From: Bacteroidia bacterium
GTDB lineage: Bacteria; Bacteroidota; Bacteroidia; J057
Length of the DNA: 49,132 nt
Assembly (NCBI GenBank): GCA_030731845.1
Contig: JANQTF010000162.1
Location: forward strand, 1 to 49,132
Direction: 5' to 3'
Shown here: positions 1 to 49,132 of the stretch, in pieces
Layout: every line of letters starts with the position of its first letter
How positions within the stretch are numbered: the first letter of the stretch is position 1
The notes under the pieces: generated by a model
Database searches by the model: none
The model's input: the letters and a program-made list of their open reading frames with translations, nothing else
Told to the model about the DNA's origin: nothing
Made by a program: the position numbers and the translations under genes

Positions 1-89
1 TCTCTGTGCCCTCCGTGCCTCCGTGGTGAACTCTTCCCTCTCTCATTCAACCATTCAAAAATTCCCCCATTCAACACTTTTCCCCTGCC
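1..89. repeat. Short-period degenerate repeat tract downstream of argF'
   Basis: Non-coding. Read on the minus strand, positions about 1-32 begin TTCACC and continue as imperfect units of the CACGGAGG / CACAGAG kind. Positions 41-80 on the plus strand contain three CATTCA-type units. The first part belongs to the same class as the repeats flanking the GxxExxY gene at 3.4-3.9 kb (also starting TTCACC, with CACAAAGG units). No gene is visible here. The rest of the element, if there is one, lies left of the window. Confidence 0.5.
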
Positions 90-1034
90 TCATTTGCCCA
101 GCAAAGTGGCGAGTACCGCTTGAGCCGCGTAGGTGCGGTTTTCGGCTTGGTCGAGCACGATGGAATCGGCGCTGTCGATGACGCCGTCGGCGACGATCAC
201 GTTGCGGCGCACCGGAAGGCAGTGCATGAATTTGCCCTGGTTGGTGAGGGCCATTTTCTCTTCAGTGATCATCCACGAAGGGTCTTGGGAAAGAATTTGG
301 CCATATTGGCGGTAGCTCGACCAGTTTTTGACATACACGAAGTCGGCATCTTTCAAGGCCTCATTCTGATCGTAGGTCACGGTATGTCCGGCAAAAAACG
401 GTGCGGCGAGATCGTAGCCTTCGGGGTGGGTAATCACGAGGTCGTATTCAGAGGCGCGAATCCACTCGGCGAAAGAGTTGGCCACTGCCTGCGGCAGCGC
501 GCGTGGGTGCGGTGCCCAGCTGAGCACGATTTTGGGTCGCTCTACTTGTTTGTATTCCTCGATTGTGAGCAGGTCGGCGAGCGACTGTAGCGGGTGGCGG
601 GTAGCACTTTCGAGGCTGAGGATGGGCACACCAGCATATTTTTTGAAAGCTTCCAGCACACGCTCCTGATAGTCTTCTTCGCGGTCTTTGAGGCCGGGAA
701 AAGAGCGAACGCCGATGATGTCGCAATAGCGGCCCATCACGGCAGCGGCATCTTTCACGTGCTCGGCTGTGCCAGCATTCATCACCGCACCATCTTCAAA
801 TTCGAGTTGCCATCCCTCTGTGCCGATGTTCATCACGATGCACTGCAGCCCCAGGTTGTGCGCTGCTTTTTGTGTGCTGAGCCTGGTTCGGAGGCTGGGG
901 TTGAAAAAAATAAGCCCCAGTGTTTTTCCGCGCCCGAGGGTGCTCCATTGAAGAGGATCGGCTTTGCAACGAGCTGCTTTTGCAAGCAGGGCCGGAAGAT
1001 CAGTGACATCGGAGGCAGCGGTGAAATGGTGCAT
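90..1034 (-). CDS. argF': N-acetyl/N-succinylornithine carbamoyltransferase (ArgF')
   Basis: Transcarbamylase acting on an N-acylated ornithine, giving N-acylcitrulline from carbamoyl phosphate in the cytoplasm. It has 314 residues when started at the ATG at 1034 (MHHF), which fits the family better than the longer reading. The carbamoyl-phosphate loop FFNPSLRTR is at 43-51, HPLQ at 147-150, and the C-terminal HCLPVRRN motif is present. The stretch EFEDGAVMNAGTAEH is typical of the Bacteroidota N-acylornithine enzymes and not of ordinary OTCase. From memory of the family, residue 90 is Glu in acetylornithine enzymes and Pro in the Bacteroides succinylornithine enzyme. Here it is Ala, so the substrate cannot be assigned. 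It is the last gene of the arg operon, 107 bp after argD. Confidence 0.93.
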   Translation of the reverse strand: MHHFTAASDVTDLPALLAKAARCKADPLQWSTLGRGKTLGLIFFNPSLRTRLSTQKAAHNLGLQCIVMNIGTEGWQLEFEDGAVMNAGTAEHVKDAAAVMGRYCDIIGVRSFPGLKDREEDYQERVLEAFKKYAGVPILSLESATRHPLQSLADLLTIEEYKQVERPKIVLSWAPHPRALPQAVANSFAEWIRASEYDLVITHPEGYDLAAPFFAGHTVTYDQNEALKDADFVYVKNWSSYRQYGQILSQDPSWMITEEKMALTNQGKFMHCLPVRRNVIVADGVIDSADSIVLDQAENRTYAAQAVLATLLGK

Positions 1035-1141
1035 GAAGGAAAATCGTCTGAGAATGATGGGCAAAAAAGAAGGCGCTCCGCGAGATTGGCGGAGAATTCA
1101 AAGATAAATGAGAATCGAGAAAATCAAATGTGAGATCTGGT

Positions 1142-2284
1142 TCAGCTCACTTTTTCTCCTTCGAGCACGGCCTGTGCTGCCGCCTGAAATTGCATCACCT
1201 GCTCCATGGTGAGGGTCAGGGGAGGCAGCAAGCGAATCACATTGGGCTGAGAAGAAGATCCGGTGAAAATGCGGTGCTGATCGAGAAGCTGCTTTCTCAC
1301 GGGGCCAGCAGGACGGTCGAGTTCCACGCCGAGCATCAGGCCGCGACCGCGCACTTCTTTCACGCCGGGCAGGCTCTCAAGCAGCGGAATCCACGCTTTT
1401 CCAATCCGATCGGCATGTGCGATCAGGTCTTCAGACTTGAGCACATCAAGCACCGCGATACCTGCTGCGCAGGCAAGGTGGTTGCCACCAAAGGTCGTCC
1501 CCAACATGCCATGCCATGCCTCAAACTGCTCGTCAAGCAGGATGCCCCCGATCGGAAATCCATTGCCCATGCCTTTGGCCATCGACACGATGTCGGGGCG
1601 AATGCCCGCGTGTTGGTGCGCAAAGAACATTCCTGAGCGCCCGTAGCCAGACTGTATCTCATCCAGGATGAGCACGGTCCCGGTCTCGGTGCAAAGCTTG
1701 CGTGCCAGTTTCAGAAACGAGTGCGAAGGCTCATGAATCCCGCCCACGCCTTGAATGCCTTCCACGATCAGTGCGCAAAATTCTCCTGTCTCCAATTGTT
1801 GGGTCAAGGCTTGTTCATCATCAAAGGCGATGCGCACCATGTAGTCGGTCTTGTTCACCGGGGCAACCACCTTGGGGTTGTCAGTCACAGCGACCGCAGC
1901 CGAGGTTCTGCCATGAAAAGCCCGCTCCAAATACAGCACCTTGGCCCGTCCGGTGTGAAAGGACGCTACCTTCAGCGCATTTTCGTTGGCCTCGGCGCCC
2001 GAGTTGCACAAAAACAGTTTGTAATTGTCCAGACAGCTCTGCTCTCCCAACTTGTCGGCGAGCTCCTGCTGCAGCGGGTTCTGAACCGAGTTGGAGTAAA
2101 ATCCGATTGCGTCAATCTGATTTTTCAGCATCTCCGCGTAGTGCGGATGCGCATGGCCGATGGAGATCACCGCATGACCGCCGTAGAGGTCGAGATATTC
2201 GGTGCCATGTTCGTCATAGACCTGACAATCTTTGGCGCGCACCGGGGTGATGTTGAACAAGGGATATACATCAAAAAGATTCAT
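1142..2284 (-). CDS. argD: Acetyl/succinylornithine aminotransferase (class III, ArgD)
   Basis: PLP-dependent transaminase converting N-acylglutamate semialdehyde to N-acylornithine with glutamate as donor. It has 380 residues, normal for ArgD. Visible features are the phosphate-binding NSGAEANENALK (94-105), the class III block LILDEIQSGYGR (Asp208 contacts the pyridine nitrogen) and the PLP lysine, Lys237, in SMAKGMGNGFPIGG. The motif fits ArgD better than GABA or beta-alanine transaminases, and the position between argC and argF' settles the assignment. The start at 2284 (MNLFDVYP) is kept. It lies 61 bp after argC, a purine- and pyrimidine-rich spacer without obvious signals. Confidence 0.95.
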   Translation of the reverse strand: MNLFDVYPLFNITPVRAKDCQVYDEHGTEYLDLYGGHAVISIGHAHPHYAEMLKNQIDAIGFYSNSVQNPLQQELADKLGEQSCLDNYKLFLCNSGAEANENALKVASFHTGRAKVLYLERAFHGRTSAAVAVTDNPKVVAPVNKTDYMVRIAFDDEQALTQQLETGEFCALIVEGIQGVGGIHEPSHSFLKLARKLCTETGTVLILDEIQSGYGRSGMFFAHQHAGIRPDIVSMAKGMGNGFPIGGILLDEQFEAWHGMLGTTFGGNHLACAAGIAVLDVLKSEDLIAHADRIGKAWIPLLESLPGVKEVRGRGLMLGVELDRPAGPVRKQLLDQHRIFTGSSSQPNVIRLLPPLTLTMEQVMQFQAAAQAVLEGEKVS

Positions 2285-2345
2285 CGTTCAGAAATTGAGA
2301 GCTGAGAGAAAAGAGGAGCGTGAGGAAAGCGGGAAAAAGTGGAGG

Positions 2346-3311
2346 TCAAAACCCCAGGGATTTGAGTCCCAGGCCAGCTGTTTCTTCGAGGCCAAACATG
2401 AGGTTGGCGTTTTGGACAGCTTGCCCGGAGGCTCCTTTCACGAGATTGTCGATCATGGAGATCACAAGGAGTTGGTCTTCGTGTTTTTGCAGGTGAATGA
2501 GGGCTTTGTTGGTATTGATCACCTGCTTGAGGTGCGGGTCTTGGCGTGTCACATGGGTAAAAGGATGATCGGCATAGAATGCTTCGTAGCGGTCATAGGC
2601 TTCCTCCTCGCTCCAGGCACAAGTGGTGATGCTCGTGGCGAATATCCCTCGGGGAAAATCTCCCCTCAGGGGCACAAAGTGCACCCGTTTTCCATGATTC
2701 TGGAGGCGTTGGGTGCTTTGGTAAATTTCGGGGAGGTGTTGGTGGGTAAATGCCTTGTACACGCTCAGGTTGTTGTTGCGCCAGGAGAAGTGCGTGGTGG
2801 CGCCGGGTTGTTGGCCAGCCCCGGTAGCGCCTGTGGTGGCATTGACCACGATGTCGTGCGTAATGCCGCCGTGGGCGGCGAGAGGCAACAGCGCAAGCTG
2901 TATGGCTGTGGCAAAACACCCCGGATTGGCGACCCGCGTCGCCGTGCGGATTCTGTCTCGCTGCCACTCAGGCAGGCCATAGATGAAGGCATTCTCTGGC
3001 GATTCCATCCGAAACTCGTTGCTCAGGTCGATGATCTTCACTGAGTCTGGCAGCACCACGCTATCGAGAAACGGCTGCGTGTGGCCATGGCCACTACACA
3101 GAAACAGCAGATCCACCTCCGTGCTCACCTCTGCGGTGAACCTCAGATCGGTTTCTCCGATCAGATCCTGATGCACCGCCGTGACAGCCTTCCCCGCCTG
3201 ACTGCTGGAATGCACAAATGCGATCTCGACCTGAGGGTGGTGCAGGAGAATCCGCAGAAGCTCCCCCGCCGTGTAGCCCGCCCCGCCGATGATGCCGATG
3301 GAAATGTTCAT
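2346..3311 (-). CDS. argC: N-acetyl-gamma-glutamyl-phosphate reductase (ArgC)
   Basis: NADPH-dependent reductase making N-acylglutamate semialdehyde. The ATG at 3311 (MNISIGIIGG) is preferred; the reading frame can be extended only to a TTG four codons earlier. The 321-residue product opens with the dinucleotide-binding GIIGGAGYTAGEL (6-18). The catalytic cysteine is Cys132 in NPGCFATA. The sequence YGLPEW follows the family pattern. It lies downstream of the GxxExxY cassette: the outermost repeat copy ends only about 20 bp before the start codon, so the inserted repeats now form the immediate upstream region of argC. Confidence 0.95.
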   Translation of the reverse strand: MNISIGIIGGAGYTAGELLRILLHHPQVEIAFVHSSSQAGKAVTAVHQDLIGETDLRFTAEVSTEVDLLFLCSGHGHTQPFLDSVVLPDSVKIIDLSNEFRMESPENAFIYGLPEWQRDRIRTATRVANPGCFATAIQLALLPLAAHGGITHDIVVNATTGATGAGQQPGATTHFSWRNNNLSVYKAFTHQHLPEIYQSTQRLQNHGKRVHFVPLRGDFPRGIFATSITTCAWSEEEAYDRYEAFYADHPFTHVTRQDPHLKQVINTNKALIHLQKHEDQLLVISMIDNLVKGASGQAVQNANLMFGLEETAGLGLKSLGF

Positions 3312-3337
3312 AGTGTTGGTCAAGTCGTTTTTTTTCT

Positions 3338-3377
3338 GCTAAGACTTTTTCTCACAAAGGTCTCAAAGGCATGCACA
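3338..3377 (+). repeat. 40-bp direct repeat, outer copy
   Basis: First copy of an exact 40-bp repeat beginning GCTAAGACTTTTTCTCACAA and ending CATGCACA. The second copy is 58 bp further on at 3396-3435. The sequence before this copy (CTGCT instead of CCGCT) is more eroded than before the inner one, which suggests an older duplication or a remnant end. Confidence 0.8.
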
Positions 3378-3395
3378 CAGAGCACTTTTTTCACC

Positions 3396-3435
3396 GCTAA
3401 GACTTTTTCTCACAAAGGTCTCAAAGGCATGCACA
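3396..3435 (+). repeat. 40-bp direct repeat, inner copy
   Basis: Second copy of the 40-bp repeat, overlapping the left inverted-repeat arm of the GxxExxY cassette. The following CACAAAGG-TCTCAAAGG units run into the 3' end of the GxxExxY gene: its TGA stop codon (3444-3442) is supplied by a CCTTTGAGA unit read on the minus strand. Confidence 0.8.
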
Positions 3436-3441
3436 AAGGTC

Positions 3442-3828
3442 TCAAAGGATCATTCTTTTGATGCCATCTTTCATTCGAGAAACATAAAAATTGAGAATGT
3501 ATCCGAGGGAAACACCAGAAAGTCTCATGTAGGTTAACAGTTGAGCTTCATGAACTGGAGCCAGACTTTCCACTGTTTTTACCTCAATAATCACAAGGTC
3601 TTCTACCATCACATCAATCCGAAAAGCAGTGTCGAGTTTTACTTCTCCATAGATGAGAGATACAGGAAGTTGGCGATCGACCTTGAACCCGAGCTTCTCT
3701 AATTCATATACCAAGCAGGCTTCATAGGCACTCTCTAGCAAGCCCGGACCTAACTGAGTATGAATTCGAAAGGCAGCATCAAGAATCGCCTTCCCGACCT
3801 TTTCTCGATCATGTCTAGGCTGGTTCAT
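3442..3828 (-). CDS. GxxExxY protein (PDDEXK_3-type putative nuclease)
   Basis: Small protein of 128 residues when started at the ATG at 3828 (MNQPRHDREK). A longer reading to 3897 would only translate the flanking repeat. The name-giving motif is G29-LL-E32-SA-Y35. A PD-(D/E)XK-like core follows: Asp72 in FRIDV, then E82-V-K84 in IIEVKT, and Gln96 in HEAQLLTY. The family is annotated as a predicted nuclease of unknown function. The start codon lies directly behind a CACAAAG repeat unit and the stop lies inside another, so gene and repeats form one unit. It is co-oriented with the arg operon and is probably transcribed from the arg promoter. Confidence 0.88.
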   Translation of the reverse strand: MNQPRHDREKVGKAILDAAFRIHTQLGPGLLESAYEACLVYELEKLGFKVDRQLPVSLIYGEVKLDTAFRIDVMVEDLVIIEVKTVESLAPVHEAQLLTYMRLSGVSLGYILNFYVSRMKDGIKRMIL

Positions 3829-3886
3829 CTTTGTGATCTTTGTGTTCTTACTTTGTGTCCTTTGTGAGAAAAAGCGGTGAATACAC

Positions 3887-5077
3887 TCACTCCTCATTCA
3901 CCAACCGATGCAGCTTGCCCTGCATCCCGAGGATCTTCGTGAAGCCCTTCACATCGTCGCCGGACCATGCGCGGTTCATCTCGCCGTAGGTTCCAAATTT
4001 CGCCGACATCATATCATATTCAGACTGCACGCCGATTGCCTGAAACTGATACGGAGACAGCCTCACGCGCACTTTGCCCGTGACAGACTCCTGCGTGTCG
4101 GTGAGAAACCCTTCGATGTTGCGCATCACAGGCTCGAGAAACTGCGCCTCGTGGAGCATCATGCCGTAGGAATCGGCGAGTTGTTTTTTCCAGTGCTGCT
4201 GAAACTTGGTGAGCACATGCTTTTCGAGCAGGTGATGAGCTTTGATAAGAATAAGCGGCGCTGCTGCCTCAAAGCCCACGCGGCCCTTGATGCCGATGAT
4301 GGTGTCGCCCACATGCACATCGCGGCCCACTGCATAGGGCGAAGCAATCGCCTGCAAAGCCTGTATGGCAGCCACGGGGTGCTCATAGCGCGTGCCGTTG
4401 ATGGCGATAGGCTCTCCTTGCTCAAATTCGATGATCACTTCCTCGGTGCCAGTGGCAGTGAGCTGTGTGGGCCAGGCCTCTTCGGGCAGCGTGTCCCAGC
4501 TGTTGAGGGTTTCTTTGCCGCCTACACTTGTGCCCCACAGACCCTGATTGATGGAATATTGTGCCTTGGCCCACTCGTAGGTCACGCCTTTTGTTTTGAG
4601 GTAGTCGATCTCTGCTTCGCGGCTGAGCTTGAGGTCGCGGATCGGAGTGAGGATCTCCACGCCGGGAGCCATGACCTCAAACACGAGGTCAAACCTCACC
4701 TGATCGTTGCCGGCACCGGTGCTGCCATGAGCAATATATTTTGCGCCAACTTTGTGCGCATACTGAGCGATTGCCATGGCCTGAAAGGTGCGCTCAGCGG
4801 AAACAGAGAGCGGATAGGTGTCATTTTTCAACACATTGCCAAACAGCAAATATCGAAGGCACTGCTCGTAGTAGGGCTTGATTTCGTCGAGAACAACATG
4901 ACTGGCCACTCCCAGAGATTCTGCACGGTTGGCAATATGTGCGAGGTCATCAGCAGAAAAACCACCTGTATCGACGATGGCAGTGTGTACTTCGAGGCCT
5001 TTGTCTTCAGCGAGATATTTTACACAAAATGAGGTATCAAGACCACCAGAAAACGCGAGTACTACTTTGTCGGGCAT
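3887..5077 (-). CDS. argG: Argininosuccinate synthase (ArgG)
   Basis: ATP-dependent ligation of citrulline and aspartate to argininosuccinate. It has 396 residues from the ATG at 5077 (MPDKVVLAFSGG). The 24 extra residues of the longer frame are unlike the family and are left out. The PP-loop AFSGGLDTS (8-16) is complete, and the family blocks AHGSTGAGNDQVRF and SINQGLWG are present. An unacylated citrulline is needed here, so a deacylase (ArgE-like) must be encoded outside the window. The order GNAT-argG-argC-argD-argF' is a common Bacteroidota arrangement. The GxxExxY cassette begins 6 bp after the stop codon. Confidence 0.96.
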   Translation of the reverse strand: MPDKVVLAFSGGLDTSFCVKYLAEDKGLEVHTAIVDTGGFSADDLAHIANRAESLGVASHVVLDEIKPYYEQCLRYLLFGNVLKNDTYPLSVSAERTFQAMAIAQYAHKVGAKYIAHGSTGAGNDQVRFDLVFEVMAPGVEILTPIRDLKLSREAEIDYLKTKGVTYEWAKAQYSINQGLWGTSVGGKETLNSWDTLPEEAWPTQLTATGTEEVIIEFEQGEPIAINGTRYEHPVAAIQALQAIASPYAVGRDVHVGDTIIGIKGRVGFEAAAPLILIKAHHLLEKHVLTKFQQHWKKQLADSYGMMLHEAQFLEPVMRNIEGFLTDTQESVTGKVRVRLSPYQFQAIGVQSEYDMMSAKFGTYGEMNRAWSGDDVKGFTKILGMQGKLHRLVNEE

Positions 5078-5211
5078 TGTGAAAAAGATTGAATGAATGG
5101 AGTGTTGGAAGTGCGAAAGTGAACAAAAAAATAGAGACTTGCGGAGCATGGTGGCTATCGCAAGTCTCTGAAGGGGGCAGAACGAGCACTCGTTTTGCGA
5201 AATATACAGAC

Positions 5212-5919
5212 CTAGACAGCAAGCGACTTTCCAAAGATGTTCTCCCTTATTTTCTGGAGGATCTTGTTGGATTTGCGTTTGCGCATGTGAGTTTTGTACT
5301 GCTGCCAGCGATTGTCGAGCGCTGCGGAGCGCTCCTCATAGGTCATCTGTTTTTTTTCGGGGGAGGCAAATGGATCTGCTACCGACATAGACTTTGCGGG
5401 ATCATAGAGCATGCCGGTGCAGAGGCAGAGTTTGCGGTCGTTGCGGGTGAGCACATCGTAGTTGGGGCAGCTTTGGCAGCCTTTCCAAAACACCTCGTCG
5501 GTGGTGAGTTCGGAGAAGGTGACGGGCTTGTAGCCGAGATCAGAATTGATCTTCATGACCGCGAGGCTTGTGGTGATGCCAAAGAGTTTGGCCTCCGGAT
5601 ATTTTTTGCGGGAAAGCTCGAAGGCTTTCTTCTTGATATTGCGAGCAAGCCCGATGTTTCGGTAATCTGGCGAAACAATGAGGCCGGAATTGGCGACGTA
5701 TTGACCGTGGCCCCAGGTTTCTATGTAGCAAAAGCCAGCGAGGGCATCCCCATCCAAGGCAATGATGGCTTTGCCTTCGGCCATCTTGGTCTGAATGTAA
5801 GCCGGTTCTCGCTTCGCAATGCCGGTTCCACGAGCTTTTGCCGCCTCAAACATGAGGTCGCAAATGTCTTGGGCGAAAGAGGAGTGAGCTTCTGTAGCGA
5901 CGAGAATTTCAACGTTCAT
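5212..5919 (-). CDS. GNAT acyltransferase at head of arg operon (probable N-acylglutamate synthase)
   Basis: Protein of 235 residues with a GNAT fold: the acetyl/acyl-CoA loop is in YRNIGLARNIKKKAF (86-100), after the beta-4 segment SGLIVSP. First gene of the arg operon, so the likely reaction is N-acylation of glutamate. In Bacteroides the homologous arg-cluster gene has been genetically linked to N-succinylglutamate formation (from memory; acyl donor not deducible here). The C-terminal part carries four cysteines, Cys148, Cys151, Cys165 and Cys167 (CxxC and CxC), which may bind a metal and are not part of a minimal GNAT domain. The last 60 residues are strongly basic. Expression is predicted to be set by the leader peptide and terminator upstream. 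Confidence 0.8.
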   Translation of the reverse strand: MNVEILVATEAHSSFAQDICDLMFEAAKARGTGIAKREPAYIQTKMAEGKAIIALDGDALAGFCYIETWGHGQYVANSGLIVSPDYRNIGLARNIKKKAFELSRKKYPEAKLFGITTSLAVMKINSDLGYKPVTFSELTTDEVFWKGCQSCPNYDVLTRNDRKLCLCTGMLYDPAKSMSVADPFASPEKKQMTYEERSAALDNRWQQYKTHMRKRKSNKILQKIRENIFGKSLAV

Positions 5920-5981
5920 GAAATTGTTGCGCGATGGCCTTGAAAGGTGAGTAGAAATAGAAAAATGGAAAGGTCAACATA

Positions 5982-6025
5982 CAAAAAATCCGACCTGCTG
6001 TTGACGGATTGTAAGCGGAGGTCGG
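5982..6025 (-). terminator. Attenuator terminator of the arginine leader
   Basis: On the minus strand a 7-bp stem CCGACCT / AGGTCGG (6025-6019 with 5996-5990) encloses a 22-nt loop that can add a GCT/AGC extension. ATTTTTTG follows at once. It lies 36 bp downstream of the leader ORF stop and 70 bp before the GNAT start. No complete gene precedes it, so it can only act on a leader transcript. Confidence 0.75.
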
Positions 6026-6061
6026 GCGAAAAAATCACAAATAAGTGTGAGGAAGACACTA

Positions 6062-6151
6062 TCAGGCCCTTGGGGACCTACTACGTCTCAGCCCGGTCAC
6101 CGGTCGGTGCGGACTACAGATAGGAAAACTATATGACAGGTAATTCAACAT
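6062..6151 (-). CDS. Arginine-rich leader peptide of the arg operon
   Basis: ORF of 29 codons, ATG at 6151-6149, TGA at 6064-6062. Arg codons are at positions 16, 22, 23, 25 and 28 (CGA, AGA, CGT, AGG, AGG), i.e. five of the last 14 residues; the end reads GLRRSRSPRA. The start codon is 7 bp behind the TAtaTTTG box, so the message would have almost no 5' untranslated part. A terminator hairpin follows before the first structural gene. Seen: ORF, codon content, hairpin, position. Inferred: low charged tRNA-Arg stalls the ribosome and lets transcription continue into the arg genes. The competing antiterminator fold was not worked out. Confidence 0.75.
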   Translation of the reverse strand: MLNYLSYSFPICSPHRPVTGLRRSRSPRA

Positions 6152-6158
6152 TTCGCTG

Positions 6159-6166
6159 CAAATATA
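6159..6166 (-). promoter_or_regulatory. Bacteroidota -7 box (TATATTTG) for the arg leader
   Basis: Exact match to the TAnnTTTG consensus used by the primary sigma factor in this phylum, 7 bp before the leader ATG. No good TTTG -33 element is seen 19-21 bp upstream, so the call rests on the -7 box and its position. Confidence 0.55.
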
Positions 6167-6254
6167 TAGAACCGATACGATCATTTTCATCTGGTGTTAT
6201 ATCTTTTTTGCAATTGTGTATTTATTCCGTGATTTGTTGTCATAATTTATCCTC

Positions 6255-6704
6255 ATGCGTGCACTCATTCAAAGGGTTTCTCAGGCAAGCGTGACCATCG
6301 AAGGGCAGCTACATGGGCAGATCGGAGCCGGGCTGCTTGTCCTCTTGGGCATTGCCCCCGATGATACCCACGCCGACATCGATTGGCTGATTCGTAAAAT
6401 CACGCTGCTTCGCATTTTCAATGATGCCGATGGTAAGATGAATCATTCGGTACAGGACATAGACGGTGGTTTGCTTGTGGTGTCACAGTTCACCCTTTTT
6501 GCTGATAGCAAAAAAGGGAATCGCCCCTCCTACACCAAGTCGGCGCCACCATCTATCGCCATTCCGCTTTATGAGGCGTTTCTCTCGCAGCTGCGCACGC
6601 AGTTTCAAGGACAGATTGGTACGGGAGTCTTTGGTGCCGATATGAAAGTCGCCCTGCTCAACGATGGCCCTGTGACCATCATGCTCGACTCCCGGGAGGG
6701 ATAA
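6255..6704 (+). CDS. dtd: D-aminoacyl-tRNA deacylase (Dtd)
   Basis: Cytoplasmic editing enzyme that hydrolyses D-amino acids (and glycine) from mischarged tRNAs. It has 149 residues, the full family length. It starts MRALIQRVSQASV, the usual N-terminus. Both active-site signatures are present: SQFTLFAD (77-84) and NDGPVT near 136-141, with the FGADMKVALL block between. It is transcribed away from the arg operon, about 100 bp from the leader ATG. A weak promoter-like GTGATTTG with TTTG 18 bp upstream lies in the spacer. Confidence 0.96.
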   Translation: MRALIQRVSQASVTIEGQLHGQIGAGLLVLLGIAPDDTHADIDWLIRKITLLRIFNDADGKMNHSVQDIDGGLLVVSQFTLFADSKKGNRPSYTKSAPPSIAIPLYEAFLSQLRTQFQGQIGTGVFGADMKVALLNDGPVTIMLDSREG

Positions 6705-6735
6705 TCGCAATCTGCAATTGGGTACTTTCTTCTGC

Positions 6736-9700
6736 TTATCGTTCAATATTTGCCCGAAAAGACACTGGCAAAATCATTTCTACTTCGGTGCCTTGTGGCT
6801 CCCCTTCGCTGTTTTTCATTTCTCTGAGATCTAGCGAATATTTCTTCCCCGTCATGCGGGCAAATAGCTTGAGCCTGTCCAGGGTGATTTGCATCCCGCG
6901 GGAAACATGGTCTTTGGGCCTGCCCTCCTTGGCGGCTTTGCTCGCCTCAATGCCAATGCCATTGTCACGAATCATGATTTTGAGGTAGTCGTCGTCGAGG
7001 CGAGACACATGCACCTCAATGATGCCGCCACTGTCAAGGGGCTTGATGCCGTGCTCGATGCTGTTTTCCACAAACGGCTGGAGCAGCATCGGTGGAATCC
7101 GGGTGTCATACAATTCCACATCTTCGTCCACCTTCACCCGATATGCTTCGAGCTTTTCAGGAAATCGCACCTTGGTGAGGTCCATAAACAGCTCAAGCCG
7201 GCGCAGTTCTTCTTCGAGGGAGATAAAGTCGGTTTTGGTGCTCTCCAGGTTCATGCGAACAAGCTTGGCGAAGCTGGAAAGAAATTTGTCGGCGGCTTTG
7301 CGGTCTTGGCGGTGAATGAAGAGCTTGATGGCGTTGAGGGCATTGAAGGTGAAGTGGGGGTTCATCATGGCGTAGAGTGCCTGATGCTCAAGCTGAAGCT
7401 TCTCCGCCGTGTCACGAATTTTTTGTTCTTCCTGTTGCTGCCTGCGGCGCTGCGTCACAAATCGAAAAATGAGATAGGCGACTGCGCCGATGAGCAGAAG
7501 CATGAGCAGCACAAACCACCACCGTTGATAGTAAGGCGGCAGAATGGTGAAAGTGAATGTACTGGCTTTTTCATAGTTCCAGGGTTCCTCTTCTTTTTTG
7601 GCGGTGAGGAAAAAGGTATAGGTACCGGGGTCTAAATTTGGATAAGAGAAAGACGACTGCCGGGAGCCAGATTCGGGCCAGCCCTCATCGAGCCCCTTGA
7701 GGTAGAATTTGTATTCCACCTGTTGCGGGCTTCGGAGGCAAATACCAATCCAGGAAAAGTCCACCCTGTTTTGATTGGCGGGTAGTTCCAGACCAATGGG
7801 CAATCCAAAGTCATTGACCTGATAGGTGTCCTCTTTTCGCCAGTCGGTCTGGTTTTCTACTCCCACCTTGGTGATATAGACCAACGGAGGCAGGTTTCCA
7901 TTTTCACGTTCCTGAATACTACTTTTTCTGATGGCTCCCTCAGCAGTTCCCACCCAGATATTTCCAGCTTTGTCATCCACAAACAGGGCATTGGCATTAC
8001 ACTCCATAGAGGGGAGCCCGTCTTTTTGGCTAAAATGTTCGAAATTGGGAGGATTGGGGTCATTTTCCTGAAAAGTTCTCAAATCTAGCCGATAGACCCC
8101 ATTTTCCGAAGCGATCCACAAATAGCGATCGTCTTCCATCTCCAGGCCAATGATGGTGTGCGCCCCATCTGTATTGCTGATGTGCACTCGGTGCGCTTTT
8201 CCTTCCTTAATCCAGGCCAGTCCAATGGCGCTTCCTACCCAAAGTCTTTCTGTATGGTCTTTTTCCAGCGCGATGACGGTCTGCCCGATGATGGTGGAGT
8301 CGGCCTCGAAGGTCTCGAATGTGCTGCGAGTCTTTCGCTTCGACAGAGCGGCAGAGCTGCCTACCCAGAAATTGCCTTCTTCGTTGTCGTGATACATCGC
8401 GTAAATCACGTTCGAAGAAAGCCCATCGGCTGTGGTCATGTGGCCGGTTATGCGGTCATTGACCATTTGAAACAAACCGTTGTCGGTTCCGATCCACAAA
8501 ATATCATCTTCTTCATTCACCACATATACAGCGTTGCAAATCAATCCTTTGCTTTCTCCATATACCTCAAATGCTTGTGTGCTGTGGTCCCATCGGCTCA
8601 GGCTACCATTGTAGGATGCGAACCAGAATCTGCCCGCTTTGTCTTCATAGCTGAAGCAGATATCGTCGCCGCCAAGGGCCGAATTATTCGTGGTAAGGGT
8701 TTGGACCACTTCGTATTCTTCATTCCTCATTCGGAGAATATCAATGCCTCTGTCACGTGTAGAAATCCATATATCACCGTTGGGAGCTTTGAGAAATGAC
8801 TTAGCCTGATTACTGGAGAGATTCTCGCCCATGGTATAGGCCTGGAATACCCCCGGGGTGATCATGCGGGCACCACCGCCATCCGTTCCAAACCAGATAT
8901 TGCCCTCCCGGTCTGTGAGGGCCGATCTCATGTGAAAGTCGAGGCTGTTATCGAGTTTTTGCAATGGCTGGATATTGCCCTCCTGATCCATATACACGAC
9001 CCCTTTGCGGGTTCCCATCCATATTTGTCCGTCGTGATCTTTTGTAAAACAATAGACACCGTTGTCGGTGCCGCCATGGCGGGTGGGTTCAAACAAGGTG
9101 AGAAAACGACCATTCCACAGGTATGCTCCCACATTGGTGCCGATCCAAAGGGCGCTTCTTTCCTGTTCGTAATACAGTTTGTAGATATCAAGGTTGCCCA
9201 GGGTTTCGGGCATCCATCGCTTCATGTTGCCCCCGCTGCTATCGCATTGATATAAGCCCTTGTCGGTCCCGATCCAAACGCTACCTTCCTTGCCCTTGGC
9301 GAGTCCTTGTATTCTTCGCTTTCCAATGAGTTCCTGTTGTCCGGCAAATGGATCGAGCAGGGAGTCGGAATGTGACGGGTCTAGCCATTGTATGCCTTGT
9401 GATTGTGTGCCGATCCACAATCGGCGTGGGGAGGTGCTCAAAAAACAAAGCACAGGTTTTTTTGAGATCGAGTCTTCGGCTATGATGCTGCCAAAATGGT
9501 AGCCATCGTAGGTAGTGATCCCAGATTGGGTTGCGAAGTAGAGTTTGCCATTGGCCGTATTTTCCCACATATCGGTGAGAAATGTGCCTGCAAGGCTGTC
9601 TGGAGGAAGTGCCTCAAAGCTATGTCCATCAAATTTGCAGGGCCCCCGGTGTGTGCCAAACCAGAGAAAACCATGCCGATCCTGAAGCATGGTCATGACC

Positions 9701-9909
9701 TGCGACTGCACGAGATTGTCGGAGGTGGTGTAGCGGCTCACATTGTAGATCTGCCCCTGCAGGTATGCAGCGGGTATCAGCAGGAAGGCTGTGGCGACCA
9801 CAATCTTGCTAATGATGGTAGATAGAAACGGGGTGAACTTCACGTGGGTGCTTTTTAATATACCCCTGGATGATTCTTTGTACGTCGGGAACTTCATTTC
9901 TAGGGCCAA
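6736..9909 (-). CDS. Two-propeller LytS-type sensor histidine kinase
   Basis: Large membrane sensor of up to 1057 residues. After a signal/anchor segment (about 27-53) come some 13 repeats of the LWIGT-x-x-G type (about 60-715), matching two seven-bladed Reg_prop propellers. Then follow a Y_Y_Y domain (about 735-800), one transmembrane helix (WWFVLLMLLLIGAVAYLIF), and a His_kinase/HATPase_c pair with the phospho-acceptor in NPHFTFNAL (His about 852) and the N-box ENSIEHG. This is the LytS/YehU class, which normally works with a LytTR response regulator; none is present in the window. The ATG at 9909 overlaps the upstream gene by about 100 bp; a GTG at 9843 would reduce that to 35 bp and keep the signal segment. 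The stimulus is unknown. Confidence 0.88.
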   Translation of the reverse strand: MALEMKFPTYKESSRGILKSTHVKFTPFLSTIISKIVVATAFLLIPAAYLQGQIYNVSRYTTSDNLVQSQVMTMLQDRHGFLWFGTHRGPCKFDGHSFEALPPDSLAGTFLTDMWENTANGKLYFATQSGITTYDGYHFGSIIAEDSISKKPVLCFLSTSPRRLWIGTQSQGIQWLDPSHSDSLLDPFAGQQELIGKRRIQGLAKGKEGSVWIGTDKGLYQCDSSGGNMKRWMPETLGNLDIYKLYYEQERSALWIGTNVGAYLWNGRFLTLFEPTRHGGTDNGVYCFTKDHDGQIWMGTRKGVVYMDQEGNIQPLQKLDNSLDFHMRSALTDREGNIWFGTDGGGARMITPGVFQAYTMGENLSSNQAKSFLKAPNGDIWISTRDRGIDILRMRNEEYEVVQTLTTNNSALGGDDICFSYEDKAGRFWFASYNGSLSRWDHSTQAFEVYGESKGLICNAVYVVNEEDDILWIGTDNGLFQMVNDRITGHMTTADGLSSNVIYAMYHDNEEGNFWVGSSAALSKRKTRSTFETFEADSTIIGQTVIALEKDHTERLWVGSAIGLAWIKEGKAHRVHISNTDGAHTIIGLEMEDDRYLWIASENGVYRLDLRTFQENDPNPPNFEHFSQKDGLPSMECNANALFVDDKAGNIWVGTAEGAIRKSSIQERENGNLPPLVYITKVGVENQTDWRKEDTYQVNDFGLPIGLELPANQNRVDFSWIGICLRSPQQVEYKFYLKGLDEGWPESGSRQSSFSYPNLDPGTYTFFLTAKKEEEPWNYEKASTFTFTILPPYYQRWWFVLLMLLLIGAVAYLIFRFVTQRRRQQQEEQKIRDTAEKLQLEHQALYAMMNPHFTFNALNAIKLFIHRQDRKAADKFLSSFAKLVRMNLESTKTDFISLEEELRRLELFMDLTKVRFPEKLEAYRVKVDEDVELYDTRIPPMLLQPFVENSIEHGIKPLDSGGIIEVHVSRLDDDYLKIMIRDNGIGIEASKAAKEGRPKDHVSRGMQITLDRLKLFARMTGKKYSLDLREMKNSEGEPQGTEVEMILPVSFRANIER

Positions 9910-11206
9910 TATGCGACAGAATTTCTTCCCATCCAGTCTTCATTACCTCCTTATCAAGGTAGGTATAGCCGCGATATACGCCATCCTGCACCCAAACGAT
10001 GGAATGCTCTTCTTCCTGTCTGCCTTCTCCTACTACGAGGTAGGACTCCGTATATTGCCGTCCAAAGCTTAGTGCCTGAACTGCCTGCGCCACGCGGGCA
10101 TTGTATTCTGGCGGGCTTTCTTCTCCCACACAGGCGCCAAGGCAGAGGTGTAGTTGATGGTGAAAACAGCGGCCAGAGCCAGTTTCGGCACCGTAAAGCT
10201 TGGGGCAAAGCGCCAGCTCGCGACCTCTGCGCTCCAGCGCCGACTCAGCCGAGGCTTTGCCAGAGTAGCCAGACACCGGCTTGCGAGAGAGCTTATACTT
10301 GTCTATGTATAGCTTCACATATCCTTCAGGGGTCGCTTCTTCATAAATGCCATACCGGAAAGCCTGCCGAAGCTGGGCCCGGTTATAAAGCGGTTGAAGC
10401 CGTTTGATCTCTTCATTCTCTCGCAACAGGGCAATCAATTCTGAGCCCGTGACCTCCGTCCTAATATCGTAGATCTGATGGATCATTTCCATGGTGCGGG
10501 TGGACTTGTGAGCCGCCTGAAAGTGCGAGAGCACCCGCTTGCGGATGTTGTTGCTCTTGCCTACATAGATGATTTCGCCGCCTTTGCCGTAGAAAAAATA
10601 GACACCGGTATCTTCGGAAAGGTCATCAACAATGCTTGGCGCGAGGTGTGGTGGCAACTTGGCCGTGGCCATCTCCTGCTGCAAGGTGAGGCTGATGCTT
10701 TCGCCTTTTTGCAGGGAGATCAGCGTTTCAAATACTTTGACAGTGGCTGTGGCATCGCCCCAGGCGCGGTGTGCTGCCTCATTGGGGATCTCAAGGTGGG
10801 CGCAGAGGTTGGTGAGCCCATAGGAGGCAAGCCCGGGCATGAGCTTTTTACTCAGCTTGATGGTGCACAGCTGTTTTTTGGAAAATGGGTAGCCCAGGTT
10901 CCGGAATTCTTTCTGAACAAAAGAATAATCGAAGCGCACGTTGTGCGCCACAAACACGGCGTTGTCGGTGATCTCCACGACCCGTTTGGCGATCTCAAAA
11001 AATTTAGGTGCCTCTCGCACCATGTCGTTGTCGATGCCTGTGATGCGGGTAATAAACTCAGGAATCGGCATCTCGGGATTGATAAGCGAGACAAAGGAGT
11101 CCACCATTTTCTCTCCGTCATGCAGATAAATAGCGATCTCGGTGATCCGATCCACTTTGGGGTCGCCGCCGGTGGTTTCGACATCTATGATTGCGTAGAG
11201 AGACAT
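9809..11206 (-). CDS. DnaQ-like DEDDh exonuclease fused to GIY-YIG (UvrC/Cho-type) nuclease
   Basis: Fusion of 465 residues from the ATG at 11206 (MSLYAIIDVETTG). The N-terminal half is a DEDDh 3'-5' exonuclease of the polymerase III epsilon type: D8 and E10, D93, and H146 with D151 in HRAWGDA. The second part is a GIY-YIG domain: TGVYFFYG (199-206), IIYVGKSNNIRKRV with the catalytic Arg221. The remaining C-terminal region contains a CxxxxxxxxCLGAC-like block near HHQLHLCLGACVGEES, as in UvrC/Cho relatives. This architecture is known from Actinobacteria and Bacteroidota and is thought to act in DNA repair, perhaps incising and then trimming. It could also be a backup nick processor. It is not DnaQ of the replisome. 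Confidence 0.9.
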   Translation of the reverse strand: MSLYAIIDVETTGGDPKVDRITEIAIYLHDGEKMVDSFVSLINPEMPIPEFITRITGIDNDMVREAPKFFEIAKRVVEITDNAVFVAHNVRFDYSFVQKEFRNLGYPFSKKQLCTIKLSKKLMPGLASYGLTNLCAHLEIPNEAAHRAWGDATATVKVFETLISLQKGESISLTLQQEMATAKLPPHLAPSIVDDLSEDTGVYFFYGKGGEIIYVGKSNNIRKRVLSHFQAAHKSTRTMEMIHQIYDIRTEVTGSELIALLRENEEIKRLQPLYNRAQLRQAFRYGIYEEATPEGYVKLYIDKYKLSRKPVSGYSGKASAESALERRGRELALCPKLYGAETGSGRCFHHQLHLCLGACVGEESPPEYNARVAQAVQALSFGRQYTESYLVVGEGRQEEEHSIVWVQDGVYRGYTYLDKEVMKTGWEEILSHIGPRNEVPDVQRIIQGYIKKHPREVHPVSIYHH

Positions 11207-11521
11207 GAGGAGAAAATTACACCAGAACAATTACCATGAAAGATACGGATCAATCTCAGAACGAGAGGATGGGATGTGCGACTTTTGCTTTTAAAGGTAG
11301 GCTTTGCATAAAATATTAGCAAGTTTCATTTGCAGATATCTAATCTGCTCAAATCATTGGGGGGGCAGGGGCTTTGTTTCACCCTTGAAGCTTTCCTACT
11401 CCAATTCTTCTTATCTTAATTGGATTGTTTCAAGATCCTGTCTGGCTCAACCAACCCGGATAGTCCATCTGAAGCAGGGGAAAATGTATTACCAACGGAA
11501 ACCTTTTAAGCCCATTTTTCA
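11207..11521. other. Intergenic region between divergent exonuclease and carbonic anhydrase genes
   Basis: No gene seen. The best promoter candidate on plus is TTTG at 11303-11306 and TTCATTTG at 11325-11332, 18 bp apart, one mismatch from the TAnnTTTG consensus. It would give a 5' untranslated region of about 180 nt for the carbonic anhydrase gene. On minus, TATCTTTC about 40 bp before the exonuclease start is a weaker candidate. Confidence 0.35.
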
Positions 11522-12166
11522 ATGAGCCTGTATGATCGTGTCTTTATCAATAACCAAGCGTGGATCGCTGAGAAGAAAGCTACAGACAAAGAATTCTTCC
11601 AAAAGCTTTCCCAAGGTCAGAATCCTGAGTTTCTCTATATCGGATGCAGTGATAGCCGAGTCACTGTCGAAGAACTGACCGGGGCTGGCCCCGGCGATAT
11701 CTTTGTGCATCGAAACATTGCCAATGTCGTTTCCAATAACGATCTCAATGTGATGAGCGTGATTGAGTATGCGGTGGCGCACCTTCAGGTGGAGCACATT
11801 GTGGTGTGCGGCCATTACTATTGTGGCGGTGTCAAGGCTGCTATGCAATCTTCTGATTTGGGGATTCTCAATCCATGGCTCAGAAACATCCGGGATGTGT
11901 ATCGATTGCACCAAGAGGAGCTCGATGCCATCGATGATGAGGATGCCCGCTACAAGCGATTGGTAGAACTCAACGTAGAGGAGCAGGCTATCAATGTGAT
12001 CAAAACGGCGGTAGTGCAAAAAGCCTACCTCGAGCGCGGCACACCCATTGTGCACGGCTGGGTATTTGACGTGCACACTGGCAACCTCATAGACCTGGAA
12101 TTTAACTTCGAGGAAAAGCTGCGCAAGATACAGGCCATTTATAACCTCACTAGGGTGGTTCAATAG
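11522..12166 (+). CDS. can: Beta-class carbonic anhydrase
   Basis: Zinc enzyme for the CO2/bicarbonate interconversion. It has 214 residues, the usual length. Zinc ligands are Cys42 in GCSDSR, His98 and Cys101 in VCGHYYCGGV, and the Asp44-Arg46 dyad is intact. There is no signal peptide, so it is cytoplasmic. It stands alone, with no SulP-type bicarbonate transporter beside it. The exact antisense frame is also open over the whole gene, an effect of codon use. The stop is followed by a hairpin shared with the convergent gene. Confidence 0.96.
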   Translation: MSLYDRVFINNQAWIAEKKATDKEFFQKLSQGQNPEFLYIGCSDSRVTVEELTGAGPGDIFVHRNIANVVSNNDLNVMSVIEYAVAHLQVEHIVVCGHYYCGGVKAAMQSSDLGILNPWLRNIRDVYRLHQEELDAIDDEDARYKRLVELNVEEQAINVIKTAVVQKAYLERGTPIVHGWVFDVHTGNLIDLEFNFEEKLRKIQAIYNLTRVVQ

Positions 12167-12174
12167 CTTTCAGA

Positions 12175-12210
12175 GGGGTTGAGGCGAACGAAAAACCTCA
12201 ATTCCCAATT
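12175..12210 (+). terminator. Terminator-like hairpin after carbonic anhydrase
   Basis: GGGGTTGAGG (12175-12184) pairs with CCTCAATTCC (12196-12205) with two G-U pairs and an 11-nt loop. CAATTTTTA follows. The TGA of the convergent gene lies in the 3' arm. Plausible terminator for the plus-strand gene only, since no U-run follows on minus. Confidence 0.4.
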
Positions 12211-13673
12211 TTTACCTTTACCACAGAAAGGTTTTTCCCTCGGTTGCCCAAGTACACAATCAGGGCCTCCTCTCCATTGATCTGCACCGATTGCCTTGGG
12301 AAAAACATATCCCCATACTTGAAATCTGGCAACAAGGGCACGCGGTCCGATACCTGCCCGCTGATCCCTACATTGTTGAAGTACACATTGATCGGCAATC
12401 GTTGTGGCTTGTATTCGTAGAAAATATAGCTTCCCTGTGACCCCACAGCGCTAAAAAAAGACAGGCTCTCGGGCGACTCAGACATTTGGTTTTTGTCCAC
12501 AATAGAGTGCCACTCGATGCGGCCATCTGCTGATACGGAGGTGAAAATCACATCCTCGTAATGATAGAGAGCCCGATCCACCCAACCACCATACATATCG
12601 CGGTAGGATTGGTAGGTTACATAAAATTTTTCAGCGATCAGTAGAACGCCTCCGTCGGAGCGCAGGATGATGCCATCTTCCGGATCGAGGAAAAAGTTGC
12701 GTAGCTCCCGCCCACGATCTATCTGGCTGGAAGAAAGGTAGTTAGATAAAAAGCCTTCTTCAAAGGCATCAAGTGCCTGAAGGAGCAGTTCGCCCGAGGA
12801 AGAAATTTTTTGCAGCAGGGTCCCGGCCTGCATATCGGTACCCAGGTTGGAATAGAATCCGGCCAGATAAATATCTTCATTGCGGTCCACCCTAAAAGCC
12901 AGGTCGGTGATAAACCGATTCCCAATATCGATTTTGATCTCGACGCCCTCGCGGGTAGCAAGATCATAGCGGTAGATCATGTGCTCGAAGTCCTGTGCGT
13001 TTGTGCTCACCGCTGATCGGGTAAATTTCCCCAATACATAAATATTACCCAGATTGCTCACGCGAATATTGCTGATGCTGAACTTGTTATCGGGATATCG
13101 AAGGTCTATTTCACCGTCTTGTACTACTTCTCCCTCTTCGTCAAACAGGTAGTAGAGCAAGGTCTCAGACTCCTTGCGGTTTGCAAGATTTTTGAAAGCA
13201 AGCAGGCGTCGCTTGTTGGGCGAGAGCACATATTGAAGGTCCACTTTCTGTTCCTTTTGATTTGGGACTACAGACAGCAGGCCGTCCTCAATTACTTGGT
13301 TTCCGTTGAGGTCAAAGGAGTTGTAGAAGGTTTTGATGACCCCCTCCGATGGGAAAAATTCACTTGTGAAGACCAGGATATGTGGCCCGATCACGGATAC
13401 AAAATCCACATTCTTCCTGCCGTTTTGTTCTACCACTTCTTTCGACCACTCTTCCCGCAGATCACTGTTATACTTCACCAGGCCCAGATAGCGAGAGGAT
13501 TGGATGCTGGTAGGCCCAAAGGTGATCAACCCGCCGTCCACAGGGGAGTATTCAAAAAAATTCGGTTTAGGGTCTTTGCGCACCAAATCGAGTCTGGATA
13601 AGACAGTCTGCGCCTCAGCAGTGGTGCTAAAGAGGGCGAGAAATACAAAGACAAGGCTTTTTACTTTCATCAT
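12198..13673 (-). CDS. Secreted protein of unknown function
   Basis: About 491 residues. The N-terminus MKVKSLVFVFLALFSTTAEAQ is a clear Sec signal peptide with an AxA-type cleavage site. The rest is soluble and rich in beta-type repeats such as GNIYVLGKF and EDIYLAGFYSN, which look like blades of a propeller. No T9SS tail or lipobox is seen. I do not recognise a family. The start is set by the upstream small gene: its TGA (13677-13675) is one base before ATGATGAAA. The ATG at 13685 would lack a sensible signal-peptide start. The tight spacing points to translational coupling with the membrane protein. Confidence 0.8.
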   Translation of the reverse strand: MMKVKSLVFVFLALFSTTAEAQTVLSRLDLVRKDPKPNFFEYSPVDGGLITFGPTSIQSSRYLGLVKYNSDLREEWSKEVVEQNGRKNVDFVSVIGPHILVFTSEFFPSEGVIKTFYNSFDLNGNQVIEDGLLSVVPNQKEQKVDLQYVLSPNKRRLLAFKNLANRKESETLLYYLFDEEGEVVQDGEIDLRYPDNKFSISNIRVSNLGNIYVLGKFTRSAVSTNAQDFEHMIYRYDLATREGVEIKIDIGNRFITDLAFRVDRNEDIYLAGFYSNLGTDMQAGTLLQKISSSGELLLQALDAFEEGFLSNYLSSSQIDRGRELRNFFLDPEDGIILRSDGGVLLIAEKFYVTYQSYRDMYGGWVDRALYHYEDVIFTSVSADGRIEWHSIVDKNQMSESPESLSFFSAVGSQGSYIFYEYKPQRLPINVYFNNVGISGQVSDRVPLLPDFKYGDMFFPRQSVQINGEEALIVYLGNRGKNLSVVKVKIGN

Positions 13674-13674
13674 C

Positions 13675-13911
13675 TCAGAGCTCATTATTCTTTATCATCT
13701 TGTACGACCGAACAAAGCGGAAGATTCCGTATGCGCCCAATAGGCTGGCAATCAGGTAGTTGAACACTTCGGGGTTCTTCATGAAGAAGGTCCATTCATG
13801 TCCAAACATGGGGGGAGGAGGTGGCAAAATTTGGCGAAAGGCGACAAAAAGCGCTGCAAACATGAAAAACACGCTCATGATGATGCTCAAATATCCTACT
13901 GATCGGTACAT
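13675..13911 (-). CDS. Small two-helix membrane protein, unknown
   Basis: Product of 78 residues. Two hydrophobic stretches are visible: about 6-28 (GYLSIIMSVFFMFAALFVAF) and about 51-66 (FNYLIASLLGAYGIFRFV), joined by a proline-rich loop (PPPPPMF). The tail KMIKNNEL is basic. No family is recognised. It is the first gene of a two-gene unit with the secreted protein and overlaps its possible upstream start. Assigned as real because of the hydrophobic pattern and the one-base junction. Confidence 0.7.
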   Translation of the reverse strand: MYRSVGYLSIIMSVFFMFAALFVAFRQILPPPPPMFGHEWTFFMKNPEVFNYLIASLLGAYGIFRFVRSYKMIKNNEL

Positions 13912-14206
13912 GCGAATGAATGATTGAAAATGAAAACCAGATAAGGGAATATGGTTGGCCTGATTCCAACGAATTTGCGTGAATTTGCCGATAATCTCAA
14001 TGAATTGCCGAAATTCTATCTGGCATTCCTTAAATTAGATATATTCTGTAGAGCTTTTGCGTTTCTACTTGACACAGCACTAGTACTCCAGGAATAGAGC
14101 AGATATATTTCTTCCCCTGCGTTCATCCCTTTTTTACCTCTCTTAATTTGGTTGTATATACGGAGATTTCTTCCCTTTCGATCGATCAACGAATTCTGAA
14201 ATAGAT
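13912..14206. other. Divergent intergenic region
   Basis: Separates the small membrane protein gene (minus) from the caspase-like gene (plus). A TTAATTTG at 14143-14150, one mismatch from TAnnTTTG, is a possible promoter for the plus-strand gene, with no clear -33 element. No gene or structured element is recognised. Confidence 0.4.
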
Positions 14207-16192
14207 ATGGGACGCTTGTTGACCCTTTCCCTTTTCCTCTGTGTGATTCATTCTGCTCACAGCCAGGGCACATTTTCGCGTGTATTTGGTGGAAGTGCCG
14301 ATGAACACGCGCTAGCGCTCACCCCCACACGAGACGGTGGCTACGCCATTGCAGGATTTACGTATTCCTTTGGGGCCGGAAGGAGTGACGTGTGGGTCAT
14401 GAAGGTAAACCGATATGGGCAGGAAGAGTGGCGGAAGATTCTGGGAGGCCCCGATTATGACTGGGCAAACGATCTGGTAGAAACCCGAGATGGAAACCTT
14501 GTGGTGGCTGGTTATCAGCGCGATAGCGTGACCGGGCATCGCAATGCCTGGGTATTTCAACTCAACAGGCACGGCGACCTGATGTGGTCGCAGGTATATG
14601 GCGGAGAGCAAGGAGACGAAGCCAAGGCACTTACCCAAACCACCGACGGAGGATTTGCTGTGGTGGGATATTCCCATTCTTTTTCCAAAGGCGAAAGCGA
14701 TGTGTGGTTGCTCCGCCTCAATGCCGTGGGCGTAGAAATGTGGCAAAAACACTATGGGACCAAAGAGGCCGAAAAAGGGTACAGCATCAAAGAAACCCGC
14801 GATGAAGGCTTTGTGATTGGTGGTTTTCAGACGGCAGATGACTCCAACAAGGCTGATATGCTCATTGTGAGAATCGATCGCAATGGCAATGGCGTATGGC
14901 GACAAGTGATCCGCGCTCCGGGCAACGATGTGGTGGAATCTATCCTGGAAACGGCTACAGGAAATATTCTCGCCGCTGGCTGGGGCTATACCCATGATCA
15001 GGGCTTGCAAGGCAGAGTAGTAGAGCTCAGCCCCGGAGGGCGACAGCTTCGTGATACCTACCTGGGCGGAGCTGGCAAAGAAGTTATCTACGACCTCGAG
15101 GCGGTGCCTCAAGGGGGCTATATCGCCGTAGGGCAATCTGGCGAGGAAGGCCGTGCTGATGTGTGGCTGGTTCGCCTCGACGAACGTGGCAACCCTCTCT
15201 GGGAAACCCGGACCAAAGGCCCGAAAGAAGATTACGGCCATGCCGTGAAGCCCACCGCCGACGGCGGCTTTCTCATTGCCGGTGGTTCCGAAAGCCTTGC
15301 CCAAGGGGGCAGTGACATTTGTCTCTTCAAAACGGACCGTATGGGGCGCTTTGACGCCTCTTCCATGGCCTTTGAATCCCAGCAGTCGCAGCCCGTCGTG
15401 AGAACAGACAGCGATTTCTCCAACGGGGTGGTCAAACCAGATCTCTATGTTCTGGCAGTTGGCGTGTCTGGCTATAATGATGAAGGCTTCAGCTTGCAGT
15501 TTGCGCATCAGGATGCTGCTTCTGTAGCGAGAAAATTTGCCGAACAAGAGGGAGCCTTGTTTCGAAATGTGGAGACGCGCATCATCACCAATGAGGATGC
15601 AACCCTGGTCAACATCAAGGCCGGGCTCTCCTGGCTAGAGCAACAGGCAACCCAAAAGGATCTCATCGTGATGTTTATCTCAGCACACGGAGCCCTCGAC
15701 CACAAAGGGAGTCACTACCTTCTCCCTACTGATTTTGATCCGCACAACCTCTTTGCCACGGGCCTCAATATTCGGGATTTGACCGAAGGGGTGAGTGCCA
15801 CACCTTGCAAAAAGTTGATTTTCCTGGACGCTTGCCATAGCGGCCAATCGGGATTTGATTTTCTGGAATTTGCAAGCATCAAGGCATTTGACCTCAATCA
15901 GGCTGTGGAGGAACTTGCCGAGCGGGAGCCCGGTGTGACCGTGATCACCTCCTCGAGTGGGCGAGAGTTTTCATACGAACGGCCCGAGTGGGGGCATGGC
16001 GCCTTTACCAAGGCCCTGCTCGAAGGGCTCAATGGCAGCGCCGATGTCAATGCAGACTATTTGGTCACGCTGGCGGAGCTCAATTTCTACATCATTGAGC
16101 GGGTCAAAGACCTCACCTCAGGCAGGCAACACCCCTACATGCCCATCAACCTCTTTGGAAATATTCCTCTTTTTGCGCTGCCTCAGGACTAA
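14207..16192 (+). CDS. Secreted beta-propeller / caspase-like (C14) peptidase fusion
   Basis: Protein of 661 residues with the signal peptide MGRLLTLSLFLCVIHSAHSQ. Residues about 22-385 hold seven blades of about 50 residues, most marked by DVW-(V/L)-x-(K/R)-(V/L)-(N/D) followed by G and W, i.e. one complete propeller. Residues about 415-655 form a caspase/metacaspase-like domain: catalytic His494 in ISAHGALD and Cys543 in LDACHSG, with FAHQDAASVA near its start. The signal peptide puts the peptidase outside the cytoplasm. No T9SS tail is seen. Such domains prefer basic or acidic P1 residues according to subtype; the specificity is not readable here. It ends 20 bp from the convergent Wzz-like gene. 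Confidence 0.92.
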   Translation: MGRLLTLSLFLCVIHSAHSQGTFSRVFGGSADEHALALTPTRDGGYAIAGFTYSFGAGRSDVWVMKVNRYGQEEWRKILGGPDYDWANDLVETRDGNLVVAGYQRDSVTGHRNAWVFQLNRHGDLMWSQVYGGEQGDEAKALTQTTDGGFAVVGYSHSFSKGESDVWLLRLNAVGVEMWQKHYGTKEAEKGYSIKETRDEGFVIGGFQTADDSNKADMLIVRIDRNGNGVWRQVIRAPGNDVVESILETATGNILAAGWGYTHDQGLQGRVVELSPGGRQLRDTYLGGAGKEVIYDLEAVPQGGYIAVGQSGEEGRADVWLVRLDERGNPLWETRTKGPKEDYGHAVKPTADGGFLIAGGSESLAQGGSDICLFKTDRMGRFDASSMAFESQQSQPVVRTDSDFSNGVVKPDLYVLAVGVSGYNDEGFSLQFAHQDAASVARKFAEQEGALFRNVETRIITNEDATLVNIKAGLSWLEQQATQKDLIVMFISAHGALDHKGSHYLLPTDFDPHNLFATGLNIRDLTEGVSATPCKKLIFLDACHSGQSGFDFLEFASIKAFDLNQAVEELAEREPGVTVITSSSGREFSYERPEWGHGAFTKALLEGLNGSADVNADYLVTLAELNFYIIERVKDLTSGRQHPYMPINLFGNIPLFALPQD

Positions 16193-16212
16193 GGGATCAG
16201 GCATTCCTATGC

Positions 16213-17235
16213 TTAATCATTGCTTTCGATAGTTCGAATGAAAAGAAACAAGAGATCCGCTTTGATCTGTTTTCGACACAACCAGACAAACAGAAAGAGG
16301 GCGCTAAAGATTGTTCCAATCAGAAAAGCACTCAAAGCAGATGGCCCTTCAACCTTGAATGGAGGTTTTGGCGGATCCAATACCTGAATCATTGGCGTAT
16401 CTCGCTTAAGTTGGGCGATCGATTGCTCTTTGGATGCTATCAGGCGTATATACATTTCTTTCAACAGCTCGTATGAGGCCTCAAGCTCCAGGTTGTTCAC
16501 ATTGTCACGAGCAAAGATCCTGTACTGATCCTGGTCTATGGCCTTTGCTCTTTGGTATGCCACCTTGTCTAGTTCGCGCTTTACAGAATCGGAGCGGCTG
16601 GTAAAAAAAGTTACATTTCGTCTTGCTTGTTCGGTCTTTTGGTTATAAAAATAAGCCTCCAGATTTTCAATATATTTCTGGGCAACTAGCTGGCTAAGTC
16701 CTGGTGTGTAGAATCCAACAGAGAAGTTGATAAACCCTTCTTCTGTAAGGCTAATTTCCTGAAAACCGAGCAGGGTCTTGCTCGCTTTGATTACCTTATT
16801 TTCAAGAGAAGGAGGTCCATCAGCTGGCAAAATGAGTTTCATTACCCAATAGATTGGTGACAATGGAATCGGAGTATTTTCAATGATCACATCAGCCAGA
16901 AGAACTTGGCTCGAATCCATAGAAATGGAGTCAGACACAAGGTGTTCGCTGATAGATCTACTTTTGAGTACCCCAATAAGTTGCTGGCCGGAAGAAGACA
17001 TTTCCGGACTTCCCATGAGGATGGAAATGGGATTAGGGATGTCAAGACCTGAGGCACCCTCAGATGAAGTTTCGGGATGAAACACCGCACTGATCTTATA
17101 TACCTTCGGTGAAAAAAAAGCCCTTGTGCCTAGTAAGAGCCCTACAGCTAGTGCAAGGCCGATTATCAGCCATTTTCTTCGTAAGAACTGGCTTTTGTAT
17201 AGGTCTATATGTTGAAATAAGTCTTCAGCTTTCAC
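16213..17235 (-). CDS. Wzz-like chain-length/polysaccharide co-polymerase
   Basis: Protein of 340 residues with the PCP topology: N-terminal helix WLIIGLALAVGLLLGTRAFF (22-41), a periplasmic part with a long coiled-coil-prone segment (about 190-270, e.g. ESYELLKEMYIRLIASKEQ-like heptads), a proline-rich motif VLDPPKPPFKVEGPS, and a second helix (about 303-325). There is no C-terminal Walker/BY-kinase domain, so it resembles PCP-1 or PCP-2b proteins. It sits 41 bp after the outer-membrane exporter gene, with which it should form an envelope-spanning polysaccharide export complex. Glycosyltransferases for the polymer are not nearby. Confidence 0.88.
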   Translation of the reverse strand: MKAEDLFQHIDLYKSQFLRRKWLIIGLALAVGLLLGTRAFFSPKVYKISAVFHPETSSEGASGLDIPNPISILMGSPEMSSSGQQLIGVLKSRSISEHLVSDSISMDSSQVLLADVIIENTPIPLSPIYWVMKLILPADGPPSLENKVIKASKTLLGFQEISLTEEGFINFSVGFYTPGLSQLVAQKYIENLEAYFYNQKTEQARRNVTFFTSRSDSVKRELDKVAYQRAKAIDQDQYRIFARDNVNNLELEASYELLKEMYIRLIASKEQSIAQLKRDTPMIQVLDPPKPPFKVEGPSALSAFLIGTIFSALFLFVWLCRKQIKADLLFLFIRTIESND

Positions 17236-17276
17236 AAAAACGGTGCGTTAGGAGGTTTGAGGTCTTAGTCAAACGC

Positions 17277-20200
17277 TTAATTGACGGCCCTATCTAGCAG
17301 AAGGTAAAAAGTAATAATCGTCACCGCGGCACTGATAATTTCTTCTGGCTGGAAATCCCATGATTTCCGTTGCTTTTCTTCTTTGTTATCCTCCTTAGGG
17401 CTACGTGATGGAATCTGAATAACGGCTCCCTGATCCACCTTAGGGTAGAATCGAAGGAAGAAAAATCGCTTGGTCCGCTTCACCCTGCCATCTACATACT
17501 GAACTGTGCATTCCCGCTTTCTGGTTTTCCTGGCAAATCCTCCAGCAAGTCCCACATAGTATTTCATTCTGCGATTCCCTTGCTCGAACATCACCGTAGT
17601 ACCTGGCGCGAGCACATTGCCCGTGATCGTCACAGCGTCCGTTCTTGCAGGAATCACAAGCACATCGCCTTTTACCAGTCGGAGGTCATACTTTGATCCT
17701 TGTCTTCTCAGGGCTTTGTCGAGTTTGATCGACATTTCCCCAACCCCTTCTCGGATCAGGTATGCACCTTTGAGATAGGAAAGTTTGGTGATTCCATTCG
17801 CTCTGGCTACCAGGGAGCTAAGGCGTTCGTCCTTGGCATTCTTTGAATATTCCCCCTCGGTCGTTATTTCGCCCCGCACGTACACGTTCTCCTGAAGGTT
17901 GAAATTAGGGTCGGGCCTCACGAAAATCTGATCGAATGTAAAGATCTTGATGTTGTTCAGGCTGCTATCGCTTTCCCAGTCTTGTTCGGTCGTGATGATT
18001 TTGATGTTTGTGGGAATAGGAACAATCTCCCCATCTTGCCCAACAACATCAATGATCCGTGAGAGCTCAATTTGCTGCACATTGGATTCCAGCATGAGGC
18101 CTCCAGCCATATAAATCACATCCTTGAGCGACATGCCCGGCACCACCTCATAGGTCCCCGGCTTGCCAACAAGGCCCTTCACCTCCAAGTAGCCTTTGCG
18201 AACAAATTCACTTTCAGAGCGCACCACTACCCGGTAATATTGGGTAATATCGATGCTGTCTGCCAGAGAATTTTCTCGCCAGTCCCCCTTGAGTTGAATT
18301 CTCTCTATTTCAGCTTCCTTGGTTTTGGTTCCAAAATTTCCCTTATCCTGCACCTCGATAATCTTGTGCAGCTCTACCACATTCAAGGCTGCGGGCTCAG
18401 TAAGTCCACCTGCCTGGTAAAGTACGTCGGTGAGGGTCATTCCTCTTTTAACCGGAAACGAACCTGAATTTTTCACCGCGCCCCCCACACTCACCTGTCG
18501 CGTAAAAACGAAATCATACTTTGAATACACCTTGATTCGATTGAAATCATAAATCATGATGGTATCAAGCGCTTGGGATTCCTGCCAGTTTTGGGGCACC
18601 GAAATCCGTCTGATCAAAGCTGCCTCCGTTGTGTCAGCGGGATTTTCGTCTCCAGCGGTTGGCTTTCCTGTTTGAGGGTCGCCGCTTTCATCAAGAGAAA
18701 AGTTTGCGATATCTACGTCTTCCGGGCCACTGACAAATGACAGCTCAATGCTATTGATTTCGGCATCGGGCTGAAAGCCGCCAACCAAAAAGAGGAGGTC
18801 TCGGAGATTCATGCCGGGGTATATGCGAAAGGTGCCCGGACGCTTGATTCTGCCGATTGCTGTGAGGCTGCGCGTTTCTCTAAAAGTGTTTTGAGAAAAA
18901 AGAATAACGGCGTCGTTGAACTGGAGTTCCACATTCTCCGCCGAGCTTTTGATGACCTGGGCAGAATCTGGAAAAATAGCTCGGAGGTTTACCGGGATAT
19001 ATTCTGTCTCAGCTTTGACAAGGTCTCTCCTCACAATATAGGCCCGATCGAGGTAGGCATCTGGAGAGAGGCCTCCTGCCCGTTCGATCAGATCGGTGAG
19101 TCGTTCTCCTTCAAATAATTGGTAGGTATCGGGGTACTCTACACTTCCCTGGATGGTGATGCTGTTGTAGAGTTCTTTTTTTAGGGATTTAATGGCAAGT
19201 TTGTCGCCGTCAAATAGCTGATAATCACCGATGGGCGATTTTGCGATCTGATCCAGGTTAAGATTGAGAATCAATTCTTTTTTCTCAGTAGCGGGCCCGG
19301 CTACGCTGGTGGAAGGCACAGTTTCCAGCCTTTTGAGCTCTACATTCTTTGTCTGAGCAGTATAGATAAGGCCACCTGAAAAAGCAATCAGCATGTTGAG
19401 GTTCTCGTTTTCCTTCAGTTCATACTTCATCGGGCGTGCCACAGCACCTGCTATCTCTACCACCTTGCTGCTGATCGGCACAAAAATGAAGTCGTCCTCT
19501 TGTAGATAAAATGGTTGGTAGCTGCCGGAGAGGAGGTACTCATAAATGTCAATGGTGTGGACAATCCTCCCATTTCGTTTCACTTGAATGTTTCTCACAG
19601 TACCAATATCTGTGATGCCACCCGCCTGGATAATGGCTCTGAAGGCCGGAAGCGATGCCGGAATTTGATAATAGCCTGGATTCCCTACTTCTCCCACGAT
19701 GTTGATCCCAATGGTTCTCGGATTGGGGGTGAGGCTAATTTCGATCGTGGCCCGATTGTCCACTAACCCTTTGTATTTCTGGACCAAGAGATCGTGTGCG
19801 TCCTGATAGCGCATCCCCGCCAAATAGATTTTTCCAAAAAACTGGCGGGTGATAGCCCCATCATTCATGACCGCAAGGCTCTCAAACTTCTCGCTGGGCC
19901 CATAGATAGACACAGTGAAAACATCTCCCGGGCCAATCAGGTAATTGGAAGGAGGAGTAAGTCTCACGGGAGATTCTCCCTGAGGTTGTGAAAGGAAAAC
20001 GGAATGCCCAAAGATCCCCGAAGGTTCGTATGTCCCCATCTTGTCGGGGGTTGGGTCGAGATTCACAATGTCTTCAGCCTCTAGTGGCTTTGGAGGAGCT
20101 ATTTGTTGAGGACTAGGTGCAACAGTAGGCTCAGGACTCTCCGGCGTTGGCCTTGGTGCTGGCGCAGAAGTGGCAGGCGCAGGATTTTGAGCAGGTAACT

Positions 20201-20396
20201 CTTCCTGCAAAATCTCGATGATCCTGCTTTCTGGAATTCCTGCTCTACGCATTTCCTCCACCCGATTTTGAATCTCCAGAAGCTCGCTTGACGATAGGTT
20301 TGTAGATCCTGCCGGGGTCTGGGCAAAGATAAGTATGGGAAAAAAAGTCCAAATCGTGATCAGGAAGATTCTGGACAAATAATGGTTTTCTCGCAT
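17277..20396 (-). CDS. Outer-membrane polysaccharide export protein (Wza family) with eight SLBB repeats
   Basis: Product of 1039 residues from the ATG at 20396, chosen because a signal peptide follows (SRIFLITIWTFFPILIFAQ). The upstream 115 codons of the open frame have no family resemblance. A Pro-rich segment (about 60-105, APAPRPTPESPEP) is followed by the Poly_export domain (NYLIGPGDVFTVSIYGP) and eight SLBB-type units, recognisable as G-x-V-x-x-P-G-x-(Y/F) plus AGG: GEVGNPGYY, GAVARPMKY, GSVEYPDTY, GRIKRPGTF, GAVKNSGSF, GLVGKPGTY, GEITTEGEY, GNVLAPGTT. E. coli Wza is about 380 residues with far fewer units. No lipobox is seen. A C-terminal hydrophobic segment (about 1020-1036) may be the membrane anchor. 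Confidence 0.92.
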   Translation of the reverse strand: MRENHYLSRIFLITIWTFFPILIFAQTPAGSTNLSSSELLEIQNRVEEMRRAGIPESRIIEILQEELPAQNPAPATSAPAPRPTPESPEPTVAPSPQQIAPPKPLEAEDIVNLDPTPDKMGTYEPSGIFGHSVFLSQPQGESPVRLTPPSNYLIGPGDVFTVSIYGPSEKFESLAVMNDGAITRQFFGKIYLAGMRYQDAHDLLVQKYKGLVDNRATIEISLTPNPRTIGINIVGEVGNPGYYQIPASLPAFRAIIQAGGITDIGTVRNIQVKRNGRIVHTIDIYEYLLSGSYQPFYLQEDDFIFVPISSKVVEIAGAVARPMKYELKENENLNMLIAFSGGLIYTAQTKNVELKRLETVPSTSVAGPATEKKELILNLNLDQIAKSPIGDYQLFDGDKLAIKSLKKELYNSITIQGSVEYPDTYQLFEGERLTDLIERAGGLSPDAYLDRAYIVRRDLVKAETEYIPVNLRAIFPDSAQVIKSSAENVELQFNDAVILFSQNTFRETRSLTAIGRIKRPGTFRIYPGMNLRDLLFLVGGFQPDAEINSIELSFVSGPEDVDIANFSLDESGDPQTGKPTAGDENPADTTEAALIRRISVPQNWQESQALDTIMIYDFNRIKVYSKYDFVFTRQVSVGGAVKNSGSFPVKRGMTLTDVLYQAGGLTEPAALNVVELHKIIEVQDKGNFGTKTKEAEIERIQLKGDWRENSLADSIDITQYYRVVVRSESEFVRKGYLEVKGLVGKPGTYEVVPGMSLKDVIYMAGGLMLESNVQQIELSRIIDVVGQDGEIVPIPTNIKIITTEQDWESDSSLNNIKIFTFDQIFVRPDPNFNLQENVYVRGEITTEGEYSKNAKDERLSSLVARANGITKLSYLKGAYLIREGVGEMSIKLDKALRRQGSKYDLRLVKGDVLVIPARTDAVTITGNVLAPGTTVMFEQGNRRMKYYVGLAGGFARKTRKRECTVQYVDGRVKRTKRFFFLRFYPKVDQGAVIQIPSRSPKEDNKEEKQRKSWDFQPEEIISAAVTIITFYLLLDRAVN

Positions 20397-20478
20397 GAAT
20401 ATGAGTTCAGGGTCCGACAAATCTACTAAATCAGATGGTTCTGGCACGAAAACTATTTCTACAAAGCCTGATGATTTC

Positions 20479-20880
20479 TTACTCCTTGATTTCCTGGCAA
20501 AGCTCAATGAGCACCCCATGTGAATCCTTAGGATGCAGGAAACAGATCCATTTGTTATCCGCGCCCCGTTTTGGCACTTCTGAGAGGAGTCTGAAACCCT
20601 CCTCCTTGAGTCGCACCATTTCTCCGATGATATCTTCCACCTCGAAGGCGAGATGATGGATCCCCTCTCCTCGTCGTTCGATGAAGGTAGCAATGGGCGA
20701 GTCGGGGCGGGTGGCTTCGAGTAGCTCAATTTTGCTATCACCCGCCATGAAAAAGCGCGTGATCACGCCTTCACGCTCCACCGCCTCGGTTTTGTATCCG
20801 CTGGTATTCATGATGGTCGAAAAGAGCTTATCCGCTGCCTCAAGGTTGCGGATGGCAATTCCGATATGTTCAAGCTTCAT
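20479..20880 (-). CDS. mce: Methylmalonyl-CoA epimerase
   Basis: Vicinal-oxygen-chelate enzyme that interconverts the (2R) and (2S) forms of methylmalonyl-CoA. It has 133 residues, typical. Metal ligands can be read as His5 in LEHIGIAI, His76 in GIHHLAFEV and Glu126 in LIEL; Glu52 in KIELLE is the general-base region. It lies in the minus-strand run between GH3 and the exporter gene, with 82-96 bp spacers. The mutase subunits are not in the window. Confidence 0.93.
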   Translation of the reverse strand: MKLEHIGIAIRNLEAADKLFSTIMNTSGYKTEAVEREGVITRFFMAGDSKIELLEATRPDSPIATFIERRGEGIHHLAFEVEDIIGEMVRLKEEGFRLLSEVPKRGADNKWICFLHPKDSHGVLIELCQEIKE

Positions 20881-20976
20881 GTTTTTGGGAGGATTGATGG
20901 TGAATGAGTCAAATCTGGCATTGACTTTTGACAGAAAAACTAGGAGCCTGGACCTGCTTAAATGGTTTCTGGACGC

Positions 20977-22518
20977 TCAAGAGAACGAGCTGGGCATATC
21001 CTTTGTGAGATTCAGGATACTTTCCACATATTCCCGGTTATTGGCAAGCCTGGGCACTTTGTGTTGCCCGCCGAGTTTGCCTCGCAGTTTCATCCAATGA
21101 TGAAATGTGCCTGCTGGCATGACTCGGAAAGTGGGAAATAGCAGGGCTAGATCAGATCTGCGCTTAGCTTCATAATCAGAGTTGAGCCGCTGTAGCGTCA
21201 GGTCCATGATGGTGGCAAATTCCTGCACATCGGCTGGAGGCTGTGTGAATTCCACGAGCCACTCATGTCCCCCTTTATTGCTTCCCTCGAAGTAGATCGG
21301 TGCGGCGGTATAGTTGCTCACCTGTGCCTGGGTTTGGGCACAGGCCTCTGCAATGGCGCGCTCGGCATTATCTACCATCAGCTCCTCGCCAAATGCGTTG
21401 ATAAAATGGCGGGTTCTGCCTGTGATGCGAATCCGGTAGGGGGATGTTTCGGTAAATTGGATGGTATCGCCGATGAGGTAGCGCCACAGACCGGCATTGG
21501 TGGAGATCACCACCGCATAATTTCGGCCCACCTCTACCTGAGCAAGTGTGTGAGTGGGCGGATTTTCTTCGCCATAATGCTCCATGGGCAAAAATTCATA
21601 ATACACCCCATAGTCGAGCAAGAGAAGCATAGCTGGATTGCTGGGATCGTCCTGCACCGCAAAAAAACCTTCAGAAGCATTGTAGCAATCCAGATAGGTC
21701 ATGCGAGAGGAAGGGATAATCCGCTGAAATTCGGCCCGATAGGGCTCAAAACTTACACCCCCATGAACATAGAGCTCGAGATTTGGCCAAATATCGAGCA
21801 GGTTTCTGTCCTTGTTTCCCGTGATCTCAAACATTTTATTGATGAGCACCATGGTCCATGTCGGCACTCCTACCATAGAGGTGACGTCTTCCTGGATTAC
21901 TTCTCGTGCCATGGCTTCTATTTTTTCTTCCCAATGCTCCATGAGCGCTACCGATTTGCTGGGAGTGCGCATGAGTTCATAGAATGTGGGAAGGTTTTCC
22001 AGCAGCACTGCACTCACATCGCCATAGCGGGCGTAGTGGTTGAGTTTGTGAATGTTGTGACTGCCGCCGATAGAGAGTGTTTTTCCGGTAAAAAGGCGGC
22101 TATCGGGCTTGTGCTCCAGATACATGGCAATCATGTCTTGCCCGGCAGCATAGTGGCAGGCATCAAGCGCCTCTGGTGTCACGGGGATGTATTTGCTCTT
22201 GTCATTGGTTGTGCCAGATGACTTAGAAAACCACGAGATGGTGCCCGGCCAAAGCATATCGCTTTCGCCCTTAATACAGCGCTCTATCCACGGATATAGG
22301 GTCTCGTAATTAGAGATAGGAACGCTCTTTCGGAAATCCTCGATGGTTTCTATGTCGCCATAGCCGTGGTGTCTTCCCCATTCGGTGTCCTTTGCCCGAG
22401 AGATGAGCTGCTTGAGCAAAGCTTCTTGTGCAGCAACAGGGTTTTGGCAAAATTCCTGGACATGATCCATCCTCCTTTTCAGGATCCAACTAGCTACTTT
22501 ATGTACAAAGAGAATCAT
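20977..22518 (-). CDS. GH3-family acyl-adenylate/amide synthetase-like protein
   Basis: Protein of 513 residues of the GH3 (auxin-responsive promoter) family, ANL superfamily. Visible are the adenylation-type loop [18 protein letters not shown] (about 96-113), YNASEGFFA (motif II-like, about 287), and [14 protein letters not shown] with the ribose-contacting Asp. Plant GH3 proteins join amino acids to acyl acids; the bacterial substrate is unknown. The stop overlaps nothing, but its ATG overlaps the lptB stop by 4 bp, a sign of translational coupling with the LPS exporter ATPase. Confidence 0.9.
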
Positions 22519-23243
22519 CGTTTTAATTGGAAGTTTTCTCCAAGGTACAAACGTTTGGCCTCTGGATTGTTGGCAAGCTCCTCGGAAGTCCCCGCCATTT
22601 TTAGCTTTCCTTCATACAGGAGGTAGGCCCTATCCGTGATATTGAGGGTCTCATGCACATTATGGTCAGTGATGAGAATGCCGATATTTCGCTGCACAAG
22701 CTCAGTTACCAAAGATTGAATTTCCTCCACTGCGATGGGGTCAATGCCGGCAAATGGCTCGTCGAGGAGGATAAAGTTAGGGTTCACTGCCAGGGCTCTG
22801 GCGATCTCGGTGCGGCGGCGTTCGCCGCCAGAGAGCACTTTGCCGGGGCTTTTTCTGATGTGGGTGATGCTAAATTCCTCCAGGAGCTGATCCGTTTTTG
22901 CCTTTCTCTCCGTCTTACTGAGTTTGGTGCCCATTTCGAGCACAGCGAGGATGTTTTCCTCTACTGTGAGATTTCGGAATACCGATGCCTCCTGCGGCAG
23001 ATAGCCGATGCCAAGCTGCCCCCTGCGATACATGGGCTCGCGGGTGATGTCTTTGTTATCGAGATAAATCTTGCCAGTATTGGGGCGGATCAGGCCCACG
23101 ATCATGTAGAAGGTCGTGGTTTTGCCCGCGCCATTGGGGCCTAAAAGGCCCACAATCTCCCCCTGGCTCACTTCCAGAGAGACCTCATTGACCACGGCAC
23201 GTTGCCGATATCGCTTGACCAATGCCGTAGCAGATAGTTTCAT
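22515..23243 (-). CDS. lptB: LPS export ABC transporter ATP-binding protein (LptB)
   Basis: Cytoplasmic ATPase that drives LptFGC extraction of lipopolysaccharide. It has 242 residues. Walker A is GPNGAGKTT (35-43), the signature is [15 protein letters not shown], and Walker B is [13 protein letters not shown]; all closely match LptB and distinguish it from the LivF/LivG group. QxxxQ-like [14 protein letters not shown] is present. It is followed by the GH3 gene with a 4-bp overlap. The gene starts 26 bp after the terminator of the T9SS gene, with its own TACTTTTG box in between. Confidence 0.96.
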
Positions 23244-23256
23244 AGAGCAAATTTCT

Positions 23257-23264
23257 CAAAAGTA
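23257..23264 (-). promoter_or_regulatory. TACTTTTG -7 box before lptB
   Basis: Exact TAnnTTTG match on minus, 13 bp before the lptB ATG and directly behind the U-run of the preceding terminator. A -33 element would fall inside the terminator stem; none matching TTTG is visible there. Confidence 0.4.
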
Positions 23265-23268
23265 CATC

Positions 23269-23315
23269 AAAAAAAAAGCTGGCCGGAATCTTCCTGCTGA
23301 AGTATCCGGCCAGTC
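23269..23315 (-). terminator. Factor-independent terminator of the T9SS-secreted protein gene
   Basis: On minus, CTGGCCGGA (23313-23305) pairs with TCCGGCCAG (23087-type arm at 23287... i.e. plus 23079-23087 does not apply; arm is 23279-23287) across a 17-nt loop, followed by nine T at 23277-23269. A strong hairpin with a full U-run, 27 bp after the stop codon. Confidence 0.85.
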
Positions 23316-23341
23316 CATAGTACGACATCCAGCTATGGAGC

Positions 23342-25957
23342 CTATGGTGATACAATCAGGATGGCTCTGCCTGTTTTTTGGTTTACATTTATTTTCACCA
23401 CATAACTTCCCGGAGCAAGTGTGGAGATGGGTAATTCTATGCGTTGCTCACCTGCAGCCAATTGCTTGTGTTCAACGTGCAAAATTTGACCATGAAGGTT
23501 GTATATCCAAAAATCTGCTTCCGCTGATGTAGGAATTGTGAAGACTACTTCGGCCTGTTGAGAGGCTGGATTAGGAACGAGCGTGAGCGAAAGCTGCGGG
23601 ATTTCATCTGGAATAAGGGTTCTTACGCCCTCCTCGGCGAAGAGCATGGCAAGTCCTTCACTGCCCTTGATGGTCTTTTTTCCCAGTATGTAGAAATCAT
23701 CTCCCACCAGGTGAAAATTGAAACTATTAGCGACTTCTCCCTGGTTGTTGAGTACCGAGACCCCAACCCAGTTGCCCTGGGCATCGCGACGGATCAGTCT
23801 TAGCTCGTTTTGGATGTCAGGAAAATTATAGAGAATCCATGGGCGGTCTTTGGAATCGAGAATCAAATGAAGCGGAGAGCCGATCAGGTTGCCCGGATCT
23901 CCCAAAATAGAGGAAGAGGTCCAGACTGCATCCTTTTTCTCGACCAGAATGATTTTGTCGGTATTTCCATCCTTGAAAGCAATGACAGGCTCATCTGCGA
24001 GGTAGATCTGGAAGTCAAGATTTTGTGGGCTGTAATTGAATGGGGGGGTTACTTCCTCAAATGTCCAGGCTTGCCCAGGCAAGCGCGTCGCCAGCTTGAC
24101 CTGGTTTGTTCCCAAAGCCACATATCCCAGGTACAGGGCACCATCTTTTTCCCGAATCACGGGATTTTGTCCTGTTGGGCCATCGCTTGCGTCCAGAATC
24201 GAATATTGCCAACTGCCACCACTTTGGGCTTTGCTCATCCAGTATAATTGGCCATTGAGTAGGTCATAGCCTGCCCCGTACACCGAATCAGCCGATTGAT
24301 GGATGAATAAATTACGAAGTCCTATCGGCATAATGCTCGTTACAACCCAGTTTGCCCCTTGTTTGATGGCAAAACTCACTTGTTCTGGATTGCCAGCGCT
24401 ATATAGGATTTCAGGCTCATCATTGGGCGAAAAAGTGAGTGCCAGGCTCGCAAGATTGGGGGCAGTGGTCACAGGCTCGTAGCTCCATGTCCCGTTTGTT
24501 CGTTGCGCGTACCGGATTTCTTCAGAAAAGTCTTCGGAGTAAGTCATGAAAATGTGATCGCTGCCATTAGGCTGCCGCTTGACCCTGGAGGAAAAAAGCC
24601 TTCCCCTCTCTTCCGTCTTGGTAATGTATTCTTTAGCTAGTGGGATTAGCCCCGGTGTCATGCTTATTTCAAGGATGGCATCTTTCAGTGCGTCATATAC
24701 CCAAATCAGCAATTTGTCATGGATCATTTTGCTCTCCAGCCTGTGATTGGTCGAAAGCTTCATGATCGTGTCTTTGCGCCAAAATCCTGCTCTGTTGAAC
24801 GTATATTGAACTTCAAGCTGATTGGCAGAAACATTATAGTAAACAAGGTAGGTCGTATCTCGGCCCTTGTGCTCAATGCTAATGAATGTTCTGTAATAGG
24901 AGTCAGGTGAAAACTTGTGATAGTACTCCGAAGAAAGCTTGCTGCTATCACTCGCATCGGGTGAGAATCGCTGATAAGTAAGCGGGTTTCTGTTGGAGAG
25001 ATTATATTGTCCGTAGAGAGGAGATCCGGCAGTGGCAAAATGTAGAATACTATCTTCTTCCAGATAGGCCCGAGGGTATTCAAAAGTCTCATAAAAGCGG
25101 GTTGCACCCGGCAGTACTCGCGAGACTGAATCAAGGTCCTGATATGTCCATTGGCTCACATTGCCAAAGTCTGCCTTGAAAAGGAGCAGCTTGTGGTTGT
25201 GCATGCTATTGGTGAGAATATAATATTTGTTGTTAGCCCGAGGAATGATTTGGCAAAACTCTCCAAACCGATCTCCGTTTGGCAAGCAAGAAGAGGCACT
25301 TTCATCCGGAATATCTGGCATGGCATGGGTGATCCAGCCAAGATTTGTCTTCTCGGCAATCCCGAGCTCGAGGTCGTATTGAAGGTAGAAGGGGGTAAAT
25401 GGAAAAAGCGAACAGCTAGCGTAGTTCTCCACACTCCCATCGTAGTAAGCGATGAAGGGCAACCCGTCGGGCTTTATCTCAATATCAAGCGATCCCTGAT
25501 AGAGTCGTGGCGCAGAAAAATCATAGCCATAAGGCCCCAGAATTTCCCCGCCGATCGGGCTTTCCCGTAGCCACACGCCTGCACTGTTGTAGGCATAGAC
25601 CATCTCAGCCTCGTTGTTGATGTTGCGGTCGAGGAACACAATGTGCACAAAACCGTTGTCATCTACCGCAAGAGCAGATTTGTAGCCATGAGACCCCAAA
25701 GAAGGAGCTACAGGCTCCCAGGTCCATGTCTCTGTGGTCACGTCGCGATGACCATAGATCAGAATGTCTTTCCCTTTGTCCCAATATGAGACATGCACGT
25801 CTCCATCGTCTTCAAAGAAAAAATCGGGATTGCCACCAGATTGCTGGATATCGGTGAGGATATCAGAATAGGTCCAGTTAAGAACCTGTGCCGGTAGCAG
25901 GGTCGGCAGGAGCAGGAGCAGAATGGAGAATCTCCATCGGGGTGATTGATGCTTCAT
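23342..25957 (-). CDS. T9SS-secreted protein with propeller-like repeats, unknown function
   Basis: Product of 871 residues from the ATG at 25957, chosen for the signal peptide MKHQSPRWRFSILLLLLPTLLPAQ. The body has repeats such as SALAVDDNGFVHIVFLDRN, SDHIFMTYSED, GALYLGYVALG and DRPWILYNFPD, like blades of a sialidase/BNR-type propeller. The last 80 residues are a por-secretion tail (LSLTLVPNPASQQAEVVF to VVKINV), so it should pass the outer membrane by the type IX system. No enzyme motif is recognised. The signal peptide region is encoded inside the last 80 bp of recJ in another frame. Confidence 0.85.
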   Translation of the reverse strand: MKHQSPRWRFSILLLLLPTLLPAQVLNWTYSDILTDIQQSGGNPDFFFEDDGDVHVSYWDKGKDILIYGHRDVTTETWTWEPVAPSLGSHGYKSALAVDDNGFVHIVFLDRNINNEAEMVYAYNSAGVWLRESPIGGEILGPYGYDFSAPRLYQGSLDIEIKPDGLPFIAYYDGSVENYASCSLFPFTPFYLQYDLELGIAEKTNLGWITHAMPDIPDESASSCLPNGDRFGEFCQIIPRANNKYYILTNSMHNHKLLLFKADFGNVSQWTYQDLDSVSRVLPGATRFYETFEYPRAYLEEDSILHFATAGSPLYGQYNLSNRNPLTYQRFSPDASDSSKLSSEYYHKFSPDSYYRTFISIEHKGRDTTYLVYYNVSANQLEVQYTFNRAGFWRKDTIMKLSTNHRLESKMIHDKLLIWVYDALKDAILEISMTPGLIPLAKEYITKTEERGRLFSSRVKRQPNGSDHIFMTYSEDFSEEIRYAQRTNGTWSYEPVTTAPNLASLALTFSPNDEPEILYSAGNPEQVSFAIKQGANWVVTSIMPIGLRNLFIHQSADSVYGAGYDLLNGQLYWMSKAQSGGSWQYSILDASDGPTGQNPVIREKDGALYLGYVALGTNQVKLATRLPGQAWTFEEVTPPFNYSPQNLDFQIYLADEPVIAFKDGNTDKIILVEKKDAVWTSSSILGDPGNLIGSPLHLILDSKDRPWILYNFPDIQNELRLIRRDAQGNWVGVSVLNNQGEVANSFNFHLVGDDFYILGKKTIKGSEGLAMLFAEEGVRTLIPDEIPQLSLTLVPNPASQQAEVVFTIPTSAEADFWIYNLHGQILHVEHKQLAAGEQRIELPISTLAPGSYVVKINVNQKTGRAILIVSP

Positions 25958-27680
25958 GGGAAGGGACAACATCCTTGAGATGTAAATTAATACGAATTTC
26001 TTGTTTCCATGTATTGAAAACAGGTTGATAGGCGATATCGACATATTGGGATGGGTTTTCCTGCCACTTGCTGGCAAGCCCAAACCCCACTGCCTCAAAC
26101 ATCCGGCCTTCCTGTTCAAGTACCAAACGAATATGATCCTCTTTCATGATACGGGAATGACGCACCAGCACATTCTTTGAATAAAAGACTGGGCGCCTGT
26201 TTCCTGGGCCAAAGGGCTCCATCTGCCCCAGAATTTTGATCAGACGGGCATCAATAGAGGAGAACCCTATTTCGAGATCTATAAAGAGCGACGGCATTTT
26301 CTGGTCTTCCCGGATTGTTTGCGCGACAACTTGGTCAAATTTCTTGCAAAAGGCCGAAAAAGACTCCTTTTTCATCGTGAGACCGGCAGCATAGGTGTGC
26401 CCGCCAAATTGGATTAGGTGCTCTGAGGCAGCATCTATCGCGTGATACAGGTCAAACCCCGACACACTTCTGGCTGAGCCTACGAGCTTGCCATCGCTCT
26501 CGGTGAGCATGATGGTGGGGCGGTAGTGGTGCTCTACTACCCGGGAAGCCACAATGCCGATGACTCCCTTGTGCCAATGCTCATTATACAGAACGGTACT
26601 ATGCCTCCCAGGGTGGGTTGGGTCTGCAGCAATCATCGCAAGTGCTTCTTGCGTGATCTCTTTGTCGAGGAGCTTGCGCTCATCGTTGGACTGCTGCAAT
26701 TCCTGTGCTAGCTCTTCCAGGGCCTTGCTTTTGCCCATCATTACTTCCACGGCTTCCCTGGCATGAGAGAGTCTGCCCGCAGAATTAATCCTTGGCCCCA
26801 CAAAAAACACCAGATCGGTGATGTTCCACTCCCGCTCGCCCTGGGCCTGATCCATCAGGGCCCTGAGGCCCGGCAGGGGATTGCTCCGGATCTTCTGCAA
26901 CCCATGAAATGCGATGATGCGGTTTTCATCCAGAATCGGCACGATGTCGCAGGCAATGCTCAATGTGGCAAGGTCGGCATATTCCAACACGGGGTTGTAG
27001 TCGTCCGATGGAGCCGGGATCCCCGCCTCGATCAGTGCTGGCGCGAGCGCTTGCGCCAATTTTAGTGCTACCCCACAGCCCGTGAGATGGGTGCAGGGAT
27101 AGGAACAATCCTCCCGCAGTGGATCCAGGATAGCAATGGCCGGTGGGAGTTCAGGGCCGGGTTTGTGGTGATCGCACACAATCACATCGAGGCCTTTTTT
27201 GTACGCATAGGTGAGTTGATCCATGGCTTTGATGCCACAGTCTAGCGTCACCACCACGCTAGCACCAATTTCCACGGCATAGTCTATCCCTTTGTAAGAA
27301 ACCCCGTAGCCCTCGATATAGCGGTCTGGAATATAAAAATCGTAGTCAATGCCCCAATCTTCGGCAAAAAGGCACATCGTCGTCACCGCCGTTGTTCCGT
27401 CAACATCATAATCACCAAAAAAAAGAACTTTCTCACCGTTCTTCCTGGCCCCAACCAAGCGCTCCACCGCTTTGTCCATGCTTGTGAGCAAGTAGGGATC
27501 GTGGAGGTCGGAAAGGGTTGGTCGGAAAAAATATTTGGCTTCCTCAAATGTATTGACCCCCCGCTGTAGCAGGATCTGGGCCAGGGCAAGCGGAAAAGGT
27601 TGCTTAGCACCCAGGGCTTGGGCCAGGGAGGAGGCACTTTCTGCATGGGGGAGGCTTTTGAGAATCCAGCGATGCTTCAT
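25878..27680 (-). CDS. recJ: Single-stranded-DNA-specific exonuclease RecJ
   Basis: 5'-3' exonuclease used in recombination and mismatch repair. It has 600 residues from the ATG at 27680 (MKHRWILKSL). DHH phosphoesterase motifs: GDYDVDGTT (89-97), VIVCDHH (about 167), SAGRLSHA, and the DHHA1 GGHTYAAGL near 440. Domain length is normal. The 3' end overlaps the next gene by 80 bp, and the last 15 residues (PAPADPATGTGS) look like a low-complexity extension created by that overlap. It is divergent from the HisA-like gene, with a 164-bp spacer. Confidence 0.95.
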   Translation of the reverse strand: MKHRWILKSLPHAESASSLAQALGAKQPFPLALAQILLQRGVNTFEEAKYFFRPTLSDLHDPYLLTSMDKAVERLVGARKNGEKVLFFGDYDVDGTTAVTTMCLFAEDWGIDYDFYIPDRYIEGYGVSYKGIDYAVEIGASVVVTLDCGIKAMDQLTYAYKKGLDVIVCDHHKPGPELPPAIAILDPLREDCSYPCTHLTGCGVALKLAQALAPALIEAGIPAPSDDYNPVLEYADLATLSIACDIVPILDENRIIAFHGLQKIRSNPLPGLRALMDQAQGEREWNITDLVFFVGPRINSAGRLSHAREAVEVMMGKSKALEELAQELQQSNDERKLLDKEITQEALAMIAADPTHPGRHSTVLYNEHWHKGVIGIVASRVVEHHYRPTIMLTESDGKLVGSARSVSGFDLYHAIDAASEHLIQFGGHTYAAGLTMKKESFSAFCKKFDQVVAQTIREDQKMPSLFIDLEIGFSSIDARLIKILGQMEPFGPGNRRPVFYSKNVLVRHSRIMKEDHIRLVLEQEGRMFEAVGFGLASKWQENPSQYVDIAYQPVFNTWKQEIRINLHLKDVVPSHEASITPMEILHSAPAPADPATGTGS

Positions 27681-27844
27681 GAATGTGGCGTCAAATAGGT
27701 TTAGGTTTGTCAAATGTACACAGCTCCAATCGAAAAGCGAATGAATCACTTCTCTTTGCTCTTTTGTGGGAATTGTGAAGCTAGCTTTGCAAATTAGCCC
27801 TCAGAATATCTTCATTCGTTACACTTTTTCAGGCATTTGCTCAC

Positions 27845-28591
27845 ATGCAAATTATCCCGGCACTATATATCCACGACGGCAAAGCCGCTTCCTATATCCC
27901 TGGAGACTATGAGTCCATCCATTATCTCGATCAGTCGCCTTATGAGCTCATCGAGCTTTTGGGAAAGCATAACGTGCAGCGCATCATGTTGCTCGATATC
28001 GACGCGGCAAGAAACCCCGAGCATAATAACAAGGCGCTCATCGGATCACTCGCCAACCTCGCTGTGCCCGATCTCGAAGTTGGGGGAGGCATCAATGACA
28101 TGGAATACCTCAAGACCCTTCAGTATGCGGGGGTAGATTATTTTATCCTCGGGTCTGCTGTCTTTCATAACTTTGAGTTCCTAGAGCAAATCTGTCAGGC
28201 AAAAGATGTCAAAAACGACCGCATCCTTATCTCCCTTGATATGCTCGACGGCAGGCTCACCACCTCTGGCTGGACAGAATCAGTAGAAGGGGTCACCCTT
28301 GGCGATGTGATGAGGAGATGCATGGAATTTGGCCTCAATCGCTTCATCGTCACCGATGTAAGCAGTGATACTCCCGAGAGCGGACCAGACATTACCTTCT
28401 ACACCGAACTGATAGAGGCTTTTCCCGACGCAGAAATCTCGGCTTCGGGCCACATCCACACCTACGAGCATCTCGAAGCGCTCAAAGCCATCGGGATCAA
28501 AGAGGTAGTCGTAGGCGACAAGATCTATCAGGAAGAAGAGCTGATGGATAAAATATCAGCTTACAACCGCCGAGAAGAGAAGGAAAAATAG
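27845..28591 (+). CDS. HisA-like TIM-barrel protein with altered active site
   Basis: Protein of 248 residues with the HisA/HisF fold and HisA-like order: MQIIPALYIHDGK, LLDIDAA (49-55), VGGGI (79-83, first phosphate site), SLDMLDGR (130-137), TDVSSD (170-175), SASGHI (199-204, second phosphate site) and VVVGDKIY. In HisA, alignment by eye puts the catalytic Asp8 at Tyr8 here, while the second catalytic Asp (Asp127 of Thermotoga) is kept as Asp132. The second phosphate loop has GH in place of GG. No other his gene is present. It could be a paralogue with another reaction, or an isomerase that has changed its acid/base residue. Confidence 0.85.
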   Translation: MQIIPALYIHDGKAASYIPGDYESIHYLDQSPYELIELLGKHNVQRIMLLDIDAARNPEHNNKALIGSLANLAVPDLEVGGGINDMEYLKTLQYAGVDYFILGSAVFHNFEFLEQICQAKDVKNDRILISLDMLDGRLTTSGWTESVEGVTLGDVMRRCMEFGLNRFIVTDVSSDTPESGPDITFYTELIEAFPDAEISASGHIHTYEHLEALKAIGIKEVVVGDKIYQEEELMDKISAYNRREEKEK

Positions 28592-28592
28592 A

Positions 28593-29756
28593 TTACTGAT
28601 CCCATTTCCCAAAAAGCATCAATCCCCGAACGGCGATTACTACAAATATCGGGTAGAATGCCAAGGGGAAATGCTGCGGGAGGAATGTGCCCAACAAGAG
28701 CAATAGCACCCCAAGACTACCTGCCCCAAGGAAATACCATTTCAGCCAGAGTAGTTTTTTGCGCCAGACCAAGCCTAAGCCTGCAAGTAAATGCAAGGGA
28801 TTGGCCCACAGTAGGTTCCAGTTTTGGGCCGTCGCGGTATGGTCTGTGGCAAACCAAAGCAGAGAAATCACGCATCCCATAATGCCAAGGGTGACCCACA
28901 ATGCCACATCGGGAGCCACCTTCCCCTTCCCTCGCCACCGCAGCCACGAGTGCCAGAGCATGAGCCCCATGATCAGCATGGTGATGCTGAGTGGATGAAG
29001 ATACCAGGGCGTAGCCGCTACCAGGTCTGGCCCTTCATATATTGTCTCCTGAGACTTTAGCAGAGGTTTCCAGCCAGTGGCGGTGCGCACTTCAGCTCCA
29101 CCAAAAGCAGTTGCAAGGTAGTCGGGCAAAAACATCTGCTCGCGTATATCCGCTTCGCGATCTACCACGGCTCCCAGAGCCAGGTCTATGCCAAATTCTA
29201 TCCAGGCCTTCTCCGTGAGATATTCATGTAAATAGTCGCGAAAACTCGCGCCGGTTTTGGTAGGCGCTCCCCATCGCAAGCTATCCCCCATCACATTTTC
29301 TACCACGTCTCGGAGGCGCGTAGCACAGTTGTCAAAGAAAAAATCGTAGAGGTAAAATCTGTTTTCGGGGAGATTATTTTTGGCGAGAAAATCTGCGATG
29401 CCTTGCTTTTGCGACTGGCTAATGTCCAGAACCTGCTCCTGATAGGTCCGCTCAAAATAGCGGTATGCGTAGTCAAAATTGCGCATGGGATCTTTGTCCA
29501 CCATGTATTCCAGCTTCCCCTGCATGAATTTGGGGTAGAAATTGGGCGTGTTGAAATCAAAGGTTCCATAGTTATACACCTCATCTACTCCCGTTGCCGG
29601 ATCATGGACCCGTATGGCGCTGTGGCCAAATGCCGAATAGAGTTCTGAGCCAGGTGCCACTGTGAGCAGGCTGATCTCTGCCATAGAACTCAGACGCTGC
29701 GAAAAGGCAGGAAGACAGAATAAAAGAGAGAAGAGGACCAGAGAAAAATGGCGCAT
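28593..29756 (-). CDS. DUF4105 (Lnb N-terminal periplasmic domain) membrane protein
   Basis: Product of 387 residues. Signal peptide MRHFSLVLFSLLFCLPAFSQ, then the DUF4105 domain (about 25-240) with the characteristic FGHSAIRV, YNYGTFDF, GKLEYM and FFDNCATRLRD motifs. Four or so transmembrane helices fill residues about 250-385. The domain contains a conserved His and Cys (FGHSA, DNCAT) like NlpC/P60-type folds, and it may act on envelope lipids or peptides; the activity is not established. It is convergent with the HisA-like gene, one base between the stop codons. A common Bacteroidota family. Confidence 0.88.
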   Translation of the reverse strand: MRHFSLVLFSLLFCLPAFSQRLSSMAEISLLTVAPGSELYSAFGHSAIRVHDPATGVDEVYNYGTFDFNTPNFYPKFMQGKLEYMVDKDPMRNFDYAYRYFERTYQEQVLDISQSQKQGIADFLAKNNLPENRFYLYDFFFDNCATRLRDVVENVMGDSLRWGAPTKTGASFRDYLHEYLTEKAWIEFGIDLALGAVVDREADIREQMFLPDYLATAFGGAEVRTATGWKPLLKSQETIYEGPDLVAATPWYLHPLSITMLIMGLMLWHSWLRWRGKGKVAPDVALWVTLGIMGCVISLLWFATDHTATAQNWNLLWANPLHLLAGLGLVWRKKLLWLKWYFLGAGSLGVLLLLLGTFLPQHFPLAFYPIFVVIAVRGLMLFGKWDQ

Positions 29757-29833
29757 GGGAAATGAGTTTCTCGGGGGAAATTAGCACAGATCGAATCCTG
29801 CTCCAAAGAAAAAAAAATCCCTAAGTTAGCCAC

Positions 29834-30574
29834 ATGAACAAAGCACGTGGTGTCCTTCGGCTGATTGCGTTTCTGTGCCTTAGCCTCTTGGATGTACTTC
29901 GGATTTTTCTGTTGCAGGTGATTTTCCCCAGATCCCAATCGCGCCAGATTTCCTATGGGGGACTCAAGCATTGGTCTCGATGGGCAAAGCGGCTCCTCGG
30001 CGTTGAGATAGAGTATCAGGGTGAATTTCCCACTGTCAGCGCCATGGTGCTGCCCAATCACCGGTCCTATATTGATGTGTTGCCATTCACCCTCAAGCTC
30101 GATCTCACCTTCGTGGCGAAGGTAGAAGTATCCCGGTGGCCAGTCATAGGCCTGGGGGCGCGTGCCGTAGGGACAGTATTTGTGGATCGGGCAGATAAGG
30201 CAAGCCGGACGCTGACCCGCCAAAAAATGGGCGAAGCACTGGCCATGGGCAGATCAGTCATTGTATTCGCCGAAGGCACGACCTTCAAAGCGCCAGATCT
30301 GGGGGTGCTGCGCCCGGGTATGTTTCAATTGGCCGCCGAAGGGGGCTTTCCCGTCGTGCCCGTCGCAATCGAATACCAACACGTCGAAGATGCCTGGGTC
30401 GGAAAGGATACCTTTATCCCTCACTTTATCAGGTGCTTTGGCAAAAAAAATACCCGAATCGTCGTGAGATTTGGACCCATGATGACCTCCAGTGATTCCG
30501 AATCGCTCCGGCAGGAGGTATATGAGTGGCTTCAGATAAATTTGGCAAACATTCGCAGCCAAATTTCGGTATGA
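29834..30574 (+). CDS. plsC: 1-acyl-sn-glycerol-3-phosphate acyltransferase (PlsC family)
   Basis: Membrane-associated acyltransferase making phosphatidic acid. It has 246 residues. Catalytic block NHRSYID (75-81, NHx4D), substrate block FAEGTTFK (EGT), and a proline-centred block VVPVAIEY; all in the standard order. The N-terminal hydrophobic segment (about 8-31) anchors it. Some members use ornithine-lipid or lyso-substrates, which motifs do not separate. It leads a two-gene plus-strand unit with pdxJ, 70 bp downstream. Confidence 0.92.
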
Positions 30575-30644
30575 GGACTATTGTTCTGCACCTGGAGATT
30601 CTTCTATATCTTCGCTCCTTGATCCATTGCCACCAGCTAAGCCC

Positions 30645-31370
30645 ATGACCAAACTTTCTGTTAATCTCAACAAAGTAGCCCTGCTGCGAAATAGTCGTGG
30701 CAGAAATTACCCTGACCTGATCCAGTTTGCCCTGGATTGTGTGAAGCTTGGGGCTGATGGCATCACCATGCACCCCCGGCCCGATGAGCGGCACGCCCGT
30801 AAGTCAGATATTTTTGAGCTGAAAGAGGCACTCACTGTAGAGCTCAATGTGGAGGGATACCCATCTGAGGATTTTCTCCGCCTCATCGAAGAGGTGAAAC
30901 CTGCTCAGTGCACCCTCGTGCCCGACGCGCCCGATCAGCTCACCTCCGACCATGGCTGGGATACCAACAAATTCAAAGGATATCTGCTCGATATCATCCT
31001 GCGGCTCCAGGCTGCCGGCGTGCGAACTTCCATTTTTGTAGATCCTGATCTCGACATGATTGAGGCTGCACGTGAGATTGGCACGGATCGGATCGAGTTA
31101 TATACCGAGACCTATGCATCTCAATATGCCTTCGGCAATCCCAATTTGGTGGAGGAATTTGCCCGTGCAGCTGCCTTTGCACACGAACTTGGCCTCGGCG
31201 TAAATGCCGGTCACGACCTCAACCTCGATAATTTGCTGCACTTTCACAGCATGGTCACACCGCTCCACGAGGTTTCCATCGGTCATGCCCTCATCACCGA
31301 TGCCCTATATCTTGGCCTCGAAGAAACCATCAGGCGCTATCAGGGCTGTCTTGGTAAGTCGGTGAGCTAG
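30645..31370 (+). CDS. pdxJ: Pyridoxine 5'-phosphate synthase (PdxJ)
   Basis: Condenses 1-deoxy-xylulose 5-phosphate with 3-amino-2-oxopropyl phosphate in the DXP-dependent vitamin B6 route. It has 241 residues from the ATG at 30645 ([16 protein letters not shown]). The N-terminal [15 protein letters not shown], the [13 protein letters not shown] block (catalytic Glu/His region) and [14 protein letters not shown] are all present. B6 supply fits the several PLP enzymes in the window, without a special link. It ends 7 bp from the convergent dciA-like gene. Confidence 0.96.
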
Positions 31371-31377
31371 ATGCTCC

Positions 31378-31665
31378 TCACACCAGCCTCACTTCTCTCA
31401 CAATCTCTTTGCCCATCTGCTCATTGAGCATGGTGCGTATTTTTTCGCGACTCAGTTGCAGCTCGCTTTTCCAAACCGGACTCGCAATTCTCACAAAAAA
31501 TATCCCACCCTTAAACCAGATTTTCTCCGTGACTTGCGCGATGGGTTTCCCCATGAGAGACTCCCAATTGGCGATCACTTGCTGGATTGCAGCCTCCTCA
31601 TCCAGGCCGTGAATTTCCAGAAAGGACTTGATCGCATCACCAAGACTTTGATATGGTTTTGACAT
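31378..31665 (-). CDS. DUF721 / DciA-like protein
   Basis: Product of 95 residues from the ATG at 31665 (MSKPYQSLGDAI); the longer frame back to 31788 would run into recF and is not used. Core pattern VIANWESLMGKPIAQVTEK and SPVWKSELQLSREKIRTMLNEQMG match DUF721, the family that includes the helicase-loading protein DciA. In Bacteroidota such genes lie beside recF or the gyrase gene, as here. A role in replication initiation is likely but not proved from sequence. The spacer to recF is 58 bp. Confidence 0.88.
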   Translation of the reverse strand: MSKPYQSLGDAIKSFLEIHGLDEEAAIQQVIANWESLMGKPIAQVTEKIWFKGGIFFVRIASPVWKSELQLSREKIRTMLNEQMGKEIVREVRLV

Positions 31666-31723
31666 AGGGGAAAGATAAGCATTTGTGGGGAATCTGTTGG
31701 GGGAAATCGGGCCAATCGTTGGG

Positions 31724-32851
31724 CTAAGAAACTGTGACTTCGCTATTGAGCACGGAGAAATATGCCACCTCTCGCTTGCTCTCTCCAAAAATTTCCCTTA
31801 GCCTGATTTCGGAGGTGTCGGTGATGAAAATTTGTCCTTGAATTCGAGATTGTAGCAAATGAGAGATTTGCCCCAGCCGATGACGATCAAGTTTGTCAAA
31901 AAGATCATCGAGCAGTAGAATTGGAGCCAGGTTGGTTTTTTCCTGTAACAGCTGATATTGGGCGAGTTTGAGTGCGATCACAAAGGTCTTTTGTTGCCCT
32001 TGTGAGCCATAGTTTCGCACACTGTGCTCATCGATATGAAACTGGAGATCGTCGCGATGGATACCCCCGACTGTGTAGCCATTTACGCGATCTTTGTCCA
32101 GATTGTCGCGAAGCAGGTTGCGCCAGCTCTCTGTGGTATTGCCATCAAGTTGGCTTTTGTATTGGAGCTTTGGCGTCTCTTTGTCGGATACGATTTCTGA
32201 AAAATAAGAGGCAAAAACCGAGGAAAATGCTTCCAAAAAGTCTTCTCTTCCGGCTTTTACCGCAATCCCGTGCGGAATGAGCTGATCATCCCACAGCGAC
32301 AGTTGCTCCTGATCAAATCGGCGATTCTCCGCCATGAGCTTCAGCAGGGCATTGCGCTGCTGAAGCACGCGCTCATAGTGAATCAGATGATGGAGAAACT
32401 GATGGTCATACTGGGAAATGAGCATATCCAAAAACCGCCGCCTGTCGGCCGATTGGCCGTTGATCAGGTCTGTATCTGATGGCAAAATCGCTACCAATGG
32501 CATCAGCCCGATGTGGTCGCTCATGCGCTCCACCGCCTTCTGATTGATGAGAAGCTTTTTGCCTTTGCCCTGCATATAATTGCAATGCACTTGCTTCACT
32601 GATTTGCCTTTTTTCCAGGCTCCGCCAATGAAAAAAAACTGCCCCCCATCTTGCACCGCCTGCCGATCCTGATGATGGCGAAAGCCTCTGGTGAAGGAAA
32701 GGTAATGAATGGCATCGAGAATATTGGTCTTGCCTGCGCCATTGGGCCCGGTAAAGCAATTGATATGTGGCGACAAGTCGATCTCCAGGTCTGTGTAGGA
32801 CCGGAATTGTGTGAGCTGAAGATGTTGCAGGTGTGGAGTTGCCAGCGCCAA
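31724..32851 (-). CDS. recF: DNA replication and repair protein RecF
   Basis: SMC-like ATPase that loads RecA at gaps through RecOR. It has 375 residues. Walker [10 protein letters not shown] (35-43), the family block QLTQFRSYTDLEIDL, the signature-like YGSQGQQKTFVIALKLAQ and Walker B ILLLDDLFDKLD are complete. The start appears to be TTG at 32851: no in-frame ATG exists before the conserved N-terminus. It is the first gene of a unit with the DUF721 gene. Confidence 0.95.
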   Translation of the reverse strand: MALATPHLQHLQLTQFRSYTDLEIDLSPHINCFTGPNGAGKTNILDAIHYLSFTRGFRHHQDRQAVQDGGQFFFIGGAWKKGKSVKQVHCNYMQGKGKKLLINQKAVERMSDHIGLMPLVAILPSDTDLINGQSADRRRFLDMLISQYDHQFLHHLIHYERVLQQRNALLKLMAENRRFDQEQLSLWDDQLIPHGIAVKAGREDFLEAFSSVFASYFSEIVSDKETPKLQYKSQLDGNTTESWRNLLRDNLDKDRVNGYTVGGIHRDDLQFHIDEHSVRNYGSQGQQKTFVIALKLAQYQLLQEKTNLAPILLLDDLFDKLDRHRLGQISHLLQSRIQGQIFITDTSEIRLREIFGESKREVAYFSVLNSEVTVS

Positions 32852-32936
32852 GAGGAATGCGTCAAAAAGTAGATTGGGCTTCGAATATCGCAGCTAGGCG
32901 GGGGATTACCTAACCGCCCAGGTGCTTAACACAGCT

Positions 32937-35369
32937 CTAGTCTTGAATGACAAGCGGAAGGGTGCTTACTTCTCTTGCTGTGCTGATCCTGCAAAAATAA
33001 ACCCCAGCACTGAGGTATGCGGGCACAGGAAACTCAATTCGAGAAAGCCTTTGATGATTCGAAGTCGAAACAAGTCTTCCGCTCATGTCGAGCAAAGCCA
33101 CCTCCATTTCCTCCAACGAGAATTGCGGCATGCTGATCGTGATCCAATCCCCTCTTTTTGCGGGATTTGGGTAGATACTCAGCGCAACATCAGCAGGCTG
33201 AACTCCCGTGACCGGGATCTCTTGCACCCGGTCAAGCACAAAGGCCAGGTCCCAGACCAAGGGTGGAATGGCAGCTGCGAGCTTGCCATCGGTTACTGAC
33301 ACGGCTTCATTTGCAATCACATCACCCGTGAGGCAATCGTACCACTTTAGGTAATACAGGCTGTCTTCAAGCCCCTCAATGTTCAAAACCGCTCCATGAA
33401 GAGGTGCCGGAACACCGTTTTGGGGCACATGCAGGTAATTGTATTTGGCATGGAGCACCCAGCCCGTCGCCAGCTTCCCGTTGGCAGAAACCAACACATA
33501 AGAATCAGCAGCGGCGCCCAGACCTGCGAAGCTGTAAGAACTGATCGTGATCCAATCTGCCCCCGTGTTATCTACCTTTATGTAGTGAAACCCTGCATCC
33601 ACCTTCACCGTGAAATCCTGGTTGGTTCCCGCTGATTTGTCTATCATCTTAATGCCATCCACCCAAATCGCAATCTTGGGAGATCTGCTTTTGGCAGAAG
33701 CTGTGCGCACAGTAAATGAACCCGCGCTTGGGAAATGGACCGAAAATACAGGCGGGCTTCGAAACTGCGTGTTGAATTGCGATCCATAAAGGTAGGTGCC
33801 AAGTCCAGGATTGGTGGGGGTAGTTGTTCCGTCTGGGTTGATGTCGATGGAGTTCTGGGCAATCGTGCCCCAACCACCCGATGTAGTGAGGGTCAAATCG
33901 CCCGGAGCATTTGACACATGGGCTTTGCCCGGCGATAAATTGCCTTTCGCAAAAGGAATCCGCTCCGCCAACTTTGCGATGGCCCCAAAATGATAATAAG
34001 GGTCACTGGGGTGAATATAAATGTCCCACCACCAACTCATCGCCGTGCCAAGCCCGCCGCCCATGAGCGATGCCCACAAGCTGTTGTGGATATGAATGCC
34101 ACCGGGGTCTGCAGTGCTCAGGGTTTTCGATAGCCCGTTGCCAAACTCCCCGTTGATGGTTGGCTTTTGAAAATTTTCCAAATAGCTCCTGCTACTTGTG
34201 ACCAACACCCGCTCCAGATTGGCAGCTGCTACATAGTGGTGGGTTTGGGTAAAGTCCATATCGGCATTCGCCCATACCAGCGGGTCATTTTCTTCTTTGG
34301 CAAAGCTCGTGGTCACGAGATGGCCATAGGGATCGATCGACTTGAGATAGGCAGCCATCTCGGCATGCCATTCCATGACCTCGATCTTGTATTGCTCATA
34401 ATTGTCGGTCCATTCTGCCTCATTAAAAAGCTCCCAAGCCATGATGCTGCGAGCATAGCCCCACCGGGCCACGATATATCGAAACCGGTTTTTGGTATGG
34501 GCAATGGCAGAGGAATTAGTAAAGAAATCCCAGGGATTCTGACAAGGGCCGCCGTTGGCTGCATTGTAGGGGCTGTCGCTCCAGTTGGGATTCACCTGGG
34601 TAGAAACAGGCCCATGATGCTGGAGGCATAGCATCACGTAGATCCCTTTTTCGGCACTGTAGTCATAGAGCCAGTCCTGATAGCGAGCATTCGCTTGCAG
34701 GTAGTTTCGCAAGCCCGAAAACCCATTCCAATTGTTTTTCCACTCGATCCCCAAGCCCCAGTGAGCATGCCAAAGCCTGAAAAAATTGCCTCCATGGGCA
34801 GCAAGGCTATCGAGCCAGGTTCGATAATCGATGTATGGATTGTTGTTTTGCCAGCACATGTTTTCTCCGATGGGGATGTATTGGTCGCCATTGGCAAACT
34901 CCAGGTAGTTGCTGCTGCCGGTTTTGATAATGCCTTTGGCCAGGTCACTGCCAGGCGGCACCACGGTGAAGGTGCCCGGCGGTTGCGATGCGATCCCGCT
35001 TACATCTTGGACCGAGAGCTGATAGGTCCATGTGCCGGGTTGATTTGGTGAAAACCGAATCTTAAATCCTTCGCCCTCGGGCCTGAGGCTTCCGTTGTCT
35101 TGGAGGGAATAGTCTTCCATGAAAAACCCATCGACCTCAATTTGCTCATTGTTGGGTCCGGTAAAGAGGCAATAGACCCTCACCTGATCATAATCATAGG
35201 GGTTGGTATAGGTCCCGGATAAGGAAACATTGGCCTGAAATTTACCGAATTGCTCAACGGTATTGCTCTCAACATCGAGGGATAGAATAACAGGTTGGGC
35301 CTTGCTCATGATAGGAATAAGCGTAATCAGGAAAGTAGCAATGATAAATCGGGCTAAGTTGTCCGGCAT
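32937..35369 (-). CDS. Secreted DUF5060/TIM-barrel glycoside-hydrolase-like protein with T9SS tail
   Basis: Product of 810 residues from the ATG at 35369 (MPDNLARF), with signal peptide to about residue 25. Order: DUF5060 beta domain (about 28-135), a (beta/alpha)8 catalytic-like barrel (about 145-455) with the acid/base-like WELFNEAEW and nucleophile-like INGEFGNG, a carbohydrate-binding-like beta module (about 470-620, RSPPVFSVHFPSAG...), a further beta domain, and a por-secretion tail (ALSIYPNPAKRGDW). The barrel resembles GH5-like clans. The polysaccharide cannot be named. It stands alone, not in a PUL with SusC/SusD. Confidence 0.9.
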   Translation of the reverse strand: MPDNLARFIIATFLITLIPIMSKAQPVILSLDVESNTVEQFGKFQANVSLSGTYTNPYDYDQVRVYCLFTGPNNEQIEVDGFFMEDYSLQDNGSLRPEGEGFKIRFSPNQPGTWTYQLSVQDVSGIASQPPGTFTVVPPGSDLAKGIIKTGSSNYLEFANGDQYIPIGENMCWQNNNPYIDYRTWLDSLAAHGGNFFRLWHAHWGLGIEWKNNWNGFSGLRNYLQANARYQDWLYDYSAEKGIYVMLCLQHHGPVSTQVNPNWSDSPYNAANGGPCQNPWDFFTNSSAIAHTKNRFRYIVARWGYARSIMAWELFNEAEWTDNYEQYKIEVMEWHAEMAAYLKSIDPYGHLVTTSFAKEENDPLVWANADMDFTQTHHYVAAANLERVLVTSSRSYLENFQKPTINGEFGNGLSKTLSTADPGGIHIHNSLWASLMGGGLGTAMSWWWDIYIHPSDPYYHFGAIAKLAERIPFAKGNLSPGKAHVSNAPGDLTLTTSGGWGTIAQNSIDINPDGTTTPTNPGLGTYLYGSQFNTQFRSPPVFSVHFPSAGSFTVRTASAKSRSPKIAIWVDGIKMIDKSAGTNQDFTVKVDAGFHYIKVDNTGADWITISSYSFAGLGAAADSYVLVSANGKLATGWVLHAKYNYLHVPQNGVPAPLHGAVLNIEGLEDSLYYLKWYDCLTGDVIANEAVSVTDGKLAAAIPPLVWDLAFVLDRVQEIPVTGVQPADVALSIYPNPAKRGDWITISMPQFSLEEMEVALLDMSGRLVSTSNHQRLSRIEFPVPAYLSAGVYFCRISTAREVSTLPLVIQD

Positions 35370-35699
35370 ATTTCTCAATCAATGGGTACTTTGGCAACAA
35401 AAAAATGTATCAATTCTCCTTCGAGGAGTGAGCGATCATACAGGTGTAATGTCGCAAATTGAGCGGATAAATCCTTGGATATGAGTGCCTGGAAGGAACT
35501 TTGCAAAGCCAAGATCAGTCATGGGTATGCCTGGCAGATAAGGGGGGAATTACCCCAGGTATTATTCGCATTGTCAACACACGATAGATCAGGGAGGCAT
35601 TTCGCAGGATTTATGACAGCACCTCATTTGATATTCTACCTAAATATCTCCAATTTCACCACCGCAATTGACCTTTAGCCAAATACCCATTATCACCTC
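35370..35699. other. Divergent intergenic region before pdhA
   Basis: 330 bp without a convincing gene. Both flanking genes need promoters here. The best -7 candidate for the secreted hydrolase is TACATTTT on minus at 35409-35402, seven of eight positions, no -33 element. No clear TAnnTTTG box was found for pdhA. The small open frames here lack family features and I treat them as chance. Confidence 0.4.
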
Positions 35700-36716
35700 A
35701 TGGCAACCACCAAAGCGAAAGCGAAGAAAAAAGGCACGTACGACAAGGAGCTCCTCCTGCGCTGGTTCTACCAAATGCTGCTCATCCGCAAGTTTGAAGA
35801 GCGCGCCAGTCAGCTGTATATGCAGCAGAAATTCCGCGGATTTTGTCACCTATATATTGGGCAAGAAGCCGTTGCTGTCGGAATCGAAAGCGCCATTCGT
35901 CCTGATGACTATGTGATCACTGCCTATCGTGACCACGGTGGTGCCCTGGCTCGTGGTGTTGATGCAAATCCATGTATGGCTGAGCTCTATGGCAAAGCTA
36001 CCGGTACCTCCAAAGGAAAAGGCGGATCGATGCACTTTTTCTCCAAAGAGCACAATTTCATGGGTGGTCATGGAATCGTAGGCGGGCAGATTCCACTTGG
36101 TGCTGGAATTGCCTTTGCAGCCAAATACACTGGCACAGACAATCTCTGTGTTTGTCTCATGGGCGATGGCGCTGTGCGCCAAGGGGCACTTCACGAAGCC
36201 TTCAACCTCGCCATGCTTTGGAAACTCCCCGTTATTTTCGTGATCGAAAATAACAACTACGCCATGGGTACATCCGTGGAGCGTACTTCCAACGTAACTG
36301 AACTATACAAGCTCGGCCTTTCATACGATATGCCTTCGGTCGCCATCGATGGAATGAATGTCACCACAGTGCATGACGACATGCAGGCAGTAGTGAAGCA
36401 CGTGCGCGAAGGCAATGGCCCTTATCTCGTAGAGATGAAGACATACCGATACAAAGGGCACTCCATGTCTGACCCGCAAAAATACCGGACACGCGAAGAA
36501 CTCAACAAGTATCGCGACAAGGATCCGATTGCCAATCTGAAGCTTTACATCCAGGAGAATCATCCTGATTTCCAGACTGAATTGGATGCCATGTCTGCCA
36601 AAATTGATGACATTGTAGAAGCCTCTGTGGTATTTGCCGAAGAGTCTCCTTATCCAGATCCAAGTGAGCTCTACGAAGACGTGTATGTAGGTGAATATCC
36701 CTATATCATGGAATAA
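35700..36716 (+). CDS. pdhA: Pyruvate dehydrogenase E1 component, alpha subunit
   Basis: Thiamine-diphosphate subunit of the pyruvate dehydrogenase complex. It has 338 residues. The ThDP motif runs from GDGAVRQGA to VIENN (about 155-185), and the phosphorylation-loop-like RYKGHSMSDPQKYRTREE is present, typical of PdhA and closest to the Bacteroidota type. The N-terminus is lysine-rich (TKAKAKKKG). The E1 beta and E2 genes are not adjacent: a strong terminator follows the stop, so the alpha subunit is transcribed alone. Confidence 0.94.
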   Translation: MATTKAKAKKKGTYDKELLLRWFYQMLLIRKFEERASQLYMQQKFRGFCHLYIGQEAVAVGIESAIRPDDYVITAYRDHGGALARGVDANPCMAELYGKATGTSKGKGGSMHFFSKEHNFMGGHGIVGGQIPLGAGIAFAAKYTGTDNLCVCLMGDGAVRQGALHEAFNLAMLWKLPVIFVIENNNYAMGTSVERTSNVTELYKLGLSYDMPSVAIDGMNVTTVHDDMQAVVKHVREGNGPYLVEMKTYRYKGHSMSDPQKYRTREELNKYRDKDPIANLKLYIQENHPDFQTELDAMSAKIDDIVEASVVFAEESPYPDPSELYEDVYVGEYPYIME

Positions 36717-36744
36717 GTCGTCAGCCAATCTCTAGTATATGAAA

Positions 36745-36780
36745 GCTCCACAGGATCCTTTTTCTGTGGAGCATTTTTTT
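36745..36780 (+). terminator. Factor-independent terminator after pdhA
   Basis: Perfect 9-bp stem GCTCCACAG / CTGTGGAGC (36745-36753 with 36764-36772), 10-nt loop, then A and seven T. It begins 28 bp after the pdhA stop. One of the clearest terminators in the window. Confidence 0.93.
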
Positions 36781-36839
36781 GTCCAAGAGAGTCAACTTCC
36801 CCATTTGCGGATAAATCAAACTCTCTTCAAAAGAATTCG

Positions 36840-36847
36840 TATCTTTG
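36840..36847 (+). promoter_or_regulatory. TATCTTTG -7 box before the cold-shock gene
   Basis: Exact TAnnTTTG match, 108 bp before the cold-shock start codon. A TTTG at 36804-36807 is too far upstream (32 bp) for the usual -33 spacing. The resulting leader of about 100 nt would be in keeping with cold-shock mRNAs, an inference only. Confidence 0.5.
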
Positions 36848-36955
36848 CGATACATCCACTCATTTTTCATCCTGGCAGGTATCAGGTTGTAGCATCTTCC
36901 GATGGCACAACAGGGGTGTACGTATAGCTGCCGCCAACAAGTTTACCACACATTT

Positions 36956-37411
36956 ATGGGGAGATCTCAGGAAACCTTTAGTAAAAAAGAAAAAGAGAAA
37001 AAGAAGCAAAAGAAGCGCGAAGACAAGGAGCGCAAACGTGAAGATCGCAAAGCAAATTTTGTAGCAGGCAAAAGCCTGGAAGATATGCTAGCGTATGTTG
37101 ATGAAAATGGGGTGATTACCGATACACCGCCAGATCCTTCCAAAAGGAAGAAAATCAAGGCCGAAGACATCATCATCGGTGTTCCAAAAATGGAGGACAT
37201 GGAGCCAGAAGATCCCATCAAAGAAGGCCGTGTTACCCACTTCAATAGTGACAAAGGATACGGCTTTATCCGCCCCCAAGACTCTCAGGACAGCATTTTC
37301 TTTCACGTGAACAACACACTCGATGATGTTCAGATGAACGACAAAGTGACTTTTGAGATTCAAATGGGCCCTAAAGGTGCTGCCGCTGTAGCCGTAAAAC
37401 TAGCTGAATAG
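36956..37411 (+). CDS. Cold-shock domain protein with basic N-terminal extension
   Basis: Product of 151 residues from the ATG at 36956 (MGRSQETFSKKEKEKKK). The N-terminal 35 residues are almost all Lys, Arg and Glu; a linker contains VDENGVITDTPPDPSKR; the C-terminal 65 residues are a CspA-like OB fold with RNP1-type KGYGFIRP and RNP2-type IFFHV. This long form is widespread in Bacteroidota. The basic tail should aid RNA binding or ribosome association. An upstream in-frame ATG at 36902 is judged part of the 5' leader, since the family begins at MGRSQETF. Confidence 0.9.
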   Translation: MGRSQETFSKKEKEKKKQKKREDKERKREDRKANFVAGKSLEDMLAYVDENGVITDTPPDPSKRKKIKAEDIIIGVPKMEDMEPEDPIKEGRVTHFNSDKGYGFIRPQDSQDSIFFHVNNTLDDVQMNDKVTFEIQMGPKGAAAVAVKLAE

Positions 37412-37457
37412 GGGACCTGCCCCTACTCAGATAGCTTCTTGGTCTCACCATATTTTC

Positions 37458-38033
37458 TCAAGAAAGAGCCCAGGCTTTTTCTCCCTTGGTGTATGGAATA
37501 CAACCTTCGTATCTACCAGGTACTTCTACATAGCGAAGTGCCTGCGTAGCGCCGATTTTTGAGCTGAAATAGCCCCACAAGGTGAGCTGCTTCATCATGC
37601 TGAAATAGTGCGCTTTGTCGCCGGCTTTCATCTTTTCCGCATGCTCCTTCGCTACGCCGTCTATCTCCGTGAGGAATTCCTTTTTTTGAGCATCATCTAA
37701 CTGAAGGAATTCCTTTTGGAATGTTTTTTTGGCGGCTTCATTGAGCTCTCCAATTCCATTGAGGAAAATGGTCTGCTCCTCTGCGTCATAGCAGTCTGTG
37801 ACGATGGTTCGCATGAATTTGCCAATCTCTGCCGCTTTGGCGCCTGGTGAGTCTGGTGTTGTGGGAAGAATGGTTTCTCCTACTTCATCAAGGAAGGTCA
37901 CATTGTTGTCGGTAAATTCCAGGGTAGATAGCTGAAGCGGGCGCGTCTCGCACCCCGAAAGAAAAAATTCTGCCCCGACAATGGTTCCACCCAGAATCAA
38001 AGAAACCCGGGATAATGCTTCGCGTCGATTCAT
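37458..38033 (-). CDS. Gluconate 2-dehydrogenase subunit 3-like lipoprotein
   Basis: Product of 191 residues from the ATG at 38033. The N-terminus has a twin-arginine-like MNRREALSR, a hydrophobic stretch, and the lipobox LSGC with Cys28, so it is probably an exported lipoprotein. The domain is the Gluconate_2-dh3 type: FLDEVGETILPTTPDSPGAKAAEIGKF near the N-terminus and YFSMMKQLTLWGYFSS, then VPGRYEGC at the end. Such subunits work with a GMC flavoprotein, encoded directly upstream. The substrate, a sugar or polyol, is not known. Confidence 0.92.
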   Translation of the reverse strand: MNRREALSRVSLILGGTIVGAEFFLSGCETRPLQLSTLEFTDNNVTFLDEVGETILPTTPDSPGAKAAEIGKFMRTIVTDCYDAEEQTIFLNGIGELNEAAKKTFQKEFLQLDDAQKKEFLTEIDGVAKEHAEKMKAGDKAHYFSMMKQLTLWGYFSSKIGATQALRYVEVPGRYEGCIPYTKGEKAWALS

Positions 38034-38051
38034 AATGCAAGATATAATCAA

Positions 38052-38083
38052 CCCCGGAAGCCAATCCAGATTGGCTTCCGGGG
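38052..38083 (-). terminator. 14-bp hairpin between GMC and subunit-3 genes
   Basis: Perfect stem CCCCGGAAGCCAAT / ATTGGCTTCCGGGG (38052-38065 with 38070-38083), 4-nt loop. On minus TTGATTATAT follows, not a U-run. It sits 14 bp after the upstream stop codon and 19 bp before the downstream ATG. It may be a terminator of unusual type or an mRNA-stabilising/processing hairpin that sets unequal expression of the two genes. Confidence 0.5.
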
Positions 38084-38096
38084 ATTGTGTTAAAAA

Positions 38097-39776
38097 TTAG
38101 AGATTCTGTTTGTTGAGTTCTTTCACTGCGAAGTCCACGGCCCTTGCCGTAAATGCCATGTAGGTGAGAGAAGGGTTTTGGCAAGCAGCCGAAGTCATGA
38201 ATGACCCATCAGTGATAAACACGTTGGGGGCATCCCACATCTGATTCCACTTGTTGAGCACAGACGTTTTGGGGTCTTTGCCCATGCGGGCAGTTCCCAT
38301 TTCGTGGATCCCACGACCTGGCGTACCGTCTCCGTCATTGCCTGTCACGTTTTTTACACCCGCTGCCTCCAGCATCTCCATGCCGTCTTGTAGCATATCC
38401 TTGCGCATATTCAGCTCGTTCTCTTTGAGCTCACAGTCAATGGCAACCACGTTGAGCCCCCATTTGTCGGTCGTCGTTTTGTCGAGCGTAACTTTGTTTT
38501 CGTGATACGGCAGGATTTCTCCAAATCCGCCCATGCCGATGGTCCACTGCCCTGGCTCGGTGAGCGATGCTTTGAGTTCTGCCCCGATGCTGTATTCTGC
38601 TACTTCGCGGTTCCAGCCTTCGCGGCTCGCACGGCCCTGATAGCCAAATCCGCGTACATAATCCCGCTTTTCGCCATTCATGTTTCGGAAGCGGGGAATG
38701 TAGAATCCATTGGGACGACGACCATAATAATACTTATCCTCATAACCCTCTACATCGCCAGAAGCGCGCACCCCGAGGTGATGATCCATCAGGTTGTGAC
38801 CCAATTCTCCACTGCTGCTTCCCAGTCCCTCTTCCCACACGTCTGTGGCAGAGTTTTTCAGGATCCAGGTAGTATTGATGGTCGAGGCGTTGAGGAAAAT
38901 GATTTTTGCCTTGTACACATAGGTTTGGTTGGTCTCAGCATCAAGCACTTCTACGCCAGTGGCACGCTTGGTGTCTTTGTCATAGATCACCTGGGTCACG
39001 ATGCTAAAGGGCCTCACAGTGAGGTTGCCGGTTTTCATCGCAGCAGGAAGGGTAGAAGACTGCGTGCTGAAGTAGCCGCCAAAGGGGCAACCAAGCCAAC
39101 ATTTGTTGCGGTATTGGCATTGGGCCCGGCCTTCGAGAGGTCCGGTTACGTGGGCCACCCGGCCAATGATCAGGTGCCTGTCTCCACCAAATTTTCCTTT
39201 CAAACGGGCTGCTACATCCTTTTCCACACAGTTGAGCTCCATGGGCGGGAGAAATTGTCCGTCCGGCAAATGGGCAATGCCGTCATTATTCCCACTGATT
39301 CCCGCAAATCTTTCCACATAGTCATACCAAGGCTCGATTTCCTTGTAGCGAACCGGCCAATCAATGGCAATTCCCTCTTTTGCATTCGCCTCAAAATCCA
39401 GATCACTCAACCGATAGCTTTGGCGGCCCCATAGCAGCGATCTTCCCCCTACCTGATATCCCCGAAACCAATCGAATCGCTTGATTTCGGTGTAAGGACA
39501 ATCCTGATGGCTTACCCACCAATCCCGGTTCATTTCGTTGAGCGGGTAGTCCCGCTTGAGCACAGGCTCCTCCTTAATCATTTCCTGTGTGCGGGTCCCG
39601 CGATGAGGAAATTCCCATGGTCCTTTCGTAGCACTTGTATAATCCTTGACGTGCTCTACATTTTTGCCACGTTCCAGCATGATGACTTTGAGCCCTTTTT
39701 CAGTCAATTCTTTGGCAGCCCAGCCTCCACTGATTCCTGATCCCACCACGATGGCATCATATTCCATGTCAGACAT
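38097..39776 (-). CDS. GMC-family flavin oxidoreductase (gluconate/sugar dehydrogenase type)
   Basis: Product of 559 residues. FAD-binding Rossmann motif VVGSGISGGWAAKEL (11-25) at the N-terminus, YQVGGRSLLWGRQSYR (GMC block), CWLGCPFGG, and the C-terminal HEMGTARMG with catalytic His and CQNPSLTYMAF with the paired Asn. It matches the large subunit of membrane-bound sugar dehydrogenases rather than choline or glucose oxidases. There is no signal peptide; the partner carries the twin-arginine-like signal, so co-export as a complex is possible. First gene of the pair. Confidence 0.93.
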   Translation of the reverse strand: MSDMEYDAIVVGSGISGGWAAKELTEKGLKVIMLERGKNVEHVKDYTSATKGPWEFPHRGTRTQEMIKEEPVLKRDYPLNEMNRDWWVSHQDCPYTEIKRFDWFRGYQVGGRSLLWGRQSYRLSDLDFEANAKEGIAIDWPVRYKEIEPWYDYVERFAGISGNNDGIAHLPDGQFLPPMELNCVEKDVAARLKGKFGGDRHLIIGRVAHVTGPLEGRAQCQYRNKCWLGCPFGGYFSTQSSTLPAAMKTGNLTVRPFSIVTQVIYDKDTKRATGVEVLDAETNQTYVYKAKIIFLNASTINTTWILKNSATDVWEEGLGSSSGELGHNLMDHHLGVRASGDVEGYEDKYYYGRRPNGFYIPRFRNMNGEKRDYVRGFGYQGRASREGWNREVAEYSIGAELKASLTEPGQWTIGMGGFGEILPYHENKVTLDKTTTDKWGLNVVAIDCELKENELNMRKDMLQDGMEMLEAAGVKNVTGNDGDGTPGRGIHEMGTARMGKDPKTSVLNKWNQMWDAPNVFITDGSFMTSAACQNPSLTYMAFTARAVDFAVKELNKQNL

Positions 39777-39908
39777 ATTGCGAGTAGTTTAGTTTGAGCA
39801 AATAAATTAGCAAAATATTTCCGTTGCCCTGTCCTGTTGGAAGGGCTTTTCTCCCAACTTGCAGAGTAATCCCATATTTTTACAGGATGAGCAGGGACAT
39901 TATCTCAC

Positions 39909-41885
39909 TCAAGCTGCCAGCCAGCTCAGAAGCAGGATAACTCCCAGCATGACAAGAGCCATGCCCAGGCTCCACTGCACCTGCCCGGTGTGCAGCCTCC
40001 GCAATCTGCGCCCCAGGCCACTCACGCTCTGAGCAAGGGCATTCACAAACCCATCAATCAGGCGATCATCGATCGCCGAGGCCATGGAAGACAACGAAGG
40101 CGTTTTTCCGGGATGTACCACCAGCCATGCAAAGGTGTGAATGCCGCCATCAATCAGCTTCCGATCAATCCATTGAAAGAAATGCCCAATCCTCAGGAAC
40201 GCAACAGCTATCACTTTCTCATACCACCAATCCCAGAAAAAGTGTCTGTAAGATAACCGATGGAAGATCCCCTCTGTTGCACCGGTTCGCTGAAACCTCT
40301 TCCTCATTCGATAGGCCAATGCCAGCCCCGTGAGACTGACAAAGATCGACAGAACCGCTAGGGGCAAATGAAGACTACTTGATTCGCTTGCAGAGGTACC
40401 CCAGCCTGCTACCAGCCAGCTTGTCTCCGCGGTGAGTGGGTGCAAACCAAATGGCAACCAGACACATAGGAGCGCCAAGAGCGCCAGCGGGAGCCACATT
40501 CTGATGCCGGGACGCTGAATGGCTTGCCCACTTGTGGAAGCTTTGGCAAAAAAGATCAGCCAGGCATGGCGTCCCATATACCAGGCCGTGAGGCCAGCGG
40601 TCGCAAATCCAATGATCGGCACGAGCCAGCGAATAGCTTCGCCATCCATGGCCCACATGGTAGCACCCAGCAGGATCCCATCTTTCGACAAAAAACCCGA
40701 AAAAAGTGGCAAGCCAGAAAGCGCCAACATCGGTGGCAAGTAGGCCCAGAACACCTTCGGAAGGCGCTTCCGTAACCCTCCCATCTCCCGCATGTCCTGG
40801 CTGTGCACCGCATGGATCACAGCTCCAGCAGAAAGAAATAGGGCACATTTGAAAAAGGCATGGGTGAATAAATGCAGCAGCGCCATGTCTCGGGCTCCTA
40901 CGCCAATGGCCATTACCATGTAGCCGAGTTGGGAGATGGTGGAATAGGCGAGTACGCGCTTGATATCCCATTGGGTCATGGCAGAAATGGCCCCCATGAA
41001 CGCGGTGATGGCACCAACCAGGGCGATCACGGCCCCCGCTTCAGCCGGAATCAGAAATGCGATGCGTGCCAGCAAGTAAACCCCCGCTGCAACCATGGTT
41101 GCAGCATGAATCAGAGATGACACAGGTGTGGGGCCTTCCATAGCATCAGGAAGCCAGCCCTGCAAGGGAAATTGGGCCGACTTGCCAGCTGCGCCCACAA
41201 AGAGGCACAGCGCTGCTGCTATCTGCCACCCAGAGGGAATCAGTGCGAGTTGAGCGGGAAGTTCATCTAAGGTGAGGGTGCCAGTGAAGCTGATGAGGAT
41301 GAGAATTCCTACCAAAAATCCTGCATCGCCGATGCGATTCACCAAAAAAGCTTTCTGGGATGCACGGGAGGCTGCTTCTTTTGTTCGCCAAAACCCGATC
41401 AACAAATAAGAGGCCAGCCCCACGAGCTCCCAACAAAAGAAGATCAGCAGAAGATTATCTGCCAGCACCAGCCACATCATGGCGGAGCAAAAAAAGCCGA
41501 GGTAGGAGGCATATCGACCAAAGGCAGGGTCTTTCTCCAGGTATTCACCTGAAAAAAAATGAACCAGCGTAGCAATTCCGGAGATCATCGCGAGCATGGC
41601 TGCGGCCAAAAAATCAATCCGCAGGCCCCACCGTAGCTCCAGCCCCGATTGTGCAGTGCCTACTTGCACCCAGCTTCCGCTGCTTTGAAACACAGCTCCG
41701 TCAGCAACTTGTATGAATACCCACAAGCTCAGGAGAAATGATCCGCCGATCAGGGCGATCGAGAGAAGGTCGGAGGCCTTCCTTTGGGTGTTTCCCGCGA
41801 TCATGCCCCAAGCCCAATTCAGCAATGGGAGGGAAGCCGAGAGGGCTGCCATGCCGGTGACTGGATTCCAGGGGATGCTATTCAT
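39909..41885 (-). CDS. nuoL: NADH-quinone oxidoreductase subunit L (NuoL), stand-alone
   Basis: Proton-pumping membrane subunit of 658 residues with about 16 helices. Motifs CWELVGLASYLLIGFW, NRIGDAGFLVGI and LPDAMEGPTPVSSLIHAATMVAAG are those of NuoL/Mrp-antiporter proteins. The C-terminal part has the lateral-helix and anchor region (about 540-655), which favours NuoL over the shorter DabB/MrpA-like relatives. No other nuo gene lies within the window on either side, so it is an extra copy or a split operon. A bicarbonate-uptake DabB role would need a DUF2309 partner, which is not here. Confidence 0.9.
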   Translation of the reverse strand: MNSIPWNPVTGMAALSASLPLLNWAWGMIAGNTQRKASDLLSIALIGGSFLLSLWVFIQVADGAVFQSSGSWVQVGTAQSGLELRWGLRIDFLAAAMLAMISGIATLVHFFSGEYLEKDPAFGRYASYLGFFCSAMMWLVLADNLLLIFFCWELVGLASYLLIGFWRTKEAASRASQKAFLVNRIGDAGFLVGILILISFTGTLTLDELPAQLALIPSGWQIAAALCLFVGAAGKSAQFPLQGWLPDAMEGPTPVSSLIHAATMVAAGVYLLARIAFLIPAEAGAVIALVGAITAFMGAISAMTQWDIKRVLAYSTISQLGYMVMAIGVGARDMALLHLFTHAFFKCALFLSAGAVIHAVHSQDMREMGGLRKRLPKVFWAYLPPMLALSGLPLFSGFLSKDGILLGATMWAMDGEAIRWLVPIIGFATAGLTAWYMGRHAWLIFFAKASTSGQAIQRPGIRMWLPLALLALLCVWLPFGLHPLTAETSWLVAGWGTSASESSSLHLPLAVLSIFVSLTGLALAYRMRKRFQRTGATEGIFHRLSYRHFFWDWWYEKVIAVAFLRIGHFFQWIDRKLIDGGIHTFAWLVVHPGKTPSLSSMASAIDDRLIDGFVNALAQSVSGLGRRLRRLHTGQVQWSLGMALVMLGVILLLSWLAA

Positions 41886-41952
41886 AGCCTGAAAGGTAAG
41901 GAATGATCACGAAATTCTGGAAAGGGCAATGCCCAACTTTGAGAGGAGATCC

Positions 41953-43254
41953 TCATAATCTGTCGGCCATGTTGATGACCCATGCCACCTGAAAAAGCAA
42001 GAAAACCACAAGAATGAGCCAGGAGAACCAGGATCTACGCTTGAGTTTAGTGAATGAAAAAGATTCTCCTTTCACTGCGGCCCAGGCAAATAGAGGAAGC
42101 AGGGGCAAGTGATACGTGGGGTGTGAGAAGGCCAGCAAGTATGGAAGTGAATAGGCACCTACAGTAAGCAACCAAAGGATCTTCTCTCCTCTTCGCCAGG
42201 CATTGCTCCTCCAGCTCCACCAGGCCATGAGCAGCAGCAGCAGGTAGCATATCGCATCTGCTATAAGCGAGATCATTCCCCAAAGGGGGGCTTGTTTGTA
42301 TAAGGTAGCTCCTGCGAGGGTATCGAAGCTAAAGAGAGTCGCAAGCCGCGTGCCGATGCGGAGGGCAAATTCTCCCGGATGGGTGGAGATTCGCTGCCAG
42401 GCCAATGCCTGAAAAGCGTGGTCTTGTTGCTCCACGGGCAGGGCTCTCACACTATCTAGCTGGGTGTAGAATGGCTCGAAATGCGCATCGCCGTGTAGAT
42501 CCTGAGAGCCTAAAATCCAGGTTCGGTAATCGGGGGTCCAGGCATTGTTGCCGAGATATAAGTTGTAGCTGTTGGCGGAATTGATCGCGATCCAGCGACC
42601 TTCTTGTTGATATAAACGGGCTTCCCATCCCAGGACCATCACCAAGGCAATAAGTGCGGGGAGGATGGCCACCTGCCAGCGATCTCGCTGCCAGGCATAG
42701 CCCCAAAGCATCACGGGCCACAAGGCCAGACTTGCTCCGCGAAATAAGACCATGAGACCCAGGCAAATGCCCAATCCAAGACCATCTCGCAGGGTGGAGC
42801 CGCCCCAGGCTCCTATAGCCCATTGCCAGGACATCAGGAGAAGAATGGCTACTGGCAAATAGGTGAGCGGCACCACCGATTGATGGACAAATGCCGGGAA
42901 AATCGCAAAAATCGCTTTGATCCACCACCCCCGTTGGCTATTGCCCAGAGGAAACACCACACTGATCAGTACCCAGAAGTAGAGGATCCACATGCCCAAA
43001 CCAATACACATCCCCAGCCATTCCTGGGGAATCCCCAGCCACATCCCGCCTGCGAGCAGATGGGGCAAGGCTGGCGGCCAATAATGATCCAGCCAACCTT
43101 TTTGCAGCAAAGCCTCTGCCGCATCTTTGTACCAATGCGCATCTCCAGGCCAGTGGTCGGAGAGCAGAAATTTCCCGTAGATCAGCCGTAGCAACACGCT
43201 GCCCAGCATCAATGCAAGCCAGGGAGACAAAATTGAAGTACGGGAATTTGTCAT
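41953..43254 (-). CDS. GT-C type membrane glycosyltransferase (PMT/ArnT-like)
   Basis: Product of 433 residues from the ATG at 43254 (MTNSRTSILSPW); the 62 residues before it in the open frame are not membrane-like and overlap the region upstream of argB. About 10-11 hydrophobic helices. The first periplasmic loop carries GDAHWYKDAAEALLQKG, the acid-containing motif of polyprenyl-phosphate-using GT-C enzymes. Donor is probably a polyprenyl-linked sugar, acceptor unknown. It resembles family PMT_2 / ArnT-like 'glycosyltransferase family 39' proteins. Confidence 0.8.
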   Translation of the reverse strand: MTNSRTSILSPWLALMLGSVLLRLIYGKFLLSDHWPGDAHWYKDAAEALLQKGWLDHYWPPALPHLLAGGMWLGIPQEWLGMCIGLGMWILYFWVLISVVFPLGNSQRGWWIKAIFAIFPAFVHQSVVPLTYLPVAILLLMSWQWAIGAWGGSTLRDGLGLGICLGLMVLFRGASLALWPVMLWGYAWQRDRWQVAILPALIALVMVLGWEARLYQQEGRWIAINSANSYNLYLGNNAWTPDYRTWILGSQDLHGDAHFEPFYTQLDSVRALPVEQQDHAFQALAWQRISTHPGEFALRIGTRLATLFSFDTLAGATLYKQAPLWGMISLIADAICYLLLLLMAWWSWRSNAWRRGEKILWLLTVGAYSLPYLLAFSHPTYHLPLLPLFAWAAVKGESFSFTKLKRRSWFSWLILVVFLLFQVAWVINMADRL

Positions 43255-43320
43255 ATCAGGAAAAGGGGGAATGGAAACCCGAGGATCGCTACCCAGATAG
43301 GAACGCGAGAAACCCTCATT

Positions 43321-43408
43321 GGCCTGTATTTCAACTTGAATACAGGGCCAGATGTTTGTGCCGAATGAATGATCCTTCAACTCCGATCCGGATTTTGTTC
43401 CAGATCGG
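43321..43408. promoter_or_regulatory. Two inverted repeats upstream of argB
   Basis: First dyad: CTGTATT (43324-43330) and AATACAG (43339-43345) with an 8-bp spacer, extended outward by GGCC/GGCC. Second dyad: CCGATC (43383-43388) and GATCGG (43103-type arm at 43403-43408) around an AT-rich centre with inner GG/CC. Neither is followed by a U-run. They lie between the divergent glycosyltransferase and argB and may be operators or leader structure. Confidence 0.35.
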
Positions 43409-43452
43409 AAACACTGCAATTTAGCAGAGGATTTTGTCAAGACACAGAGGGA

Positions 43453-44235
43453 ATGATTACGGTATTAAAAATTGGAGGAAAAGTCCTCGACAACGCAGCT
43501 CAGCTTGATCAGCTGATCGCTGATTTTGCTAGTCTGGCTGGGGGCAAACTCCTGGTGCATGGCGGTGGCAAAGCCGCCACTGACCTCGCGGCCCGTCTCG
43601 GGATTGAGGCCACGATGGTGGACGGGCGTCGGATCACAGATGACGCTATGCTAGAGGTCGTGACCATGGTGTATGGCGGCTTGATGAATAAACAGGTCGT
43701 AGCAAAATTGCAGGCCTTGGGCCAAAATGCCGTGGGCCTCACCGGGGCCGATCTCAACGTGATCAGGGCGCACAAGCGCCCGGTTTCATCCATTGATTAT
43801 GGCTGGGTCGGAGATATCGATCAAGTTGATGCACCGCAGCTGCTTGCCTTGATCCGTGAGGGAATCCTGCCCGTGATGGCACCGCTCACCCACGACGGCC
43901 TCGGGCATTTGCTCAATACCAATGCCGACACCATCGCCTCCTCGGTGGCTTGCGCCCTCGCAGCCGATGGTCCCGTGCGGCTCGTCTATTCCTTCGAAAA
44001 GCCAGGCGTGCTGAGCGATCCCAACGACGATTTTTCCGTCATTCCTCTCATCACCCCCTCGATCTACGAAGCGCATAAATCTGCAGGAATCGTATCTGGT
44101 GGGATGATCCCCAAGCTCGATAATGCCTTTGATGCACTCCAGGCTGGCGTCGAGGAAGTCATCATTTGTCAGGCCAGTAGTGTGGCACACATTGGGACGG
44201 AAAGCTTCGTTGGGACTATTTTGAGAATTAATTAG
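43453..44235 (+). CDS. argB: N-acetylglutamate kinase (ArgB)
   Basis: Phosphorylates N-acylglutamate, the step before ArgC. It has 260 residues from the ATG at 43453 (MITVLKIGGKVLD). Amino-acid-kinase motifs: KIGGK, LLVHGGGKAAT (38-48), VDGRRITDD, GLTGADLNVI and LNTNADT; complete. The gene lies about 38 kb from the arg operon on the opposite strand, so ArgB must be supplied from a separate promoter. The 200-bp region before it has two dyads but no arginine leader of the kind seen at 6.1 kb. Confidence 0.95.
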   Translation: MITVLKIGGKVLDNAAQLDQLIADFASLAGGKLLVHGGGKAATDLAARLGIEATMVDGRRITDDAMLEVVTMVYGGLMNKQVVAKLQALGQNAVGLTGADLNVIRAHKRPVSSIDYGWVGDIDQVDAPQLLALIREGILPVMAPLTHDGLGHLLNTNADTIASSVACALAADGPVRLVYSFEKPGVLSDPNDDFSVIPLITPSIYEAHKSAGIVSGGMIPKLDNAFDALQAGVEEVIICQASSVAHIGTESFVGTILRIN

Positions 44236-44245
44236 CGCAAAAAAG

Positions 44246-45583
44246 CTAAGGCTTGGTGACGCTGATCACCAGCACCCAATCATTCCCTTCCTCCTCATCG
44301 GCAGGCGGATCAAAAGTCATGTTTGTTTGGGGCTCAGGAAGATCATGAAGCTCAATGATCTCTCCCATTCTGGGGTTGAACCAACTTGCCTCCCTCTTGC
44401 CTTTGGCAAGTTGATCTACATGCAGGGAGAAGGTGCTTCCCCAAGGAGCATAGACCATGACTAGGCTGCCGTCCCCGGCCTTTGCAGCCCGAATATCCTT
44501 ACCTTCGGTATTGGGGCCCGCTGCGATCATACCTTGTGCAGGCGTCAGGGTTTGCCAGGCATATTTCCGCAGAAAAATCCCCATATACCCAATCTGAAAA
44601 GCGCCGGGGTAATTCATGGCGATGTCCCAGGATGTTCGTGCCTGGGAGATGGGTGCTCTGCCCTCCTGCCACATTTGCCAAATGTTATGGTTGCCGTAGG
44701 TGTGGCCGCAGGCACCTGAAAGAAAAGACCACCAAGCCGCCCTGCGTGCGTCAAATTCGTCAAACCAGCCATTGGCAGAGTTCCAGTTGATGGGGTGATC
44801 TTCATAGCAGGGTTCTCCGTCTAGCACAGGCTTGGTCGGGCTCAGCTGATAGCCTTCTGTGGTGATCTGGTAATTTTTATTTCCGCTGCTTCCATGGCCC
44901 GATTGGAACATGTGAAAGTCAATCCATTGGTCTTCCCCAAAGTATTCATAGGATTTGTTTCCCCCCATCGGGTGATAGGTCATGAGATGACTTCCTTCAT
45001 CGCCTGCGGCAAGCCCTTGGGCCATGGCCCGGATGATGGTGTAGTCTTCTGCTTCTTCTGGCGAACGGTCGCCACCGAGAATCCAGATAATTGCTGCGTT
45101 GCGGTACCGTTTTCCGAGAAATTCGCCGTATGTTTTTGCATTTTCTTCGGTAAATATTTCGGGGCCGACTCCCCATTTTTTATTGAACTTGTCTCCCCAG
45201 GTTGGCAGCATCCCAATAACCAACCCAAGTCGCTCGGCCTCCTGCACGATGTAATCCACATGTTGAAAATAGGCCTCGTTGGGCTTGCCAGGATCATCAT
45301 TGAGGAGCGGCAGATGGCCGTAGGGATTCGGGCTGTGCAAGCCATCTAATTCTGCAAGGACCACAGCCTGGATGACAGAAAAGCCCTTGGCCGCGCGATT
45401 TTCGAGGTAGGCAGTAGCCTCCTCTCGGTTGAGCCTGTGAAATAATTCCCAGGCGGTGTCGCCGAGGTAGAGAAAAGGCTCCCCGGCAGTGGTTTCGAGA
45501 AAACGACCATTGGCGGACAATCGCAGTTGCTGCGCAGGGACCCACAAGGGAATGAGGAATAGAAAAGTGAGGAGGCGACTCAT
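44246..45583 (-). CDS. DUF4038 / apiosidase-like glycoside hydrolase, secreted
   Basis: Product of 445 residues from the ATG at 45583 (MSRLLTFLFLIPLWVPAQ), a signal peptide. Residues about 25-350 are a TIM barrel of the DUF4038 family (GH140-like): GEPFLYLGDTAWELFHRL, GFSVIQAV, WILGGDRS (acid-like region), PVLDGEPCYE (nucleophile-like Glu). The last 90 residues match the 'putative collagen-binding' beta domain that usually follows DUF4038. The substrate is not assignable. Its stop is 10 bp from the convergent argB stop. No por-secretion tail. Confidence 0.9.
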   Translation of the reverse strand: MSRLLTFLFLIPLWVPAQQLRLSANGRFLETTAGEPFLYLGDTAWELFHRLNREEATAYLENRAAKGFSVIQAVVLAELDGLHSPNPYGHLPLLNDDPGKPNEAYFQHVDYIVQEAERLGLVIGMLPTWGDKFNKKWGVGPEIFTEENAKTYGEFLGKRYRNAAIIWILGGDRSPEEAEDYTIIRAMAQGLAAGDEGSHLMTYHPMGGNKSYEYFGEDQWIDFHMFQSGHGSSGNKNYQITTEGYQLSPTKPVLDGEPCYEDHPINWNSANGWFDEFDARRAAWWSFLSGACGHTYGNHNIWQMWQEGRAPISQARTSWDIAMNYPGAFQIGYMGIFLRKYAWQTLTPAQGMIAAGPNTEGKDIRAAKAGDGSLVMVYAPWGSTFSLHVDQLAKGKREASWFNPRMGEIIELHDLPEPQTNMTFDPPADEEEGNDWVLVISVTKP

Positions 45584-45658
45584 GGGTAAAAATAAAGGTG
45601 AATGAAGAACAATAAGTTCTTTCATTCACCTCGTATTTCTGTCCTGTGCTGGCAGATG

Positions 45659-46633
45659 TTACCAGCCCAGCAACCAGGCAAAGATCAGCGGGGCCACGAT
45701 GGTCGCATCTGATTCCACGATAAATTTTGGGGTGGTGATATCCAGTTTGCCCCAGGTGATTTTTTCGTTTGGTACCGCGCCAGAGTAGGACCCGTAGCTT
45801 GTTGTAGAATCCGAAATCTGGCAGAAATAACTCCAGAACGGGATGTCGGTCATTTCCAGATCCTGATAGAGCATTGGCACAACACAGATCGGGAAGTCAC
45901 CAGCGATTCCCCCACCGATCTGGAAAAAGCCTACGCCTTTGCCTCCGCTGTTGTCGATATACCACTTGCTGAGCCAGGTCATGTATTCGATGCCCGATTT
46001 CATGGTAGAGGGGTTCAATTCTCCCTTGTAGCAATAGGAGGCAAAGATGTTACCCATGGTGGAGTCTTCCCATCCTGGCACGATGAGGGGGAGGTTTCTT
46101 TCAGCTGCGGCGATCATCCAAGAGTGCTTGGGATCGATTTCGTAGTGCTCGACCAGATCGCCACCGAGTAGCATCTGATACATATACTCGTGAGGCAGGT
46201 AGCGCTCTCCTTTTTCCTGGGCGGTCTGCCAGCGCTTGAAAATGTGCTTTTGGATTCTGCGGAAGGCTTCTTCTTCGGGAATACAAGTATCGGTGACGCG
46301 GTTAAACCCGTTTTCGAGCAGGTCCCATTCTTCCTGCGGACTGAGGTCGCGGTAGTGTGGCACTCGCTTGTAGTGGCTGTGCGCCACGAGGTTCATGATA
46401 TCTTCTTCAAGGTTGGCACCGGTACAAGAGATGATGTCCACCTTTCCTTGTCTGATCATTTCGGCGAGAGAAATGCCAAGCTCGGCGGTGCTCATGGCAC
46501 CTGCGAGGGTAATCATCATTTTTCCACCTTCGGCGAGGTGTGTTTCATAGCCTTTGGCGGCGTCCATCAAGGCAGCAGCATTGAAGTGGCGGTAGTGATG
46601 TTCGATAAACTGGGAAACAGGTCCTCGGGACAT
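45659..46633 (-). CDS. Deoxyhypusine-synthase-family protein
   Basis: Product of 324 residues of the deoxyhypusine synthase fold. The lysine that forms the covalent imine in eukaryotic DHS is kept: Lys296 in ITWGKLD, with the following SDATIVAPLIFAWLL. NAD-binding elements (TLAGAMSTAELG, SCTGANLEEDI, FFQIGGGIAGD) are present. Bacteria lack eIF5A, so the bacterial proteins are thought to make homospermidine or related polyamines from spermidine or putrescine. It is near the arginine decarboxylase gene on the same strand, which supports a polyamine role. The polyamine formed cannot be read from the sequence. Confidence 0.9.
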   Translation of the reverse strand: MSRGPVSQFIEHHYRHFNAAALMDAAKGYETHLAEGGKMMITLAGAMSTAELGISLAEMIRQGKVDIISCTGANLEEDIMNLVAHSHYKRVPHYRDLSPQEEWDLLENGFNRVTDTCIPEEEAFRRIQKHIFKRWQTAQEKGERYLPHEYMYQMLLGGDLVEHYEIDPKHSWMIAAAERNLPLIVPGWEDSTMGNIFASYCYKGELNPSTMKSGIEYMTWLSKWYIDNSGGKGVGFFQIGGGIAGDFPICVVPMLYQDLEMTDIPFWSYFCQISDSTTSYGSYSGAVPNEKITWGKLDITTPKFIVESDATIVAPLIFAWLLGW

Positions 46634-46800
46634 GGCAAAAAATCTGAGTTAGTGGACAAAATAAGACAGTAGCTACGGCGAGAATAAGCCACTGACGGCT
46701 GAGATGCCTTGGGACTCCAAAGATCCGAATCAGCGGGAAAAAGGCAAAGACGTCAACGAATAACTTCCCCCCTGTGCCTTCACAGGACAGGAAGAGCGAG

Positions 46801-47280
46801 CTAGGAAAGCTCCGACTGCCAGGGCCATTTGTTTTTGTGCTGGGCGCGGTTGGCCTTGTCAAAGTCTTCTCTATAAATACCGCCCTCGGCATCAGGATGG
46901 AGGGTGAGGTAGGAGGTAGGAGACAAATCCAGCGGGAGCTCATGTCGGGCAAACCAGGCAATGCCTTTGCATTTAGCAGGTTCTTTGTTTGCCGGGATGC
47001 CCGCCCAGTCATTCACCTTAAAGACCAGATGAATCTTGCGGGTGGCATCTTTTTCCCGGTAGATCATTCTCACCATGTGGAGAGACTGCGCATTGAGCTT
47101 GATTCCGAGTTCTTCGTAGCACTCTCTGAGGAGGGCTTCCACAGGAGTTTCGTTTTTCTCAACATGACCACCGGGCAGCCCATAGCCGCCGCCCTTGAAT
47201 TTGGGGCGGCGCATGAGCAGATATTTCCCGTCCTGATAGATCAGGCCTCGAACCACAATGTCGGTGCGGGTTATAGCCAT
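46801..47280 (-). CDS. Nudix hydrolase
   Basis: Product of 159 residues. A complete Nudix box spans 37-60, from GGHVEKNETPVE to RECYEELGI, with all catalytic glutamates. The N-terminus TDIVVRGLIYQDGKYLLMRR and the residues before the box fit ADP-sugar or nucleotide-type members. The substrate is unknown. It lies between the decarboxylase gene (37 bp) and the deoxyhypusine-synthase-like gene (167 bp, with a small CCTGTG hairpin near 46770-46787). Confidence 0.9.
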   Translation of the reverse strand: MAITRTDIVVRGLIYQDGKYLLMRRPKFKGGGYGLPGGHVEKNETPVEALLRECYEELGIKLNAQSLHMVRMIYREKDATRKIHLVFKVNDWAGIPANKEPAKCKGIAWFARHELPLDLSPTSYLTLHPDAEGGIYREDFDKANRAQHKNKWPWQSELS

Positions 47281-47317
47281 AACAAACGGGATGACGTTGG
47301 TAGGCGATGTAACTGCA

Positions 47318-48715
47318 TCAGATGCCAGGATCTGTGTAGCCCAAAATCTTCAGCACTTGCTTGCTGTTTTGTTCCTCGTGTAGCACATGGGTGCGTCGCG
47401 ACCCGTCTGGGTTGAGCGTCACAAGCACATGCTTGGGATCAGGCATGAGGCAGTGATGCAATCCACCCACTCCGCTCAGCACTTCCTGATAGGCACCCGT
47501 ATGGAAAAATCCCATGTACTGCACCTTGCGGGTTTTGGGCATGTAGATCGCATCGAGGTTGGCCTCTTGGTTGTAGTAATCGTCGGAGTCACAGGTAATG
47601 CCCCCAATGAATACTTTTTCATAGCCATTTTCCCAGTTGTTGATCGGCATCAGCATGAATTTCCGGTTCAGTGCCCACACATCAGGAAGCATAGAAATCA
47701 GGCTTCCGTCAATCATGAGCCACTTCTCGCGGTCATTTTGCTGCTTTCTGCCCAGTACCTTGAAGAGGGTTCCTGAGCTTTCGGCTACGGTGTAGCTACC
47801 AAACTCTGTGAGCAAATCTGGCTCGGGCACTTCATGATCGGCACAGATTTCCTTGATCGTTTTTACGACCTCATCAATCACATAGGCATAGTCAAAATCA
47901 AACTCCAGGGAGTTGCGGAAAGGCATACCGCCACCAATATCGAGTTTGGTGAGATGTGGATTGATTTTGCGGAATCGGCAATAGAGGTTCACGAATTTCC
48001 TCAACTCATTCCAGAAGAAAGGAGAGTCTGAAATTCCTGTGTGCACAAAGAAGTGCAGCATCGTCACCTTAAAATGGGGATGATCGGCCAGTCTTGATTG
48101 GTAGAAATCAAGAATGTCGTCCTCCCGAATCCCAAGGCGGCTGGTGTAGAAGTTAAAATCTGGCGGTTCTTCCGTAGCGAGACGAATGCCAAGATTACAA
48201 GGCTGATCGATCTCACTTTGATAGAAATTCAGCTCCTCTTTATTGTCGAGAACAGGGATGATGTTGGTGAAACCATCGTGCACGAGGTCCACAATTCCCT
48301 GTTTATATTCATAATCTTTGAATCCATTGCACACCACCAGGATATCCTTGTCGAGATATCCACCACGATAAAGTGCCTCAATCATCGGCAAGTCAAACGC
48401 AGAACTGGTTTCGAGTTGCACCTTGTTTTTTAGCACTTCCACCAGGATGTGCTTGAAATGCGAGCTCTTCGTGCAATAGCAGTACGTATAATCTCCCTTG
48501 TAATCGTGTTTCTTGAATGCCTTGTGAAAAAAGTCTCGGGCATCCTGAATTTTCTGGGAAATAATGGGGAGATAAGTGAAGCGTAGCGGCGTTTTGTACG
48601 TCTCGATTAGCTCCATCAAGTTGATCCCATGAAAGTAGAGCTCATCATCCATGACCTGAAACCCAGGAGGAGGGAACTCAAAACTTTGGCGGACGAAGTC
48701 GTGATAAGATTGCAT
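47318..48715 (-). CDS. speA: Arginine decarboxylase (Bacteroidota short form, SpeA-like)
   Basis: PLP enzyme of the alanine-racemase-fold decarboxylase group, converting arginine to agmatine. It has 465 residues, much shorter than E. coli SpeA (about 660), as usual in this phylum. PLP lysine Lys83 in YCTKSSHFKH; phosphate loop LDIGGGMP; substrate-side GGITCDSDDYY with the catalytic Cys. Relatives in the fold act on ornithine, diaminopimelate or carboxynorspermidine; the length and motifs match the annotated arginine enzymes best. First gene of the presumed polyamine run. Confidence 0.9.
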   Translation of the reverse strand: MQSYHDFVRQSFEFPPPGFQVMDDELYFHGINLMELIETYKTPLRFTYLPIISQKIQDARDFFHKAFKKHDYKGDYTYCYCTKSSHFKHILVEVLKNKVQLETSSAFDLPMIEALYRGGYLDKDILVVCNGFKDYEYKQGIVDLVHDGFTNIIPVLDNKEELNFYQSEIDQPCNLGIRLATEEPPDFNFYTSRLGIREDDILDFYQSRLADHPHFKVTMLHFFVHTGISDSPFFWNELRKFVNLYCRFRKINPHLTKLDIGGGMPFRNSLEFDFDYAYVIDEVVKTIKEICADHEVPEPDLLTEFGSYTVAESSGTLFKVLGRKQQNDREKWLMIDGSLISMLPDVWALNRKFMLMPINNWENGYEKVFIGGITCDSDDYYNQEANLDAIYMPKTRKVQYMGFFHTGAYQEVLSGVGGLHHCLMPDPKHVLVTLNPDGSRRTHVLHEEQNSKQVLKILGYTDPGI

Positions 48716-49013
48716 GTTGCCAAGTTTGCCTTAAGCAAAGGATTATAAAGGGGTGAAGGATAAAGGGGATTCTTTTTATTTTTCTCCTGCCAAGGCAAAC
48801 GAATGATTAGTGTCCCGATTATCATTTTCGCTTGCAATAGTACAGTTTTCTGCGATTGCAGATGCGGAAACTCAGTATTTTTTCTAAGCTAGGCATTAGA
48901 AAAGTGTCCAAACGGTTTCATAGCCTATTTAGTTGGCAAATGAGGGAAAAAATGTAATTTCTAAGCCACATTTATCCTTCGCTTCTTTTCACTACTACAA
49001 TTCCCGAAGATTT
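48716..49013. other. Divergent intergenic region before the last gene
   Basis: 298 bp, AT-rich, without a convincing gene. It must contain promoters for speA (minus) and the partial gene (plus). No exact TAnnTTTG box is seen; ATCCTTTG on minus about 20 bp before the speA ATG is two mismatches away. A short dyad TTTGCC/GGCAAA occurs around 48728-48750. Confidence 0.4.
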
Positions 49014-49132
49014 ATGATTGTCCCCAGCCTCCTACTCAAGCAGCTCTATACCTTCGGTAGCCTCAAAAACACCGAAACAGGGGTGAGTTTTGGCCTCAAA
49101 AACCGCCTCAGCGATGCCACCATCATCGGTGT
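49014..49132 (+). CDS. Partial CDS, possibly hydroxymethylglutaryl-CoA reductase-like
   Basis: Only the first 39 codons are inside the window; the frame is open to the end. The start is MIVPSLLLKQLYTFGSLKNT and it continues TGVSFGLKNRLSDATII. From memory this resembles the N-terminus of Bacteroidota hydroxymethylglutaryl-CoA reductases, but 39 residues without a catalytic motif do not settle it. That an ORF starts here is more certain than its function. Confidence 0.5.
   Translation, partial: MIVPSLLLKQLYTFGSLKNTETGVSFGLKNRLSDATIIG

Follow-up and report, generated by a model that had tools for sequence, protein, structure and literature searches.

RAYT genes are always flanked by inverted REP sequences, and the REP and RAYT phylogenies agree (PMC2817692); REPINs are hairpin doublets, and RAYTs have been described as single-copy genes (PMC3116915). 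The elements analysed here, which carry genes of the GxxExxY family, resemble the REPIN-RAYT system in several respects: the gene lies between copies of its own repeat in inverted orientation, extragenic space is scattered with single repeats and with hairpins that lack the gene, and the phylogenies of repeat and protein agree. On the other hand, the RAYT enzyme is a Y1 (HUH) transposase, whereas GxxExxY is a PD-(D/E)XK nuclease; the REP is a single palindrome, whereas GxxExxY arms string together units of 7-10 bp in tandem; and GxxExxY genes are multi-copy (up to 20), unlike the single-copy RAYTs. Because the defining Y1 enzyme is absent, we do not regard the GxxExxY element as a member of the REPIN-RAYT system.

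Two further systems share parts of this anatomy. The 23S rRNA intervening sequences (S23p, TIGR02436; PMC4990558) also hold a small orphan gene between complementary ends, and in the Coxiella copy tandem heptamers adjoin the start codon (PMC4990558). However, S23p is a four-helix bundle from another family, whereas GxxExxY has a nuclease fold, and the known S23p copies sit in rRNA and are excised as RNA by RNase III. The MITEs of DDE insertion sequences are, like the GxxExxY hairpins, short gene-less inverted-repeat elements dispersed between genes. Yet the target-site duplication that goes with DDE mobility, searched for at a length of at least 6 bp, was present in none of 94 GxxExxY elements (2.3% in mismatched controls), and no DDE-type transposase tied to GxxExxY arms was found.

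The locus under study lies in a 49,132-nucleotide stretch of DNA from a Bacteroidia bacterium, hereafter the window. In minus-strand order, it comprises argG, a GxxExxY gene encoding 128 aa, and argC (Table 1). A preliminary description had seen this gene as packed in imperfect inverted repeats between argG and argC, with a 6-bp indel between the arms, a start codon following a CACAAAG unit and a stop codon formed by a repeat unit. We can confirm this observation, since the window coordinates, the arms, a shuffle test and the indel all check out. The 5' arm reads TTCACCGC-TTTTTCTCACAAAGGACACAAAGTAAGAACACAAAGATCACAAAG; the two arms have 22 of 24 bp in common, plus the TTCACCGC tip, with the indel (TAAGAC) separating these, and the arm cores align with a score of 19, as against a best score of 14.5 in 2000 dinucleotide shuffles (0/2000 as good). 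The likely ATG (3828) stands directly 3' of the last CACAAAG unit and the TGA stop (3442-3444) within the CTTTGAGAC unit of the 3' arm. The mechanically called ORF (3442-3897, 151 residues) starts at 3897, inside argG, which is not the start of the GxxExxY gene. Besides, the 3' arm is doubled as a direct repeat (3328-3380 versus 3386-3438, 92% identical), a duplication that the preliminary description had not separated. No Rfam family matches the window region. The start of the contig (window 2-25) is itself an arm-type repeat, a CTCTGTGCCCTCCGTGCCTCCGTG array, and assembly breaks probably fall in repeats of this kind.

Table 1. Features of the argG-argC region, in window coordinates.
Feature	Coordinates	Strand	Remarks
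argG	3887..5149	minus	upstream neighbour of the GxxExxY gene, same strand
5' arm	3829..3881	minus	four CACAAAG-type units; outer tip TTCACCGC at 3874-3881
GxxExxY / PDDEXK_3 nuclease gene	3442..3828	minus	TIGR04256 E=2.6e-39; PF13366 E=2.6e-38
3' arm	3390..3448	minus	inverted relative to the 5' arm; outer tip GCGGTGAA (3390-3397 on the plus strand)
Second, direct copy of the 3' arm	3328..3380	minus	92% over 53 nt
argC	2346..3311	minus	downstream neighbour of the GxxExxY gene, same strand; likely ATG 3311

We compared this junction with that of eight other family members carrying argG. Homologues of argG (68-72% identical) adjoin argC in family members. In four of the eight, the two genes abut or lie within about 20 bp of each other (L067, L068, L071, L072); in two, the junction holds gene-less inverted tandem arrays of other units (L065 in G005 and L066 in G001, with AGTGTTNT and CAGGATGCAGG units); in one, L069 (identical to locus L052), the junction is taken up by a GxxExxY cassette whose arms are CACAGAG; and in the last, argG is located elsewhere (L070). 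Since gene-less AGTGTTNT and CAGGATGCAGG arrays occupy it as well, the junction has been struck repeatedly by different element types. L052 is 66% identical to an element of another family, compared with 53% to that of the window, and the arms differ, which disfavours vertical descent of both cassettes; judged from these sequences, they are probably independent arrivals. The preliminary description had considered that the gene might be fixed at this locus across the family. It is not, as the junctions of relatives vary.

For a broader view, an arm score was obtained for each GxxExxY locus by aligning its upstream flank with the reverse complement of its downstream flank. Among 131 loci from the same taxonomic class, the median score was 22, compared with 12 for flanks of different loci, and 81 of the 131 scored at least 20, as against 4.3% of mismatched pairs and 1 of 37 control genes. 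About 38% of these loci fell below 20, and 30 of them below 16; given these many low scores, some GxxExxY copies are without detectable arms. A second set comprised 67 loci in named genomes, mostly from other phyla and spanning about ten (Chromatiales, Desulfobacterota, Planctomycetota, Verrucomicrobiota, Acidobacteriota, Chloroflexota, Chlamydiae, KSB1 and others), and 41 of these scored at least 20 (6.7% of mismatched flanks). The concern that homologues would turn out to have no such repeats was thus not borne out in either set. The commonest arm unit is CRCNRAG, with spacers of 1-3 bp. At two variable positions of this unit, a left arm agrees with its right arm in 93% and 90% of cases, as against an expectation of about 50%; part of this excess reflects the way in which the arms were identified, by alignment. 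Covariation between orthologous arms (15 compensated pairs, 1.7 expected under uniform independence) is weak and confounded by degenerate positions. The third GxxExxY copy of the window's genome (L002, G000:C150) has an ACAGGAT-type sequence upstream, near the contig end, and no CACAAAG arms.

Genes of the TIGR02436 family in the same genomes (L004, L179-L207) have inverted tandem arms of another style (GAGTATTGAGTATT, AGGTTCTAGGTTCTAG). An arm score of at least 20 was reached by 16 of 26 TIGR02436 loci and by 1.8% of mismatched pairs, and this second orphan gene family may use the same arm strategy.

The idea that the repeats would always be of the TTCACC...CACAAAGG type proved wrong: the unit varies by protein clade and is inherited with the gene. 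Across loci, we found CRCNRAG, ACAGATTA, ACAGGAT, TACGAAT, CATATAAGG, ACTATGATG and other units. In non-syntenic pairs from different host families, arm k-mer similarity correlated with protein identity (rho 0.43), with a maximum of 0.17 in 999 permutations (0/999). Within one genome, proteins less than 0.35 identical have unrelated arms (mean cosine about 0.06), while proteins more than 0.6 identical in different genomes have similar ones (mean 0.35). By these comparisons, the arm unit tracks the protein family tree rather than the host genome, and arms and gene are inherited together. One genome counts against so simple a model: the single gene of G118 has CGCAGATT arms, and its dispersed repeats are of the CGCAAAG type instead.

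Copies at different sites reveal where the unit ends. One genome contains L088 and L101 at two separate sites; their match, at 90%, runs from TGCCAC up to the mirrored tip, where it stops. Likewise, the match between L096 and L118 spans TTAACCC to the mirrored tip, with none beyond. At several occupied sites, congeners with flanks 72-90% identical are without the cassette, albeit, at 77-90% identity, too diverged for insertion points to be placed at base level. The spacer of L122 differs among four congeners: one has a gene cassette there, one a TACGAAT hairpin without the gene, one a lone ACAGATTA array, and the fourth nothing. As to position, in 61 elements between co-directional neighbours the median distance of the outer tips is 6 bp from the stop of the upstream gene and 15 bp from the start of the downstream one. 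The spacing in the window is similar, with 5 bp from the argG stop to the outer 5' tip (3882-3886) and 16 bp from the outermost 3' arm copy to the argC start. Comparison of these copies shows a mobile unit bounded by its own arms. The preliminary description had likewise taken gene and repeats for one unit that inserts into spacers, and this reading stood up well, with arms bounding near-identical copies and the junctions of sister species empty or gene-less. Of the two marks it had expected at such sites, empty sites were indeed present, in argG-argC spacers and at congener sites, but target duplications were not.

Occurrence of GxxExxY is patchy (96 of 149 related genomes), with 1 to 20 copies. 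A triple CRCNRAG pattern had 1508 matches in 95 genomes with GxxExxY and 2 in 53 without. As in REPIN-RAYT systems, where repeats are abundant only in the presence of the enzyme, at least one match was found in 64 of the 95 compared with 1 of the 53 (Fisher 1e-16), although such genome counts overstate independence because the genomes are related. Part of the matches are the genes' own arms, the total being far above two per gene, and the reversed triple pattern is almost absent. Contrasts within families are better evidence than the raw counts: in twelve families with both kinds, every member lacking GxxExxY had zero triple-unit matches. Dependence of the repeats on the gene is what these genome comparisons show. 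In the part of the window's genome that was examined, the 3' arm of the window recurs as a single copy at about eleven other places, and the reversed arm at none; the genome also contains one complete gene-less palindrome (L008/L291).

In G046, composite palindromes of about 165 bp, with outer arms GTAACTACTCAG/CTGAGTAGTTAC, enclose a CGCAAAG hairpin (L385-L413); about 40 such palindromes were counted, with identities to one query of up to 99%. We had considered these hairpins as clean deletion derivatives of the gene-bearing L378; longer flanks, however, put most of them inside the larger repeat with GTAACTACTCAG ends, and for this reason they are no proof of trans-mobilisation. The larger palindromic repeat may have been moved by something else. 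In two other genomes (L349-L355 in G133 and G094), single arms form head-to-tail arrays of 3-5 copies without inverted partners, and in G133 such arrays lie on both sides of a GxxExxY pseudogene (L351).

The window protein (P0001) matches TIGR04256 with 134.2 bits (profile positions 3-116 of 116; curated cut-off 35 bits) and PF13366 with 131 bits. In a Pfam scan, P0001 matched only PDDEXK_3, plus Cas4 below threshold; there was no match to Y1 (PF01797). E55, Y58, D95, E105 and K107 (P0001 numbering) do not vary among 38 homologues. With a conserved D ... E-x-K, a helical E and a matching fold in the structure model (pLDDT 90), P0001 has the predicted hallmarks of the PD-(D/E)XK superfamily. 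The best Foldseek match of the model was Cas4 SSO0001 (4ic1, E 4.3e-3), and lambda exonuclease was also found. The modelled P0001 thus looks like a minimal core of these exonucleases, with which it shares core fold and active site by weak Foldseek (E 4e-3 or worse) and Cas4 profile matches; because TM-scores are about 0.44, the relation is one of shared superfamily only. Cas4 has an Fe-S cysteine cluster, whereas the two cysteines of the P0001 ORF (C5, outside the likely gene, and C61) form none, and the window neighbours are argG and argC rather than the cas1/cas2 genes that accompany Cas4. Over fourteen pairs, some of them copies from a single genome, dN/dS ranged from 0.01 to 0.31, and by this measure the GxxExxY protein is under purifying selection.

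Taken on the sequence evidence, the window element is rather probably one copy of a widespread mobile palindromic element in which a stand-alone GxxExxY nuclease gene sits between inverted arms. The best reading is that of a REPIN-RAYT-like system with a nuclease in place of the tyrosine transposase. Each arm is a short tandem array of the 7-10 bp unit belonging to that nuclease's clade. Where the DNA is single-stranded or supercoiled, the arms could form hairpins or a cruciform. The nuclease would recognise its cognate unit and make cuts close to or right at the arm tips, so that the element is released or nicked, and host repair or replication may then copy gene-bearing and gene-less forms into new spacers, a step that parallels the one proposed for RAYTs and REPINs, with the nuclease replacing the Y1 transposase. 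The whole arm-to-arm unit enters tight co-directional gene junctions without target duplication, and both single arms and hairpins without the gene, alike in style, build up in the same genomes. That the nuclease recognises and cuts the arms, and that the element is then copied, we infer from co-occurrence and conservation.

Alternatively, the hairpins may have spread first, with the nuclease gene entering their loops by cutting and use of a repair template, as homing endonucleases do. Such homing, which we consider unlikely, would fit the presence of gene-bearing and gene-less TACGAAT hairpins in the same spacer of G078 and G145, the near-identical gene-less hairpins adjoining L037, and L378 in G046, which has both arms and a loop segment in common with gene-less hairpins. 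However, copies at different sites have both arms and gene in common, and within one genome the unit type differs between copies and follows the protein; genes therefore do not simply land in any host hairpin. Homing and a mobile arm-bounded unit could also coexist.

It is also conceivable, though rather unlikely, that GxxExxY is a domesticated host nuclease that uses the dispersed repeats as genome landmarks in repair or maintenance, its mobility being a relic. This would agree with the strong purifying selection at long-held sites, as in the L053/L077 pair (dN 0.014, dS saturated), and an element kept at one place for so long, under such selection, is as compatible with a benefit to the host as with selfish spread. 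Yet the patchy occurrence, the variable copy number and the repeated, independent occupation of sites argue against it.

Less probable is that the palindromic repeats are moved by another enzyme (a Y1 transposase of the IS200/IS605 or RAYT type, or a DDE transposase), with GxxExxY as a passenger that gains from its place in the loop. While many of these genomes do have Y1 transposases and the G046 hairpins are nested in a larger repeat, the presence of Y1 (PF01797, IS200/RAYT) had no effect on repeat abundance once GxxExxY was accounted for (p=0.81), 14 genomes with Y1 and without GxxExxY had zero repeats, and no PF01797 match was found in the repeat-rich G001 and G029; we reject Y1 as the main driver. 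Besides, a passenger need not share the phylogeny of the arms, and target duplications are absent. Finally, that the arms are an RNA device (a terminator, processing hairpin or translation insulator) which makes a cargo gene tolerable in an operon is improbable: the elements do occupy tight co-directional junctions, and the same anatomy is seen in S23p, the four-helix family of the 23S intervening sequences, but arm mismatches show no G-U preference on the transcript strand (64 versus 93 of the A-C type), gene-less and single arms are dispersed, and Rfam gives no match.

The GxxExxY family is common, with passing mentions and no assigned function in the literature searched, which likewise gave no description of GxxExxY with repeats (preprints and most subscription journals lay outside the search). 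The link to its own repeats provides a first testable role for this family and explains a class of dispersed CACAGAG-type repeats. The pattern of gene plus repeats is suggestive of a mobile element of a type not described before, in which a nuclease rather than a transposase is the driver. Whether GxxExxY elements form a novel class of autonomous mobile DNA, with a lone PD-(D/E)XK nuclease that, without a transposase, would recognise its own inverted tandem arms and carry its own gene as well as gene-less hairpins into operon junctions in many phyla, each clade evolving its own unit, we regard as evenly balanced. If the nuclease does act on the arms, this would be a transposase-free mobile element that parallels RAYTs with an unrelated enzyme, and the clade-specific repeat units offer ready enzyme-site pairs for testing.
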